From the NCBI RefSeq assembly GCF_900157305.1, contig NZ_LS974202.1:2480001-2544000 (forward strand): 64,000 nt of DNA, given 5' to 3'. This document shows positions 1 through 64,000 of this stretch, piece after piece. The notes below the pieces were generated by a model, which saw only the letters and a program-made list of their open reading frames with translations, searched no databases and had not been told where the DNA came from. Position 1 is the first letter of the stretch. Each line of letters begins with the position of its first letter. The position numbers and the translations under genes were made by a program. This stretch comes from Mesotoga infera (GTDB lineage: Bacteria > Thermotogota > Thermotogae > Petrotogales > Kosmotogaceae).

Positions 1-1
1 C

Positions 2-34
2 AGATATCCACATCTGATGGAAAAAGGAAAGTGA
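2..34 (+). CDS. C-terminal tail of a gene cut by the window edge
   Basis: A frame running from base 2 encodes a ten-residue tail ending MEKGK followed by TGA. It stops 19 bases before the ABC ATPase start and the ATPase ribosome site (AGGAGGTG) lies between, so this is plausibly the last codons of the preceding gene of the same operon. In related transporters that gene is the membrane permease, but the tail is far too short to identify, and chance cannot be excluded. Confidence 0.3.
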   Translation, partial: RYPHLMEKGK

Positions 35-53
35 AACAGGAGGTGAAAAGATT

Positions 54-776
54 ATGGTCGAATTCAAAAATCTCACAGTGACATACAACCAGGGCCTGGA
101 AAATCAGAAAGTTGCTCTTGAAGAAGTGAATATGAAGATACTCGAAGGCCAGTTCATAACGATTGTAGGACCCAACGGGGCCGGAAAATCGACTCTCCTC
201 AAAGTCATACTTGGCGAAGTCAAACCGACGGAAGGTCTCTATATGATAGACGGCAAAGTAATGAACAACATGAAACCGCACAAACTGGCCTGCTTCATAG
301 GGAGAGTCTATCAGGATCCGAATACCGGTATCTTTCCGGCTCTGACAATAGCGGAGAATCTCATAATAGCTTCTAAAAAGGGTGGGCGTTCTATGAAGTT
401 CAGCAAAGTGAAGGAAGAGGCCATCTCCCTTCTTGCAAATCTTGGTCTGGGACTTGAAACGCGCCTCAAGACAAAGGCCGGTGAGCTGTCGGGTGGCCAG
501 AAACAATCTTTGGCAATGGTAATGGCGATCCTGTCACGACCGAGATTGCTTCTTCTGGATGAACACACGGCCGCCCTGGATCCGGTAAGCGCGCAGAAGG
601 TAATGGAGCTGACCCAGAGGATAAACAGAGAGTACGACGTCACGATAGTGATGATAACCCATAATATGGAGTTCGCCAACGCCTACGGTGAAAGGCTTTT
701 AAGGCTGATCGACGGAAGAGTTGCCCAGGATGGTGTCAGAGATCTCAAAACGAAGGCCGTCGCCGCGTTATGTTGA
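54..776 (+). CDS. ABC transporter ATP-binding protein (tryptophan/tyrosine-type uptake family)
   Basis: A 240-residue ABC ATPase that would power import through a membrane permease at the cytoplasmic face. Visible motifs are Walker A GPNGAGKST (residues 39-47), signature LSGGQ (145-149), Walker B LLLLDE (165-170), followed by a D-loop region and a switch histidine in MITHN near residue 203. Length and the HTAALDP segment fit the family usually annotated as putative tryptophan/tyrosine transport ATPase (TrpXYZ-like); the substrate is an inference. A strong AGGAGGTG ribosome site precedes the ATG. It is probably the last gene of an operon whose permease and binding protein lie upstream outside the window. 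Its 3' end overlaps by nine bases the end of the convergent flavoprotein gene. Confidence 0.85.
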   Translation: MVEFKNLTVTYNQGLENQKVALEEVNMKILEGQFITIVGPNGAGKSTLLKVILGEVKPTEGLYMIDGKVMNNMKPHKLACFIGRVYQDPNTGIFPALTIAENLIIASKKGGRSMKFSKVKEEAISLLANLGLGLETRLKTKAGELSGGQKQSLAMVMAILSRPRLLLLDEHTAALDPVSAQKVMELTQRINREYDVTIVMITHNMEFANAYGERLLRLIDGRVAQDGVRDLKTKAVAALC

Positions 777-1880
777 TCTTTGGTGTATTCCGCCGGTGAA
801 AAAGCTCTTGAAAACCAAAAGGGATACATTTTCCGCGTACCGGGAAATGTAATTCATGAAAATCCTGGCTGAACGCCTGCTCTTGAGAAGAAGAACGTTT
901 TTCTGAAGGTCGGCGTGAAACCGTCTTCTAAAGGAATCTGCGATCTGGAGATGCTTCACGATCGGGTATAACCTCTCCAGATATCTTTGACCGGCGGTCT
1001 TACCTTTGATTCCGTCTTCCACGATCGACAAGGCGGCCTGTCTTCCAGAATCGAGGGCGAAATCTATCCCCTCACCCGTCCAGTTATCTACAAGACCCGC
1101 ACTGTCACCTGCAAAGAAAAGTCCCTCGAAAGCTTTGTTCAGCTCGAGAACCTTCTCCATCTTGAAAAGCGGTATAGGGGTGCCGGTAAGCTCTACGTCT
1201 TCGTCGAAGGTTCTTTTTATAAGCATCTCCATCTCTTCGTAAGCCGGTACATTCTGTGCATCTGGATATACACCGCCACCGATAGAGTCGAAGGATTCTC
1301 CTGGAAACTTCCAGAGGTAGCCATCCTGCACAAAAGTTATGGAGGCACTTCCTGTAGGCGAACTGTAACCGTGATAGACTATCCCGTATGCCGGAGGTTC
1401 CAGATTTGCCAGCTTTGCTCCGAACACACCTCCTGCAACGATAACGAACTTACTTTCGATCTCGAGGTTTTCGCCTTTGACTAGAAAACCACCATCAGTT
1501 TTTTCAATTTCGCGGACCTTGGAGACGGCAAAATTCCCTCCCCTATCTATCACTGATTTTAGAAGAGAGTGATCTAACTCTTTGCGATCAACCGTAAAAA
1601 ACAAAGGACGCTTCGAAATATATGTCACTAAATCTCTGGCCACGCCCTCGTCGACGTTTCTAAACGAAATCTCTCTCGTTTCGAAGCCTCCTGGCTCGAT
1701 CTCAGGGAAGATCTCTCCGAGAACTCTAATAGAGCGTGGAGTCAGACCTCCTCCGCAGCCTTTGTAACGGGGAAAGGACTTCGAATCGATAAGAATGAAG
1801 TCGACGCCTTCCCTGCCAAGAATCCTCGCGGCGGCCAAGCCGGCCGGTCCGGCACCCACGACGGTTACCGTTCTAGTCAT
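768..1880 (-). CDS. Geranylgeranyl-reductase-family FAD-dependent oxidoreductase
   Basis: A 370-residue flavoprotein. The N-terminus has the Rossmann dinucleotide motif GAGPAGLAAA (about residues 9-18), followed by CGGGLTPRS typical of the geranylgeranyl reductase branch of the FAD-binding superfamily, and a second FAD motif FAGDSAGLVDNWTGEGI around residues 258-274. Members reduce prenyl double bonds or other hydrophobic substrates; which substrate applies here cannot be told. The gene starts inside the end of the MFS carrier gene (8-base overlap), so the two are translationally coupled. Its end overlaps the opposing ABC ATPase gene. The pairing with a transporter hints that the substrate or product is a small exported or imported compound, but this is inference. 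Confidence 0.82.
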   Translation of the reverse strand: MTRTVTVVGAGPAGLAAARILGREGVDFILIDSKSFPRYKGCGGGLTPRSIRVLGEIFPEIEPGGFETREISFRNVDEGVARDLVTYISKRPLFFTVDRKELDHSLLKSVIDRGGNFAVSKVREIEKTDGGFLVKGENLEIESKFVIVAGGVFGAKLANLEPPAYGIVYHGYSSPTGSASITFVQDGYLWKFPGESFDSIGGGVYPDAQNVPAYEEMEMLIKRTFDEDVELTGTPIPLFKMEKVLELNKAFEGLFFAGDSAGLVDNWTGEGIDFALDSGRQAALSIVEDGIKGKTAGQRYLERLYPIVKHLQIADSFRRRFHADLQKNVLLLKSRRSARIFMNYISRYAENVSLLVFKSFFTGGIHQRST

Positions 1881-3033
1881 TGGTCTTCACCTTCAATCTC
1901 ATTATCATCAATGCCACAACTATCTCCAGCGCTATCAGTGCAAGTATGAATATTATACCTGCGTACATACCGAAGATCTGTCCGAGAAAACCTACCAAGT
2001 AGTTTGCCATGGCACCACCGAGTGAAGAGGCAACCGTAAAAAGGCCAAGCGCGAAAGCTATTCCGTTCTTCATACGTGATATGAGAATAGCCTGCAGGGT
2101 CGGGAAAGTGCCGGAAAAACCGAATCCAGCTAAGACCACGGCCACTCCGATCCACAAAGCAGATTTCATTGCCAACGCAGCACCGAATGATAGAAACGCG
2201 ATAACTGTCATAAACAAAAGAGAGAGCTCATATCCAAGTTTTTCGACCACTATGCCGGCGACCAATCGCCCTACCAGTATGCCGGTCCATAGAAGTGCCG
2301 GAAAGATACTGGCATACCTCAACTCGATACCTTTCGACTCGAACACGAAACTCGAAAGCCAGGAGGTGAAACCTATCTCGTAGGCAACATACAGAAAAAC
2401 CCCGGCCAGGATGAGCCAGAAGATCTTCTGCGAAAAGAGCTCCTTTTTATGGCGCGAGATCTTTTCATCCGTTCCCGTATAAGGGATCCTGTACAGCATC
2501 GGAGTGAAAAAGAGTAAAGGAATGGCCGCAAAAAGGGCAACGAAAAAGGGCTTCCACCAGGAATTGTAATCTACGAGAAAACCGGCGACAATGAAGGGAG
2601 AAATGATAGAACCGACGGCAAACAGCGAATGCATGAGATTCAAAGCACTTCCAGGTTTCCTGTACTTAAGACCGGAGACGCCGATACCGATCGAAGTTTC
2701 CGTGGCACCCGTCCCGAAGCTAAGAGTCATGCTGCCTATGAGCAACAGTAAAAAACTCCTTCCGATCGAGAGTAGGACCAGCGAACCAGTGATGAAAGAA
2801 ATACCCATCGTAAGCAACTTGAAAGGCCCCACACGGTTTGCAAGAGTACTCACCACGATCGCCGAAAGCATGAACGCGATTGTCGGAAGTGAAAGCAGAA
2901 CTCCAGCTATCTGGTGATCTATGCCGAAGCTCTTCTCGATCGCGGGAAGTGCACTTCCGAGTATTATCGAAGTGAACCCGAATAGAAAAAAACCGTACGA
3001 CGAAATCGAGCTGAAAACCCTCTTAATATCCAT
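1873..3033 (-). CDS. Major facilitator superfamily transporter
   Basis: A 386-residue polytopic membrane protein with about twelve hydrophobic segments and the two-half layout of the major facilitator superfamily. The loop after the second segment (ANRVGPFK) resembles the family loop 2-3 motif, and the small-residue-rich helices are typical of the FucP/NarK-like branch. It is the first gene of a two-gene unit with the overlapping flavoprotein. No clear ribosome site precedes the ATG; a TGATAAAAT element sits only about nine bases upstream on the minus strand, so a very short or absent leader is possible. Substrate unknown. Confidence 0.82.
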   Translation of the reverse strand: MDIKRVFSSISSYGFFLFGFTSIILGSALPAIEKSFGIDHQIAGVLLSLPTIAFMLSAIVVSTLANRVGPFKLLTMGISFITGSLVLLSIGRSFLLLLIGSMTLSFGTGATETSIGIGVSGLKYRKPGSALNLMHSLFAVGSIISPFIVAGFLVDYNSWWKPFFVALFAAIPLLFFTPMLYRIPYTGTDEKISRHKKELFSQKIFWLILAGVFLYVAYEIGFTSWLSSFVFESKGIELRYASIFPALLWTGILVGRLVAGIVVEKLGYELSLLFMTVIAFLSFGAALAMKSALWIGVAVVLAGFGFSGTFPTLQAILISRMKNGIAFALGLFTVASSLGGAMANYLVGFLGQIFGMYAGIIFILALIALEIVVALMIMRLKVKTND

Positions 3034-3247
3034 GATTGAATTTTATCACGTCGCTGCAACGGATTGAAGGGGAAACAACGCCGCTCGATCTCTAGGGCGT
3101 TGTAGAATTGAAAGCTCTGAAAAGAGGGTTAGAACCGTCTTTCGAAAAAGTAGAAGTTCTGTAATAGACTTGCCGCACGAAGCGTGGCTGGCCAAGCCTC
3201 CATATTCTTCAATAGCGTCTGGCGCGAACGAGGGATGCCATTTTTTC

Positions 3248-3279
3248 ATTGACAGACAGATAATGATAAAATTGTCAAT
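3248..3279 (+). promoter_or_regulatory. Inverted repeat upstream of hutU
   Basis: ATTGACA (3248-3254) and TGTCAAT (3273-3279) form a perfect 7-base inverted repeat with an 18-base A+T-rich spacer that contains GATAAT and GATAAA. TTGACA is also a consensus -35 hexamer. The element lies 23 bases before the GTG start of urocanate hydratase, between two divergently transcribed units, so it may be a combined promoter and operator. No matching regulator is in the window. Confidence 0.4.
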
Positions 3280-3302
3280 AGAAAAGGAAAGGAGGGGTTT
3301 GC

Positions 3303-5327
3303 GTGTCTCTTAATTCCATCATTGGAGAGGCGATGACGATAAAGCTGGACGATCATCTTCCGCCGGAGCTTTTCTTCGAGCCATCTATAAGGAGGGCTCC
3401 GAAGAGGGAGTTAAATCTCAACCGGGCCGAAATCGAACTGGCCCTCAAGAACGCTCTCAGGTACATTCCTGACGAACTCCATGAAAGGTTGGCTCCGGAA
3501 TTCCTGCAGGAGCTGTTGACACGGGGCAGGATTTATGGTTATAGATATAGACCGCAGGGCAGGATAAAAGGAAGACCCATAGAGGAATACAGGGGCAACT
3601 GCATAGAAGGGAAGGCTTTCCAGGTGATGATAGACAACAACCTGGACTTCGATGTCGCGCTCTATCCGTATGAACTCGTCACTTACGGAGAGACCGGCCA
3701 GGTTTGCCAGAACTGGATGCAATACAGACTTATAAAGAGATACCTGGAGGAGCTGACCGACGAGCAGACGCTTGTGGTCATGTCGGGTCACCCTCTTGGT
3801 CTCTTCAAGTCTCACCGGTACAGCCCAAGGGTCATTATCACCAACGCCCTTATGGTCGGGATGTTTGACAATCAGCAAGAATGGATACGGGCGCAGGCAC
3901 TGGGTGTGGCCAATTACGGACAGATGACGGCCGGCGGCTGGATGTACATAGGTCCTCAAGGGATCGTCCACGGCACTTTCAACACCATTCTCAACGCCGG
4001 GAGAATGAAGCTGGGCATACCCGAAGATGGCGACTTGAAAGGCCACCTCTTTGTGTCGTCGGGTTTGGGTGGCATGAGCGGCGCGCAGGGGAAGGCAGTG
4101 CGTATCGCCGGAGGAGTCGGTATTATTGCGGAGGTCGATATCTCGAGGATAAAAACACGTCTCGAGCAGGGTTGGATCGATTCTCTCGCCTGGAGTCCAA
4201 AAGAGTCCTTCAGGATCGCAGCCGAAAAACTGGCTTCCGGTGAGAGCCACGCGGTGGCTTTCCATGGAAACATCGTGGATCTTCTGCAGTACGCGGTGGA
4301 TGAAAAGATACCCGTAGAACTGCTCTCGGATCAGACTTCCTGTCACGTGCCGTACGATGGCGGCTACTGCCCTCAGGGGCTGAGTTTCGAGGAGCGGACG
4401 GAGATGCTGGCCTCCGACAAAAAGAGATTCAGAAGGCTTGTGGACGATTCTCTCAGAAAACACTTCGACCTCATAAAGACGTTGGTAGAGAGGGGGACAT
4501 ATTTCTTCGATTACGGCAATTCCTTCATGAAGGCCGTCTTCGATGCGGGTGTAAAAGAGATAGCAAGGAACGGCCGCGATACTTCCGAAGGCTTCATTTT
4601 CCCCTCTTACGTCGAGGATATAATGGGACCTATGCTCTTCGATTACGGGTATGGTCCATTCAGATGGGTCTGCCTGAGTGGCTTGAGGGAAGACCTTCTA
4701 AAGACCGACCGGGCTGCCATGGAGTGCATAGATCCTAACAGGCGCGGTCAGGACAGGGACAATTATATTTGGATCAGAGACGCCGACAGAAATGGGTTGG
4801 TGGTCGGGACGCAGGCCAGGATTCTCTACCAGGACGCCGAAGGCCGGAAGAAAATAGCGCTCAAGTTCAACGAAATGGTCAGAAAGGGGGAGATAGGACC
4901 GGTGATGCTGGGCAGAGACCATCACGATACCGGAGGAACCGACTCGCCCTTCAGAGAAACCTCCAATATAAAGGACGGAAGCAATATTATGGCCGACATG
5001 GCGACCCAGTGCTTCGCCGGAAACGCCGCCAGGGGAATGAGTCTGATCGCCCTCCACAACGGAGGCGGCGTAGGGATAGGCAAGGCCATAAACGGTGGAT
5101 TTGGCCTGGTGCTGGATGGTAGCGAGAGAGTCGATGAGATAATCTCGACGTCCATGCCCTGGGACGTGATGGGCGGCGTCGCCCGGAGGGCATGGGCCAG
5201 GAACAAGAATGCCATCGAGACATCAATCGAGTTCAACAGGTCTGCCGGGGGAAAATCACACATAACTCTGCCTTACATGGTCGAGCAGGAACTCATAGAC
5301 AGAGTATTGAAATCGGTAAAGGAGTGA
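3303..5327 (+). CDS. hutU: Urocanate hydratase
   Basis: A 674-residue urocanase that converts urocanate to imidazolone propionate in the cytoplasm, the second step of histidine breakdown, using NAD+ as an electrophilic cofactor. Family segments are easy to see: YGQMTAGGWMYIGPQGIVHG, the glycine-rich LGGMSGAQGKAVRIAGGVG, the QTSCH segment, GRDHHDTGGTDSPFRET, and the C-terminal HNGGGVGIG. Length matches the longer urocanase form found in anaerobic Firmicutes and Fusobacteria (about 670) rather than the 550-560 form. A GTG start with AGGAGG eight or so bases upstream is well supported. No hutH, hutI or formiminoglutamate gene lies nearby; the only companion is the downstream gene five bases away. 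Confidence 0.93.
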   Translation: MSLNSIIGEAMTIKLDDHLPPELFFEPSIRRAPKRELNLNRAEIELALKNALRYIPDELHERLAPEFLQELLTRGRIYGYRYRPQGRIKGRPIEEYRGNCIEGKAFQVMIDNNLDFDVALYPYELVTYGETGQVCQNWMQYRLIKRYLEELTDEQTLVVMSGHPLGLFKSHRYSPRVIITNALMVGMFDNQQEWIRAQALGVANYGQMTAGGWMYIGPQGIVHGTFNTILNAGRMKLGIPEDGDLKGHLFVSSGLGGMSGAQGKAVRIAGGVGIIAEVDISRIKTRLEQGWIDSLAWSPKESFRIAAEKLASGESHAVAFHGNIVDLLQYAVDEKIPVELLSDQTSCHVPYDGGYCPQGLSFEERTEMLASDKKRFRRLVDDSLRKHFDLIKTLVERGTYFFDYGNSFMKAVFDAGVKEIARNGRDTSEGFIFPSYVEDIMGPMLFDYGYGPFRWVCLSGLREDLLKTDRAAMECIDPNRRGQDRDNYIWIRDADRNGLVVGTQARILYQDAEGRKKIALKFNEMVRKGEIGPVMLGRDHHDTGGTDSPFRETSNIKDGSNIMADMATQCFAGNAARGMSLIALHNGGGVGIGKAINGGFGLVLDGSERVDEIISTSMPWDVMGGVARRAWARNKNAIETSIEFNRSAGGKSHITLPYMVEQELIDRVLKSVKE

Positions 5328-5332
5328 ATGGA

Positions 5333-5908
5333 ATGGTCATCTATTTCAAAAAAAGCGACGAAGAAACGACGAAAACACTTCTGGAACACATTTTCGCAAG
5401 CGCGCTGAAACGGAACATTAGGGATATCGTTTTGCCTTCAACACTCGGCAATGTGGCTAAACTCGCCTTCGAGACTGTTCCTTCTTCTTTAAGACTGGTG
5501 ATAGTGACTCACTCGGTCGGTTTCAAAAAACCCGACCACGACGAATTCGATCCACAGGTGAGAAAGATGTACTATGGTTCGCGTCACGCTATCCTGACGG
5601 CAACGCACCTCTTCAGGGGTCTTGATGGCGCCTTCTACAAGAGCAGCGGCGGAACTTACCCGCCCCAGATCTTCGCCACCGCTCTCAGACTCTTCGGCCA
5701 GGGGACCAAGGTAGCCATTGAGATCGCTATGATGGCCGCCGATTCGGGCCTGGTGAGCGTGAACGACTGGATAATCTCGGCCGGGGGAACTGGCCACGGA
5801 ATAGATACGGCCTACATTTTGAAGACCTGTCACTCGAGTGATCTGGGCACATTCAAATTTGGCGAATTGCTGGGAATTCCCTCGACGCTCGAATTAACCG
5901 ATTCGTGA
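5333..5908 (+). CDS. Pyruvate kinase alpha/beta (C-terminal) domain-like protein
   Basis: A 191-residue protein beginning MVIYFKKSDEE. The ATG at 5333 is chosen because AAGGAG lies eight bases upstream, overlapping the end of hutU; the frame is open further upstream but inside hutU. The fold pattern (a nucleotide-like beta-alpha sequence VLPSTLGNVAKLAFE, then SLRLVIVTHSVGF, and a late SAGGTGHGIDTAYIL glycine-rich stretch) resembles the stand-alone C-terminal domain of pyruvate kinase found in many anaerobes. That domain binds effectors in the enzyme; the free form has no established role. The coupling to hutU suggests a link to histidine or urocanate use, which is inference. Confidence 0.6.
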   Translation: MVIYFKKSDEETTKTLLEHIFASALKRNIRDIVLPSTLGNVAKLAFETVPSSLRLVIVTHSVGFKKPDHDEFDPQVRKMYYGSRHAILTATHLFRGLDGAFYKSSGGTYPPQIFATALRLFGQGTKVAIEIAMMAADSGLVSVNDWIISAGGTGHGIDTAYILKTCHSSDLGTFKFGELLGIPSTLELTDS

Positions 5909-5937
5909 TTGAATTCTCGTTAAATTCAGGCTATAAT
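5909..5937 (+). promoter_or_regulatory. Promoter of tRNA-Ala
   Basis: TTGAAT (5909-5914), a 17-base spacer, and TATAAT (5932-5937) form a near-consensus sigma-70 promoter. The -35 box begins immediately after the stop codon of the preceding gene. Transcription would begin a few bases before the tRNA at 5949. Confidence 0.7.
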
Positions 5938-5948
5938 TCATCTGTCGT

Positions 5949-6024
5949 GGGGCCGTAGCACAGCTGGGAGCGCGCCGCCTTCGCAAGGCGGAGGCCGGGG
6001 GTTCGAATCCCCTCGGCTCCACCA
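5949..6024 (+). tRNA. tRNA-Ala (anticodon CGC)
   Basis: A 76-base cloverleaf with encoded CCA. The acceptor stem GGGGCCG pairs with CGGCTCC (one G-T pair), the anticodon arm is CCGCC-TTCGCAA-GGCGG giving anticodon CGC, and the T arm GGGGGTTCGAATCCCC is standard. It reads GCG alanine codons. It has its own promoter and terminator and is a single-gene transcript. Confidence 0.95.
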
Positions 6025-6025
6025 G

Positions 6026-6049
6026 GGGGAGAGTTTTCTCCCCTTTTTT
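6026..6049 (+). terminator. Rho-independent terminator after tRNA-Ala
   Basis: GGGGAGA pairs perfectly with TCTCCCC around a four-base loop and is followed at once by six T residues. It sits one base past the tRNA CCA end. Confidence 0.88.
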
Positions 6050-6157
6050 AATTGTCCGATTATTGCATTCGGTCCTTAAGTTTAATCAACTTTTCCAATT
6101 CCTGGCTCTACCGCATTTCAACTAATAGAAGATACTTGAAAGAATTAAGAACGGAAA

Positions 6158-6350
6158 GTGCGTCTGAGATGTTTGGAAATGTTGTTCAACAAGCTCAAGA
6201 AACAGAATTGCATGCAAAAACGTCTGAAAGTTTCTAATAGAGGTGAACCGTTAAAAAGTATTTCCCCGAATAAGGTTCTTGCCCGTGTGGCAAACGAAGA
6301 CACACAGGAAGCTATGAATATCCACAGGCTCTTGCAGAGAATTATGTAGT
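6158..6350 (+). pseudogene. Degraded gene fragment, related to the fragment at 11656-11943
   Basis: No intact gene is present, but two frames here match the small open frame on the opposite strand at 11656-11943. The first frame contains VVQQAQETELHAKTSES (compare GIQQAQENGIACKKCSN) up to tandem stops, and then another frame contains SPNKVLARVANEDTQEAM (compare VSNKALARVISEKIGEAV). The DNA also aligns (for example TTCAACAAGCTCA and GTTCTTGCCCGTGTG against its relative). This is a decayed copy of a repeated, unrecognised gene or element. Confidence 0.45.
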
Positions 6351-6820
6351 ATTTTTCCATCTCCACTGGACCTGAGCAAAAAACATAGGTAGTACAAGTT
6401 CCAATTGACGTAGATGGTTTCATGACCTTAAGTGCATTATTTGATGATTTTATGTTTTCTTATACATAAAGTATTGATTACTATGACAAGTTTTGGTTGT
6501 TAAACCGCCGTTTTTTCAGCCATTTCGGTTGTTGGAAGCGGAATGTCGCGATTCATTATTTAATAATAAAACTGTGATTGGATTCATGATTTCGCCTTAA
6601 ATTGAACCGTAGAAAAGAATAGTGCATTCGTGACAGAGGATTTTTTGCACTAACAACGACAGGTTATCGTATAGTTATGAAGAGCTCACTCATTTAGATG
6701 CATAAGAACTTACCCAAAGCATTTTGTTGTTCTCATAGGGCTGATTCATAGGCTAAATGCGGGCGAAAAGTTGTTCAAGGTCTATATGTTTCTTTTTCAG
6801 ATAGAGTGAGGAGGCTATTT
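6351..6820. other. Intergenic, no gene recognised
   Basis: About 470 bases of A+T-rich sequence between the relic fragment and the DUF1254 gene. Short frames only; no tRNA, repeat array or clear promoter could be supported. A GAGGAGG ribosome site occurs at its very end for the next gene. Confidence 0.5.
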
Positions 6821-8224
6821 ATGTTTTCAAAGAAGCTATTAATGATTTGGCTGGTATTGTTGACACTGTTCTCAATTGTTTACTCATATCAGCAAGAGCT
6901 CACAACTGACCCTTCTGAGGCAAGCTCGCTGGCTAAAGATGCGTATATTTTCGCTTACCCGATGCTTGAGAATTACAGAACTATGTATGTAGAAGCAGTG
7001 AGCCCGGGAAATTTCAACACATTCAAACATGTAAAAACTTTATTTGGCCCTGAAAGTAAAACCGTAGTCCGTCCGAACAACGATACTATCTACTCAACCG
7101 CCTGGCTCGATTTGAAGACAGAACCGATTGTGATAACTCTTCCAGAAATTCCTGACAGATATTTCTCTTTGCAACTCGTGGATATGTACACACATAATTT
7201 CGCATATGCAGGCACAAGAACGACTGGAAGCGGCTCTGTAAAAGTAATGGTTGCATGTCCTTACTGGGAAGGAGAGATACCTTCGGGAATAGATTATGTC
7301 TTCTACAGTGAGGGAAACTATGTCTACTGTGTAGTGAGAATGGCTATTAATAGTGAGAAGCTGGGAGATTTGCAGAGGGTCTTTGAAATTCAGCATCAGT
7401 GTTCACTGCAGACTCTCAGCAAATATACCGGAACTCTTTCTCCAGAACCGATTCAAACGCAAAACTTTCCTTCTTTTGATCAGACAATTGCCGATTCGGT
7501 TGGATTTATTCGATACTTCAATTTCCTTCTCGGTCAACTGAGAATACATCCTTCTGAAACTGCTCTTATCCAGAGCTTCTCGAAGATTGGGGTTGGCCCG
7601 GATAAATCATTTGATGAGGCCGAGCTTTCCGAACCCGTGCGAGAAGCAATAAAATCAGCATTAGTTGAGGCCCGTCAGGAAATCTTCCATCCGGGTACGG
7701 CAATGGGGAGTATCACAAATGGCTGGTCTCTGCCAGGAAGAATCTTCGGAAACAGAGATAGAATGCAGGACCGATATCTGATCAGAGCTGCCGCCGCACA
7801 TCTAGGACTGTATGGAAACGATCTCGAAGAGGCCTATTATCCAAGCTGTTTCTTTGATAGCGATGGAGAGATACTTGATGCTTCGAAGTACAATTATTAT
7901 ATCTCTTTTAGCAAGGAGCAGTTACCTCCTGTGGATCCCAAAGGTTTCTGGTCAATTACAATGTACGATGAAAACCAATTCATGGTAGAAAATGCGCTGA
8001 ACAGATACTCGATAGGTGACAGGTCAGACCTCACATACAACGAAGACGGTTCATTGATGCTGTACCTTCAAAATGAATCTCCCGGTCAATCGAAAGAGTC
8101 CAACTGGCTCCCTGCACCCGACGGGAAATTCACCATGACTATGCGAATCTATATTCCGTTGCAGGAAGGACTGGATCCTCTATACTGTCCACCGGTAGTT
8201 AGAAAAGCGGGAGCAATCGAATAA
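6821..8224 (+). CDS. DUF1254/DUF1214 domain secreted protein
   Basis: A 467-residue protein with an N-terminal signal sequence (MFSKKLLMIWLVLLTLFSIV), then the DUF1254 hallmark AKDAYIFAYPMLENYRTMY and the segment VVRPNNDTIYSTAWLDL, and in the C-terminal half the DUF1214 pattern PKGFWSITMYDENQFMVENALNRYSIGDR. The family is common in proteobacteria and actinobacteria and its function is not established. An in-frame GTG lies five codons upstream, but GAGGAGG is correctly spaced for the ATG at 6821, so that start is used. The gene is more A+T-rich than the hut genes, stands alone, and is flanked by relics, which together suggest acquisition by transfer. Confidence 0.85.
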   Translation: MFSKKLLMIWLVLLTLFSIVYSYQQELTTDPSEASSLAKDAYIFAYPMLENYRTMYVEAVSPGNFNTFKHVKTLFGPESKTVVRPNNDTIYSTAWLDLKTEPIVITLPEIPDRYFSLQLVDMYTHNFAYAGTRTTGSGSVKVMVACPYWEGEIPSGIDYVFYSEGNYVYCVVRMAINSEKLGDLQRVFEIQHQCSLQTLSKYTGTLSPEPIQTQNFPSFDQTIADSVGFIRYFNFLLGQLRIHPSETALIQSFSKIGVGPDKSFDEAELSEPVREAIKSALVEARQEIFHPGTAMGSITNGWSLPGRIFGNRDRMQDRYLIRAAAAHLGLYGNDLEEAYYPSCFFDSDGEILDASKYNYYISFSKEQLPPVDPKGFWSITMYDENQFMVENALNRYSIGDRSDLTYNEDGSLMLYLQNESPGQSKESNWLPAPDGKFTMTMRIYIPLQEGLDPLYCPPVVRKAGAIE

Positions 8225-8589
8225 AAATTGAAAGGGGCACTTACCTCAATTTATGAGTTTTGAGAAAAAACGACGTACGAATGCGAAACCTCGCTTTAGC
8301 CAGCATCGCTCATAACAGTTGCCCGGTGGATTTTCGTACTTCACGATTTTCTGTCCTCCGATCTCGACAGCTCGCAACGTCTCACAGTAAAGTCTCAAGA
8401 ACATGACTCAACGGATCGGGGCTCTTCATGATGAGGAAATTGTCATTTCGTAGCGCTCATATTCGGGACCTCTTCGTACATTCCTAAGCTGAAATGCCGT
8501 ATTCTAACAGTAGAAGCATGGCAACTACGAACGAACAGCCTTCTTCAACGATCTGTGAAGAAAAAGATTCTTCTCCCTGACAGATCTGT
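8225..8589. other. Intergenic with a long imperfect hairpin
   Basis: No gene is seen between the convergent DUF1254 and lipoprotein genes. Near the lipoprotein stop, GATCTGT (8550-8556) pairs with ACAGATC (8580-8586), with an inner GAAGAA/TTCTTC arm. The structure may end minus-strand transcription, but there is no T-run beside it, so it is not called a terminator. Confidence 0.4.
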
Positions 8590-11298
8590 CTATCTTAAAA
8601 ATATCCACCAGTTTTTCATGTCGTAGATATCCGAAAGAGATAAAGTACATAGATTGTAGTTAGAATAATCCGGTCCTCTATTTACTTCCGAATATGAAAC
8701 ATATCTGGAGAAAGAAATGTTTCTCAAAACCACTACTTCACCGTAGAAAAGGCCGTCTCCTCCAAAGAGAGTACCAAGAATATTGATGCCTGATGGCACT
8801 ACATTCAAGTCCCAAAAGGAAGTATCGGCGTTCAGATACAGGCAGAACGTTGTTGAAGGCATTTTGTACTGGTCGTTTTTCTTGGCAATTGAATAATAAG
8901 CGGAGAGATCTGTGGGGGCAAGACACGCTGCGCTCAACTGGTCAGTGGCTCTCAGCCAAACTGGATGTGTACGGGTTACATCACCCGTTTGCCATCCCCA
9001 GTCGTCCCCCTCAGCCTTATCTCCTTTATTAGTCAGTATTAGCCTACAACTATATCTTCCCTTGGCCTCTCTATCGGTTCCGTCGACTACTGGAGCATCG
9101 AATGGGTGGCTGTCCCAGCTGGGAATAAACAGTGTCCATATTTTGTAGTAGTAATAAAGGGGTTCGATCTTCATATACTTGTTAAGAGGGTAGCTTAAAA
9201 CTCCAACGTAGTCATGATCGGCAACGACATGACTCCTTCCGTAAGTCATTTGCCTTTCCTTGTCGTTGATACGCACCGAAGGCATATACACAGATATCGC
9301 CAGCGATTGCACTTGGTTGCTTTCGGAGTTGATACTCAGCGCGTAGTTTGACTCATCTAGGTACTCTAATGCAATTAGTTGATCATTGACAATGTTCTTG
9401 TGGACTCCTTCAAGCAACGTGTGAGTATAAGAAGTCTTTTCGACATTGGTATTTGTGCTCCTGGAAATGGAGTACCTGCCGTTCGCTAGATTCTCAAAGA
9501 CATAACGCCTTACCGATACTGTAGGTTCCTTTGAATTAAGCTTGTCCTGATAAGTGAAAGAGAATCTATTAAGCGTACCAAGAGGTTGGGTCGCTTCAAT
9601 TGCCTCGTCAACTCCCGTCAGCTGTATCTGCTGATTGTCTAGAGTCAGCTTTATTCCCCCAGCAGTATTGATGAATGCGGTGTATATCTTATCCAGAAAA
9701 CCGAATGCCAGCTTAATTCCTTGAGGAGTCTCACCATCTACAGAGACATCCATTGTTTCTCCGCTGTTCCAGAAAAGTCTAACAACAATTCCGTTGTCTT
9801 TTCCGAGCGCTTTCAGAGCCGCGTCATCGGCTTCATTATAGAACCATGCCTTGTCGTAATCGTATGATGGCTCTATCATTAGACTCTCTCCGCCGATTGC
9901 ATAAGTAACAAAGATCTCCAGCCATTTCCAGAACTCATTCACTTCTTCGGCTAAATAAGAGTTGTAATTTGCGTAATGATGTTCGGCCATATTACTTCCC
10001 ATATGGTGTTCGTATTCGTTAAGCAGATTCAGCGCGTATAGCTGTCGCGTGGTCATAGCTTTAAAGAGATTGATGTAGGTATTCACGTAATCGATGAAAA
10101 TCTCCGAGTCCGGCGAACACCTCTTATAGAATCCCTGTCCGTTTTCTGTAGGCTCATCTAGAAACTTATTCGATCTCAAGGAATTCAGCGCATTGGTTAT
10201 ATACAGCTCAAATATCGACTTGTAGCTTGTTTCTTCGGTGCCGCCTACTATAACTTTTTTTATGTTCAACATTACCTGGTCTAATTTGCTCTCCTTGATC
10301 TCATCCATAAGCTCTTGAATGCTTACATCTGTTGAATGTGTTGCTTCCAGGGTAGTAATGTAGACGTATCGATCCTGACAGCTTTCGATCGGAGTGAAGT
10401 AATCCTGATCTATCTTTCTGATGTAGATGTCGTAATACTGTTCATCAAGTTTTTGCAGCAGGTCCTGTATTTCGGAATCGATACCATCAAGTTTGTCGGA
10501 GATATCATCGAGCTTCTTGTTTATCTGCTCTATTTGCTCCAGGATTTCTTTTATCTCTTCTTCGCTTTTGTCTCCAAGACCAAACAGGCTTTTGAGGATC
10601 CAAGAAAAAGCCTTGTCTTTTGCCTTATCGTATATCGAGCTGCCAATCTCTTTGAGGAACATCTTGAGTATATCGGAAATCCCAAGATCGAGGGTTGGCT
10701 CTGCTCCAAAATTGAAAGCCGCTCCCTCGACAATCGCTTCTACAACGCCTATTACAAAATCCTTATAGCTCCCACCGAATTGATCCTCAACGAACAAAGC
10801 AAGTTTATGCATGGAGAAGTACGAAGTCTCGAATGCAGGATGGATTTGACTTAGAAGGTTCACTCCGTCCGGAATATTTAAAGCTTCCCGCACTTTCTGC
10901 AGGGCTTCTGCATAACCTATCTCTTCTTTAAACATGTAGGCAGTGAAAAGAGAGGTCAAAGGGTTGACAGAAATTAACTCAGTATGGAACGATTCTTCCA
11001 CCGTTGATGCGAGAAAATCCTTCTCTCCGGTATCAGTTGTCGAATCAAATGAACAAAGAATCACTACTGGGAACTCTGTTTCAAGCGGTATTTCTACAGA
11101 GAATCTGCCATAAGAATCTGTAATCAGCTGCTCTCCGAGTATCGGATTCCCATCGATATCCAGAATCTGCACTTCGGCTCCCCGTATATACTCATCTGTA
11201 AAAACAACTCCTTTAATCATGCGAACGTTAGTGATTTTTAAACAACCGGCAAGAAGAATCAACAATGATAAAAAGCAAGCAAATAAAAGCTTTCTCAT
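8590..11298 (-). CDS. Large lipoprotein, copy A (paralogue of the gene at 17677)
   Basis: A 902-residue predicted lipoprotein of unknown function. The start MRKLLFACF is chosen over a frame six codons longer because GGAGGCG lies just upstream. A signal peptide ends in the lipobox LAGC (cysteine about residue 20). Next comes an Ig-like segment resembling carboxypeptidase regulatory domains (about 30-95), a helical region (100-245), a heptad coiled coil (about 248-290, IEQINKKLDDISDKLDGID), a mostly helical middle, and a beta-rich C-terminal third ending in a segment YYGEVVVLRN-like repeated aromatic pattern with a WWIF end that recalls beta-trefoil repeats. It aligns end to end with the gene at 17677 and has exactly the same length. 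It is the more A+T-rich of the two. No toxin, enzyme or adhesin motif was recognised. Confidence 0.8.
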   Translation of the reverse strand: MRKLLFACFLSLLILLAGCLKITNVRMIKGVVFTDEYIRGAEVQILDIDGNPILGEQLITDSYGRFSVEIPLETEFPVVILCSFDSTTDTGEKDFLASTVEESFHTELISVNPLTSLFTAYMFKEEIGYAEALQKVREALNIPDGVNLLSQIHPAFETSYFSMHKLALFVEDQFGGSYKDFVIGVVEAIVEGAAFNFGAEPTLDLGISDILKMFLKEIGSSIYDKAKDKAFSWILKSLFGLGDKSEEEIKEILEQIEQINKKLDDISDKLDGIDSEIQDLLQKLDEQYYDIYIRKIDQDYFTPIESCQDRYVYITTLEATHSTDVSIQELMDEIKESKLDQVMLNIKKVIVGGTEETSYKSIFELYITNALNSLRSNKFLDEPTENGQGFYKRCSPDSEIFIDYVNTYINLFKAMTTRQLYALNLLNEYEHHMGSNMAEHHYANYNSYLAEEVNEFWKWLEIFVTYAIGGESLMIEPSYDYDKAWFYNEADDAALKALGKDNGIVVRLFWNSGETMDVSVDGETPQGIKLAFGFLDKIYTAFINTAGGIKLTLDNQQIQLTGVDEAIEATQPLGTLNRFSFTYQDKLNSKEPTVSVRRYVFENLANGRYSISRSTNTNVEKTSYTHTLLEGVHKNIVNDQLIALEYLDESNYALSINSESNQVQSLAISVYMPSVRINDKERQMTYGRSHVVADHDYVGVLSYPLNKYMKIEPLYYYYKIWTLFIPSWDSHPFDAPVVDGTDREAKGRYSCRLILTNKGDKAEGDDWGWQTGDVTRTHPVWLRATDQLSAACLAPTDLSAYYSIAKKNDQYKMPSTTFCLYLNADTSFWDLNVVPSGINILGTLFGGDGLFYGEVVVLRNISFSRYVSYSEVNRGPDYSNYNLCTLSLSDIYDMKNWWIFLR

Positions 11299-11400
11299 AA
11301 TATCGCCTCCATCCAATCTAGTCAGTACAAAAATGAGTAAGAAACGGAGAGATCAACTATGAATATTTCCAGCAAAGGTTGAATACAATCCAGACGGCAT

Positions 11401-11428
11401 ATTATAGCAGCTAATCTTTTGTATACAA
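11401..11428 (-). promoter_or_regulatory. Candidate promoter of lipoprotein A
   Basis: On the minus strand TTGTAT (11428-11423) is followed after 16 bases by TATAAT (11406-11401). This would give a leader of about 90 bases before the ATG at 11298. The -10 matches consensus fully and the -35 at four of six positions. Confidence 0.5.
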
Positions 11429-11655
11429 ACTAAAATTCACAAAGTTCTCAAAGTGAATCTAGGCTGTAATTGAGTTTCGCAGGAACTCAACTCTGAGATA
11501 GCATTTTTGGTGTTGGACTAAAGCTTTTCAATCAATGCTCGGCGAGCCGCCCCCATTCGATGGAAGGACTCTATACCCATAGCCTTTCTTCTGAGAGAGA
11601 ACAAGTCAGTACAGGACAAAAGAGATGCTCTCTCATAGGCAGAGTGATAATCGAT

Positions 11656-11943
11656 TCAGTTGAAGTGACGATAGTTGCAGATGGGGAGTTCTTCAGTCCG
11701 AAGTTCCTCAATTGTGCTAAGGGAAGCGGCTTTCATGATTTTATATACAGCTTCTCCTATCTTTTCACTTATCACACGAGCAAGAGCCTTGTTCGAGACA
11801 ACAATCTTTCCTGGTACCTTTGTGCAAGAATCATTAGAACATTTCTTGCATGCAATTCCATTTTCCTGAGCTTGTTGAATTCCATTCCCTGTCTTTTCAG
11901 ACGTCCTCCCTCTTCCTGCTCTTTCTTCCGTCAACCTTCTCAT
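11656..11943 (-). CDS. Small unrecognised protein or gene relic (repeat family)
   Basis: A 95-codon frame with an ATG but no visible ribosome site. It contains a cysteine cluster (CKKCSNDSC) and a helical stretch SNKALARVISEKIGEAVYKI. A decayed relative lies at 6158-6350 on the other strand, so this belongs to a repeated family. Whether it is an intact small gene or only the fragment of a larger one cannot be decided. It occupies an otherwise gene-free 800-base stretch (11299-12101) between lipoprotein A and the histidine kinase. Confidence 0.35.
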   Translation of the reverse strand: MRRLTEERAGRGRTSEKTGNGIQQAQENGIACKKCSNDSCTKVPGKIVVSNKALARVISEKIGEAVYKIMKAASLSTIEELRTEELPICNYRHFN

Positions 11944-12052
11944 TGTTAAAATGGGGTAGGGTCAGACCTATTCTGGATTACCTCAATTGTTGCTGATTTT
12001 TTATTGGATACATTGGATACGGTGTAGAGTCAATAATAAGGCTTCTTGAGGA

Positions 12053-12058
12053 TATAAT
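12053..12058 (+). promoter_or_regulatory. Candidate -10 element of the histidine kinase operon
   Basis: A perfect TATAAT lies 44 bases before the ATG of the kinase gene. No good -35 hexamer is seen at the right distance, so this is tentative. Confidence 0.35.
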
Positions 12059-12101
12059 AGCTTTATGGGCGAATAATTCGGACTCTGGGGAGGGCGGGTG
12101 T

Positions 12102-14183
12102 ATGGGCAAGGAAGCTGCGCTGGCGCTGGTCAACAACGCCGCATTGCTTATTTCACTCGCGGTAATATACAGTGCACTGTATATAAGATTTAAAAAGGAG
12201 AAACTCCTTCTGCAGAAGATCATCTCAGGCCTCCTGCTCGGAGTAATAGCTTTAGCGGTTATGATGAACTCCTGGGAACTTTCTCCTGGGGTAGTTTTCG
12301 ATACGCGTTCGGTGGTTCTCAGCCTTACTGGACTTTACTTCGGATTCATTCCCTCGATTATAACTGTAATAATGACCTCTGCAATCAGGATCCTTATGGG
12401 TGGTTCTGGAGCGGCAGTAGGCGTATCAGTGATAATCTGCTCGGCTACGACGGGTCTTTTGTGGAGATACAGACGGCGAAAAGTTCTCCACCAGATGACT
12501 CTAGTCGAACTCTATCTTTTCGGGATTGTAGTACATTTGATCATGCTGTTCTGCATGTTTTTTCTTCCCGATGATCCGAGGAAAGCCTTCTTCTCGATAA
12601 CTGCAGTTCCGGTTATGCTAGTCTATCCTATCGCAACGGCCCTCACTGGTTGGGCCATGTCAAACAAAGAAGCGCAGCTAAAGGGAGAAGAGGCGGCGCA
12701 TGAACTCGCTCTGGCCCGGAAAAGACTTGCTGCGATCGTGGAAGCTTCGCCGGTGCCGATTATCAGTCTGGACATGGGATACAATGTGACGGAGTGGAAT
12801 CAGGCAGCCGAAAAGGTCTTTGGCTGGAAACGTTCAGAAGTGATAGGCAAACCGCTTCCCATAGTTCCCGAGGAAGACATCAAAACCCACAAAGATTTGA
12901 CCGAAAAGACCCTTTCGGGAGACTACCAAAAGGGAACGTTGTTGATAAGAGAGAGAAAGGACGGCTCAAAGGTGGTGGTTCGACTTCACAACGCCACAAT
13001 CTTCAATGAAGAAGGTAAACCTGAAGGGATTCTTGGAATTCTCGAGGATGTCACCATACAGCAGGAAGCCGAGCGGGCGCTCAAAGAAAGTGAAATGCGC
13101 TTTAGAGAGCTCTATACGAACATGAATATCGGAGTTGCGATCTACAAGGTCGGAGAAAATGATGAGGTTGTATTTCTGGACATGAATCCTGCAGGATGTA
13201 GGATAACCGAAGTGAGTCGCGATGCGATTGTAGGGAGAAGAGTCGAAGAGGTCTTTCCCGGTATTATGGAAATAGGGTTGTATGATATAATAATACAGGT
13301 GTATAAAAGCGGTTTGTCCCAGCGTCTTCCCCTAAAAAAATACAAAGACAACAGAATCGCTTTCTGGACAGATAACTATGTTTACCGCCACGGGAAGGAC
13401 GAGATAGTTGTCATTTTCGAGGATGTGACCCAAAGAGAAAAAACGCTTGAGGAACTAGAAAGACGGGTCAAAGAGAGAACCGCCGAGCTGGAGACGGCCA
13501 ACAAAGAGCTCGAATCTTTCGTCTATTCCGTTTCGCACGACCTCAGGGCTCCTTTGAGGGCCATAAAAGGTTTTGCCCAGATAATTTCGGAACGTTATTC
13601 CGGAGCGCTTCCACCCGAAGCCGGCAGGTATTTCAATTACATTATCAGTGCGGGAGAGAATATGTCCGCACTGATTCAGAATCTTCTTGATTACTCAAGA
13701 TTGGGTAGAGCGGCTTTGAATATCGAAAGGGTATCGCTTGCACAGGCCGTCGATAAAGCGCTCGATACGCTTGCTTCGAAAGTCAAGGAGGAAAGAGGAA
13801 AAGTCACGGTGGAGGGGACGCTTCATTTCGTAGAAGCCGATGCCGCGCTTCTAAATCGAATACTGGTAAATCTCATTGAGAACGCGCTCACCTATCACGT
13901 ACCTGAAAGACCCCCAGAAATAAATATATCTTCCATGAGAGAAGACGGGTACGTTTTCTTAACGGTAAAGGACAACGGTATCGGGATAGACAGAAAGTTC
14001 TACAAGAAAATCTTCGAAATCTTTCAGCGTCTACACTCTGCCGAGGACTACCCCGGCACAGGTATTGGACTTGCGATAGTGAGAAAATGTGTCGATCTTA
14101 TGGGGGGCGAGATCTTCCTGGAATCGACGCCCGGCGAGGGGAGCGCTTTCTCCATAAAATTGAAGGAGGCTTTGAATAAATGA
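12102..14183 (+). CDS. Membrane sensor histidine kinase (5TM-PAS-PAS-HisKA-HATPase)
   Basis: A 693-residue sensor kinase. The first 195 or so residues hold five to six membrane segments like the 5TM-5TMR_LYT sensor module (LYFGFIPSIITVIMTSAIRI is typical). Two PAS domains follow (about 210-325 and 330-445), then a short coiled linker. The dimerisation box SVSHDLRAPLRAIKGF places the phospho-accepting histidine near residue 477. ATP-binding motifs are the N-box LVNLIENAL (about 595), DNGIGID and GTGIGLAIV. It phosphorylates itself and then a partner, very likely the response regulator whose gene overlaps it by four bases (ATGA). Sensed signal unknown; 5TM-LYT modules in other bacteria act in cell-envelope and peptide or metabolite sensing. 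Confidence 0.9.
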   Translation: MGKEAALALVNNAALLISLAVIYSALYIRFKKEKLLLQKIISGLLLGVIALAVMMNSWELSPGVVFDTRSVVLSLTGLYFGFIPSIITVIMTSAIRILMGGSGAAVGVSVIICSATTGLLWRYRRRKVLHQMTLVELYLFGIVVHLIMLFCMFFLPDDPRKAFFSITAVPVMLVYPIATALTGWAMSNKEAQLKGEEAAHELALARKRLAAIVEASPVPIISLDMGYNVTEWNQAAEKVFGWKRSEVIGKPLPIVPEEDIKTHKDLTEKTLSGDYQKGTLLIRERKDGSKVVVRLHNATIFNEEGKPEGILGILEDVTIQQEAERALKESEMRFRELYTNMNIGVAIYKVGENDEVVFLDMNPAGCRITEVSRDAIVGRRVEEVFPGIMEIGLYDIIIQVYKSGLSQRLPLKKYKDNRIAFWTDNYVYRHGKDEIVVIFEDVTQREKTLEELERRVKERTAELETANKELESFVYSVSHDLRAPLRAIKGFAQIISERYSGALPPEAGRYFNYIISAGENMSALIQNLLDYSRLGRAALNIERVSLAQAVDKALDTLASKVKEERGKVTVEGTLHFVEADAALLNRILVNLIENALTYHVPERPPEINISSMREDGYVFLTVKDNGIGIDRKFYKKIFEIFQRLHSAEDYPGTGIGLAIVRKCVDLMGGEIFLESTPGEGSAFSIKLKEALNK

Positions 14184-14626
14184 GTGCTGCAGTTATTTTG
14201 CTGGTTGAAGACAACGTGATGGATATAGAACTTACACTGGATGCCTTCGCTCAGGTCGGTCTGAAAAATACGATAAACGTTGCCAGGACGGGCGAAGAAG
14301 CGTTGAACTATATCTATGGAAAGGGAAAATTCGCCGACAGAAAAAGCTTCCCCACACCGGATCTCGTCCTGCTCGATCTGAAGCTGCCCGGCATTTCAGG
14401 ACACGAGGTGCTGTCGGAACTGAAGAACGATGAGCGCACAAGAAGGATCCCAGTTATTGTTCTGACTTCCTCGCACGAGGAAGGTGACAGGGCTGTCTGT
14501 TATAATAACGGAGTCAACTCATATCTCGTAAAACCGATCGATTTCGGTGAATTCGTGAAGGTCGTCCGCGCAATCGGAGACTACTGGCTCACTCTCAACG
14601 TGGGGCCACCGAAACTCATCCGATAA
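14180..14626 (+). CDS. Single-domain response regulator (Rcp1-like)
   Basis: A 148-residue protein made only of a receiver domain. The acidic pair is in VEDNVMD (about 9-15), the phospho-accepting aspartate is D66 in LVLLDLKLPG, the conserved threonine is in VIVLTSS, and the lysine is in YLVKPID. The insert around residues 45-58 and the LNYIYGKG segment are typical of the Rcp1 class first known from phytochrome kinases. No DNA-binding or enzyme domain is present, so it probably relays phosphate or acts by protein contact. The ATGA overlap with the kinase gene shows coupling. Confidence 0.9.
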   Translation: MSAAVILLVEDNVMDIELTLDAFAQVGLKNTINVARTGEEALNYIYGKGKFADRKSFPTPDLVLLDLKLPGISGHEVLSELKNDERTRRIPVIVLTSSHEEGDRAVCYNNGVNSYLVKPIDFGEFVKVVRAIGDYWLTLNVGPPKLIR

Positions 14627-14641
14627 GATTCGCGGTGACGC

Positions 14642-15652
14642 ATGAAGACTACACGAAACTGGCTGATAGCGTATATAGCTTTGTATATCGCTTCTCTCTA
14701 TCTCTTTCCTCTCACCTCGAGGATTCTCACACTTTCTCTCATACTCGCCATGTTAATAGAGGTCCCGACTGGCTTTTTCAAAAACGAAAGGGCCAGGCGT
14801 CTCGCGGCACTGCTAACAGGAGTCGGTCTGGTGGTGATAGTAGTATATCTCCTTTCCAGCTCGATACCCATGATTATTTCCAACATAAGCTCCTTCGGAA
14901 ATGAAATAGACAGGATTCTTGAGGGAGAAAGGTTCAACAGGCTCATGGCGAGACTGCCGGAATCTGTCGCCGTCAGCGTCAAAGATTTTCTCGGAAGTTT
15001 GAACAACGTGATGATAGGGTTTGCACTGGATACGGCCAGAAAAGTGGCGGCCAGTGCTTCGTCCTGGTTGACCGGTGCGGTGCTGCTCATTATCGGCTCG
15101 GTATATTTGCTGAGAAACAAAAAGAATTTCTCGGAGAAGATAGTGCCGGTCGTTTTTCCCGGTTGCGATAGGGAGAGTCTTCGTGATTTTTTAGGAGGTT
15201 TTAACCGCGACCTGCAGAACTACGTCTTTCAAAGGACTATAATAGCCCTGTCGGTGGGTACGACGATAGGTGCCGGAGCTTTTCTGCTTGGAATTCCTCA
15301 CCCCCTCTTCTTCGCAATACTCGGAGCGATTACCAACTATATACCCTACGTGGGTGTCGTCATGACTGGAATACCTTTTCTGCTGGTGGGAAACGCCGCA
15401 CACGGTTTTTGGGGTGTATTCGGAGTCATCGCGATACTTTTGGTCGCCGGTGTGATAGATGGATGGGTAATGACGCCCATGCTGATGTCGAAAAGACTGC
15501 GAATGAACTGGTTCATAATACTGGTCGCAGTGATAGCGATAGGAGAGCTTCTGGGTATATTCGGTATGATAATAGGCATCCCGGCACTCCTTTTCATAAA
15601 ACGTTTCTGGTCGGATTTCGTTATGGGCCGCAGCGATGGTATCCTTGAATAA
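14642..15652 (+). CDS. AI-2E family (PerM/TqsA-like) membrane protein
   Basis: A 336-residue polytopic protein with about eight membrane segments. The family core PHPLFFAILGAITNYIPYVGVV and the C-terminal segment GVIDGWVMTPMLMSKRLRMN are clear. Family members export autoinducer-2 in E. coli (TqsA) or act as sodium/proton antiporters in other bacteria; which applies cannot be told from sequence. It starts 15 bases after the response regulator and belongs to the same operon, so its level or activity may depend on the two-component pair. Confidence 0.85.
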   Translation: MKTTRNWLIAYIALYIASLYLFPLTSRILTLSLILAMLIEVPTGFFKNERARRLAALLTGVGLVVIVVYLLSSSIPMIISNISSFGNEIDRILEGERFNRLMARLPESVAVSVKDFLGSLNNVMIGFALDTARKVAASASSWLTGAVLLIIGSVYLLRNKKNFSEKIVPVVFPGCDRESLRDFLGGFNRDLQNYVFQRTIIALSVGTTIGAGAFLLGIPHPLFFAILGAITNYIPYVGVVMTGIPFLLVGNAAHGFWGVFGVIAILLVAGVIDGWVMTPMLMSKRLRMNWFIILVAVIAIGELLGIFGMIIGIPALLFIKRFWSDFVMGRSDGILE

Positions 15653-15672
15653 TCTAGAATCGAGGTGAAGGC

Positions 15673-16302
15673 ATGAAGAGATACATAGATCTTACGAGAA
15701 CGATAGTCGATGAACAGGCCGTTTATCCGGGAGATGACGCGACATCGCTGAAACGCTCCAGGAATCTTTCTATCGACGGTTTCAACAACCACAGACTCCA
15801 AATCTCGATGCACTCGGGAACTCACATAGACGGCCCGATGCACATGAGCGATTCTTCCCTGTACATAGACCAGATGCCTCTCGAGAATTTCGTGGGCAGT
15901 GGTGTGTTGCTAGATGTGAGAGGCTATAGTGAGATCCTTATGAGGGAGGAGTACGCCGATAGAATAGCAGAACATAGTATAGTACTCTTCTGGACGGGTA
16001 GAGACGAGATTTTTGGAAGCCGCGAGTATTTTGTCGAAAATCCCTGTATTACCGAAGAGTTTGCGAAATTTCTGGTCGAGAAAAAAGTCAAGGCCGTCGG
16101 TTTCGACTCGTCCTCACCCGACAGGTATCCTTACCCGGTGCACGGGATACTCTTCACGAACGGAGTGTTGATTATCGAAAATCTGACCAACCTTGCGTCG
16201 CTGAAGGAGGTTGTCAATTTTAAAGTCATCGCTCTCCCTTTGAAGATACATGCCGATTCATCGATAGCCAGAGTGATCGCGGTGGTTCAGGAGAGCGAAT
16301 AG
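15673..16302 (+). CDS. Cyclase-family (kynurenine formamidase-like) metal hydrolase
   Basis: A 209-residue cytoplasmic hydrolase. The metal-binding hallmark is MHSGTHIDGPMHM (about residues 49-61, HxGTHxDxPxH). The later VGFDSSSPDR segment fits the same family. Relatives hydrolyse N-formylkynurenine or form cyclic products; the substrate here is unknown. GAGGTGAAGG supports the ATG, and the gene follows the AI-2E gene by 20 bases in the same operon. Confidence 0.83.
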   Translation: MKRYIDLTRTIVDEQAVYPGDDATSLKRSRNLSIDGFNNHRLQISMHSGTHIDGPMHMSDSSLYIDQMPLENFVGSGVLLDVRGYSEILMREEYADRIAEHSIVLFWTGRDEIFGSREYFVENPCITEEFAKFLVEKKVKAVGFDSSSPDRYPYPVHGILFTNGVLIIENLTNLASLKEVVNFKVIALPLKIHADSSIARVIAVVQESE

Positions 16303-16313
16303 GGGGTGCGGAT

Positions 16314-17231
16314 TTGAAGATACGAGAGATTGGAAAGAGGGGGGTGCTTTTCACCTTTGAAGACGGTGACTCCCCAATGGGCTGCGACACCTCCGTATAT
16401 TTGGTATTGGGAGAGAAGAGAGCCTATCTCTGCGACACCTTTCTCGGTCCGCAATGGATGGATGTGATAAAGCAATACCTGCGAAGCAATGGCTATGAAG
16501 GGCGTCTTATAGTATTCAACACGCACTCGGATTTCGATCATGTATGGGGCAACGGGGCTTTCGACGATTCGGACATTCTGGCTCATACCCTTGCCAGAAA
16601 GAGGATGAAGGAGAGATGGGAGTTTGACTATTCGAAGCTTTCGCGCTTCCGTCAAGTCGATATCTTTATGAGATTGCCGAACATCACTTTCAGCGACAGT
16701 CTTTTTTTCGAAGACGACGGAGTCGAATTTCGTCACATGCCCGGACACACGGTCTGCTCTTCGGTTTGCCTGGACTGGCAGGAATCTGTGCTCTTCGTCG
16801 GTGATCTACTTGAAGAACCGGTTCCGGTTACGTTGTGGGGTGATCTGGTGACCTTCACGGAGACTCTCAAATCCCTGAGAAACCTGAACTTTTCGACAGT
16901 TATTTCCGCACATTCGGGAGTGGTGGGGCCGGAGCTATTTGAGAAAAACATTGAGTACATCAAAGATCTGTTGCTGAGGAAGGAAATCGCCTTTCCTGCC
17001 GGTGCCGACGATGGCGCGCACCCCTTCAACGTTAAATACCTGAAGTACCTCAAATACGAAGAGATGGCCAGGGCGAAAGAAGGGGAGAGTTTCGACTTCT
17101 CGAAATTCAAAAGAGAATTCTGGGCATTTGTGGGTTACGATCAGGAACGGATGGCTGAGGAATCGAAGATAATCATAGAAACCCCTCCGGAAAAATATGA
17201 AGAGGCATGGGAGAGATATTTGCATGGATAA
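16314..17231 (+). CDS. Metallo-beta-lactamase-fold hydrolase
   Basis: A 305-residue MBL-fold enzyme with the first metal motif as NTHSDFDHVWGN, then MPGHTVCSS, FVGDLLEE and SAHSG in the expected order. The first motif has serine where HxHxDH usually has histidine, as in some lactonase and glyoxalase II-like branches. Translation starts at TTG, chosen for the AGGGGGTG ribosome site ten bases upstream. It is the last gene of the kinase operon, 11 bases after the cyclase. Pairing of a cyclase-family and an MBL hydrolase suggests stepwise breakdown of one cyclic amide or lactone, which is inference. Confidence 0.83.
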   Translation: MKIREIGKRGVLFTFEDGDSPMGCDTSVYLVLGEKRAYLCDTFLGPQWMDVIKQYLRSNGYEGRLIVFNTHSDFDHVWGNGAFDDSDILAHTLARKRMKERWEFDYSKLSRFRQVDIFMRLPNITFSDSLFFEDDGVEFRHMPGHTVCSSVCLDWQESVLFVGDLLEEPVPVTLWGDLVTFTETLKSLRNLNFSTVISAHSGVVGPELFEKNIEYIKDLLLRKEIAFPAGADDGAHPFNVKYLKYLKYEEMARAKEGESFDFSKFKREFWAFVGYDQERMAEESKIIIETPPEKYEEAWERYLHG

Positions 17232-17353
17232 CTTTCAGACTGTAAACAATGCATGTTTCGAGCACGACTCTACGTTTGAAAGTGTAAAGGCGATTTGAAG
17301 CGGATATTGAGAACCGATTCAACACAGCCGAGGGAAAGACTGGAGAGCTATAA

Positions 17354-17491
17354 GCGACTCCAGAACAGCCGTATTTTATAGCCAGCATAGGGAAGCTCTT
17401 CACTTCGGTGCTTATCTCCATGCTTGAGGAGAGAGGCCTGATAGCCTACGACGACAGGATCGTAAAATATCTGTATGACGGTGGTAGCTAA
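17354..17491 (+). pseudogene. Relic of a serine hydrolase (beta-lactamase/class C family)
   Basis: A frame opening right after a stop encodes TPEQPYFIASIGKLFTSVL, then ISMLEERGLIAYDD and VKYLYDGGS before TAA. This is the catalytic SxxK region (SIGK) of the beta-lactamase-like serine hydrolase family, normally around residue 60-100 of a protein of 350 or more. Upstream frames (17290-17350) hold traces of the N-terminus with stops. Only this piece remains. Confidence 0.6.
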
Positions 17492-17676
17492 TTAGAGTTT
17501 CCTGATTCACTTCAAAAAATTTTTTTACTATAGTTAGCACAGGCGACTGATCTCTACTTTTTTTTTCGTATAATTAGTTGTCAAGTCAACTTACACGGAC
17601 TCCATACTCTTTTACCTAGCCGAATCTTTCATCTTTAAGCTGATTTGCAAATCAGGATAATTGGGGGCGAGTTGTG

Positions 17677-20385
17677 ATGAGAAAAGTGGTACTTGTATCA
17701 CTTGTTGTTCTGGTTGTTTTGCTTACCGGCTGTATCAAGATCTTCCGCACAAACGAGATAAAGGGGACGGTATTCACGGACGAGTACATTGAAAACGCCA
17801 TAGTAAAAGTCCTCGACATGGAGGGAAATCCAGTCGTCGAGGGCGAGTTCCTCACCGACAAATACGGGAGGTTCTCAATTCCAGTTCATGAGGGCTTGAA
17901 GTTTCCCGTAGTGGTTCTTGCCACCTTCAACACCGGAGAGGAACCCGAAGATACCGATGCTCTGGCTTCGATAGTCGAAGAATCGTTCTACACCGAGCAA
18001 ATTCTGGTAAACCCCGTATCATCTGTTTTCGCGGCATACATGTTCAGAATGGGAATTAGCTACAAAGATGCCGTCGAACAGGTGAGGGATGCCTTCAACG
18101 TTCCTCCCGATATAAATGTCCTGAGCCAGCTTTACCCGAAATTCGAAACTACCTATTTCTCCATGGAGAGGCTGGCCAGTTTCGTGGAAGATTATTTCGG
18201 GGGAGTTTACAAGGATTTCGTCGAAACCATTGTTGAAGCGATAGTCGGAGGAGCGAGGTACAACTTCGGCGTGGCGGCGACACTGGATTTCGATATATCC
18301 ATTCTGGCCAAGGATCTCTTCAGCGGCATTACATCGGGAATAGTCGCAAATACTGCTTATAGTAGTATTTCGTGGGTCTTGAAAAACCTGTTCGGACTGG
18401 GCGACCAGACCACCGAGTTGATAAACGAGATTCTCAATCAGATACAGGAAGTAAACGCCAAGCTCGACACCATGTCAGAAAAGCTCGACACTATCGACAC
18501 AGAGATCCAGAGCATCCTGACAAAGCTCGATCAGCAATATTACGATTCCTACATCAGAATGGTCGATCAGAACTATTTCACTCCCATCGAGGTTTGCACA
18601 GGGAAATACCTGTACATCACCACTCTGCCTGCGACAACTTCGACCGATTTGAGTATCGAATCGCTTATGCAGGATATATGGAACAGCAAACTGGATCAGG
18701 TTATGCTGAATATCAAGAAGGTCATCGTCGGTGGAACCGCCGAGACGAGTTATTTGTCGCTCTTCGAGATTTACATGAACAATGCCATGAACTCCCTGAG
18801 AACGCTGGGATTGATAGGTGAACCCACCGGGGATCTCGGTTTTTACAAAAGGTGTTCTCCCGACTCCCCGGTGTTCATACAGTACATTCAGGCTTATGTT
18901 GCCCTTTTCAAGGCGTTGACAACACGCCAGCTGCTCGCTTTGAACTTGCTTGTGGAATACGAGCACAAACAGGGAACCAGCCTCGCCCCGCTTCACCTGC
19001 AAAACTACACAGCCTATATCGAGGAAGAGGTAGAAATATTCTGGCAATGGCTTGAGACGTTCGTAACATACGCACTCGGCGGAGAGTCACTCATGACCGA
19101 ACCGTTATACGACCCGGACAAAGCCTGGTTTTTCAACGAAGCCGACAACGCGGCCCTTAAGGCTCTCGGAAAGGATTCGGGAATAGTAGTTAGAGTGCTC
19201 TGGAATACTCAACCGATGGATTTCAGCATTGCAGGTTCTACAGAGGTACTACAAATAGGTCTTAAAACTGCTTTGGGATACTTGACTCCCGCTTACGAAA
19301 TTTTCAAAGATCCGGCGAAGGGCGTAAAGCTTACCCTTGATAAGCAGGAGATTCAGCTCACGGGTGTGGATGAGGCCATACAGGCGACCGATCCCAACGG
19401 AGAACTCCGAATCTTGAACTACACCCATCAGGATCTTGATAGCACCAAGGAGCCCGAGGTATTAATGAGGCGCTATATCTTCGAGAATCTCTCGGATGGG
19501 AGGTACTCGATCTCCAGAAGTACCAACAACAATATCCTTCAGACATCCTATACACACACGCTTCTCGAAAACACCCACAAAAATATAGCGAACAACCTCT
19601 TTATAGCCGACGAATACCTAAGTGAGTCAAATTACGCCCTCAACATCTGCTCTGAGAATTCTCAGGTACAATCGCTTGCCATAGCTGCCTATATGCCTTC
19701 GATGAGAATAAACAATCTCGAGAGAGAAATGACCTACGGCAGAAGCGCTAGTGTCGCTGACCATGATTGGGTAGGAGTCCTGAACTATGCCTTGAACAGA
19801 TACATGAAGATTTCTGATGAGTCGTACTGGGATAGATCGTGGATCCTTTTCATTCCAACCTGGGACAGTTATGGAGTTGATCTTGTCAAGGTCAACGGAA
19901 CGGACAGAGAGGCTTCCGGGAGATACAGCTGCCGCCTTATACTCACAAACAAAGGCGACAAGGGAACGGGAGACGGATGGGGATGGCAGCAGGGAACGGT
20001 CACCAAAGATCATGTCGTCTGGATGAGGGCTACGTCGCAGTTGAGCGATATGTGCCTGGCGCCATATAACCTCTCCAAGTACTATTCCATAGACAAAAAA
20101 GACGACAAGTACAAAATGCTCTCGACTACTTACTGCCTGTACCTGAATCATGAAACCAGTCAATGGGATCTTATTGTCGAGCCGACATTCATAAATGTTC
20201 TTGGATTGCTCTTCGGTGGCGATAAGTTGTACTACGGCGAGTTGGTGAGGCTCAGACAGGTTAGTAGCGGCAAATACATTTCTTTCAACAAAGTATACAC
20301 AAGTTCCTCTTCATACTACAATTGCGGTTCCGTAAACGACAACTATAAGTACAGCTTGAACAACTGGTGGGTCTTCTACAGATAA
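17677..20385 (+). CDS. Large lipoprotein, copy B (paralogue of the gene at 8590)
   Basis: A 902-residue predicted lipoprotein with the same plan as copy A: signal peptide MRKVVLVSLVVLVVLL ending in the lipobox LTGC, an Ig-like segment with FTDEYIENAIVKVLDMEGNP, helical region, heptad coiled coil (ILNQIQEVNAKLDTMSEKLD, about 250-290), helical middle, and a beta-rich C-terminus with VRLRQVSSGKYIS and a final NNWWVFYR. The ATG at 17677 gives exactly the same length as copy A; a GTG one codon earlier is also possible. A -10 like TATAAT lies at 17569-17574, about 100 bases upstream. A strong terminator follows. Base use is closer to the chromosome around it than that of copy A. Function unknown. 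Confidence 0.82.
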   Translation: MRKVVLVSLVVLVVLLTGCIKIFRTNEIKGTVFTDEYIENAIVKVLDMEGNPVVEGEFLTDKYGRFSIPVHEGLKFPVVVLATFNTGEEPEDTDALASIVEESFYTEQILVNPVSSVFAAYMFRMGISYKDAVEQVRDAFNVPPDINVLSQLYPKFETTYFSMERLASFVEDYFGGVYKDFVETIVEAIVGGARYNFGVAATLDFDISILAKDLFSGITSGIVANTAYSSISWVLKNLFGLGDQTTELINEILNQIQEVNAKLDTMSEKLDTIDTEIQSILTKLDQQYYDSYIRMVDQNYFTPIEVCTGKYLYITTLPATTSTDLSIESLMQDIWNSKLDQVMLNIKKVIVGGTAETSYLSLFEIYMNNAMNSLRTLGLIGEPTGDLGFYKRCSPDSPVFIQYIQAYVALFKALTTRQLLALNLLVEYEHKQGTSLAPLHLQNYTAYIEEEVEIFWQWLETFVTYALGGESLMTEPLYDPDKAWFFNEADNAALKALGKDSGIVVRVLWNTQPMDFSIAGSTEVLQIGLKTALGYLTPAYEIFKDPAKGVKLTLDKQEIQLTGVDEAIQATDPNGELRILNYTHQDLDSTKEPEVLMRRYIFENLSDGRYSISRSTNNNILQTSYTHTLLENTHKNIANNLFIADEYLSESNYALNICSENSQVQSLAIAAYMPSMRINNLEREMTYGRSASVADHDWVGVLNYALNRYMKISDESYWDRSWILFIPTWDSYGVDLVKVNGTDREASGRYSCRLILTNKGDKGTGDGWGWQQGTVTKDHVVWMRATSQLSDMCLAPYNLSKYYSIDKKDDKYKMLSTTYCLYLNHETSQWDLIVEPTFINVLGLLFGGDKLYYGELVRLRQVSSGKYISFNKVYTSSSSYYNCGSVNDNYKYSLNNWWVFYR

Positions 20386-20401
20386 TCGAACTATTTTAAT
20401 T

Positions 20402-20446
20402 AAAGATCACGCGTCCTGTCCGATTTGGGGCTGCGTGATCTTTTTT
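20402..20446 (+). terminator. Rho-independent terminator after lipoprotein B
   Basis: AAAGATCACGC pairs with GCGTGATCTTT across a 20-base loop and runs into six T residues. It lies 17 bases beyond the stop codon. Confidence 0.85.
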
Positions 20447-20655
20447 CTTTGATTTTTTGCGGACAAACGTGCATTGGAGCCTTTCTTGTGGGTAAAAAAT
20501 CCTTGAAATACGTGAAGAGTTTATGCTAAACAATTTTTAACTCCAAATTCCCAATTATTTGTACGTAAAATAAAATCGTCTTTGTGTAGGATTTTTCTCT
20601 GTCGAGTTAATTGTGCGTTCTGTTCGACATCATGAGAGATCTACTAGTGGAGGGG

Positions 20656-21603
20656 ATGTATGTAAGAAAAGCTTTCCTGGTGAGTTTGCTTCTCGCACTG
20701 CTGTTTTGTACCAGTTTTGGGGTAACTAATCTCTATCTTGCAACCGGTGGAACTTCGGGAACTTATTACCCGTTCGGTGGCGTCATTGCTCAGGTCGTAG
20801 GTCAACGCTTCCCTGATATCAGTATCAGGGTTCAATCGACGGGAGCCTCTGCCGCAAACATAAGACTCATAGCCAGTAAAGAAGTTGACATCGCCATTGT
20901 ACAGAACGATGTCATGCACTATGCGTACACGGGAACAGTTCTCTTCAAGGCGGGTGCCATCACGGATTTCTTAACTCTTTTCACAGCTTACACTGAAGTC
21001 TGTCAGGTAGTAACAAGAGCCGATTCCGGTATTAAATCGATAGCCGATCTAAAGGGAAAGAGAATATCTGTCGGTGATGCAGGGAGCGGTGTCGAGGCCA
21101 ACAGCATACAGATACTGGAAGCCTACGGAATAACTTTCAAGGATATCTCAGTGCAGTATCTTTCTTTCGCAGATTCCGCTGCGGCTCTGAAGGATAGAAA
21201 GATCGACGCCTTCTTCACAACCGCAGGTATTCCCACCACGGCCATCGCGGAACTTTCAAGCACGAACCCGATAACGATTCTACCCGTCGAGCCGGAAGTA
21301 GCCGAAGAGCTAATTAAGAACTACCCCTTCTATGTAAAATTCGTGATTCCGCCCGATACCTACAAGGGAGTCACAGAGCCGGTCAACACAGTTGCCGTAA
21401 AGGCGACCTTCTTAGTTCGTAAGGATCTTCCCGAGGATATCGCCTACAATATCGTCAAAGGAATATTTGAGGGCAGGGAAGACATAATCGCCGGGCACGC
21501 AAAAGGCAGAGAACTGGATATCAATCTGGCAGTCACCGGTGTTTCCGTGCCTTTCCATCCCGGCGCGGAGATGTATTTCAGAGAACTTGCAGTCATTCAA
21601 TAA
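20656..21603 (+). CDS. TAXI-family TRAP transporter solute-binding protein
   Basis: A 315-residue secreted binding protein. After a signal peptide (VRKAFLVSLLLALLF) it shows the TAXI hallmark LATGGTSGTYYPFGGVIAQ, then ASAANIRLIASKEVDIAIVQND and GKRISVGDAGSGVEANS. TAXI proteins capture small acids such as glutamate or C4-dicarboxylates for sodium-driven TRAP import. The ATG follows GTGGAGGGG closely; the frame is open 15 codons upstream but the signal sequence argues for this start. It is followed by a strong hairpin and by broken DUF1850 and permease genes, so it may be the only intact part of its transporter. Confidence 0.88.
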   Translation: MYVRKAFLVSLLLALLFCTSFGVTNLYLATGGTSGTYYPFGGVIAQVVGQRFPDISIRVQSTGASAANIRLIASKEVDIAIVQNDVMHYAYTGTVLFKAGAITDFLTLFTAYTEVCQVVTRADSGIKSIADLKGKRISVGDAGSGVEANSIQILEAYGITFKDISVQYLSFADSAAALKDRKIDAFFTTAGIPTTAIAELSSTNPITILPVEPEVAEELIKNYPFYVKFVIPPDTYKGVTEPVNTVAVKATFLVRKDLPEDIAYNIVKGIFEGREDIIAGHAKGRELDINLAVTGVSVPFHPGAEMYFRELAVIQ

Positions 21604-21621
21604 AGTGTTTCGCTCTTATGT

Positions 21622-21650
21622 CATCGGGCGCTTGACGCGCCCGATGATTT
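21622..21650 (+). terminator. Strong hairpin between binding protein and downstream TRAP genes
   Basis: CATCGGGCGC pairs perfectly with GCGCCCGATG around TTGAC and is followed by ATTTTGTTT. It lies 18 bases after the binding-protein stop. Such a leaky terminator or stabilising hairpin is usual between binding-protein and permease genes and raises binding-protein mRNA. It covers the first possible ATG (21644) of the next gene. Confidence 0.7.
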
Positions 21651-21679
21651 TGTTTCGGTTCTTTGAATTAGGGACAGCG

Positions 21680-22128
21680 ATGGCCTTTTTGCTTCTACCG
21701 TGCTGCCTGCTCGCAAACAGTACCAGATTACTTTTGATGGATGAAAGAACAGGCGAAGAGATCACATCGTTCATAATGGAAGACAATGGATACTTCTCGA
21801 TTTCTTTTGTGCATTCCGTTAACCAGAGTCCGATCGAAGAGGTTTATCAGGTGAGAAAGAACCATATCTATCTGGTTTCCAGTCGCTTCAAAAGCTTCGG
21901 CGCGGGTGTCGCGGTGGAAATTCCCGAAGGGCTTATATTTGAAAGGTTTGAAGATGGATGCAGATAACGGGTTTCAACCTGAAGATCGATTATCTAGCTT
22001 ATGTAGTGGGTACCGTCAGCGATCATATACTGCATATTGATCGAAAAGACTTCAGTCTGCGCGAGTTGTGTGGCCAGAACCGGTTCATTCTCATAACGCC
22101 GGCTTCTGGAATCGAAGATGGAGGCTAA
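21680..22128 (+). pseudogene. Frameshifted DUF1850 protein of the TRAP operon
   Basis: DUF1850 proteins are short secreted partners encoded with TAXI TRAP transporters. The first part (from ATG 21680, signal MAFLLLPCCLLAN, then FSISFVHSVNQSPIEEVY, the family core) runs to a stop at about 21967. The remainder continues in another frame from about 21958: MQITGFNLKIDYLAYVVG, then TVSDHILHI ending at TAA 22126-22128, which is the expected conserved DUF1850 C-terminus. One base has been lost near 21950-21960. Either the gene is dead or there is a sequence error. Confidence 0.72.
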
Positions 22129-22196
22129 GGTCGGAGAACGGAAAGTGAATTGACAAATATATATACTAATATTCGCGAACGGGAGGCGTGTTCTCG

Positions 22197-24155
22197 GTGA
22201 ATGAAGAAAAAAAAGAGAATAATCAAATTGATATAGGTGAAGTTGACGCAAAAGCTGTACTGGAGAAATTCGATCGTGAATCCAGCGTGCGCCAGTTCAC
22301 GGGGAAAAGTAAGATAATAGTCAGGTACCTATTGATAGGTTATTCAATCTTCGCGCTTTGGACCAACGTCGTGGTGACGCTGCCCGAACAGATAAAACGA
22401 GCCAGTTTCATCGCCATTGCGATATTCATAGCATTCATCCTCTTCCCTGTCAGAAGGAAGTACACCCAGATGGTAGATCACATCCACTGGTACGACCTGT
22501 TACTTGGAAGCGTTGGAGCGGCTGCCTTCTTCTATTATATGTTGTCAATTTTCACGAGATTGCAGCCAGGGCCGGCATGTACACGCCCTTCGAGATCTTC
22601 GTCGGTATCGTGGGAATCATGATTCTGCTGGAGATATGCCGCAGGGCCGTCAGGTTGCCAATAGTGATAGTCGTTCTCGGTTTCATCATATATACTTTCT
22701 ATTCGGGTTTCTCTTACAGACGTATAGTCGTTCACCTTTTCTACGGAAGGTGTGATCGGCATTCCTCTGGGCGTCTGTTCGACTTTTATCGTTCTCTTCA
22801 TTCTCTTCGGAGCCTTTCTTGAAAAGACTGGCGTCGGTCAGTTCTTCATAGACGTGGCCAACTCGATCGCCGGCTTCGCCACAGGAGGACCGGCCAAAGT
22901 CGCCGTAATATCCAGCGCTTTCGAGGGAATGGTTTCGGGGAGCTCCGTGTCCAACACAGTTGGATCGGGCAGTTTCACCATCCCGATGATGAAAAAGATA
23001 GGTTATCGCCCTGAATTTGCGGCGGCGGTAGAGGCGACGGCCTCCACTGGGGGACAGATCATGCCCCCTATAATGGGTGCAGCTGCATTCCTGATGGCCG
23101 AAATAACGGGCATCCCTTACTCGAATATCGTGATCGCGGCCTTCTTGCCGGCGGTACTGTACTTCACGGGCATCTTCCTGATGATCCATTTCGAGGCCAA
23201 GAAACTGGGCTTGAGGGGACTTGATCGCAAGGACATACCAAACTTCACCAAGCTCATGCTGAAAAAAGGCTTTTTGCTGATCCCGCTCTTCGTCATCATC
23301 TATCTCATGATGACCGGTTTCACCCCGGCAATGGCGGCCTTCTATTCTATAGTCTCGGCGATAATCGTTAGTATGTTCAGAAAGGATACCAGGATAACAT
23401 TCAAAAGCGCGGGTGATGGGCTTGAAAACGGTGCTCGCAATACGATAGACGTCGCGATCGCCTGCTCGGTTGCCGGTATAATCATAGGAACGGTCACCCT
23501 GACAGGCAATGGGCTCGAACTGGCGACCGGACTTCTCAACCTTTCGGGAGGAATACCGATCATCGCTCTCTTTCTCACGATGATAGCCTGTATTATTCTG
23601 GGAATGGGCGTTCCGATAACGGCCAACTATGTCATCATGGCCACGATAACGGCCCCTATCGTTGTGAGACTTGGCATTCCCCTGATGGCGGCACATATGT
23701 TCGTCTTCTACTTCGGTATCGTGGCGGATATAACGCCGCCTGTGGCGCTGGCCGCGTACGCCGGCGCGGCCAGCGCGAAATCCAACACTCTCAAGACGGC
23801 CATAACGGCGACTAGACTCGCCATAACGGCCTTCATAATCCCGTATATATTTGCACTTAGCCCGAACCTGCTTCTGACTCCCGCTGCCCTATCAAACCCG
23901 GTGATGCTTTTGGAGACGGTCTTCATAGTCGTCACGTCCTTTGTTGGAATGCTGGGAATTTCGGCGGGGATGGAGGGCTTCATGTTCAAGCTAATGCCTT
24001 TCTGGCAACGTATCGCGGCTATAATCGGCGGGTTGCTCCTCATTTATCCCGGCTGGGTCACCGACCTGATAGGCTTCGGATTAGTAGGAGCGGTTTTTGC
24101 CCACCAGTATTTCACGGGAAAGGCCGGCGGCACGGGCCCCGTTACCGTTTCATAA
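22197..24155 (+). pseudogene. TRAP transporter fused permease (DctQM type) with two frameshifts
   Basis: The fused small and large membrane subunits of a TAXI TRAP transporter, about 650 residues when repaired. Part one (GTG 22197 with GGGAGG ten bases upstream) reads to FFYYMLSIF near 22555. A one-base loss moves the reading to the frame with HEIAARAGMYTPFEIFVG, which holds to SYRRIVVHLF near 22740. A second shift (two bases lost or one gained) leads to TEGVIGIPLGVCSTF and then an intact large subunit with GGPAKVAVISSA, SGSSVSNTVGSGSFTIP, ASTGGQIMPPIMGAAAF and 12 or so membrane segments up to 24155. As written, no full-length permease can be made. Confidence 0.82.
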
Positions 24156-24168
24156 GTGGGCGATTCAC

Positions 24169-24195
24169 AAAACCTCCCGAAAAGGGAGGTTTTTT
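24169..24195. terminator. Bidirectional Rho-independent terminator
   Basis: AAAACCTCCC and GGGAGGTTTT pair perfectly around GAAAA, with A residues before and T residues after, so it can work on both strands. On the plus strand it ends the TRAP operon 13 bases after its stop. Confidence 0.85.
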
Positions 24196-24198
24196 ATT

Positions 24199-24410
24199 TC
24201 AACCACGGGCTTTGTAGAACGAGTTGAACCCGATGGCCGCGAGTAGTGTGACTGCCAAAAACCTTATGGCGCAAACGATCCCCGGCATTGCCGCCATGAC
24301 TCCGTCCATGGAGAGCTTAATTATTGTCTGCGCCGCGATAACAGGGGCAGCCGTGTTGTATAATACACGATATACAACTCGGACCGTTTTATTGTCCCCC
24401 GTAATCGGCC
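24199..24410 (-). pseudogene. Possible C-terminal relic of a membrane protein
   Basis: On the minus strand an open frame with no start codon encodes VYRVLYNTAAPVIAAQTII, then a hydrophobic stretch with MAAMPGIVCAIRFLAVTLL and a basic end FYKARG before TGA at 24201-24199. It ends just before the two-way terminator, as a real convergent gene would. The family was not recognised, and this could be chance. Confidence 0.28.
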
Positions 24411-24425
24411 GGAAAGGTGTCCAAT

Positions 24426-25769
24426 ATGAAAAAAGCCCTCAAGTTCTGGGATCTCGTCGCTTTAGAAATCGGCATGACGATCGGAGCCGGGATATTCGTC
24501 TTTATGCCGATCGCTTACAAGAGTGCGGGAGCGGGAACTATAATGGCTTTTATTTTCGCCTTCCTCCCGATGGCGTTCATAATGATCAACATCATGTTAC
24601 TCGGCTCGACGCTTCCGACTACGGGGGGAACTTTCAAATACGGCGCCTTCCTTTTTTCGCCAAAAGCGGCGTTTTTAGGTCTCTGGGCATATCTCTTCGG
24701 GGCTTTTGTGGGCCTTTTCCCTCTGAATGCGCTCGCGTTGGCATCGTATATGAAAGGGATCTGGAATGGCCTCTCTCTTGTACCCGTGGCCTTGATTGTT
24801 TTAACCTTTTTCTATTTGGTCAACCTTCTTGGATTGAAAATGGCCTCCCGTGTGGAGATAACTGCTGTGGCTCTCTTGTTCATCGCCATAGCCGTTTACA
24901 CTGTGCCGGGCATGGGAAACATTGATAGTAAAAACCTTGAAACCGTTTTCTCGGCAGGACCGGGTACGATCATCTACGCTTCGGCGCTTCTCACATTCAC
25001 TTTTGCCGGTTCCAACGCCGTGATAGAGCTCGGCGGAGAGGTAGAGAGCGCCAAGAAGAATCTCCCGCTCTCAGTGATCTTCTCTCTTACAGTTGTGCTG
25101 ATATGCTATCTTATGATGGCCGTAGTCTCATTCGGCGTTGGCGGAGATACGCTGGAAAACGGCACGTTGAACGATGTCGCCTCGAATTATCTGAGCGGTT
25201 TTCTTTTCTATGTTTTCGCGTTCGGTGGTCCGATTCTTGCAATCGCCACTACGATAAACGCCACATTCATGTGGGGAACGAGGTCTTTACTTGCGCTCTG
25301 CAGGCTGCATGTCTTTCCCTCGAAACTCGGATCGATAAACAGGAGGGGAACACCCTGGGTGTTGCTCACAATTATATGGCTTCTATCTTCGATCATGCTG
25401 ATTTCGGTCGGCGAATCCGGACTGAATCTCTTTGCATCCTTCGCTTCGATAGGCGGGATCGCGGTCATTATTCCTACAATGTTTGCCGTCTTCAGATTGA
25501 AGAGAGATCCCAGGCTCAAAGAAAAGGCCCCGGCTATAGTGAACAGGAAGTGGTTTGGCATTTTACCGGTTCTCGGCACGGTATTTTCGATGATGATAAT
25601 GCTCATCCTCCTTTATCAGGTCGGGGTAGATTTCAGTATCTCTTTCTTCTTGCTCTTCATTGTCTGGGAAGTCCTTGGAATGATATACTTCCTCTTCAGG
25701 TTGAAGTACCTCGACCGTGCAAGGAAAAACCCCTTCTCCAGAAATGATCTGTCGGCGTTCGACGATTAA
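24426..25769 (+). CDS. APC-family amino acid permease
   Basis: A 447-residue membrane transporter with about twelve hydrophobic segments. The APC signature is at the start: LKFWDLVALEIGMTIGAGIF (residues about 5-24), where the GAGIF segment forms the unwound substrate site of helix 1. Helix 6 is GTIIYASALLTFTFAGSNAV followed by ELGGEVESAKKNLP, also typical. It would import an amino acid or amine, likely proton- or sodium-coupled; the exact substrate is unknown. An in-frame GTG lies three codons upstream, but GGAAAGG is spaced eight bases from the ATG at 24426. A TATAAT occurs at 24359-24364 without a good -35. Confidence 0.87.
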   Translation: MKKALKFWDLVALEIGMTIGAGIFVFMPIAYKSAGAGTIMAFIFAFLPMAFIMINIMLLGSTLPTTGGTFKYGAFLFSPKAAFLGLWAYLFGAFVGLFPLNALALASYMKGIWNGLSLVPVALIVLTFFYLVNLLGLKMASRVEITAVALLFIAIAVYTVPGMGNIDSKNLETVFSAGPGTIIYASALLTFTFAGSNAVIELGGEVESAKKNLPLSVIFSLTVVLICYLMMAVVSFGVGGDTLENGTLNDVASNYLSGFLFYVFAFGGPILAIATTINATFMWGTRSLLALCRLHVFPSKLGSINRRGTPWVLLTIIWLLSSIMLISVGESGLNLFASFASIGGIAVIIPTMFAVFRLKRDPRLKEKAPAIVNRKWFGILPVLGTVFSMMIMLILLYQVGVDFSISFFLLFIVWEVLGMIYFLFRLKYLDRARKNPFSRNDLSAFDD

Positions 25770-25777
25770 CCGGTCAT

Positions 25778-26330
25778 AACCTCCGCCAAAAGCCACGAAA
25801 AACATATCCAGAAGGTTCTGAGGATAATGCCGCCTATGGCGGTGGAATGACGCTGGCGAGAGTTCCTGTGAGATAGTATTCGGCGAAAACTTTGCTATCG
25901 AAGTGTTTGAACCTCGCGAAGGATTTGGCGGCGATCACCATACCTATTCACGTTGACCGTAAGGATAGTCAGAACGACAAGCCTCTCGAAAATCCAGATG
26001 ACCTTCCCCGTTCTGATGTTGTTAAGGACGGCGTTGCGCCCCATTATTCTCGAGATAGTCCGGCCAGTTCCTGAATCAAGTCGAACAGCTTTCGTATAAA
26101 GACAGCCCTCCAAAGACCACCGAAAGATAAACGATCGTGGTGAAGAGTATCCTCTACGGGAACCCTTTCGGGATATATCCCCATATAAGTGGTCATACTG
26201 ACCGATCAAATCTTCAAAATCGGCCGTCACGACACGTACACTCCCGTAAGCCCCGCAACACGCTGCAAACTCTAGAGTTGTTCTATCACAGTCGTCTTCC
26301 CGTACTATGGAACGACTTCTAGTTTGTGGG
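25778..26330 (-). pseudogene. Shattered membrane-protein gene (DUF3307-like C-terminal pattern)
   Basis: No intact frame exists here, but consecutive pieces in changing minus-strand frames read as one protein: VYLSVVFGGLSLYES, FDLIQELAGLSRE, RTGKVIWIFERLVVLTIL, VIAAKSFARFKHFDSKVF, AEYYLTGTLASVI and finally a piece ending MFFVAFGG. The order GKVIxxxERLVVL - AAKSxARF - FAEYYLxGTL is, to my knowledge, the C-terminal pattern of a family of membrane proteins often labelled DUF3307. At least four frame changes and a stop break it. It lies just downstream of the glycerophosphodiesterase gene on the same strand and occupies the otherwise empty 25770-26341 gap. Confidence 0.55.
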
Positions 26331-26341
26331 TAATGATGAAC

Positions 26342-28156
26342 TTAGGACGAGAGGACCGCGAGGACCCTTCTCTGGAATATCGATAGCTGCGCTTTTCTGA
26401 TCAGCAACTGTGAAAGCGTTTCGGGTCTGTCTGTGATTATGGAAGAGACTCCCAAGCTCGTGTAGCGCATCATCGAGTCGGTGTCGTTTACCGTCCAAAC
26501 GTGCACATCTCTGCCATAGGAACGCGCGCGTATCATGAAGGTTTCGTTCAGTATGGTGGAAGACACGCTGTAGAAATCTACGTCCAGCGACCAGAGGTCT
26601 TTTGTTATGTAAGTGACTATCAGTCCGATCTGAATGGCAGGGTTACTCTCTCTCACGGCTGCCAGACGAACTCTGCTAGTAGAAGTTATAATGGTTCTCT
26701 GCGTGAATTCATGTTTCTCGAGGATATCGAGAACGGCCTGAACGATCGAGGGCGTTTTTTCGTAATCTTTTAGCTCTATGTTGAGTTTTATTTTCGTATC
26801 GACTCCGCTCATATACTCGATAACTTCTTCCAGCGTTGCTATTCTCTCGCCTGCGAAGTTTCTGGAAAATCTCCTCCCCACGTCTATCGCCTTTATCTCC
26901 TCCAGAGTCATCTCGGGGACACTTTTACTTACTCCGGCAACTTTGGAGAGCGTTCTGTCGTGGTTCAACACTACATGTCCGTCGCTTGTCAGCTGTACAT
27001 CTATTTCTATGATATCCGCACCATCGTGTACGGCCCGAATTATAGCGCTCATGGTATTTTCTGGGGCTTTCAAAGAACTTCCTCTGTGCGCAGTAACCAG
27101 TGGAAGATCGACCTCCGATTCCACCATGAGCTTACCGTAGTAATCGAAATAAGTCGCCTGGAACGCGAAAAGACCTATCAAAAATAGAATCCAGGGTCTT
27201 TTCTGAATCGTCGATTCTTTCACAGAAGAAACTCCAGTTTTCTCAAGCCCCTCAAAACGATTTTCGGAAACCAGTTCGTGGAAGAGGCGGGTAACCAGAA
27301 TTGAAAACAGTCCCGCGACGATTATCCAGATGACTGTGACAAAAACCGTTTCGGCGGAAGCGAAGAGCGAGAGTCTGAATATATTGAAAGATGTCGGTTC
27401 TCTGCTGTAACTGATCATAAGTTCGCGGCCCCATCTGAAGGCGAAAGAAAATACTAGAAGTATCGTCACAGTTAAGAGCCAGAAACGCCCCAGAATGTGC
27501 GCCAGTCTCATTCTGTTTCCTTTCACAAGTTTCCTGCTCGATCCAAGGGCCTTCAGAAATTTCTTTCGGCAGAGCAGTCCGAAGTGCATTGTGAAAAGCC
27601 AGCTGAGCATCAATCTTATAAGAATCAGTAGGGAAACTGCAGCGAGCAACCAGCCAAAAAAACCTGTGAAGAAAGAGGGATATTCACCATTGCCGGAGTC
27701 GGTGATCTTTCTGGTGATAAAAGCGAAGACTGTAAGAAGAGGAACGAAACAGAATGTGTAAACGCCGGCCAGAAAGGAGGAAAGGCCAACTATCCTTGGC
27801 GCGGTTCTGAGAACCTTAAACAATACCTCTCTGATTTTGGGAACACTTCCCCGGACTTTTCCCGAAGCGATGATTAGTAGTCCGCTCTGCTCGACCAGAA
27901 AACCTACCAGCCATAAAAAGACAATGATCATCACCAAAACCAGGTCAGGAAAGCTCCCCGAGTACTCGAAAAACTCCCAGCTTCCCGATTTCGACTTCAC
28001 TGGCATCGATACGAGAGATCTAAGAAAAAGGGCCACCGCCGGAATCGAAAGCGAAGCGACTACGAATTTCGACAGGATAGAGAATGTAGCCAGACTCAAA
28101 GCAGAGGCTTTGAAATCCGAAAACACCGATCTAAAAACTCCCATAGAATTGGCCAA
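26342..28156 (-). CDS. Membrane-anchored glycerophosphodiester phosphodiesterase
   Basis: A protein of about 604 residues in two parts. The first 340 residues hold about seven to eight membrane segments like the GPDPase membrane domain. The C-terminal 250 residues are a GDPD enzyme domain, starting with VTAHRGSSLKAPENT (catalytic histidine near residue 355) and EIDVQLTSDGHVVLNHDRTL with the metal-binding acids and second histidine. It hydrolyses glycerophosphodiesters from phospholipids or teichoic-type polymers to glycerol-3-phosphate and an alcohol, with the active site probably outside the membrane. Start choice is uncertain: TTG 28156 has GGGAG nine bases upstream, while TTG 28165 and ATG 28144 are less well placed. 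Confidence 0.87.
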   Translation of the reverse strand: MANSMGVFRSVFSDFKASALSLATFSILSKFVVASLSIPAVALFLRSLVSMPVKSKSGSWEFFEYSGSFPDLVLVMIIVFLWLVGFLVEQSGLLIIASGKVRGSVPKIREVLFKVLRTAPRIVGLSSFLAGVYTFCFVPLLTVFAFITRKITDSGNGEYPSFFTGFFGWLLAAVSLLILIRLMLSWLFTMHFGLLCRKKFLKALGSSRKLVKGNRMRLAHILGRFWLLTVTILLVFSFAFRWGRELMISYSREPTSFNIFRLSLFASAETVFVTVIWIIVAGLFSILVTRLFHELVSENRFEGLEKTGVSSVKESTIQKRPWILFLIGLFAFQATYFDYYGKLMVESEVDLPLVTAHRGSSLKAPENTMSAIIRAVHDGADIIEIDVQLTSDGHVVLNHDRTLSKVAGVSKSVPEMTLEEIKAIDVGRRFSRNFAGERIATLEEVIEYMSGVDTKIKLNIELKDYEKTPSIVQAVLDILEKHEFTQRTIITSTSRVRLAAVRESNPAIQIGLIVTYITKDLWSLDVDFYSVSSTILNETFMIRARSYGRDVHVWTVNDTDSMMRYTSLGVSSIITDRPETLSQLLIRKAQLSIFQRRVLAVLSS

Positions 28157-28353
28157 CGAGTACAACTCCCGGACAGACTTTCCATTTAGACGTCAAAATG
28201 GATCGGGCGAGTTTTGTAAGGCTCGCTACGGTTTGGTTAAAAAGCAGGATCGTTATCAAACAACGGGTATCTTTACCTGTGAGACAGCATTAAGATGTTC
28301 CAAAGATTCCGCCCGCTTTCGAAGAGACGGTAAGGGAGGGTGCAAGTTAGCCT

Positions 28354-29178
28354 TCAAAGAGCGAGAATCAATCCCCCGATGTCGGCGTAAGTCGCGATGG
28401 TGGGTCCCATCGTTCCAACAATCACTTCGGCGTCGGGGATCCTTTTTTTTATCTCGTCGGCGAAGTAACCGGCATCTTTCCGGTTGTCAACATGTGTGAT
28501 ACCGAAGAGCTTTTTTCCCTCGCGAGAGGCTTCGTCTATGAGGTCTATTATAGCCTGCCTGAAACGATTGGCACCCCTGAGTTTCTTGTAGAGTTTCACC
28601 TCTCCCCCGACACCGTGAAGGATTATTCTTATATTCAGGATATTTGCGAGACTGCCCTGAAACTTGCTGAGACGGCCTCCTTTGATTATGTTCTCGAGAG
28701 TCAACAACGGAATAATGATCCTGACGTTTTTGCGATACTCTTCGATTGCATGGAGTATCTCATCCATGCCCTTTCCCTGGAGCGCCATTCTGGAAGCCAT
28801 AATAACCTGGATTCCATGAGATAGAGAACCTGCGAGAGAGTCGAAAACGACGGCTTTGTTTCCACTCAACTGTGCGCCGACCTGGGCCGACTGATAGGTG
28901 CCGCTCAACTTTGACGATATGGTTATGCAGAGAGGTGTATCGCCTTCCGACTGGATTGAGTTGAAGATATCCGCGAATTCGCCCGGGGAAGGTTGGGAGG
29001 TTTTGGGAAGCGTTTTAGCTTCGCCCATTAGCTTCCAGAATTCCTGGGGCGAGATATCTATGTTCTCTTTGTAAGATTTGCCGTCGATCACGACATTCAT
29101 GGGGACAAAAGTGATACGGTTAGACTCGATGAGTTCTAAAGGCAGATCGCAGGAACTATCGGTAACCACTTTCACCAT
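28354..29178 (-). CDS. DegV family fatty-acid-binding protein
   Basis: A 274-residue DegV protein. The N-terminal VVTDSSCDLP carries the conserved serine pair, followed by LPKTSQPSPGEF and ITISSKLSGTYQSA, which line the fatty-acid pocket in solved relatives. The family binds fatty acids and in Gram-positives (FakB) delivers them to the FakA kinase for phosphorylation. No fakA is near. The gene is 97 bases downstream of the sugar kinase on the same strand. Confidence 0.9.
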   Translation of the reverse strand: MVKVVTDSSCDLPLELIESNRITFVPMNVVIDGKSYKENIDISPQEFWKLMGEAKTLPKTSQPSPGEFADIFNSIQSEGDTPLCITISSKLSGTYQSAQVGAQLSGNKAVVFDSLAGSLSHGIQVIMASRMALQGKGMDEILHAIEEYRKNVRIIIPLLTLENIIKGGRLSKFQGSLANILNIRIILHGVGGEVKLYKKLRGANRFRQAIIDLIDEASREGKKLFGITHVDNRKDAGYFADEIKKRIPDAEVIVGTMGPTIATYADIGGLILAL

Positions 29179-29274
29179 GGCAGTCTCTCCCGAATCGATT
29201 ATTCGAAGATATTATAACTCACAGATCGATCGTTACGCGCCCCGTCGAAAATCTCTTTCACTCCAGAACAGGTA

Positions 29275-30174
29275 TCAGAAGGTAATATACGTTCTGTACT
29301 TGCCTTCTATCCAGTCTTTTGCGACCGCGTGAGCGGTGGCAATGTCTATTCTTCCATTACCGGCCAGGCCGGAAATGAATCCGGCGTTGAAGGCATCTCC
29401 CGCGCCAATCGTATCGACGATATCACCGGTTTTCTCCGCGTGGTGAAATTCGCATTGATCCTTGCCCATCAGCATCGAACCCCTGGAACCCATTTTTATG
29501 AGAGCCCTGCTCGTGTAGTCACTCTTGTAAATTTGAACGGCCTCTTCCAGATACTCCAATTGCATGAGAGACAGGAATTCGGCTTCATTTGGCAGGAACC
29601 AGTCGACGGAACTGAGCAGGTTGCTAACCTTCGGTCTGAAATATTCCCAGCCGTTCGTCGGCCAGCCCGTATCGAGGTACAGGGTGTTGTCTTCTTTAAG
29701 TACATCCATAAGCGATCTCAATTTATCTTCATGCAAGCCTCTGAGCACATTGATCCCGCAAAAAAGAATGTGGGCGCCCTTTGTTTCTCGCAGCCTGTCT
29801 GCCACAAAATCGACGTCGAGGGATCTCATGACGCTCTCGTTGCTGAAAAAGCTTCTTTCGTTACTGCTGTGAGTTATGGCTATGGAAAAGGGAGTCCTGC
29901 CCTTCAGCAGCTCGAAATCAGACACATCGATGCCCAGTTCGGTGAACCTTGCCTTAAAACCTTTACCGATGAAATCATCGCCGGCTACCGTGACGATTTC
30001 CACCGGGAAACCGAGTCTAGAAAGCACCACGGCCGAGTTTGCAGCCTGTCCACCTATTCTAACCTCTATGGAATCCACTCCAACTTCAGTACCCCAGGCG
30101 GGCCACCTGTCGATCGATCCGGCTATGATATCGACATTCACGTTTCCCACAACAATCACTCTATCCAATTTCAT
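29275..30174 (-). CDS. PfkB-family carbohydrate kinase
   Basis: A 299-residue ribokinase-type kinase. The N-terminal signature is IGGQAANSAVVLSRLG with VTVAGDDFIGKG, and the C-terminal signature DTIGAGDAFNAGFISG carries the catalytic aspartate in GAGD. It phosphorylates a sugar or nucleoside; the exact substrate cannot be read. The start MKLDRVIVVGN is preferred over an upstream in-frame ATG because GAGGGAG lies just before it and the family begins with this beta strand. Confidence 0.88.
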   Translation of the reverse strand: MKLDRVIVVGNVNVDIIAGSIDRWPAWGTEVGVDSIEVRIGGQAANSAVVLSRLGFPVEIVTVAGDDFIGKGFKARFTELGIDVSDFELLKGRTPFSIAITHSSNERSFFSNESVMRSLDVDFVADRLRETKGAHILFCGINVLRGLHEDKLRSLMDVLKEDNTLYLDTGWPTNGWEYFRPKVSNLLSSVDWFLPNEAEFLSLMQLEYLEEAVQIYKSDYTSRALIKMGSRGSMLMGKDQCEFHHAEKTGDIVDTIGAGDAFNAGFISGLAGNGRIDIATAHAVAKDWIEGKYRTYITF

Positions 30175-30388
30175 CACACTCCCTCGGGGTTTAAAATGCA
30201 CGCAAATTATACCACCCATGAAAAGGAGATACGTGAAAGGACTTATGGCGACCGAATATGGGGTATAGGGTCATAAGGTCTGGTAGTGGCGAGATCGTGT
30301 AAAGACACCAAGGCACAACGTTCTGGTTATTGATCCCAATTCTCGCCTGATGCGAACACTTCCGGGGATGATCGGAAAAATATCACCT

Positions 30389-30931
30389 TTATCCAATTCC
30401 GTATCTACCAGTAAGGGAATCTCTGAACGGCTCCAGTTGAGGTGGCCGAAACGTGAAAACTACAAAGATCGCCCCAAGGGCTAGCAAAAAAATGGCGGCC
30501 ACAACGGCAGTCGCCACAGTTGTCTTTCCGGTTGCGGCTATTTTGAAGGAGACTGTCTGTCCCAGATAGATGGCGAAGGCCATCAGTAGGAGATCTATAA
30601 TCAGGTTGTGGTGGACGAATAGCGTATAAAGGTAAAAGCCGCCCAGGATAGTGCCGCACATTATGTAAATGCCCAGCGTTTTACCGGTCAGCAAGGAGCT
30701 TCCGGAAATGCCTTTACAGAATCCGATTTCCAGAAAAAAGAGGATGACGCCCGTTAGAAAAACGAGCTTAAGATGCTCCCAGACGCTCTCGTTCACCGGA
30801 GTAAGTGCTCCAACGAAAACATTCTCTCCGCTCAGTTCATACGCGAAGTGGAGCAGTGCACCCGAGAAAAAAATGAAAAAGAAACCCGCAAATTCCCATC
30901 GCTTCAGGCAATCGCTACCCAAATCCACCAC
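30389..30931 (-). CDS. DUF6512 family membrane protein
   Basis: A 180-residue protein with five or so membrane segments. The segment LHFAYELSGENVFVGALTPVNESVWEH-type pattern (about residues 27-53) is the hallmark of DUF6512, a family of unknown function found mainly in Firmicutes and Thermotogota. The end is a basic, soluble tail. It sits 57 bases downstream of the HExxH peptidase gene on the same strand and could be co-transcribed with it. Confidence 0.7.
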   Translation of the reverse strand: MVDLGSDCLKRWEFAGFFFIFFSGALLHFAYELSGENVFVGALTPVNESVWEHLKLVFLTGVILFFLEIGFCKGISGSSLLTGKTLGIYIMCGTILGGFYLYTLFVHHNLIIDLLLMAFAIYLGQTVSFKIAATGKTTVATAVVAAIFLLALGAIFVVFTFRPPQLEPFRDSLTGRYGIG

Positions 30932-30988
30932 CCCGGTATTCTATCTACCGCGAGACGACTTCTGGTATGACAGGCAAGCAGACCGGCT

Positions 30989-31531
30989 TCACTGAGCGGT
31001 CACGAATCTCGAGACCAGTTCGTTGAAGCCGTGCTGTCTGAGCAATTCTCCCACTCTTCTCCAGCAGGTGAAGCTGTAAGCCCTGTATGTCATGAAGTCC
31101 ATGCCTGCATGATCCAGCTCTTCGATGTTTTCCAGCAACGGCTCTTCCCTGCCGACCCATTCGCCCGTGACCGTGCAAACGAAGCCCTCCTCCAGCCAAT
31201 AGGGGAGGTTGAAGCGTTGAAAAAAGATGTGCGACATCTCGTGAGCCAGTGTCCGGGCCAGGTCGGGGATAAGGCTGAGCGGTTGAAGATATATGGTCTC
31301 CCCGTGTGTGGCCGCCACGAACCAGTAACCAAGGCGGGAGAGCCTTGAAAACTCTCCCGCCGAAGAAGCGATAATTACGTTGTAATTTCCCACAACCGTT
31401 CTACCCGTTAGTCTCTCCAGAGCGTTCCTGTAAGCCGACAGCTCGGGAGAGTCCCAGCCGATGTGGGAGCTTGTATATCCTGCCAGAAAAATCGAGGCAT
31501 ACAGAAATGAAACGATCGCGACTCTCTTCAT
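30989..31531 (-). CDS. Putative secreted HExxH metallopeptidase (peptidase MA-like)
   Basis: A 180-residue protein with an N-terminal signal or anchor (VAIVSFLYASIFLAGY). It shows a zinc-peptidase pattern LAHEMSHIFFQ near residues 116-126 followed 17 or so residues later by LEEGF, as in peptidase MA-type gluzincins where the second glutamate is the third metal ligand. The ATG at 31531 overlaps the stop of the alpha-2-macroglobulin-like gene by four bases (ATGA), which fixes the start and shows coupling. A peptidase coded with a protease-trapping protein is suggestive, but its substrate is unknown. Confidence 0.72.
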   Translation of the reverse strand: MKRVAIVSFLYASIFLAGYTSSHIGWDSPELSAYRNALERLTGRTVVGNYNVIIASSAGEFSRLSRLGYWFVAATHGETIYLQPLSLIPDLARTLAHEMSHIFFQRFNLPYWLEEGFVCTVTGEWVGREEPLLENIEELDHAGMDFMTYRAYSFTCWRRVGELLRQHGFNELVSRFVTAQ

Positions 31532-34500
31532 TCCACTTTTAAAAGGACTGGCGACGTATTGGCCGAATACTGACCGTCGTACATGGCCCATGCCTGTACG
31601 GCCGGTATGAGGAACTCACCGGTCGTGAGTACTCTCCAGGTCGTTCTTGTCACGAACTCACCGTTGTACCTGAAGAAGAAGGCCACTCTGTCGAACCTGT
31701 CCTCACGGAAGGTATAGCCCCACCAGTAATCGTAATAATAGAATTTCGAGAAGCCCAGCATATCTCCCTCGGGATTCTCCTCGATCGCGATCCCCGTTGA
31801 GGGCAACATATCTTCCACGACTATGTAAGGGGCGTTTTCCGGTATGTTGACGCGCACCTCCGAAATAATTGTCTCCCCGGCCTTTACCGGCGACTGGGGT
31901 TTAAGGGTCATGAGATATATCTCCACCCCGTTGAGATAGTAATCGGATTCGACCGTCTTCAACACGAAACCTTCAGGAGTGCTGCCCATGATCTCGCCCT
32001 CGTATATCTTCAGTCCGAGGTGGTACGAGCCGAGCATGAGTTCACCATCTGCTACCGAGAGCGCCATCCCTTCGAGCTGCCTGGCGACGTCTATCTCGAG
32101 TCCATCGACTTCATCGGGCGAAAGCAGTTTGAGTGAAGCCACAACGTATGGCGAATCTAGCTGGGGGGTCGTGAGAATGTAAGTGTTATCCATCGGGACG
32201 CTCAACTTCCTTCTCAATATCCTTTCCAGCCCGATTCCGCTCTCGGAAGGTTTTATCTCACCGGCCGGGACCGCTGTCTCTCCATTGATCGAAACTGCGA
32301 CGAGCCCAGTGGTTTTGATCGTCATGACACCGGGCACGATGGCGAATGTAAGGGAAGTGCCATCGCTTACAGCCTCGAGGAGTGAGCCATTGGCCGTAGC
32401 GGAAACCTCCGCATCTTTTGATAGAGAAGAGCTGAAGGAGGCCAGCGATGCAACAGCTAGCGCCGTTGAAGCCGTTCTGTACCAGTAACTTCCGTCACCC
32501 ATCGTCAGGAGCTTTCTGGAGATAGCTCCGATCTCGTCGGGCGAAATCTGGAGATTGACGGCGGCTTTCAACAGGAAGGAGAGAGTCACCGTCTCGTCGA
32601 AGAAATAGTTGAAGCTGCTGCCCTTGACCGGTTTATCGCTTTCCAGATCCACGTAGCTCATGGCTTCATCGAAGAGGCTTTTCGCCCGTTCATTTAGGTT
32701 GAACACCTTGGCCGTGAGCGAAGAGAGGATCATGGAAGGGACATCTTCCTTGTAATCGACGATGGCACTTATCGGATCTCTGAGCTTTCTGCTGAAGAGG
32801 GCTATCACGTACTGCAGGAATGGGTCGGGAGAGGAGCTGTGCAGGTCTTTCATGGCCGAGTAACCCATCCTGATAACATCGCTGTTTATTTTGTAGCCGT
32901 TTTCCATGGCCAGATAGAAACCGTACATGACGTAAGCGGTCATGAAGGCGTCGGTCTGGTCGCCTTTCCACCAGCCCCAGCCTCCATCGTAATGCTGATA
33001 GCCGTACAGTCTCTCCAGGCTCTGATCAGTTACGACTTTCACTCTCTCGGCGAAGGCTTCATCGGCCCCTTCGAGAAGTTTCGAAGCGGCGACGGCAGGC
33101 AGGAATCTGCTCATGGTCTGTTCGACACAGCCGTATGGATAGTCTACCAGGTAGCGTATGGCCTCCAGTAGTATGGGATCTATCGTGGAGGCGACTGTTA
33201 TCCAGCCGACAGAGTTGGCTGAAAATTCAAGCGTTCTCTCGCCATTCAGGAAGTCCAGTTCACCGAACCTCACATAAGTGAACCTGGGCTTTACGGGTAT
33301 TTCATATTCCACGCCGTCCGAGCCTCTGCTCCCTTCGACGACGAACTTGACAGTGAGTTTCTCGTCTTTCTGTGAAGCCTCAAGATCGGGTACATTCACT
33401 TCGTATTTGAAAGTCGAGCTCTGGAAGCCCGGCACAATCGAACCTTTCTCTTCGATAACTTTTCCATCCACGTAGAAGCCTGAAAGAACTGGCATCTGTG
33501 AATCGGTGTTGTTCTTGACAGAAAAGACGAATTGCACCTTATCGCCGGCTATGAGAAACTCGGGAAGGAAGCTACTGATGGTCATCGGCTTCCATGTTTC
33601 GAAACTGGATCTGGCGTAGCTGAACCCTCCGCCCTTATCGGACGCCAAAGCCCTCACGGTCCAGGTGTCCAGATCTTCTGGAACTACGAATGAAAGTTCG
33701 GCCCGGCCTGCTTCATCTGTGAAGGTTCCAACAGACCAGAGGGCGCTGTCACTGAAGAGTTTTCTGGCCTTAACGTCAGATGTGAGACCCTCTTCCGAAC
33801 CGCCGCGATCGCCCATTCCATATGTCTCTTTGGCCAGCATCTTCGATTCGGCCGCCGGAGGCTGCGATTCGAGGAGGTCGCCCAGTCGGGCTATGGTCGG
33901 ATACGGGGAATAATAAAGGTCCACCAGAGTGATCGAGCCGAACCCTCTGTAGAAGGGATTCATGAGCGAACCCTTCCAGTAATCCTGATCTCCTTCGAAG
34001 AGCGAGAGCATGGCCTGTGAGACGACCGCTACCGTCAATCCAACGCTGGCCGGTTTGCCGTCGGGATCTGTTACCTCGACCTTCAGATTAACATTTTCTC
34101 CCGGCGCGTATCTTTCGTCTGTGATCAACTTCACACTGTAGTCCTTCAGGGGAGAATCGACATCTATCATCCAGCTGTAATTCATTTGGTAGTTCTTGTA
34201 GCCAACCATATACAGCACGAAACTCTCGTAAGCGTAGCCTTCGGGTATTTCGACCTCAACCGAGTTCTTACCGGCGAGCGCGTGGTAAGGAAACTGGGAA
34301 AATATTCCCGAGAAATCGGCGATAATCCAGAGGTCGAGCTCGCTGGATGAATAGAAGGAGAGGCTAACTTTCGAACCGGGAGCGGCCGGTGTTATCTTGT
34401 CCAGCGTCAGGGAATCGTAAATATCGTAGTAAGAGCCTACATATATGGAGTATCTGTCGGTCACTTCGGCTTCACCGGAAGGTGCACCGCTCAGTTCTAT

Positions 34501-36000
34501 GTACACTAGATTGTCGTCGGGCACATCTCCCAGATCTATGGTGAATTCTGCTTTACCGTCGCTTCCAGTGGTTATCTCTCTCCTGACAACGTTGATCTTC
34601 ACTTTCTTTTCCACGGCTTTGCCCTGATCGATAAGAGTTACGCTCTGTTCGTACCAGGCTTTTACTTCAATTGTCTTAGACACCGGCGTGTCGTCGTTCA
34701 GCCGCGTTTCTATTTTGGCCATCAGCTGTTTGTTGTTGAGAGTGTACTCGGTGACGAAACCGAAGGTGCCCTGCACGATCTTGAAGTCCACAGTGGTGCG
34801 CGACTGCATGCCCGTATCGTCGGACACGGTTATGACCGCGTAATAGTAACCGGGATCTAGCGGGCCGTTGTAGCCTATGACTGTCTCGCCGATGCCGTCG
34901 AGTCTGGCGGTCCCGTTATCTATGTACTGTCCGCCTTTGTATATCGTGTAATCCACCTTTCCCAGCGAGACAGGATCGCCGAAGTAGTACTGTGATTTCA
35001 CGTTTATACTGACCGCCTCACCCTTCTTGAATACTTTGCCGGTCGCTTCTGCCGTGGTGAAGAAGGTAGGCTTCTTATAGTCGGCTATCTGGAAGTAGTA
35101 GTAATCTTCGTTCCCCTCCCAGCGCACTATGATCCTGTAAGAACCCCTGGTGATCTCCGAATAAGTCTTGAAAGACGAGTCTATCGAGCCCAGTTCGTCG
35201 GGAATCAGGTTCTCTTTGTACACCGAGCGGTTGAGAGGATCGGTTATCTCGACTTCCACCGGACCCAGTACCGGGATCTTATAACCCTCCGGAGTGATCT
35301 CCCTTATGAAAGACCTGAAGTTCACGGTCTCTCCGGCTTTATACGCTGGTCTGTCTGTGAAAGTCATGGATACGTATTTGGAAGGCAGGTAGTAATCGTA
35401 CTCCCCGGGTTTCCAGAGGAGCGAACCGTTAGGCGACTGAATCAGAATCGCCTCACCGCTTTCAGGAAGTGAATCAAACACGAAGAGCCCGTTTTCGGTC
35501 TTTCCTATGAGAGAACCGTCTCTGAGTCTGTAAAGGGAGAAATCTTTTACGAAGATAGAATCCTCCCTCGTCCAGAGCCTCAACATCGCTCCACGCTCGT
35601 GTTTCAGCAACTGTGCCCCCACTGTACGGTAGCTGGTGATCACTTTAGCCGTTTTCGATTCGGAAGTGACGACCAGGAGCCTGAGACCTTTCATGCTATC
35701 AACCGGAAGGGTCAATCTCTGATTCTCTTTTACGGTCTGCCTGATCGCATAGAGCGGATCGCCCGAGACCCTGACATCTGCAATAGTCAAGGCTCCGGTC
35801 AGGTCTTCTTGATCGAGACTGTACACCTTGATGTCGATGTAGCCATCTTTCTTATCGGTATAGATCGTCGGAAGATAGTTCAGAGAGTAGATTTCGATGA
35901 AAAAGCCGTCGAAATTGTAATTATATTGCTGGATTTGAAACGCCTGAACCGTGGTGATCGCGGAAACTAACAGGAGCAGGAGAACTATGATTCTCTTCAT
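31528..36000 (-). CDS. Alpha-2-macroglobulin family protein
   Basis: A 1490-residue extracytoplasmic protein. A signal peptide (MKRIIVLLLLLVSAITTVQA) is followed by macroglobulin-type beta-sandwich domains, including FTDRPAYKAGETVNFRSF (MG2-like, about 215-235), a glutamate-rich bait-like stretch around 720-745, the A2M core SALWSVGTFTDEAGRAEL, and a thioester domain with YPYGCVEQTMSRFLP near residue 957. The cysteine and glutamine needed for the thioester are both present. Bacterial relatives trap or block attacking proteases in the periplasm. It lies between a DUF1175 gene (13 bases upstream) and an overlapping peptidase gene, like the yfaT-yfaS arrangement in E. coli. No lipobox is seen, so it is probably secreted rather than lipid-anchored. 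Confidence 0.9.
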   Translation of the reverse strand: MKRIIVLLLLLVSAITTVQAFQIQQYNYNFDGFFIEIYSLNYLPTIYTDKKDGYIDIKVYSLDQEDLTGALTIADVRVSGDPLYAIRQTVKENQRLTLPVDSMKGLRLLVVTSESKTAKVITSYRTVGAQLLKHERGAMLRLWTREDSIFVKDFSLYRLRDGSLIGKTENGLFVFDSLPESGEAILIQSPNGSLLWKPGEYDYYLPSKYVSMTFTDRPAYKAGETVNFRSFIREITPEGYKIPVLGPVEVEITDPLNRSVYKENLIPDELGSIDSSFKTYSEITRGSYRIIVRWEGNEDYYYFQIADYKKPTFFTTAEATGKVFKKGEAVSINVKSQYYFGDPVSLGKVDYTIYKGGQYIDNGTARLDGIGETVIGYNGPLDPGYYYAVITVSDDTGMQSRTTVDFKIVQGTFGFVTEYTLNNKQLMAKIETRLNDDTPVSKTIEVKAWYEQSVTLIDQGKAVEKKVKINVVRREITTGSDGKAEFTIDLGDVPDDNLVYIELSGAPSGEAEVTDRYSIYVGSYYDIYDSLTLDKITPAAPGSKVSLSFYSSSELDLWIIADFSGIFSQFPYHALAGKNSVEVEIPEGYAYESFVLYMVGYKNYQMNYSWMIDVDSPLKDYSVKLITDERYAPGENVNLKVEVTDPDGKPASVGLTVAVVSQAMLSLFEGDQDYWKGSLMNPFYRGFGSITLVDLYYSPYPTIARLGDLLESQPPAAESKMLAKETYGMGDRGGSEEGLTSDVKARKLFSDSALWSVGTFTDEAGRAELSFVVPEDLDTWTVRALASDKGGGFSYARSSFETWKPMTISSFLPEFLIAGDKVQFVFSVKNNTDSQMPVLSGFYVDGKVIEEKGSIVPGFQSSTFKYEVNVPDLEASQKDEKLTVKFVVEGSRGSDGVEYEIPVKPRFTYVRFGELDFLNGERTLEFSANSVGWITVASTIDPILLEAIRYLVDYPYGCVEQTMSRFLPAVAASKLLEGADEAFAERVKVVTDQSLERLYGYQHYDGGWGWWKGDQTDAFMTAYVMYGFYLAMENGYKINSDVIRMGYSAMKDLHSSSPDPFLQYVIALFSRKLRDPISAIVDYKEDVPSMILSSLTAKVFNLNERAKSLFDEAMSYVDLESDKPVKGSSFNYFFDETVTLSFLLKAAVNLQISPDEIGAISRKLLTMGDGSYWYRTASTALAVASLASFSSSLSKDAEVSATANGSLLEAVSDGTSLTFAIVPGVMTIKTTGLVAVSINGETAVPAGEIKPSESGIGLERILRRKLSVPMDNTYILTTPQLDSPYVVASLKLLSPDEVDGLEIDVARQLEGMALSVADGELMLGSYHLGLKIYEGEIMGSTPEGFVLKTVESDYYLNGVEIYLMTLKPQSPVKAGETIISEVRVNIPENAPYIVVEDMLPSTGIAIEENPEGDMLGFSKFYYYDYWWGYTFREDRFDRVAFFFRYNGEFVTRTTWRVLTTGEFLIPAVQAWAMYDGQYSANTSPVLLKVE

Positions 36001-36013
36001 TTTTCACCCTCCA

Positions 36014-37018
<1,005 letters not shown>

Positions 37019-37313
37019 TCAGAAATCGCTAAAAAAAACCACACAGTTTATAAGACTTTCACCGCGTCGATTGGTTCATAACGATTCCGGCAAATATCCT
37101 CATTTAAACGGTATCGATTTGCTATACCAGTCGAACTCAACGCACTCTGTATGAAAGCCGTTCGAAAGATTGAGAGATTCAATAAAAAACCCGGATGCTC
37201 GCTGTACAAGTTATGGGTGACAATGAATATCTCTGAATAGGACTTTGAACACTGATTTAGAGCAGCAGATGGACGGTCTATGCTTATGGCTCATGACCAA
37301 ACTACGAAGAACC

Positions 37314-37329
37314 AACTTGTCAACAAGTT
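37314..37329. promoter_or_regulatory. Perfect palindrome, candidate GntR operator
   Basis: AACTTGT and ACAAGTT are separated by two bases, a perfect 7-2-7 inverted repeat. GntR/FadR-type regulators commonly bind short TTGTnnACAA-like palindromes, and such a regulator is encoded 178 bases downstream. The pairing of site and protein is inferred. Confidence 0.5.
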
Positions 37330-37455
37330 AATTCATTGTCTTTCGTTTTGAAGACTTATTCTGGAGTAAACGTTTCAGATTCCGTGTATATACCCCGAAA
37401 TGTCCATAGACGATCTTCGATGTGGATGATTTAGAAGGTAGAATCGAAATGATAA

Positions 37456-37478
37456 AGTTGTACAGTGAGTGGACAACT
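37456..37478. promoter_or_regulatory. Second inverted repeat before gntR
   Basis: AGTTGT and ACAACT are separated by 11 bases, ending 28 bases before the regulator start. The half-sites resemble those of the palindrome at 37314. It might be a weaker operator; chance is possible. Confidence 0.3.
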
Positions 37479-37506
37479 AATCAAATACAGGTGGTAGAAA
37501 ACAGCT

Positions 37507-38244
37507 ATGAAGACGAAGAAACGCACTTCTACGGATGTTGTGAACAAACTGAAAAAAATGATAGTCCTCGAAGATCTGGAGAGATTGCCCGGCGAGGTGG
37601 AGCTTTCCAACAGACTGGGTGTCAGCAGGACCATAATAAGGGAAGCGCTGAGGGTGCTGGAATACGAGGGAGTTACCAGAACCGTTCACGGCAGTGGCAC
37701 TTTCGTTCTGAAGAGAACAAGTTTGAAGATACTCTTCAACGTGAATTTCGAAATAGAGACCGATAGCGCGAGAGATATTCTTGATCTGATCGAACTGAGA
37801 AGCACGCTCGAGAGATCGGCGATAGCGCTTGCCGTTTCTCACGCGAGTTCGACCGATATTGAGGAGTTATCGCTCTGTATGGACAGGCTTTCCAGGGCGA
37901 TGGCTACCAGAGAGAATCTTGGCGATACCGACGCCAGCTTTCATAAAAAGCTTTTCGAGATCTCACACAACCGCTTCCTCAGGGAAGTCTTCGATGTGGT
38001 CTTCGATGGACTCGAAGTGCTATGGAAGTCCCCCCTCGGACTGGACACTTTCGGCGACGCGGGATTGCCTTTACACAGGGATCTTTACGAGGCGATTAGA
38101 GAGCGCAATCTTGATGTGGCGCTGGAGATTTACGACAGAATAATAAATCTGGACAGGAAAGACATTATGGACCTCACCGGTTATAAACCGAAATCGCAGA
38201 ACTTGCAGCATTCGATCACGGGAGTGAAGAAAGATGGAGATTGA
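37507..38244 (+). CDS. GntR-family (FadR subfamily) transcriptional regulator
   Basis: A 245-residue repressor. The winged-helix domain covers residues 10-75, with LPGEVELSNRLGVSRTIIREALRVLEYEGVTR-type helix-turn-helix pattern and the wing HGSGTFV. The C-terminal all-helical FCD ligand domain follows (ELRSTLERSAIALA, ASFHKKLFEISHN, HRDLYEAIRERN), with acidic and histidine residues placed to bind a metal and a small acid or sugar. It is the first gene of the glycan operon and its end overlaps the next start by 11 bases, so it very likely controls this operon and itself. Confidence 0.88.
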   Translation: MKTKKRTSTDVVNKLKKMIVLEDLERLPGEVELSNRLGVSRTIIREALRVLEYEGVTRTVHGSGTFVLKRTSLKILFNVNFEIETDSARDILDLIELRSTLERSAIALAVSHASSTDIEELSLCMDRLSRAMATRENLGDTDASFHKKLFEISHNRFLREVFDVVFDGLEVLWKSPLGLDTFGDAGLPLHRDLYEAIRERNLDVALEIYDRIINLDRKDIMDLTGYKPKSQNLQHSITGVKKDGD

Positions 38245-40423
38245 TGTCCTGAAGATGCTGGAGAGAAGAGACAAGTGGTACCTGGGCGGTGGCAACAGAC
38301 TTCTTTGGACGCCCCCTTTTCCGTTGCACCTCGATCGCCCCGGCGCCTGGGATTTTGTGAGTTATTTCGATTTGAGGATCGATCCGGGGTACACGATCAG
38401 CGTTGTCGATTGGGGAGTTCCGGTAGATTTTGTCTGTGTCGATAAACTCTGGAATCCGGCTACATTGAGAAGCCTCTTCCGTTCGGGCGACCTTGAAATG
38501 CTTGAAGAGAAGGCCCTGCTGAAGGAGGATTTTCTGGTGTCCAGGGTAACCCTGAAGAACAACTCGAAGGAAGCGAAAGAGCTGGATATAGTCGTTTGGA
38601 CGGCCCAGCAATGTTCCGACAGCGACAGCGAGGTCGATACGGAGATAATAGATGTGGCCGACAGCGGTATCGTTTTCAAGAAGAGACTCGTAAAGCCCAG
38701 GAGGAGACCTTATCCCGCTTACGTGATTTTGGCTCTGGAAGGGAAGGAAAGCCACAACGTATCATTTTCTGAGAGAACGGGAAATCTCCCGAATTTCAGA
38801 TTAAGCCCGTTCTACGAAAAGCTCGGAAACGATGGATTGATCGAGAGAATCGATACGAACGGCATCAACAGGGAGGGCTTGCTGTACATAGGTTTGTACA
38901 GGAAAGTGAAACTCGCTCCTGGAAACGAAGCGATTTTCAACTGCGGACTGGGCGCAGCCCCAGATGTGGAGGAAGTCGTGAAGGCAGCCAGAAAATCCCT
39001 CGCGTGCGACCCTGTAGAAGAGAGCCGTAGAAACTGGGAGTCGTACTTCAGATCACTTCCGCAATTTTCGATCGGAGAGCCATATTTGCAGAAATACTAC
39101 TATTACCGATGGTACGGTCTCAAGCTTTTCACCAGCAGCGTAAACGAATCCTTCATGAAACACCCGGCTATAGCCGAGGGACTGGATTATTTCCGGGCCT
39201 TCATAACTTACAGCGCACAGTGTCACATGCTCGAGACCAGATGGTCGGCCAGTCCAGAGGTGGCAATGGGGAGTCTCTTGAATTTCATAGAAAACCAGAG
39301 GGACGATGGCTCCTTCGCCGGGCATATATATGTCAACCAGTTGCAGGAGAACGGTTTTTACCATGCAGACTGGGGTAGAGCGGTGATGGAACTATACAGG
39401 ATACACCCGGACAGATTCTTCATAGAGCGTATCTACGGCCCCATGAAGAAGTATCTCGGGTATTTCGACAGGGTAAGGGACAGAGAGAACAGCGGACTAT
39501 ACGACGTGGTGGACCAGTTCGAAACGGGACAGGAGTACATGAGCCGTTACACCGTTGTAGATCCTATGGCCGACAGGTATGGCTGGATAAACAACATACG
39601 TCTCAAGGGCGTCGATGCCACGGTTTACGTGTACAACCTGAAAAAGGCTCTAGCCTGGATGGCCGGTCTTCTGGGGCTGAAAGAAGAGAGAAAGCTCTTC
39701 GAAGAGAGTGCCGCAAAGACGAAAAAGGCTGTACTCGAGCTCATGTGGGACGACCATGAAGAGATCTTTTACGATGTGAATCCCGTCGATTTCAAGAGAA
39801 CCGGCGTGAAGGCCGCCGTCTGTTTCTATCCGTATATGACCGATATAGTAGATGAATCTCATCTGCCGGGACTCAAAAAGCACCTGCTCAATCCGGATGA
39901 GTTCTGGACGGAATATCCTGTCGTATCCACGAGCGTCGATGATCGCCTCTTCAGCCAGTGGGCCGAGTGGAAGGGCAAACGCCACAATTGCCCGTGGAAC
40001 GGCAGGGTCTGGCCAATGACCAACAGCCACATGGTAGATGTTCTGGGCTTTTGTGCCAGAAGGTTCGACGATAGACTGCTCAGGGAGAAGACCGTGGAGC
40101 TGGTGAAAAAGTTCATAAAGATGATGTATTACGAGGGCGACATCGAAAGGCCCAATTGCTTCGAACACTACAATCCCTTCAATGGGAAGGCCTGTGTTTA
40201 CAGGGGTGTCGATGATTACCAGCACTCATGGGTAGTGGATCTGCTCTTCAGATACCTGGCCGGAATCGATTTCACCGAAAATGGCCTGACGCTTGATCCC
40301 TTCCCTTTCGGCATCGATTTCGAACTCGACAACCTGACGATCGCGGGCAAAAAGCTGAGGATAAGATCGAGTAAAGGCATTTTCGAGGCTGAGTACAACG
40401 GCAAGACAATAAATAGGCTTTGA
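38234..40423 (+). CDS. GH63/MGH1-like (alpha/alpha)6 glycoside hydrolase
   Basis: A 729-residue cytoplasmic enzyme (no signal peptide). The first 260 residues form a beta-rich N-domain; the rest looks like a six-hairpin toroid. CPWNGRVWPMTNSHMVDVL (about 590-608) matches the WRGPxWPxxN motif of GH63 and mannosylglycerate-hydrolase-like enzymes, and ERPNCFEHYNPFNGKAC with DDYQHSWVVDLLFRYL is the usual C-terminal motif. Such enzymes remove alpha-linked glucose or related sugars; the exact linkage is unknown. GGAGTG supports the ATG inside the end of the regulator gene. Confidence 0.75.
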   Translation: MEIDVLKMLERRDKWYLGGGNRLLWTPPFPLHLDRPGAWDFVSYFDLRIDPGYTISVVDWGVPVDFVCVDKLWNPATLRSLFRSGDLEMLEEKALLKEDFLVSRVTLKNNSKEAKELDIVVWTAQQCSDSDSEVDTEIIDVADSGIVFKKRLVKPRRRPYPAYVILALEGKESHNVSFSERTGNLPNFRLSPFYEKLGNDGLIERIDTNGINREGLLYIGLYRKVKLAPGNEAIFNCGLGAAPDVEEVVKAARKSLACDPVEESRRNWESYFRSLPQFSIGEPYLQKYYYYRWYGLKLFTSSVNESFMKHPAIAEGLDYFRAFITYSAQCHMLETRWSASPEVAMGSLLNFIENQRDDGSFAGHIYVNQLQENGFYHADWGRAVMELYRIHPDRFFIERIYGPMKKYLGYFDRVRDRENSGLYDVVDQFETGQEYMSRYTVVDPMADRYGWINNIRLKGVDATVYVYNLKKALAWMAGLLGLKEERKLFEESAAKTKKAVLELMWDDHEEIFYDVNPVDFKRTGVKAAVCFYPYMTDIVDESHLPGLKKHLLNPDEFWTEYPVVSTSVDDRLFSQWAEWKGKRHNCPWNGRVWPMTNSHMVDVLGFCARRFDDRLLREKTVELVKKFIKMMYYEGDIERPNCFEHYNPFNGKACVYRGVDDYQHSWVVDLLFRYLAGIDFTENGLTLDPFPFGIDFELDNLTIAGKKLRIRSSKGIFEAEYNGKTINRL

Positions 40424-40472
40424 ATAGGCCGCTTAAATAGCGGACAGGGAAAAAGAAAATGGAGGTGGAAGT

Positions 40473-41774
40473 ATGGATAGGGCAAGATATTCAAGGTTCT
40501 TTATCGTAGTCATTCTGCTGATTCTCTCTTCATTCGCGATAGGTGCGACAAAACTCAGGGTAACCACCTGGGCGGGCGCCGAAGAAGCCGCGCTTGACGA
40601 GGCGATCATCGCAGAATTCATGAGACTAAATCCGGAATATGAAGTTGTTTACGAACCGGTTCCCGGCGATTATTACCAGAAAATTCTAACAGACATTGGC
40701 GCCGGAACACCCCCCGATGTCATACTGCTGGATGCCGAAATGATCCCGGCCTTCGTGGAGGGCAAATACCTGACCGATATCAACCCCTTCATAAATAGAC
40801 TGAGCAGGGAGGGTGCGAGCGGAACGAACCTCGATGAGTACTTCCCCGTTCTCGTCGATATCTTCAGGTCAGGCAGGAGTCTCTATGCCCTTCCCAAAGA
40901 CACCAGCCCGATAGGCATCTTCTACAACAAGAACGTTTTCGACCAGTTCGGAGTCCCTTATCCGCCGGAAGGTGGCTGGACGATGGAGGAGTTCGCCGAA
41001 ACGGTCAAGAAGCTTAGCAAGGATACCGACGGCGATGGAAAGAATGATGTCTGGGGCTTCGCCTTCCCATCTTGGGTAGGCGTGGTAGTGCCGATCCTCT
41101 GGGCAGGCGGTGGAGAGGTCTTCAGCCCTGATTTCACAAAGACTTCGGGATATCTCAACAGTGACGTGAACGTCGGTACCTATAGTTTCTACATGGATCT
41201 CCTCGCCAAGGGCTATGCGCCTACACCACAGGAAGCCAGCTCTTTGGGCGGAACCTCTGCACTCTTCTATACCGGCAAGGTTGCCATGGTGATCACCGGA
41301 CGCTGGTTCAACGTCTCTATAAAATCCCAGATCGCGAAAGGTGCCAATCTCAAGGTTGGAGGCGCTTCGATACCGTACGCCAGCGAGCAAAGCAAAGCAA
41401 CAGTCACTTACGCTTCTGGCTGGGCCGTGCCATCGAACGTAGCCGACAAGGCTGGTGCTACCAAGCTGGCCGCCTTCCTGTCGAGCGAATATGCACAGAC
41501 CAAGAGATGCCTCGAAGGAGGACTAGCGATCTCGGCCATCAGGAGCATCGCTGAACTACAGGCCGCCAAGGACGCGCTGGATTCTACCTTTATAGGCATG
41601 CTCGATTACGCCCGGGTACCGGTAGGCTCGTTGACGAAGTACTACAGACCCCAGTTCGAAGATACGTGGGCCGAGGCCTTCGACAGGATGAACGTCGGAG
41701 GTGAGACCGTAAAACAGGCTATGGACTGGGCCGCCGCAACGATCGACGAATACATTGAAAAAGGTGAAAAGTAA
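40473..41774 (+). CDS. Sugar ABC transporter substrate-binding protein (family 1)
   Basis: A 433-residue secreted binding protein. The signal peptide (FFIVVILLILSSFAIGA) is followed by the typical LRVTTWAGAEEAALDEAI and, later, GDYYQKILTDIGAGTPPDVILLD and GIFYNKNVFDQFGVPYP, all hallmarks of the extracellular solute-binding family 1 for sugars and oligosaccharides. No lipobox cysteine is seen. AGGTGG precedes the ATG. A strong hairpin follows the stop. The glycosidases around it point to an oligosaccharide ligand. Confidence 0.92.
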   Translation: MDRARYSRFFIVVILLILSSFAIGATKLRVTTWAGAEEAALDEAIIAEFMRLNPEYEVVYEPVPGDYYQKILTDIGAGTPPDVILLDAEMIPAFVEGKYLTDINPFINRLSREGASGTNLDEYFPVLVDIFRSGRSLYALPKDTSPIGIFYNKNVFDQFGVPYPPEGGWTMEEFAETVKKLSKDTDGDGKNDVWGFAFPSWVGVVVPILWAGGGEVFSPDFTKTSGYLNSDVNVGTYSFYMDLLAKGYAPTPQEASSLGGTSALFYTGKVAMVITGRWFNVSIKSQIAKGANLKVGGASIPYASEQSKATVTYASGWAVPSNVADKAGATKLAAFLSSEYAQTKRCLEGGLAISAIRSIAELQAAKDALDSTFIGMLDYARVPVGSLTKYYRPQFEDTWAEAFDRMNVGGETVKQAMDWAAATIDEYIEKGEK

Positions 41775-41786
41775 CAGGTTTTCCTG

Positions 41787-41810
41787 AGGAGCGGCTATCG
41801 CGCCGCTCCT
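41787..41810 (+). terminator. Hairpin between binding-protein and permease genes
   Basis: AGGAGCGGC pairs perfectly with GCCGCTCCT around a six-base loop. The following TTCCTTATTC is not a strong T-run, so it is likely an mRNA-stabilising or partly terminating element that lets the binding protein be made in excess of the permeases. Confidence 0.6.
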
Positions 41811-41833
41811 TTCCTTATTCGGGAGGGATGGCT

Positions 41834-44107
41834 TTGAAGCACAATAAGCTTCTGATAGGTCTTTTTATATTCGTAGCGCTTCTGATGTTGTCGGGGTTCG
41901 CTATCCTCAATATATACGCGGCGGACGGTTATTCAAAATACGCTAGAGAAAACGAGGCCTCTCTACTCAAGAGCATAAAGCTCAACTACTTGAATCTTGC
42001 GGCTGATATAGACAACGCGTTGTACCCGCTTGTCGATGATCCACAAGCTGCCGGTAGTGTGGTTGAAAACCTATCCGACGATATAGTCTTCGCGGCTCTG
42101 TACGATTACGATGGCAAGTTGCTTGAAGACTTCGGCTACTCCGTTCCCGACGATCTGCCATCTTCGATTTTCTTCGAGAATCTGACTTTCTCCAGCGGAC
42201 TACCGAGGGCTGAAATTTCCAGATTCAATGATAAACTGTACATCCAGGCCGGAATTCTGACACTCGACGACACTGTGTTCGTTGTCCTTCTGAACAGATT
42301 CGGCGACTTGCTCGAGAATACTCTCGAAATTTACGATAGAGAGCTTCTGGTCTATTACGGAGATGAAAACAGTTTCAAGACGCCGGCCGGTGCGCCCGAA
42401 ATCGACAAAGCCACGCTCGGCGATCTCTTCAGAAGAACTATGAACAGCCAACGACCGGAATCGGCGGAGATATATTCAAGTAACGGTGAGCTGATAATTA
42501 ACGCCCTTGCGATCTACGATTCCGATAACTGGGATGTCATATCCTTCTTCTCGACGGTGACCTCGCCAGCCTTATGGAAGAGAAGTATCGATTCTTTGGC
42601 CGTCTTCATATGGGTTTCCGGGATAGCCTCGCTGATTTTTGCGCTTTTCTTTCTTTATATTTACTTCAAGAAAGTTCAAAAGGATCCGAAGATGAAGAAA
42701 TCCGCGCGCTTCCTTTACGGCCTGACGGCCTTTCTTCCCGCTATTGTCCTCGTCGCGATATTCAGTTACTCCATCTATGGAGAATCACTAATAGGTATCA
42801 GCGAAACGGTCGCCCTGAAGAACTCCAGGGGATGGTTCGGCGACGTAGAACGCTTTCTAGAGGTGAAAAGCCCGGAGTCTCCGTCCGAATTTATAGATAG
42901 ATCCAGAGAGACGACCGGTGCGAATTTTGTGATGCGTCAAGGAGGTTCCCTCCTGGCCTCCAACCTCACCCAAAAGAGGCTTTCAAATCTCGAGACTATC
43001 TCCTCAACCGCAATCGAAGGTGGAATTGTGAAGGGAACGGCGAAACTTAACGACGTTCTTCACACTTACATGACCAGAGAGATCTCTGGAATCGAAGCCA
43101 CCGTTCTGTACGAGGAGACGTCCAGAGAGAACACCGTGCTTTCGATACAGTTCTTCGCGATCGGTATGATTCTGACTTTGCTGGTGATTGCTGTCGTGAG
43201 CGGCTTCATAATAAACAACATCCAATCAAGCATACTTATAAAGCGAACCTTCATAGGCTACGGCTTTCTGATGCCGGCGCTGGTCCATCTTATCTGGTGG
43301 GCAGTAGGTCCTATGGGATTCGCCCTCTTTCTGGCCTTCAGGAGATGGAGCATAGTGGACGCCGCCAAACCATTTGTGGGGCTGGAAAACTTCATAGAGA
43401 TCTTTGGCGATTTCAAGTTCTGGAACGCTTTAAAAAACACGGCCGTTTATTCAATCTACGTTCCGATAGGCATGTTCATTTCGCTTCTTCTGGCCATCGC
43501 AGTCAACAAACTGGGTAAGCTATCCATAGTTCTGAGAGTCCTTTACTATCTCCCGGTCGTCACGGCCGGCGTCGCGACGACCATAGTCTGGCGTTGGATC
43601 TTCAACCGTGACTTCGGAGTTCTCAATTTCATTCTCGGACTGGTTGGAATCAAGCCGATAGCTTGGCTTGAATCACCGCAGTTTGCACTGATCTCGATGA
43701 TGATAATCGGTATATGGTCGGCCATAGGGAGCCAGTTGCTGATCTTTCTGGCCGGTCTACAGGGTATCCCCAAGGATTTTTACGACGCCGCCAGCGTCGA
43801 TGGAGCTAGCAAATCGAAGATCTTCTTGAAGATAACCCTCCCGTTGTTGAAGCCAACGAGCCTCTTCGTACTGGTGACCAGTGTGATAGGATCCTTCCAG
43901 GTTTTCACACCGATATACGTTCTCACCCAGGGAGGTCCCCTGAGATCGACAGACGTCGTTTTTTACCACATCTGGCAGTCGGCATGGGTGGATATGAGAA
44001 TGGGGTACGCCGCCGCCCAGTCATGGATACTCTTCCTTTTGCTGGCCGTTCTGACATTCGTCGAATTCAAGCTCTTCGGTAAAGAGAGCTGGCAGGCGTA
44101 CTTCTAA
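41834..44107 (+). CDS. Sugar ABC transporter permease with large N-terminal ectodomain extension
   Basis: A 757-residue membrane protein. The C-terminal 290 residues are a normal MalF-type sugar permease: YGFLMPALVHLIWWAVGPMG, six helices, and the cytoplasmic EAA loop DAASVDGASKSKIFLKITLPL that docks the ATPase. The first 470 residues are extra. They contain a helix (about 6-28), an extracytoplasmic domain of about 220 residues, two helices (about 255-275 and 290-310), a second extracytoplasmic domain of about 130 residues with a polar, mixed alpha-beta look, and another helix (about 440-460). The layout resembles tandem Cache-type sensor domains. TTG 41834 has GGAGG seven bases upstream; ATG 41828 lies too near it. 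No frameshift joins the parts; the frame is continuous. Confidence 0.85.
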   Translation: MKHNKLLIGLFIFVALLMLSGFAILNIYAADGYSKYARENEASLLKSIKLNYLNLAADIDNALYPLVDDPQAAGSVVENLSDDIVFAALYDYDGKLLEDFGYSVPDDLPSSIFFENLTFSSGLPRAEISRFNDKLYIQAGILTLDDTVFVVLLNRFGDLLENTLEIYDRELLVYYGDENSFKTPAGAPEIDKATLGDLFRRTMNSQRPESAEIYSSNGELIINALAIYDSDNWDVISFFSTVTSPALWKRSIDSLAVFIWVSGIASLIFALFFLYIYFKKVQKDPKMKKSARFLYGLTAFLPAIVLVAIFSYSIYGESLIGISETVALKNSRGWFGDVERFLEVKSPESPSEFIDRSRETTGANFVMRQGGSLLASNLTQKRLSNLETISSTAIEGGIVKGTAKLNDVLHTYMTREISGIEATVLYEETSRENTVLSIQFFAIGMILTLLVIAVVSGFIINNIQSSILIKRTFIGYGFLMPALVHLIWWAVGPMGFALFLAFRRWSIVDAAKPFVGLENFIEIFGDFKFWNALKNTAVYSIYVPIGMFISLLLAIAVNKLGKLSIVLRVLYYLPVVTAGVATTIVWRWIFNRDFGVLNFILGLVGIKPIAWLESPQFALISMMIIGIWSAIGSQLLIFLAGLQGIPKDFYDAASVDGASKSKIFLKITLPLLKPTSLFVLVTSVIGSFQVFTPIYVLTQGGPLRSTDVVFYHIWQSAWVDMRMGYAAAQSWILFLLLAVLTFVEFKLFGKESWQAYF

Positions 44108-44123
44108 GAAGGGAAGTGAGATT

Positions 44124-44963
44124 ATGAGGGACAACAAAATCATGACGATTATAACCAGAATAGTTATTTTGGCCCTTCTGATTCTTCTGGGTTTATCGAC
44201 TCTTTTGCCGTACATACTGATGATCTCCTTCTCTTTCATGGCAGAGTTCGAAATGTACAGACTTCCGCCCAAGTTGATCCCCGATGTCCTCCGCCTGGAG
44301 AATTACGTGGAGATGTGGAAGTCGCAGCCCTGGGGAAGATACATCTTCAACACGCTTTTCGTGACTGTCTGCGTGCTGATCGGACAGATAATACTGGTGG
44401 CCATGGGCGGGTATGCGCTTTCGAGGCTTTACTTTCCCGGCCGAGACTTCATGTTCAAGCTCTTCATCACTTTCATGCTCCTGCCCGGCGTCGTAACGCT
44501 GATACCTGGGTTCATAATTCTCCACTCCCTCAACTGGGTGGATACTTACTGGGCGATGATCGTTCCGGCTCTTGGAAACATCTGGGGAATGTTTTTGATG
44601 AGGCAGTATATGCTCAGCCTTCCCAGCAGTATAGAGGACGCGGCCAGGATAGACGGCGCCTCTACATGGCAGATCTTCTGGAGGATCATCATGCCTCTCT
44701 GTAAACCGGTCATCGCGACGGTGGGCACCTTCACTTTTCTGGGAACCTGGCGCTCTTTTTTCTGGCCTCTTATAGTCACCAGAAGCAAGGAAATGAGGGT
44801 GGTAGAAGTGGGAGTGGCCATGTTCTCCTCGCAGTACACGACCAATTATCCGGCGCAGATGGCCGCGGCAGCGCTCTCTTCGATACCCATGATCCTTATC
44901 TACGTCATCGCTCAGAAATGGATAGTACAGGGGATAAGGCTTACATCGGGATTCGACAAGTGA
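44124..44963 (+). CDS. Sugar ABC transporter permease (MalG type)
   Basis: A 279-residue permease with six membrane helices. The EAA loop SSIEDAARIDGASTWQIFWR followed by IIMPLCKPV is complete. It pairs with the preceding, extended permease to form the membrane channel. It starts 16 bases after the previous stop. No ATP-binding gene follows, so a shared MsmK-type ATPase from elsewhere must energise it, as is common for this transporter class. Confidence 0.92.
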   Translation: MRDNKIMTIITRIVILALLILLGLSTLLPYILMISFSFMAEFEMYRLPPKLIPDVLRLENYVEMWKSQPWGRYIFNTLFVTVCVLIGQIILVAMGGYALSRLYFPGRDFMFKLFITFMLLPGVVTLIPGFIILHSLNWVDTYWAMIVPALGNIWGMFLMRQYMLSLPSSIEDAARIDGASTWQIFWRIIMPLCKPVIATVGTFTFLGTWRSFFWPLIVTRSKEMRVVEVGVAMFSSQYTTNYPAQMAAAALSSIPMILIYVIAQKWIVQGIRLTSGFDK

Positions 44964-44987
44964 AAATGAATTTCGGAGGGAAATATC

Positions 44988-46019
44988 ATGTTCAATCTAG
45001 AAGATCTTAGCCAGTTGAGAAACGAACTGTCAAGATCCATATCGGCCGAAAACCCCTATGGGAGGGTGTCGGGGGGAGCCTTGGAAGATCCCAATGGTTC
45101 CGGCCCGGCGAGAAGGCTGGGAAAGGGCTGGAAGGTGAGGCCCTGCATAGATATACAGCCGGGTGAAACGGTTGAGCTGGCCAAAATCACTGGACCGGGA
45201 ACTATTAGACATATCTGGATGACCGTCGATAGCAAAGCCTACAGAAGTTGCCTCATAAGATTCTATTGGGACGGCGAACCCTTTCCTTCAGTCGAAGCTC
45301 CCCTGGGAGATTTCTTCGCCTGCACGCACGGTTTGAGGTATAGCGTGAACTCGCTGCCCGTCGCTGTGAATCCGTCTGGTGGCTTCAATTGCTATTGGCC
45401 AATGCCTTTCAGGGAGAGCGCGAGGATTACACTGGAGAATCTCGCGGCCAAACCCGTTCAGAATTTCTTCTACCAGTTCGACTATTCGCTCGGCCAGCTT
45501 CCAGAGGGTGCCGCGTATTTTCACGCGTCTTGGCGGAGGTCTATGACTACCCGAGAGAATCCTGAACACATAATTCTCGACGGGGTCAGCGGTACCGGTC
45601 ACTATGTAGGCACGGTCGCAGCCTGGACGCAGTTCTCGAACGGCTGGTGGGGAGAGGGAGAGGTCAAGTTCTTCCTTGAGGGGGAAGAAGATCCGACCAT
45701 CTGCACGACAGGAACTGAGGATTACTTCGGAGGTGCCTGGTGTTTTGGTGAGACTTTCTCCGCGCCTTTTTGTGGCTACCCACTCTGGAGAAAAGAGGAG
45801 GGAGAAGTTCCCAGACACGGTCTATACCGCTGGCACATATGCGACCCAGTCAGGTTCAGAAAGTCGATAAAGGTAACTGTTCAGGCCCTCGGCTGGTACC
45901 CGGATGGAACTTTCCAACCTTTGACAGACGATATAGCGACCGTCGCGTACTGGTACCAGAACGAACCCCACCGAAACTTCGCGGCAGTTTACACCCTCCA
46001 GGAACTCTGGCCGAGATAG
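44988..46019 (+). CDS. GH172 (DUF2961) glycoside hydrolase
   Basis: A 343-residue protein with the DUF2961 fold pattern: GPGTIRHIWMTVDS, RFYWDGEPFPSVEAPLGDFF, a middle NPSGGFNCYWPMPFRESARI, and TTGTEDYFGGAWCFGE with its paired acidic residue. DUF2961 is now family GH172, whose studied members act on D-arabinofuranose or fructofuranose links. It has no signal peptide, so it works in the cytoplasm on imported sugar. CGGAGGG precedes the ATG. Its position between the permeases and a second glycosidase suggests the imported glycan carries a furanoside, which is inference. Confidence 0.88.
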   Translation: MFNLEDLSQLRNELSRSISAENPYGRVSGGALEDPNGSGPARRLGKGWKVRPCIDIQPGETVELAKITGPGTIRHIWMTVDSKAYRSCLIRFYWDGEPFPSVEAPLGDFFACTHGLRYSVNSLPVAVNPSGGFNCYWPMPFRESARITLENLAAKPVQNFFYQFDYSLGQLPEGAAYFHASWRRSMTTRENPEHIILDGVSGTGHYVGTVAAWTQFSNGWWGEGEVKFFLEGEEDPTICTTGTEDYFGGAWCFGETFSAPFCGYPLWRKEEGEVPRHGLYRWHICDPVRFRKSIKVTVQALGWYPDGTFQPLTDDIATVAYWYQNEPHRNFAAVYTLQELWPR

Positions 46020-46032
46020 GTAACGTGCCGAT

Positions 46033-49000
46033 ATGATTCGAATACTGGGAAAACGTGAAAGCCGCCTGGAAAAAATCATTTCAAAAACTAAACACAGTGT
46101 CAGTCATGATTTAGATACTGTAAGTAAAAATGATGTAGTTTTATTTATAGATACAGTACCCGATAAAGATATACTATCTAGAACTATCGGCAGGACTCCG
46201 GTCGTGCTTTACGGCTCTGCCGTGAAGGCTCTCCAGTTGATCGGTATCGAAGAGAGAGGAGCGATAGAAGAGTCGAGAGTCTCTTTGAGCGACGCTCCGT
46301 GGGATAAGAGGGGTTTCCAGTCTTACAGGGGTCACCCGCTCTTTCACGGGCTGCACGGCGGCTTTTACAGCATCCATCTCAACGCGTACGAAAAGATGCC
46401 CGACGTTTTTTATTACAGGGGAAATGCGGCGAAAGTGATCGCTGTGGAAAAGCGATATATAAGCTATGTAAGAGAGAATGCTTTAATCTGGCTCCACACG
46501 TTTGAAGGGTTTCCCGTTCTTTCGATCGGCGGCTTGTTGCCGCTAGAGCGTGAAGACGACCCATACTGGAGAGAAGTCGAAAAGTTCGTTGAAAACACTC
46601 TTGAATTCATGTCGGGTGGTGGACAGGGAGGATCATACTGGACCGAGGCGTATTGCGTTTGCAGGCACGTTTTCTTCGACCGTGATTCTGAGATTCCCTC
46701 GCTTTCTCCCGTTATAATCTGGCCGGACGCTTCCATCGCCGTCGAAAATGCCTGCGGTTACCTGAGTACTTCCGGAGAGAGATTGCTGGCAAATATGAGT
46801 GATGAGCGGATAGAAGAGGTCTGGGCTCACCCTTTCAGGATTCTAAAATTTCTGGAATTCTCCATCGACGGAAAGCCACTTCCTCTGAGCGCCAGGTCGG
46901 TTTTTTGCACGCCCGAAAGAGTGGAGTTCAAACTGGAGTGCGGAAGAATTAATGTCTTCAGCAGTCTGAAGGAGCCCTTCCTCTTCGTGCAGGTAGACCC
47001 GAACGATCGACGGGAACATACTATTGGTGTTTTATTCGAGTCGGACATGAGAATCATGTGGCCCATGGACGAAGCTTACAGCGGCGATAGGTTCTACACC
47101 GTCTTCGAAAGAGGTGTCCGCCTTTTCACCGAAGACGGTCAAATGAGAGCTTTAATAGTCAACTCGAATCCGGTGAGGATAGAAATCGGCGACGACGGAA
47201 AGTCGGTCACCGGAAGATTCGAGAGTCGCTTCGAAGGGACCGGTTATATGGCGATAATCGCAAGCATCGCGGGCGAGGAGTGCCCCCGATCGATCGATAT
47301 GCAGAAAGAGATAGAAAGGGCCAGAAACTTCTATACGGCCTATCTGGAAAGGGGAAGGGTGAGAACCGACGATCACCGTCTGAACGAGGCTCTCGATCTG
47401 GCGCGCGTGGGCGCTATCAAATTCAGGGCCGCCACTCCCGGCATAGGAACCGGCCTCATGGCAGGGTACGCTTCGAGCAGGCCGGGGTGGTTCAGCGCTA
47501 GACCCGGGTATGCCTGGTATTTCGGCCGCGACAGTCTATGGTGTTCGCTGGCCCTTCTGGATATCGGGGACTTCGAAACCGTGAGGGAAAATCTCGAACT
47601 TCTGATCAAGTACCGGAGGCTTGACGGGAAGATCTATCACGAATTGACCTCGAGTGGTGTGGTTCACTACGACGCCGCCGATTCGACACCACTCTTTCTG
47701 TACACCCTTTACAGATATGTCAAGCACACGGGCGACCTCGATTTCGTCAGAAAAAATCTCGGCTCTCTGCGCGCGGCTCTCGATTACTGCGCCGGAACCG
47801 ATTCAGACGGGGACGGTCTAATAGAGAACACTATTGCCGGGCACGGCTGGATCGAAGGGGGCAGGCTTTACGGGGCGAGCGCCTCGTTCTATCTCAACTG
47901 TATATGGCTGGCGGCCCTCAGGGGAGTCGGGGAACTGGCCGAAAAACTCCGTGACGCTGAGTTGCGAAATACGGTCGCCTCCTTGGAGGAGAAGGCGGTC
48001 GCAGGACTGGGAAAATTCTACGACCCTTCGAATGGATACGCGCTCGGCATAGACCGGTACGGAAGGCAGATGCCCTACAGGACCGTCATGGCTTCGATGG
48101 GCGTAATCTTCGACGCTGTGTCGAGCGAGAGTATCGGAGAACAGTTCGATGAGTTCGCCACCGACGACTTCTCTACCGACTGGGGTGTAAGGATAATCGG
48201 GAAGAGCTCGGGCATCTTCAACCCCAAAGGTTACCACGAGGGAAGCGTCTGGCCCCTCTTCACGGGCTGGGCTGCTCTGGCGCAGTTCAAAATCGGAGCC
48301 GATCTCGACGGTTACAACCACACTCTGGCCAACCTGTACACTTGCAGGGACTTCTCAGGAGGCTATATACCGGAGGTTCTCAACGGCGAGTCCTATGAGC
48401 TTTCGGGAGTCTGCCCGCACCAGGCCTGGTCGGAAACTATGGGCTTTCATCCCTTTTACGAAGGCGTACTGGGCTTCGAACCGGATTCTCTTAGGGGAAC
48501 GTTGAGACTCGGGCCTTCCATACCGCCGAATCTGGGAAGGCTCGAAGCCGGGCCGCTGGTCTTCGGAGACAACTCGCTAGATCTCCGTTACGCTTCTTCC
48601 GTAGTCCTGGGCGAATTAATAGGGGTGACTCAGCGTTTCGAATTGAGACTCAAGAGGGAGGTTCCCGTTTACTTCACTCCCCATATACCGGCATACGCCG
48701 GAAGGATAGAATTCAGCGTAAACGGCCGCAAAAGACCGGTCAAGGTTTACCGGCGGAGAACGGCGACCGCCTGCAGAATTGAGCCGGACGGACCGGTGAG
48801 CGGCAGGGAACTGGAGATCGAGGTCAGGTACAGCGTCCCCTTCCTCCTGATGTCAGTAGAACCGCAGTTGCACAGGGGAAAGAAGAGCCGCCAGCCCAGG
48901 ATCGTCTCCATCGAAAGAACAAATAAAGGCTGGGAGTTGACACTCGCCGTTCCGGGCGGAAGATCGTGCATTCCCTTCCTGGCCTCGAAGGGTTTGAAAG

Positions 49001-49107
49001 CCAAAAACGCCGTCTTTGAGGACGGGAAGCTGTGTGTTTCTGGCGACCGGACGGGATACGAACTCGTAAAAATCTTACTTCGACACGAAGAACTCCCTAT
49101 CCTCTGA
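46033..49107 (+). CDS. Amylo-alpha-1,6-glucosidase-like (alpha/alpha)6 glycosidase
   Basis: A 1024-residue cytoplasmic enzyme. The first 430 residues are a beta-rich N-region without known motif. The toroid domain (about 440-850) includes RPGYAWYFGRDSLWCSLALLD, the FGRDS motif of glycogen debranching C-domains, YHEGSVWPLFTGWAAL and CPHQAWSETMGFHPF. A C-terminal beta-domain follows. The substrate is probably an alpha-linked oligosaccharide or a derivative. The first 50 or so codons are far more A+T-rich than the rest (AAA, TTA, ATA, AGT, ACA are used repeatedly). The ribosome site before the ATG is weak. Last gene of the operon; its end overlaps convergent ruvA by 11 bases. Confidence 0.8.
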   Translation: MIRILGKRESRLEKIISKTKHSVSHDLDTVSKNDVVLFIDTVPDKDILSRTIGRTPVVLYGSAVKALQLIGIEERGAIEESRVSLSDAPWDKRGFQSYRGHPLFHGLHGGFYSIHLNAYEKMPDVFYYRGNAAKVIAVEKRYISYVRENALIWLHTFEGFPVLSIGGLLPLEREDDPYWREVEKFVENTLEFMSGGGQGGSYWTEAYCVCRHVFFDRDSEIPSLSPVIIWPDASIAVENACGYLSTSGERLLANMSDERIEEVWAHPFRILKFLEFSIDGKPLPLSARSVFCTPERVEFKLECGRINVFSSLKEPFLFVQVDPNDRREHTIGVLFESDMRIMWPMDEAYSGDRFYTVFERGVRLFTEDGQMRALIVNSNPVRIEIGDDGKSVTGRFESRFEGTGYMAIIASIAGEECPRSIDMQKEIERARNFYTAYLERGRVRTDDHRLNEALDLARVGAIKFRAATPGIGTGLMAGYASSRPGWFSARPGYAWYFGRDSLWCSLALLDIGDFETVRENLELLIKYRRLDGKIYHELTSSGVVHYDAADSTPLFLYTLYRYVKHTGDLDFVRKNLGSLRAALDYCAGTDSDGDGLIENTIAGHGWIEGGRLYGASASFYLNCIWLAALRGVGELAEKLRDAELRNTVASLEEKAVAGLGKFYDPSNGYALGIDRYGRQMPYRTVMASMGVIFDAVSSESIGEQFDEFATDDFSTDWGVRIIGKSSGIFNPKGYHEGSVWPLFTGWAALAQFKIGADLDGYNHTLANLYTCRDFSGGYIPEVLNGESYELSGVCPHQAWSETMGFHPFYEGVLGFEPDSLRGTLRLGPSIPPNLGRLEAGPLVFGDNSLDLRYASSVVLGELIGVTQRFELRLKREVPVYFTPHIPAYAGRIEFSVNGRKRPVKVYRRRTATACRIEPDGPVSGRELEIEVRYSVPFLLMSVEPQLHRGKKSRQPRIVSIERTNKGWELTLAVPGGRSCIPFLASKGLKAKNAVFEDGKLCVSGDRTGYELVKILLRHEELPIL

Positions 49108-49693
49108 TCTCTTTTAAGGCCGTTTTGATGAGTTCCTGTGTATCGATCGAGGGATTTTTCTTGAGAAGACCGGCGACGGTCCTTCTCGCTTGCTGTTCAT
49201 CGAAGCCGAGCGAGGCAAGAGCTATTATGGCATCTTCGCCGGTCGAACGTTGAGTAGTAGGCAGCGATCTCATTTCCTCTTCGCCTTCGGCAATGTTCAG
49301 CACAGAGGCCAGTTCGACGACGATCCTCTCGGCCGTCTTTTTTCCCACGCCCGGCAATCTTGATAGCTCGTCGATATTTCTGGTGGCAATGAGGCTTCGC
49401 AATCTGGAGGGTGTCGTTGCCGAGAGGATCTTCATCGCCGATTTCGGGCCGATCTTGCTCATCTTGAGCAATGTGTCGAAGAGATCCAGCTCCTCCCTCT
49501 CAGCGAAACCGTAAAGCTCGGGAGGTCTATCCTGAGAATAGGCCATGCGGGTGAGAAGAAGAGCCGTCTCTCCCTTCACGAGTCTGTTCAGGGTGCCGGG
49601 AGTGCAGTTCAACCTCAAATAGAAGCCTCCAACCTGTACTACGACTTCGGTCTCCCGCTTTTCCAGTACCTTCCCCTCAACGCCTTCCAGCAT
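49097..49693 (-). CDS. ruvA: Holliday junction branch migration protein RuvA
   Basis: A 198-residue RuvA, which holds four-way DNA junctions so RuvB can drive branch migration. The OB-fold N-domain (residues 1-63), the two helix-hairpin-helix motifs (LLKMSKIGPKSAMKIL and LSRLPGVGKKTAERIV), and a small C-terminal domain for RuvB binding (DAIIALASLGFDEQQAR) are all present at usual length. The gene starts inside folC (17-base overlap) and closes the housekeeping cluster. ruvB and ruvC are not in the window. Confidence 0.95.
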   Translation of the reverse strand: MLEGVEGKVLEKRETEVVVQVGGFYLRLNCTPGTLNRLVKGETALLLTRMAYSQDRPPELYGFAEREELDLFDTLLKMSKIGPKSAMKILSATTPSRLRSLIATRNIDELSRLPGVGKKTAERIVVELASVLNIAEGEEEMRSLPTTQRSTGEDAIIALASLGFDEQQARRTVAGLLKKNPSIDTQELIKTALKEIRG

Positions 49694-51002
49694 ATTCCTT
49701 CACTCCGGTGAGGATGTTCCTGAGCTCGCTCACCAGATAGAGCGAACCGCAAATTAGAAACCGTTTCTCCCCGCCTTTGAGTAGGGAGTCGAGCGCCTCC
49801 CGGTAAGAATCTATGTACTCGACGTTGCTTGCGTATCTTTTCCAGACGCCAGCCACGTTCTCGGGATGGACGCTGCGGTGGTTGGGAACTCTGCAGACCA
49901 CTACCCTATCGGCCACAGGCGCGAGCGCCCTGATGTTGCTTTCAAAGTCTTTATCGTCGAGACTTCCGAAGAGGATGGTCAGCCTTTGGCCAGGGTAATA
50001 TCTCTCCACGGTCTTTTTGAGGACCTTAGCCGCCTCGGGATTGTGGGCGCCGTCGAGTACTATCTCCTTGCCCTGGACGTGCATCACTTCAAACCTTCCG
50101 GGCCAGAAAATCTGCCCGAGCGCCTTTCTCAGAGCCTCTTCCCTCATTTCAAGACCCAGTCTGCCGAACGAGAGTTCAAGAGCCTTTAGCGATATGGCCG
50201 CGTTCATTGTCTGGTGCTCGCCGTTGAGATTTATATGCAAATTCTCCAGCGTTCTGTCGCCGTAATAGTCGAAGATATTGTCGTTGGTGGAGTAGCTCCT
50301 GCCGGTCGCGTTGAAATCACGCCAGTACGCGTAAAGCGGAGAGTTCAAATTGCGTGCCGTCTCTTCGATCACCCTGAGCACAGACGGACGGGTGACACCG
50401 GTTACGATCGGACAGCCGGATTTAATTATCCCGGATTTCTCGAATGCGATCTTCTCTTCACTGTCGCCTAGTATGTTCATATGGTCGAGGCCTACGCTGG
50501 TTATTATCGAGACCAGAGCCGAGTCGATAATGTTACTTGCGTCGAACCTGCCCCCCAAACCGACTTCTACGACCGCGACGTCGGCTTGCTTTTCCCTGTA
50601 GTACATGAAGCTCATCGCCGTCACCACTTCGAAGAAGCTGGGAGAGTACTCCTCACCCTTGGCATCCATCTTCTCCAGAGCCGGCTGCATCTCTTCCAGG
50701 AGGTGTACTACCTCGTCTTCCTTTATGAAATGCCCGTCTAGCTGTATCCTCTCTCTGAAGGACACTATGTGCGGGGAGATGTTCAGACCCGTCTTGAGAC
50801 CGTGAAACGTTAAGACTGTGGCGATGGTGGCGGCCACGCTGCCCTTGCCATTGGTTCCGGTTATATGGACGATTGGGCAGGCCTTTTGCGGGTTGCCCAG
50901 TCTTTCCAGGAGTTCTCTTATTCTATAGAGTCCGTATTTGATCTGTCCATAAGGTCGCGAATTATAAAGGTAATCTATGGTCTGACTGTATGTTCTACTC
51001 AT
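49677..51002 (-). CDS. folC: Folylpolyglutamate synthase / dihydrofolate synthase
   Basis: A 441-residue Mur-ligase-type enzyme that adds glutamate to folates or dihydropteroate. It shows the P-loop GTNGKGS (residues 49-55), SPHIVSFRERI, VEVGLGGRFDASN, TSVGLDHMNILGD and the C-terminal LDGAHNPEA. Length is normal. Its start overlaps the stop of valS by four bases (ATGA) and its end overlaps ruvA, so all three are coupled. Confidence 0.95.
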   Translation of the reverse strand: MSRTYSQTIDYLYNSRPYGQIKYGLYRIRELLERLGNPQKACPIVHITGTNGKGSVAATIATVLTFHGLKTGLNISPHIVSFRERIQLDGHFIKEDEVVHLLEEMQPALEKMDAKGEEYSPSFFEVVTAMSFMYYREKQADVAVVEVGLGGRFDASNIIDSALVSIITSVGLDHMNILGDSEEKIAFEKSGIIKSGCPIVTGVTRPSVLRVIEETARNLNSPLYAYWRDFNATGRSYSTNDNIFDYYGDRTLENLHINLNGEHQTMNAAISLKALELSFGRLGLEMREEALRKALGQIFWPGRFEVMHVQGKEIVLDGAHNPEAAKVLKKTVERYYPGQRLTILFGSLDDKDFESNIRALAPVADRVVVCRVPNHRSVHPENVAGVWKRYASNVEYIDSYREALDSLLKGGEKRFLICGSLYLVSELRNILTGVKEYAGRR

Positions 51003-53602
51003 CTCAAATCTTCTATAATCTTTTTTATCCTTTCGATGTTGTCCCTGCTCGTTACGAGGCGTTCTCTGTTCTCCAGAACAACTTCTTCGGGAGCGTTTTT
51101 AAGGAAGTCTTCGTTAGACAGTTTCACTTCGGTCTTTTCAAGGTCTTTGCATTCTTTCTCAAGTTTTGCCTGAAGTCGGTTTATCTCCGAAGGTACGTCT
51201 ATCTCTCCAAGGACAACGTAGAAGAGGTTAGACTGGTCTCCCCAGGCCGAGACACTGCCCCTGGATTTGCCGTCTTTGAGAGAAATCGCGTTGGAATTGG
51301 ACAGATGGGCTATGAGGTCGAGGTAGCTTTTTTCCAGCGGAGTTCCCAGATAGTACACGTCGGTTCTGGTCGAAGGCGGGATGTTCATCTCGGCTTTGAC
51401 GTTCCTGATGCCCCTCACCGTATCCATGAGGCGAGAATAGGCGTTTTCGGCCTCAGGGTCGATCATATTTCCTTCGACTTTCGGCCAGTCGGCGACTATG
51501 AGAGCTCCGTCTGACCCGGGTAGTTTCTGCCATAGCTCCTCGGTTATGTACGGCATGATTGGGTGAAGCATTCTAAGGGATATATCGAGCACCCTGACGA
51601 GCACGTTTTGCGCCACTTTTCTGTCGCCCTTCCCTTCGTAAAGCCTGGGTTTGGCGCTTTCTATGTACCAGTCGCAGAATTCGTTCCAGAAGAAAGCGTA
51701 TATCGTCTTGGCGGCGGCAGGGAAGTCGTAGGACTCCAGACTCACGGTCATCGATTCCAGAGACCTCTGAAGACGCGAGAGTATCCAACGGTCTTCGAGA
51801 GCCAGCTCTGCCTTTTCAAGCTCCAGGGATTCGAAGTCTTCCAGGTTCATTATGGCGAATCTGGCCGCATTCCAGATCTTGTTGGCGAACTTCTTGTATA
51901 TGTCGAAAAACCTTATGTCGAGTTTTATATCGTGATTCTGTGCCGCCAGAATGGCCAACGTGAAGCGCATCGCGTCCGTTCCGTACTCTTTTATAACATC
52001 AAGCGGGTCGATGCCGTTCCCCTTCGATTTCGACATCTTCTGTCCGGTCTTATCCCTTATCAGCCGGTTTATGAACACATGTTCGAAGGGTTTTTCGCCC
52101 ATGAAGTGGTAGCCGGCCATGATCATTCTCGCCACCCAGAAGAAAATTATATCGAAGCCGGTTATGAGGACGCTCGTCGGGTAGTAAGTCGCCAGATCTT
52201 CCGTCTCTTCTGGCCAGCCCAGCGTCGTGAATGGCCAGAGCTGTGAGGAGAACCAGGTGTCGAGTACGTCCTCATCCTGCCGGATCTTGCCCGAGCCGCA
52301 GTTGGGACAGCTTTCGGGATCGTTCTCCTCAACTATGACCTCTCCACACTCGTCGCAGTACCAGACCGGGATGCGATGGCCCCACCAGAGCTGTCTGGAG
52401 ATGCACCAGTCCCTTATATCGTTCATCCAGTTGAGATAGACCTTCTTCCAGGTTTCGGGGAAGAAGACGACCTCTCCGTCTTCGACGGCCTTTATTCCCC
52501 TCTCGGCGAGCGGTCCGACCTTCACGTACCACTGGTCCGAGAGCGAGGGTTCGACTACCGTGTCGCAACGGTAGCACCTTCCCACTGCATGAACCATAGG
52601 TTCTATCTTTAGCAGATAACCCTGTTCCTCGAGATCCTTAACCACCTGTTTCCTGGCCTCGTATCTGTCCAGACCGGCGTACTTGCCGCCGGCTTCGGTT
52701 ATTTTCGCGTCTTTGTCGAAGACCTCCACCAGCGGCAGATTGTGTCTTATCCCTATCTGGAAGTCGTTCGGATCGTGCGCCGGGGTCACCTTGAGCGCGC
52801 CCGTACCGAAGGTCGGATCGACGTACCTGTCGGCCACTATGGGAAGCTCCCTGTTTACCAGAGGCAGTATGGCCGTCTTTCCCTGCAACGATAAGTATCT
52901 CTCGTCGGAGGGATAGACGGCAACCCCCGTATCTGCAAGCATGGTTTCCGGTCTGGTGGTCGCTATCACTACGAACTCATCGCTGCCCTTGATAGGATAC
53001 TTTATGTGGTAGAAGGCTCCCTTTTCGTCCTCGTGTTCCACTTCCTCGTCCGAAAGAACCGTTGAACATCTGGGACACCAGTTGACTATGTATTTGCCCC
53101 TGTATATCAGGCCTTCCTTGTAGAGTTGAACGAAGGATTTTCTTACGGCATGGCTCAATCGTTCATCCAGGGTGAATCGCTCCCTGCTCCAGTCAACGGA
53201 ACAGCCCATGGCCTCTATCTGTTCCCTGATTTTCTGCCTGTATTCCCTGGTCCAATCCCATGTAGTTTCCAGGAATTTTTCACGGCCGAGTTTCCTCCTG
53301 TCGATACCCTTCTTGGCGAGGTTTTTCTCGACGGCATTCTGCGTTGCGATACCGGCGTGGTCCTCTCCCGGAACCCAGAGAGCCCTGAAACCCTGCATTC
53401 TCTTGAACCTTGTCATGATATCTTGAAGGATGAGATTGAGTGCGTGACCCATATGGAGGGCTGCCGTTATGTTTGGTGGCGGTATCATTATGGTGAAAGG
53501 CTTTCCACTGCCCTTAGGTTTGAAGTGGCCGTTCTCCTTCCAGTATGAGTACCACTTCTTCTCCAGGTCGGAAGGAGTGTACCTGGTTCCCAGTTCTTTC
53601 AT
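50999..53602 (-). CDS. valS: Valyl-tRNA synthetase
   Basis: An 867-residue class I synthetase that charges tRNA-Val. HIGH motif HMGH near residue 49, the CP1 editing domain with zinc-type cysteine pairs (WCPRC, WYCDECG and CPNCG), KMSKS near residue 521, an anticodon-binding domain, and a C-terminal coiled-coil arm (QAKLEKECKDLEKTEVKL). All key parts are complete. GGGGGT precedes the ATG. It is followed with overlap by folC; upstream is an 88-base gap to a membrane-protein gene. Confidence 0.97.
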   Translation of the reverse strand: MKELGTRYTPSDLEKKWYSYWKENGHFKPKGSGKPFTIMIPPPNITAALHMGHALNLILQDIMTRFKRMQGFRALWVPGEDHAGIATQNAVEKNLAKKGIDRRKLGREKFLETTWDWTREYRQKIREQIEAMGCSVDWSRERFTLDERLSHAVRKSFVQLYKEGLIYRGKYIVNWCPRCSTVLSDEEVEHEDEKGAFYHIKYPIKGSDEFVVIATTRPETMLADTGVAVYPSDERYLSLQGKTAILPLVNRELPIVADRYVDPTFGTGALKVTPAHDPNDFQIGIRHNLPLVEVFDKDAKITEAGGKYAGLDRYEARKQVVKDLEEQGYLLKIEPMVHAVGRCYRCDTVVEPSLSDQWYVKVGPLAERGIKAVEDGEVVFFPETWKKVYLNWMNDIRDWCISRQLWWGHRIPVWYCDECGEVIVEENDPESCPNCGSGKIRQDEDVLDTWFSSQLWPFTTLGWPEETEDLATYYPTSVLITGFDIIFFWVARMIMAGYHFMGEKPFEHVFINRLIRDKTGQKMSKSKGNGIDPLDVIKEYGTDAMRFTLAILAAQNHDIKLDIRFFDIYKKFANKIWNAARFAIMNLEDFESLELEKAELALEDRWILSRLQRSLESMTVSLESYDFPAAAKTIYAFFWNEFCDWYIESAKPRLYEGKGDRKVAQNVLVRVLDISLRMLHPIMPYITEELWQKLPGSDGALIVADWPKVEGNMIDPEAENAYSRLMDTVRGIRNVKAEMNIPPSTRTDVYYLGTPLEKSYLDLIAHLSNSNAISLKDGKSRGSVSAWGDQSNLFYVVLGEIDVPSEINRLQAKLEKECKDLEKTEVKLSNEDFLKNAPEEVVLENRERLVTSRDNIERIKKIIEDLR

Positions 53603-53690
53603 AGGACTACCCCCTTACAAGCTTGCAGCGATTAACAGGAATTATATCACGAAGTGCCGGAGAGAAAGGGGAGGGGTTGTGCATTTGAGG

Positions 53691-54437
53691 TTAAGCCGTT
53701 GGTTCGCCGGGCGATTGCTTAGGTCGGCCGGGGAGTTCCTTTTCTTTTTCGATCTTCTCCTGGAGTTCAAGCACTGTCCTGGGCTCTTCGTAGAAAGTGT
53801 AAGCTTCTTCGCCGACTCTCACCACCAGGAAGTAGTCCTGTATTTTGGGCTTTCCCACCAGCTTGATGTTCCTGGCGGGCAGAAACATATCCCTCAAAGA
53901 CGGATAATACAGATCGCCCGAAGATGTACTCTGGTGGACGGCCACTTCTTCGATATCCTCCAGGGGTATCTCCATGTTGACCTGACCGGAACCGGGTATG
54001 TTCACGCTGAAATGGAAACTCCCTCCGTTTACCATGGCGTAACTCTGGCTCATGTTGACTTTCTCTATTCTCTCGACCCTGCCGAAGGTGTAGAAGAGCG
54101 ATAGGACCATGTTTCTGCTACCTTTACCGGAGAGACCAAGACGCCTGATCATCCTCTCTTTAGGCCTTTCCTCTCCCAGCCCCAGGAGCGCGGTCACCAG
54201 GCAGACTATATCGCCAACCAGAAAACCTCCCCTGAAGTTGGCCATCATCAAAGCGATCGATTCCACAATGATCGGTAAAAGAGGGGCGATTACCAATGAT
54301 ATATATGGCACTTTCCGTCTGAGGACGGTAAAGAGAACGAAGGCGGGTACACTCGTCAGGAAATAGGGGAGTGGACCGAGAAAGAGCCTGGTTGAGGCCG
54401 CAACTACGATCATCGCCATCAAAAGCAATGCAATCAC
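53691..54437 (-). CDS. Uncharacterised membrane protein between mnmE and valS
   Basis: A protein of about 248 residues that I do not recognise. Starting at GTG 54437 (overlapping the mnmE stop by four bases as GTGA) it has four hydrophobic segments in the first 105 residues (ALLLMAMIVVAAST, LPYFLTSVPAFVLFTVL, VIAPLLPIIVESIALMM, LVGDIVCLVTALLGLG), then a soluble domain of about 140 residues rich in beta strands, and a charged Pro-rich end. A frame open further upstream lies in mnmE and is not used. ATG 54419 is another possible start. The place inside a translation and repair cluster suggests co-expression, not a function. Confidence 0.68.
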   Translation of the reverse strand: MIALLLMAMIVVAASTRLFLGPLPYFLTSVPAFVLFTVLRRKVPYISLVIAPLLPIIVESIALMMANFRGGFLVGDIVCLVTALLGLGEERPKERMIRRLGLSGKGSRNMVLSLFYTFGRVERIEKVNMSQSYAMVNGGSFHFSVNIPGSGQVNMEIPLEDIEEVAVHQSTSSGDLYYPSLRDMFLPARNIKLVGKPKIQDYFLVVRVGEEAYTFYEEPRTVLELQEKIEKEKELPGRPKQSPGEPTA

Positions 54438-55762
54438 TTCCCGACGCAGAAATCGCTGAAGATCCTGTCGAGCAGGTCCTCGGTCAGGTTCCTTCCCAAA
54501 AGTTCGTCGAGGCTTTTGGCAGCGCTCTCGACGAGCGTGCTCACTATGTCGATTGTCACCCTCTCTTCGATGGCTTCTAAAGATTGGTGAAGATATCGCA
54601 GACACTCTTGGAGACAGACCCTTTGCCTTGCGCTGACGATTATCTGCTCTCCGATCGAAGTCAGGTCGACGGTCTTTTCGACCATCAGCTTTTCGAGCGA
54701 GGCGAGTCCCTGCCCGGTTCTGGCGCTTATTACGACGTCGTAACCGGCGCCGTCGATCTGTCTTATATCGGACTTGTTCGCTGCTCTGATCACTCTCTTC
54801 CCCTCCAGGTCGATTTTTTGAAGATAACCGGGATCGCCTGCCGGATCGCTCAGAAGTATCAGGAGGTCAGCATCTTCGATGGCCTTCAGGCTCCTCTGTA
54901 TTCCCATCTCTTCGATCGCATCGTTCGAGGCTCGTATGCCGGCCGTATCGATTACTCTGAAGAGAACGCCATTTATGCTCAGGTCCTCTTCGATAGTGTC
55001 TCTGGTGGTTCCGGGAATATCGGAAACGATCGCCCGGTCCCTTCTGAGCAGCGCGTTGAGAAGTGTGGACTTCCCGACGTTGGTCTCGCCCACGATAACC
55101 GTCTTGATTCCCTGAGCGATCCTCAACCCCTTGCTGGCGCTCTCGATGAAAGCCGAAATACTTTCCGAAAGGTCGTTCAGCTTTTCACCCAGGTCTTTGT
55201 AATCGGTCTCGACCTCGTCGGGGTAGTTGAGCTCAACTTCTATCGTCGCCAGCAACCGGATTATCTCTTCTCTGAAGATCGAGATCTCTTTGGAAATACC
55301 CTCTACGTAACTCCTTCTCGCCACATCCAGAGCCGTCTCGCTTCGCGAGGTTATCATCGCGTTTATAGCCTCGGCCTTTGGGAGATCGATCTTGCCGTTC
55401 AAAACGGCCCGCCTGGTGAACTCTCCGGGAAGAGCTTGTCTGAAACCCGCTTCGAGAAGGGCTTCCATAGCTCTATCGATGATTATCGGATTGCCGTGGA
55501 AGGAGAGTTCCACCATCTCTTCTCCAGTGTAGGAGGCCGGTGCCTGGAAATACACGAAGAGTATCTCGTCGAGGAATTCCCCCTTAGCCTTGAAGGAAGT
55601 TAGATAGATCCTTCTGGGTTTTGGTTTATCGGGCCGCTCCAGGAGAGGAAGGAGCCTCTCCAGTATCCGCTCGCCGGAACACCTGACCGTCGCGATCGCA
55701 GAGACGCCCCTGGCTGTCGCAAGGGCGCATATCGGATCAGTGAACAATCTCTTCAACTCCAA
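54434..55762 (-). CDS. mnmE: tRNA modification GTPase MnmE
   Basis: A 442-residue GTPase that with MnmG places the aminomethyl group on wobble uridine 34 of certain tRNAs. The N-terminal folate-binding domain has the typical ALATARGVSAIATVRCSG, the G domain has GETNVGKST (about residue 228), DTAGIR and NKSD, and the C-terminus ends in CVGK with the conserved cysteine. TTG start, with AGGAGA six bases upstream inside the end of mfd (26-base overlap). mnmG is not in the window. Confidence 0.95.
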   Translation of the reverse strand: MELKRLFTDPICALATARGVSAIATVRCSGERILERLLPLLERPDKPKPRRIYLTSFKAKGEFLDEILFVYFQAPASYTGEEMVELSFHGNPIIIDRAMEALLEAGFRQALPGEFTRRAVLNGKIDLPKAEAINAMITSRSETALDVARRSYVEGISKEISIFREEIIRLLATIEVELNYPDEVETDYKDLGEKLNDLSESISAFIESASKGLRIAQGIKTVIVGETNVGKSTLLNALLRRDRAIVSDIPGTTRDTIEEDLSINGVLFRVIDTAGIRASNDAIEEMGIQRSLKAIEDADLLILLSDPAGDPGYLQKIDLEGKRVIRAANKSDIRQIDGAGYDVVISARTGQGLASLEKLMVEKTVDLTSIGEQIIVSARQRVCLQECLRYLHQSLEAIEERVTIDIVSTLVESAAKSLDELLGRNLTEDLLDRIFSDFCVGK

Positions 55763-58700
55763 GGAATATCTCCTGAAGAACTCTCATCAATCTTCTCTCT
55801 GGTACCGGATATATCATCGTCTTTCCTTCTCTCTCGTTCACGAGCACTTTCTCTCTTTTCAACCGTATCGAGTTGCGATCGTGGTTCTCGGCGTGAGTCA
55901 ACAGGACTCTTTCCAAATGTGCGTCGTACTCCACGGCCTTTATAGCCAGCCTGAAGGCTCCCAGCCTTATGCGCGAGGCCGTAAGAAGCGATTCTACCTG
56001 CACGGGGAGCTTCCCGAACCTATCTTTCATCTCGGCTTCTATTTCGTTGATCTCTTCCTGTTCCCTGCAGGCCGCTATCCTGCGGTATATCTTCAACCTT
56101 TCGATGGAGTCGGCGACGAAGGTTTCGGGGATGACCATGTCGAAAGGTATATTCTTCAGCTCCGTATCCACAGCCCGGTCCTGGATATCGACTTCCTGCT
56201 CGCCCCTGAGCTCTCTGAGGGCTCTATCGACCATCTCCCGGTAGAGGTACAGTCCCACCGAGTTGATATTGCCATGTTGCTCGGCACCCAGAAGCGTTCC
56301 GAAACCCCTTATCTCCAAATCCCTCATCGCCAGCTTCATACCGCTCCCGGCACCGGAAAATTCCTTGAGCGCCTTCAGCCTCTCACGCGAGGGTTCTGTA
56401 AGTCTCCTGGCGTCGTAAAGGAAGTAGGAGAAGGCCCTCTTGGTGCTTCTACCCACACGACCCCTGAGCTGGTAGAGCTGCGCCAGTCCGTAACGATGCG
56501 AGTCGTCTACTATCAGAGTGTTGGCGTTGGGCACATCGACGCCGCTCTCGATTATGGTCGTGCAGAGAAGGACGTCGAGGTTTCCGGTGTAGAAAGATCT
56601 TATCGTCCGTTCGAAGGCCGTCTTGTTCATTTGACCGTGCGCCATTTCGATGCTGACCTCTGGCAGCAGTTCCCTCAGTCTCAACAGAAGATCGGGCAGT
56701 TCGTTGACCCTGTTGTGAACATATATAGTCTGGCCTCCCCTGTTGACTTCCCTTAAAACGGCAGTCCTGATCAGCCTCTCGTTGACCGATCCCACGTAAA
56801 TTTCCGGCGTGGTTCTCCCGGCCGGAGGAGTAGAAATAACCGACATGTCCCTCAGTCCAGAAAGGGACATGTACAGGGTCCTGGGAATGGGAGTCGCACT
56901 CATCGAGAGAACGTTGATCTGTAGCCTTAGCTTTTTGAAGTGTTCCTTCTGCATAACTCCGAAAAGCTGCTCTTCATCGACTATCACCAGTCCGAGATCG
57001 GCAAACTGGACATCCTTGGAGAGCAGTGAGTGCGTTCCGACCACAACGTCTATCTCTCCCTTTTTGAGCTTTCTTAGAATTCTACTCCTCTCGTTTTCCG
57101 TTCTGTAACGGTCGAGGATTTCGACCCTTATACCGAAAGGCGCGAGACGAGTGGAGAAGTTCTCGTGGTGCTGTCGTGCGAGGACTGTCGTGGGTACCAT
57201 TACGGCAACCTGCTTGCCGGAGAGTACGCTCCTGAAGGCCGCCCTTATAGCCACCTCGGTCTTTCCGTAACCTGCATCGCCGCTTATGAGTCTGTCCATC
57301 GGCCTGCCACTCTGAAGGTCCGATAAGACCTCATCGACAGCCTTGAGTTGATCGTCGGTTTCAACGTAGGGGAAGCTATCCCTGAAGCTCTTCTCCATCT
57401 CGGCATCCCCCGCGAGCGGTATTCCCCTGACGATTTCTCTGGAACCGTAGAGATTCGTCAGCTCGCTGATCAGCGCCTTTACCTCCTGCCTGACTTTCGA
57501 TTTCTGCCTGCCCCAACCGTTTCCTTTGAGCGAGTTGAGCTGTACACCGTCGAAATTTCCGACGTATTTGTGTACTCTATCGACTCTTTCGATGGGAACG
57601 TAGATCTTGTTGTTGTCTCTGTATTCGAGAACCAGGTACTCTCTCACCCCGAGCACGTTTTCGATGGTCCTAACGCCTAGATAGCGTCCGATGCCGTACT
57701 CCTTGTGAACGACGAGGTCGCCCTCCTCCAGTTCCGTCCAATCGACGATCGGTACCCTTGGAACGAACTCTTCCTCTCTCTCCCTCTGCACGCTCCTGAC
57801 CGCTTCCAGAGTCTCGGTCAGTTCGCTGTCATAAGGTATAAGCTTGACTGTCGAATCCGAAACGATAGTGTAATCGGCCAATTTCATGAATATCTCGGAA
57901 GAGACTCCTCCGTACCTGATGTACAGGAACTTGCGCACTGGCCTCTCGGAAAGGAGCTCGATTGTTTCTTTCTCCCTTCTCGCATACTCGGCGAAGGCCT
58001 CGTCCGGCCTGACGAAAACCGTTGCGTAGTCCTTCAGGTAATCGGGCAGTATCGTCTGCTTTTCGTAGAATATTCCCGCGATGGTATCCATGGTGTCCAT
58101 TCTATCCAGGAGCGTTTCATCGCGTGTGCCGACGGTCTTTTCGGCCATTTCGATTCGTCTTCTGGCCCTTTCTTCGTTGTCGGGGGTGTTAAGACTCTCA
58201 GCCGCGGGCGTGATCCACGCGCGGTCCAGTCTCTCGACGCTTTTCTGTGTCGATGGATCGAAGAACCTTATAGATTCGATCTCTCTATCGAAAGTCTCTA
58301 TCCTGAGCGGATGGCTGTTTCCGGGAATGAAGATATCCGTGATCGAGCCCTTGATCGAGAACTCACCGGGAACGGTTACGTTGAAAGTTCTACAATAGCC
58401 CATTCTGGCCAGGATCTCTTCATCAACTTTGAGCTCGCCACCCCTGTGTATCGCGATCGTAAGTTCGCTGAAAACATCTAGGGGGACGGTCTTTCTGAGA
58501 AGGCCGTGAAATGAACCGAAGACTTTCTTCAGCCTGCCCAGCGAGAGATTGTAAAGCAGTGAGACTCTTTCGGCGCGTATGCGTGGCGAGGTGCCGATCT
58601 CCTCGAAGGGAAAGACGTCGTGAGAAAAGAAGTAACCTTCCTCCTCTTTTCTGGCGTGAACGGCAGCGAAAGATTCGAGCATTCTCTCGGTTGGAAATAT

Positions 58701-58781
58701 AACAAGCACCTTGTCGAACGAGGAGAGGTTTTTCTCTATCCATGAAATGGGGTCGTTTACCCTGTATAATCTTCTTTCCAA
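55737..58781 (-). CDS. mfd: Transcription-repair coupling factor Mfd
   Basis: A 1014-residue DNA translocase that removes stalled RNA polymerase and recruits UvrA. The N-terminal UvrB-like region is shorter than the family norm (E. coli Mfd has 1148 residues). The CarD-like RNA polymerase domain is DLVVHKEYGIGRYLG (about residue 355), Walker A is GDAGYGKTE (about 497), the helicase box is VDEEQLFGV with DEEQ as in Firmicutes, and QLRGRVGRS is motif VI. A TRCF domain ends the protein. TTG start with GGAGG upstream, inside cinA (25-base overlap). Confidence 0.95.
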   Translation of the reverse strand: MERRLYRVNDPISWIEKNLSSFDKVLVIFPTERMLESFAAVHARKEEEGYFFSHDVFPFEEIGTSPRIRAERVSLLYNLSLGRLKKVFGSFHGLLRKTVPLDVFSELTIAIHRGGELKVDEEILARMGYCRTFNVTVPGEFSIKGSITDIFIPGNSHPLRIETFDREIESIRFFDPSTQKSVERLDRAWITPAAESLNTPDNEERARRRIEMAEKTVGTRDETLLDRMDTMDTIAGIFYEKQTILPDYLKDYATVFVRPDEAFAEYARREKETIELLSERPVRKFLYIRYGGVSSEIFMKLADYTIVSDSTVKLIPYDSELTETLEAVRSVQREREEEFVPRVPIVDWTELEEGDLVVHKEYGIGRYLGVRTIENVLGVREYLVLEYRDNNKIYVPIERVDRVHKYVGNFDGVQLNSLKGNGWGRQKSKVRQEVKALISELTNLYGSREIVRGIPLAGDAEMEKSFRDSFPYVETDDQLKAVDEVLSDLQSGRPMDRLISGDAGYGKTEVAIRAAFRSVLSGKQVAVMVPTTVLARQHHENFSTRLAPFGIRVEILDRYRTENERSRILRKLKKGEIDVVVGTHSLLSKDVQFADLGLVIVDEEQLFGVMQKEHFKKLRLQINVLSMSATPIPRTLYMSLSGLRDMSVISTPPAGRTTPEIYVGSVNERLIRTAVLREVNRGGQTIYVHNRVNELPDLLLRLRELLPEVSIEMAHGQMNKTAFERTIRSFYTGNLDVLLCTTIIESGVDVPNANTLIVDDSHRYGLAQLYQLRGRVGRSTKRAFSYFLYDARRLTEPSRERLKALKEFSGAGSGMKLAMRDLEIRGFGTLLGAEQHGNINSVGLYLYREMVDRALRELRGEQEVDIQDRAVDTELKNIPFDMVIPETFVADSIERLKIYRRIAACREQEEINEIEAEMKDRFGKLPVQVESLLTASRIRLGAFRLAIKAVEYDAHLERVLLTHAENHDRNSIRLKREKVLVNEREGKTMIYPVPERRLMRVLQEIFLGVEEIVH

Positions 58782-59992
58782 AGTATCCTCCAGAGTCTTT
58801 TGAAAAGGGTATGGGCCGCTCTCAGCTGAATGGTTTCACGATCGCCCCTGAAATGATCCGTGTAGCTCCAGGATCTCTTTCCAAAACTTATAGCCGTGCA
58901 TACGAGTCCAACCGGTTTTTCGATCGATCCGCCCGACGGACCGGCTATTCCACTCACAGAAAGGCCTATTTCCGTTCCGAAGACGGTGGCGACTCCGCTG
59001 GCCATCTCCCTTGCCGTCTCTTCGGAAACGGCTCCGAAACTCTCCAGCGTCTCTCTTCTCACCGACAGCAGAGAGGCCTTCGCCTCATTCGAATAGGCGA
59101 CTATGCCGCCGGGGAAGATGGCTGAAACGCCCGGAACGGAGGTCAGGATAGCTGAAAGCCTTCCCCCGCTGCAGGACTCGGCCGTCGAAACCGTCTTTTT
59201 CCTTTCGACGAGCATCTTCACCACAACGTCCGCGAGTTCCTCACCGGTGGTCGTGTAGATGTTCTCGCCGTATTTCTCTCTCAGCGAAGTAACGATCTCT
59301 TCGAGCTGTTCTTCGTTCGGGCCCGAGAGTATGACCGTCGGTCCGGTGTAGTATTTGACTCGGGTGACGAATTTCACATTTTCGTGTTTATCCAGTGACT
59401 CTTCGAGAGTCTTTTCTATTTCGGGCTCTGTTATGTCCACAAGCCCGACGGTCCGCATGAAGGGGGCCTCCGGGTGGCTCATGTGTTTGATCGCTTCGGC
59501 GAAAACGGCTTTCATCTCCATCGGTGGACCGGGCAGGACTACTATCTCTTTGGCCCCCATCTTCAGAAAGCATCCCCGGGCGCTTCCGACGGCGTTGGGC
59601 AGGATAGTAGAGCCCTCTACTGTATAGGCCTGGCGTTCGAGATCGGCGGGAGCCTTCCTCCTGAAGCGCGATTTGAAGCTCCTCTCTAGACTTTCACGAT
59701 AATCGGCATCGCAGATCAGCGACCGCCCTGCGTATCGGGCTACCGTCTGCAGGGTTATATCGTCGAAAGTGCTTCCTAGACCGCCCGTAATTACTAAAAG
59801 ATCGGCCCTTTCCAGCGCTCCCGTCATCTCCCGTATCATGAATTGAGCGTTATCCTGTACGATGACGATCGATTGGACTTCATAGCCCATGGCGGTCAGA
59901 GTCTCAGCCAGGTAACCTCCGTTGGTGTCATTCACGATTCCCATCGTTATCTCATCGCCGGTGATAAGGATTGCAGCCTTCGGATGATTCAA
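58757..59992 (-). CDS. cinA: CinA family protein (NMN deamidase / competence-damage protein)
   Basis: A 411-residue two-domain protein. The N-domain is MoCF-like (ILITGDEITMG, LVITGGLGSTFDDIT, VVLPGPPMEM) and acts as an ADP-ribose pyrophosphatase in relatives. The C-domain (STAESCSGGRLSAILT, VVAYSNEAK-like, SGIAGPSGGS) is PncC nicotinamide-nucleotide amidohydrolase, which recycles NMN to NaMN. TTG start with GGAGGT six bases upstream. First gene of the cluster that runs to ruvA; it is divergent from the thiamine unit. Confidence 0.93.
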   Translation of the reverse strand: MNHPKAAILITGDEITMGIVNDTNGGYLAETLTAMGYEVQSIVIVQDNAQFMIREMTGALERADLLVITGGLGSTFDDITLQTVARYAGRSLICDADYRESLERSFKSRFRRKAPADLERQAYTVEGSTILPNAVGSARGCFLKMGAKEIVVLPGPPMEMKAVFAEAIKHMSHPEAPFMRTVGLVDITEPEIEKTLEESLDKHENVKFVTRVKYYTGPTVILSGPNEEQLEEIVTSLREKYGENIYTTTGEELADVVVKMLVERKKTVSTAESCSGGRLSAILTSVPGVSAIFPGGIVAYSNEAKASLLSVRRETLESFGAVSEETAREMASGVATVFGTEIGLSVSGIAGPSGGSIEKPVGLVCTAISFGKRSWSYTDHFRGDRETIQLRAAHTLFKRLWRILWKEDYTG

Positions 59993-60011
59993 ATAACCAC
60001 CTCCAGAGCAA

Positions 60012-60040
60012 TTGTATCACCAACTGGCGGGTGATATAAT
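60012..60040 (+). promoter_or_regulatory. Promoter of the thiamine transport unit
   Basis: TTGTAT (60012-60017), 17 bases, then TATAAT (60035-60040). Transcription would begin near 60047, right at the start of the TPP riboswitch. Confidence 0.72.
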
Positions 60041-60045
60041 TGGGT

Positions 60046-60153
60046 GCCGGGGGAGCCCAAGAGGCTGAGAGTGCTTAAGTGCAGACCCCAGGAACCTGAT
60101 CCGGTTAGTACCGGCGTAGGGAAGGCTTCGGGAGACGCCTCCGGCTATTTTTT
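60046..60153 (+). promoter_or_regulatory. TPP riboswitch (THI element) with T-run expression platform
   Basis: The conserved aptamer parts are all present in order: GGGGGAGCCC, then GGCTGAGAG, then CAGACCC, then AACCTGATCCGGTTAGTACC and GGCGTAGGGAAGG ending near 60126. Downstream GGCGT can pair with ACGCC (60134-60140 region) and a T-run at 60148-60153 precedes the ribosome site, so control is probably by early termination when thiamine pyrophosphate is bound. Confidence 0.92.
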
Positions 60154-60173
60154 AGAAAGTGGAGGTGTTTACG

Positions 60174-61145
60174 GTGAAAACTCTTTCTCTCCTGTTGCTT
60201 TTATTGCTCTCATCGGCCGGTCTTTCGGTTCTGGTAGTGTATTCATACGATTCCTTCGTTCCTCTGGCTCTTGAAACTTTCGAGGAATTCACTCTTAAAA
60301 CCGGGATCGAGGTGAAGCTCAAGACTCTTAGCGATTCCGGCTCTCTTGTAAATTACATCGTCTCGATGGGAGAGAAGTTCGACGGCGATGTCGTGATCGG
60401 AATCGACAACCTTCTTTCAAGAAAGGCCTTCGAGGCCGACATATTTCTCCCCTACAAACCGGCCGGCAGTGAAAATCTGATCAGCCAGGATCTAATTTTC
60501 GATCCCCTCTGGAGACTGACACCCTACGATTATGGAGCGATCGCGCTGATCTACGACAGTCAGTCGATAACCTCAAGGATCGAGAGTCTTCAGGATCTGA
60601 CGGACGTAAAGTTCAAGAAATCGTTGATACTTCAGGACCCCAGAACCTCGAGCACGGGACTGGCCTTCCTGTCCTGGACATACTTGCTCTTTGGGGAGGA
60701 TTTCGAGCAGTTCTGGCGCTCGCTAAAACCCTCGATCCTGACAATCACGCTTGGATGGGACGACTCCTTCGAAAAGTTCGAAGCCGGCGAAGCCCCTATA
60801 ATGGTCTCTTACGCCACCGACGGTGCGTACTCGGCCCATTACTACGGTCAAGCAGACTACTCGGTTCTAATTCCCCAGGGTAAGGGCTACGTGCAGATCG
60901 AAGGCGCGGGAATCGTGCGCTGGACGGATAAACCCGGGGAAGCCAAAATATTCCTTGATTTCCTTTTGAGTCCTGACTTTCAGAGGCACATTCCGCTCAA
61001 TCAGTGGATGTTCCCGGTGATCGAGGTGGAGATGCCGGCCGTCTTCCAGTATGCCGTAAAGCCCGAGACGATCCTGAAGCTGCCCTCCGGGGTAGAGCTC
61101 GAGGAATTGATCGAAAAATGGGAGAAAATAATCTACGAAAAGTAG
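60174..61145 (+). CDS. thiB: Thiamine ABC transporter substrate-binding protein
   Basis: A 323-residue secreted binding protein for thiamine and its phosphates. The signal peptide (VKTLSLLLLLLLSSAGLS) is followed by LVVYSYDSFVP, then GDVVIGIDNLLSRKAFEADIF and TPYDYGAIALIYDSQ, all typical of TbpA/ThiB. GTG 60174 is chosen because GGAGG lies eight bases before it; the frame is open five codons earlier. The TPP riboswitch just upstream confirms the substrate class. Confidence 0.93.
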   Translation: MKTLSLLLLLLLSSAGLSVLVVYSYDSFVPLALETFEEFTLKTGIEVKLKTLSDSGSLVNYIVSMGEKFDGDVVIGIDNLLSRKAFEADIFLPYKPAGSENLISQDLIFDPLWRLTPYDYGAIALIYDSQSITSRIESLQDLTDVKFKKSLILQDPRTSSTGLAFLSWTYLLFGEDFEQFWRSLKPSILTITLGWDDSFEKFEAGEAPIMVSYATDGAYSAHYYGQADYSVLIPQGKGYVQIEGAGIVRWTDKPGEAKIFLDFLLSPDFQRHIPLNQWMFPVIEVEMPAVFQYAVKPETILKLPSGVELEELIEKWEKIIYEK

Positions 61146-61146
61146 C

Positions 61147-62715
61147 GTGCCAACGGTTCTCTCTCTCCTGATAGCGGTTGCGATCCTCCTTCCGCTGGTG
61201 GTTTCTTTCGGGCTTTCCGGTCTGGACTCACTTGGTGAGGCCGTCTCCTCGCCTTCCTTCAACGGCATAACTCTCTTCACACTGAGGCAGGCGGTGTTGA
61301 GCACCTCTCTGGCGCTTCTGGCAGGGCTCCCGGCGGCCATATACTTTTCCAGAAGCAGGTCCCGTATTTCGAAGCTCCTTGGGTTAACGACTTATATACC
61401 CTTCTTCTTTCCGGGGATCTCCATGGCCATAGGCTTTCTGGCGATCTACGGCAGGAACGGACTTTTGAACTCAACACTGGCACTTTTCGGTTTCGAAAGG
61501 CTTCAGATACTCTACTCATTCGGTGCGATATTGCTGGGCCACGTCTTTTACAACGCCCCCATTGTGATACTGATTCTTGGAAACGCTTTGAAGAGGATAC
61601 CTTCCGATCTTCTGGAGATGGCCAGAATGGACGGTGCCGGTAAATTGACACGCTTTCTGAAGGTCGAACTGCCCCTGGCAGTGCCGGCGCTGGTCAACTC
61701 GGCACTCCTGATTTTTTCGTATTGTTTCACTTCCTTCGCCGTAGTTTTGATCCTCGGTGGAGCACAGTTCGCCACGCTCGAGGTCTCCATCTATATGTAT
61801 TTCCGTCTCCTTGGACGCCCCCAAATGGCCGTGGCGCTGTCGGTGATACAATTCGCGTTTATAATGCTTTTCGGTGTGCTGATCTCCATCTCCGAAAGAA
61901 GAATCCCCTTTGAGCAGGGTGAACAGTATATAGAGAAAAAGAACGTCACGCGACTTTACTCCATGCTTTTTCTTGTTTTCGAATGGGTGCCGATTCTCGG
62001 GGCTTTCGCGAGTTCCTTCTACGATCCGGCGAGAGGGGAGTTCATTTTTGCAAGAGTAACCCGGCTCTTCCAAGGAGAGTTGCCGCTAATAGGTACCTCA
62101 CTGGCAAGAACTGTCTTCAATTCTCTATCGCTATCGACGGTCGCGTCGGTCACGACCGTGGGGATCACTTTTTATCTTGCATGGACGGCCAGGAAGATCC
62201 GTGGGGGGGCCAAGCAGCTGAAGATAGTCTCTCTCCTGGCTCTCTCGGTTACGCCTTCCATGATGGCCATTTCCTATCTCACCACGTTCGACTTTCTCCC
62301 CGTTCCTTTTTTGATGCTGCTGTTATACTCTCTGGTGGCGCTTCCCGTTTCGTTGAACTATATCAACGGTCAGGTGCAGAACGCCGAGCTGGACTTTCTG
62401 GAAGCGGCCACCCTCGACGGAGCATCGAGGGTGGCGAAACTCAGATATATGATTCTCCCGTTTTTCAAAAACACGCTGTTTTATGCAGGAACGGTCGTTT
62501 TCGCGATTTCGATGGGCGAATTCGGCGGCTCTTTGATTCTCGGCGCACAGGATTTCCCCACTTTTGCGGTCGCCATATACAGATTGAACGGGAGCCGCTA
62601 CCTTTTGGAGGCCCGGTTTCTCAGCTCGATACTCGGGCTGATGGTCATCTTGGCCGTCGCTATTGCCGGATATCTTCTTTCGAGATCCGGCCGTAGTAAT
62701 CGCAGCATCGGCTGA
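61147..62715 (+). CDS. thiP: Thiamine ABC transporter permease (two fused halves)
   Basis: A 522-residue permease with about twelve helices made of two tandem transport domains, as in ThiP. Two EAA loops are visible: DLLEMARMDGAGKLTRFLKV with ELPLAVP (about 155-181), and DFLEAATLDGASRVAKLRYM with ILPFF (about 415-440). A GTG start lies one base past the thiB stop. The ATPase ThiQ, expected next, is missing; instead the gene end overlaps the convergent nth gene by 56 bases. Confidence 0.9.
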   Translation: MPTVLSLLIAVAILLPLVVSFGLSGLDSLGEAVSSPSFNGITLFTLRQAVLSTSLALLAGLPAAIYFSRSRSRISKLLGLTTYIPFFFPGISMAIGFLAIYGRNGLLNSTLALFGFERLQILYSFGAILLGHVFYNAPIVILILGNALKRIPSDLLEMARMDGAGKLTRFLKVELPLAVPALVNSALLIFSYCFTSFAVVLILGGAQFATLEVSIYMYFRLLGRPQMAVALSVIQFAFIMLFGVLISISERRIPFEQGEQYIEKKNVTRLYSMLFLVFEWVPILGAFASSFYDPARGEFIFARVTRLFQGELPLIGTSLARTVFNSLSLSTVASVTTVGITFYLAWTARKIRGGAKQLKIVSLLALSVTPSMMAISYLTTFDFLPVPFLMLLLYSLVALPVSLNYINGQVQNAELDFLEAATLDGASRVAKLRYMILPFFKNTLFYAGTVVFAISMGEFGGSLILGAQDFPTFAVAIYRLNGSRYLLEARFLSSILGLMVILAVAIAGYLLSRSGRSNRSIG

Positions 62716-63304
62716 TCGCGCAATCCCTGCATCTGGGACCTACGGGTCTGCATATCTGGCGGCCGAACTCCACCATTGAACCGTTGACCGGCCCCCAGAG
62801 ATGCGGCGAAATGATCTTCATTAGCGCAAACTCAGTCTCTCCTGGGGTTTTGGTCTTGACCCAGCCAAGCCTATTGGATATTCTGTGGACGTGCGTATCG
62901 ACTGCGAGAGCCTCTTTCCCGAAGGATATGTTCAGAACTATGTTCGCCGTTTTTCTCCCGACGCCGGGTATGGAGGTCAGTTCTTCGATGGTGTCGGGGA
63001 CGCGGCCGTCGAACTTTTCCAGAAGTATTCTGGCACAGTTCACTATCCGTTCGGCCTTCTGGCGGTACATGCCCGATCGCATGATAAGCCCGTAAAGTTC
63101 CTCCGGTTTCGCCGCGGCGATCGACTCCACAGTAGGAAAGACAGAAAAGAGCTTCCTGGAAGCTTCGTCTGTGTTCTCGTCCCGCGTTCTCTGGCTCAGT
63201 ATGGTGCTTATCAGAACCTTGAACGGTTCCCTGTAACCGTGATCATGCTTGAAGTTTTCGATCATCCAGCAAGAAATGGCATCCGGCGAGCAGTCCTCAG
63301 ACAT
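62660..63304 (-). CDS. nth: Endonuclease III
   Basis: A 214-residue DNA glycosylase/AP lyase for oxidised pyrimidines. The helix-hairpin-helix LTSIPGVGRKTANIVLN carries the catalytic lysine, VDTHVHRISNRLG the catalytic aspartate, and the iron-sulfur cluster cysteines are in CRPVGPRCRDCAISRCC near the C-terminus. Its start overlaps the M18 peptidase stop by eight bases. Its 3' end lies under the end of thiP. Confidence 0.95.
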   Translation of the reverse strand: MSEDCSPDAISCWMIENFKHDHGYREPFKVLISTILSQRTRDENTDEASRKLFSVFPTVESIAAAKPEELYGLIMRSGMYRQKAERIVNCARILLEKFDGRVPDTIEELTSIPGVGRKTANIVLNISFGKEALAVDTHVHRISNRLGWVKTKTPGETEFALMKIISPHLWGPVNGSMVEFGRQICRPVGPRCRDCAISRCCDYYGRISKEDIRQ

Positions 63305-64000
63305 CGTCCCCCTCCAGGAAGGCCTTGTAGGCCCTGTAAGTTTCGTAAAGATCGGCCTTGGAGATTATCTCGTACGGCGAGTGCATTCCTAGGACAGGGA
63401 CACCAGCATCAAGAACGGTAACGCCCTTTTCGGCGAAGAACTTGGCCACCGTACCGCCGCCCCCTTTATCGACCTCGCCAAGCATAGCGTTTTGCCAGTG
63501 TATCCCCTTTCTGTTGAACAGTGCCCTCACCTTGCCGACGAATTCGGCGCTGGCCTCGCTGGTAGCCGACTTCCCTCTTGAACCGGTGTACTTGGATATG
63601 GCGATGCCGTAACCGAGCTTCGCCGTATTGACCGGATCGTAAACGTCTTTGAAGGTCGGGTCGAAAGCTGCCGCAACATCTCCCGATAGCATTCTCGATC
63701 TTTCCAGCAGAAAATCTATGGAATACATTTCGTCGATCATTGAAAGGTTCAACAGCCTCTCTATGAAGGTCACCCAGAAGCGGCTTTTGGCACCCGTCAC
63801 GCCTTCGCTACCAATCTCTTCTCTGTCGAAAAGGAGTACCATCGTCGTCCTGGAAGGCACTGCCGATTCCACAAGGTCGGCAAGGGCCGTCAACGCAGTG
63901 TAGGAACAGACTCTGTCGTCATGTGCGTAGGCGCCGATCATCGATCTGTCCAGACCTATATCTCTGGCTTCGAAGGCCGGTACTAGCTGAAAGTCGGCCG
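63297..64000 (-). CDS. M18 family aminopeptidase, C-terminal part (cut by window edge)
   Basis: The frame is open to the window edge, so the start lies beyond base 64000. The visible 234 residues hold IGLDRSMIGAYAHDDRVCSYTAL with the metal-binding aspartates, LFDREEIGSEG with the catalytic glutamate, and near the end GVPVLGMHSPYEIISKADL with the last histidine ligand. M18 enzymes are zinc or cobalt aminopeptidases of dodecameric type that remove N-terminal residues, often acidic ones. It runs into nth with an eight-base overlap, so the two are co-transcribed. Confidence 0.92.
   Translation of the reverse strand, partial: ADFQLVPAFEARDIGLDRSMIGAYAHDDRVCSYTALTALADLVESAVPSRTTMVLLFDREEIGSEGVTGAKSRFWVTFIERLLNLSMIDEMYSIDFLLERSRMLSGDVAAAFDPTFKDVYDPVNTAKLGYGIAISKYTGSRGKSATSEASAEFVGKVRALFNRKGIHWQNAMLGEVDKGGGGTVAKFFAEKGVTVLDAGVPVLGMHSPYEIISKADLYETYRAYKAFLEGDDV

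Follow-up and report, generated by a model that had tools for sequence, protein, structure and literature searches.

The window analysed here, 64,000 nucleotides of the single-contig, 2.97 Mb genome of Mesotoga infera (genome positions 2,480,001–2,544,000), encodes an ABC importer subunit that very probably consists of a sugar permease and, in front of it, a four-helix, sensor-like module with a dCache-like and an sCache-like domain. We propose, with a probability of roughly 0.45, that this module is an extracytoplasmic, ligand-responsive regulator that acts in cis on the importer. A Cache-like module on the permease of an importer would add a transporter to the known outputs of Cache domains, and it raises the question of whether a ligand can gate sugar import from outside without acting through the binding protein.

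One open frame joins the extension to a CUT1 permease

The extended permease is encoded by a single open frame of the forward strand that starts at ATG 41828 or TTG 41834 and ends with a stop at 44107 (757–759 amino acids). A ribosome site, GGGAGG, is located about 6 nt upstream of the TTG but only about 1 nt upstream of the ATG, and the start methionine of the orthologues in two sister genomes aligns with the position of the TTG. Considering the spacing of the ribosome site and these two orthologues, TTG 41834 appears to be the likelier start, and the start chosen in the initial annotation may thus be exact. Where the extension meets the permease core, we see no start codon inside the frame that is preceded by a good ribosome site.

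The N-terminal 467–470 or so residues precede a UgpA/MalF-type (CUT1) core, which is matched by Pfam BPD_transp_1 (residues 548–744, E 9.7e-15) and by the UgpA model (residues 471–750, E 5e-38). The core has both the BPD_transp_1 domain and the EAA loop, the ATPase-coupling motif of ABC importers, and its gene adjoins those of a solute-binding protein (SBP) and a partner permease, as is the case for CUT1 permeases. Along the length of the core, residues 476–752 align with residues 23–295 of a short sugar permease (7cad_A), and the P2 loop that MalF-type permeases carry between TM3 and TM4 is missing. An extra N-terminal segment in one frame with an EAA-bearing permease, as originally described, is therefore borne out by the open frame, the Pfam match and conservation in 15 genomes. 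The accompanying label 'MalF-type' is loose, since the core belongs to the short UgpA/SugA-like kind, which has no MalF P2 loop.

Table 1 Features of the extended permease, its locus and its second subfamily. Positions are those of the window unless a locus is named.
Feature	Position	Strand	Remarks
Extended permease gene	41834..44107	+	757 aa from TTG 41834; 759 aa from ATG 41828
TM1	41852..41920	+	residues ~9–31; predicted to be continuous with the first long helix of ectodomain 1 (helix 2–65)
Ectodomain 1, dCache-like	41918..42577	+	residues 31–250; long helix and two alpha/beta sheets; AF2, Foldseek, profile comparison
TM2	42578..42667	+	residues ~251–280; AF2
Basic cytoplasmic loop KKVQKDPKMKKSAR	42668..42709	+	residues 281–294; sequence, AF2 helix boundaries, positive-inside rule
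TM3	42710..42775	+	residues ~295–316; AF2
Ectodomain 2, sCache-like by secondary-structure order	42776..43123	+	residues 317–432; long helix and one alpha/beta sheet; AF2
TM4	43124..43216	+	residues ~433–463 (helix 431–463); a few residues before the first permease helix; AF2
CUT1 permease core, UgpA/SugA-like, no P2 loop	43238..44104	+	residues 471–759 (289 C-terminal residues)
EAA loop YDAASVDGASKSKIFLKITLPLL	43781..43849	+	residues 652–674; read from sequence
GntR/FadR-type regulator	37507..38244	+	first gene of the likely operon; Pfam
MGH1-like / GH63-related glycosidase	38234..40423	+	729 aa; Pfam
Cognate solute-binding protein, SBP_bac_1	40473..41774	+	nearest solved: Lmo0181 (5f7v), arabino-oligosaccharide-binding protein (6rjy)
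Hairpin between SBP and permease genes	41786..41811	+	10-bp stem; 41770–41827, −26.6 kcal/mol, z −3.5
Second permease subunit, UgpE/MalG-like	44124..44963	+	279 aa, unextended; Pfam, family model
DUF2961 / GH172-type enzyme	44988..46019	+	nearest exo-alpha-D-arabinofuranosidase 8ic8, E 3e-98
Glycoside hydrolase-like protein	46033..49107	+	1024 aa; GDE_C / DUF608 / MGH1-like matches
Second-subfamily extended permeases	L044:460-2583 and L045:161-2299	−	extension ~16% identical

Predicted structure of the extension

The AF2 model of residues 1–490, calculated from seven sequences (pLDDT 87.9, pTM 0.85), places the elements of the extension in the order TM–ectodomain–TM–TM–ectodomain–TM. The four flanking TM helices and the high confidence of this model substantiate the earlier claim that the extension has its own helices and two ectodomains. 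In ectodomain 1, a long N-terminal helix that emerges from TM1 is followed by distal and proximal alpha/beta subdomains, as in a dCache domain, with the alpha/beta parts at residues 86–155 and 173–245. The helix of TM2 (248–285) extends beyond the membrane, and the loop that connects it to TM3 in the cytoplasm is strongly basic and, at about 14 residues, too small for an output domain. Ectodomain 2 has the sCache layout of a single alpha/beta subdomain with a long first helix and two TMs; its DSSP order is a helix that continues from TM3 (291–345), a second helix (352–363), strands (366–429) and a last helix (431–463). The permease begins right after TM4, at residue 468. A full-length model from six sequences contains the same extension elements; the pLDDT of its core is below 40, and the packing of the ectodomains on the core is unreadable there.

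Both ectodomains are thus situated between two TM helices and begin with a long helix that is continuous with the preceding TM in the AF2 model; Cache sensors show the same placement and the same long first helix (PMC4822843). The Foldseek queries were the complete extension and the complete protein, and ectodomain 2 was covered within them. The best bacterial matches of the extension were dCache domains of chemoreceptors and kinases with moderate E-values (the MkcA ligand-binding domain, 3lid, 2p7j, TlpA, PctA and TlpC; 9heh, E 6e-6). The target-normalised TM-score for PctA was 0.53–0.54, and double-PAS proteins, which are intracellular, were interspersed among the matches with similar scores. 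No MalF chain was among the matches listed for the extension, and the full-length model yielded nothing beyond them.

In a profile comparison with hhalign, ectodomain 1 aligned collinearly with 13 Thermotogota dCache domains over 152 columns at E 0.011, compared to weaker values for four controls (E 0.054, 0.18, 0.13 and 0.28), a likeness that is suggestive, not decisive. No curated Pfam or NCBIfam family covers the extension, the matches listed for 13 members contain neither dCache_1 nor any other Pfam Cache family even at E 10, and a sequence search for solved relatives of the extension gave none that is credible. On this evidence, the assignment of both ectodomains as Cache-like in the initial annotation stands in part: the predicted fold and the Foldseek matches, and weakly the hhalign comparison, support a dCache architecture for ectodomain 1, and the order of secondary structure elements makes an sCache-like assignment of ectodomain 2 plausible.

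Several genuine Thermotogota dCache domains carry an R-x-W-Y or similar site, in place of which the extension has SSIFF, so the binding of a ligand is not assured. The missing ligand-site residues leave room for a structural role.

The fused frame is a clade-wide variant that evolves unevenly

Of 61 related genomes, 10 contain the extension itself, and a profile search detected it in 15 of 103 Thermotogota genomes that represent 6 of 38 genera and four family groups. A wider profile identified 18 places, in each of which the extension belongs to a long frame that either includes a permease or runs into the end of its contig; the extension without a permease was not found in the 103 genomes. 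When the core was used as the query, all complete matches of at least ~50% identity turned out to be extended, the rest of these being truncated by contig ends, and the next match, ~42% identical, was an unextended permease of 295 amino acids. All extended members form one clade in the core tree (local support 0.996). Relatives with two separate genes were not seen among these genomes; there is no orthologue at all in the sister genomes G001 and G009, and contig ends truncate the loci of G008 and G003. A scan of genome contigs with one peptide pattern returned six loci, all labelled Thermotogae or Kosmotogaceae, and a search of plasmids gave no match.

The fusion is hence not peculiar to one assembly, and its conservation in 15 genomes of six genera excludes chance. 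That sequencing or assembly artificially joined two genes is a negligible prospect, as the same fused frame recurs in these genomes and in separate public assemblies, and nothing was found in its favor. Neither Pfam and NCBIfam nor the open-access literature yielded a description of the extension as a feature of a permease subfamily. We conclude that the extended permease is a variant of CUT1 importers that is clade-wide in parts of the Thermotogota. A second extended subfamily with the same architecture (707–725 amino acids) adjoins the first in two genomes and has its own SBP. Within the phylum, the two extended subfamilies and the paralogues that naturally lack the extension can serve as controls.

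In comparisons with distant families, the core is 66–69% and the SBP 62–69% identical, and the ectodomains 14–20%. In the comparison with the closest relative, the extension has a dN/dS of 0.21, as opposed to about 0 over the first ~106 residues of the core (the sequenced part) and 0.035 in the SBP. By these sequence measures, the extension is under purifying selection, yet it diverges far faster than the core or the SBP, as expected of a sensor. Five of its residues (G96, G103, D231, W235 and Y414) are kept in 13 of 13 distant members. The retention of these residues and of the fold, together with a dN/dS well under 1, speaks against a purely structural module, in which a Cache-like fold that no longer binds a ligand would serve assembly, oligomerisation, stability or periplasmic spacing. 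The very fast divergence of both ectodomains, the missing dCache ligand signature and the presence of large unrelated ectodomains on further importers of the same genome are in line with such a module, which we nevertheless consider improbable.

The genomic neighborhood points to a probable oligosaccharide importer

The genes from the regulator at 37507 through the 1024-aa glycosidase-like protein that ends at 49107 likely form one operon. Judging from the nearest relatives of the SBP and of the DUF2961 protein, an arabino-oligosaccharide binder and an exo-alpha-D-arabinofuranosidase, respectively, the substrate of the importer is probably an oligosaccharide. The hairpin between the SBP and permease genes is a probable attenuator or mRNA-stabilising element that would result in more SBP than permease. 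The operon contains no ABC ATPase; a genome search identified a UgpC-like ATPase above the cut-off at 2434085–2435179, which is a candidate partner.

The order of SBP, extended permease and UgpE-like permease is kept in every related locus that is long enough to show it. This arrangement is compatible with the main rival explanation, namely that the SBP docks on the ectodomains, which would capture and orient it as a functional counterpart of MalF P2 placed before the permease rather than within it. According to work cited in PMC3150292, MalF-P2 contacts MalE throughout the cycle, and the extended permease has no P2 loop of its own. However, the SBP is 62–69% identical between families and the ectodomains 14–18%, a mismatch in rates that argues against a tight conserved interface, as a tight docking face would be expected to be steadier. 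Furthermore, the predicted fold resembles the ligand-binding domains of sensors, and MalF is absent from the Foldseek matches listed. In our estimation, a docking role of the ectodomains is rather unlikely.

A proposed regulator acting in cis

In the model that we favor, the Cache-like domains would bind a small molecule, which may be the substrate, a product of its breakdown or some other cue in the periplasm. The ligand would change the conformation of the ectodomains outside the membrane, and TM4 would relay this change to the core of the permease. Import would thus be regulated in cis from outside, and the permease would be, in effect, the output domain of a Cache sensor. We infer every step of this path, from the cue through the ectodomain and TM4 to the core. 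The stronger version of the model, in which the channel subunit of the importer is itself the receptor and the tandem dCache and sCache domains sense a ligand and gate import directly, is a tentative one that we hold to be possible but short of even odds. Were it true, transport, and not phosphorylation or chemotaxis, would be the output of a Cache sensor. To our knowledge, CUT1 importers offer no direct precedent for regulation of this kind.

The extended permease contains no output signalling domain, and the permease alone follows the extension. No MCP signalling domain was detected in the genome by a search that found MCPs in Thermotoga maritima as a control, and the only dCache proteins detected in the genome were a GGDEF protein and a GGDEF/HD protein, both below the Pfam cut-off. 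With no chemoreceptors detected and no output domain present, the chain would have no effector besides the permease. A link of the extended permease to chemotaxis was rejected on the same MCP search.

The extension could alternatively be a receptor module that uses helix contacts to signal transporter occupancy or the presence of a ligand to another membrane protein, either a kinase or a protein of the GGDEF type, with the permease as a co-sensor. BceAB-type and Pst-type transporters are known co-sensors. Cache domains are otherwise joined to signalling outputs (PMC4822843). Against this, no conserved kinase or cyclase was recognised among the annotated neighbors in related loci, no chemoreceptors and just the two sub-threshold dCache proteins were detected in the genome, and the cytoplasmic loop of about 14 residues leaves no classical output. 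We regard such a co-sensor as distinctly improbable, and the link between transport and signalling that had been offered as one possible function in the initial annotation is accordingly disfavored. The two other functions suggested there, ligand sensing and reception of the binding protein, correspond to the favored model and to its main rival.

Relation to known permeases and sensors

The closest counterparts of the core are UgpA and SugA (LpqY-SugABC, 7cad, 8ja7), which have the same short core, a BPD_transp_1 domain, an EAA loop, a UgpE-like partner and an SBP. These permeases lack an ectodomain module, whereas here the core comes after about 467 additional residues. A permease and a large extracytoplasmic part are also combined in one polypeptide in E. 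coli MalF; there, P2 interrupts the permease between helices 3 and 4, unlike the present extension, which lies N-terminal to the core, brings its own four helices and is predicted to have a Cache-like fold. From the same phylum, Noll et al. 2008 (PMC2246101) describe CUT1 permeases with a huge ectodomain, MalG1 and MalG2 of Thermotogales, in which a hydrophilic region of ~500 residues has an unknown function, and also describe the MalF loop. MalG1 and MalG2, however, are MalG subunits in which a soluble insert separates helix one from helix two, without extra TMs and with no Cache fold shown; the passages of that paper on MalF and MalG do not describe the architecture of the extended permease.

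The sensors PctA, TlpC, TlpA and vpHK1S, of the dCache/sCache type, share the predicted fold of ectodomain 1, its TM flanks and its long first helix. The extended permease differs from them in having no MCP, kinase, GGDEF or other output domain; its chain runs on into an ABC permease. Upadhyay et al. 2016 (PMC4822843) regard Cache domains as the main extracellular sensors of prokaryotes and state that they are found exclusively in proteins with an output signalling domain; neither 'transporter' nor 'permease' appears in the text of that paper. Our searches of the open-access literature returned no account of an ABC permease fused to a Cache-like module. A likeness of role may be drawn to alpha2-delta of animal voltage-gated calcium channels, in which a Cache domain likewise serves a transport protein (PMC4822843); alpha2-delta, unlike the fused extended permease, is a separate subunit of a eukaryotic channel.

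Other importers of the genome

The permease query matches 48 places in the genome, yet no MCP signalling domain was detected. A frame of 776 amino acids at L024:2516-4846 (+), corresponding to ~1034015–1036345 of genome C1, has SBP_bac_1 (residues 50–336) N-terminal to BPD_transp_1 (residues 566–762) and is thus a complete SBP fused to a CUT1 sugar permease. Two permeases in the MalG position, L023:4435-7206 (+) with 923 amino acids and L022:3798-6209 (+) with 803, carry soluble inserts of ~500–700 residues after the first helix. The insert of the former resembles the Thermotogales MalG insert described by Noll et al. 2008 (PMC2246101), and that of the latter belongs to a different system. A CUT1 permease of 416 amino acids at L020:2823-4073 (+) starts with about four additional hydrophobic helices and lacks an ectodomain, and another of 447 amino acids at L022:2445-3788 (+) has extra hydrophobic helices in its N-terminal half, at about the position of the MalF periplasmic loop. 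Near the start of the window (57–809, +; genome 2480057–2480809), an ABC ATPase-like stretch is interrupted by an internal TGA and may be a pseudogene or contain a frame break.
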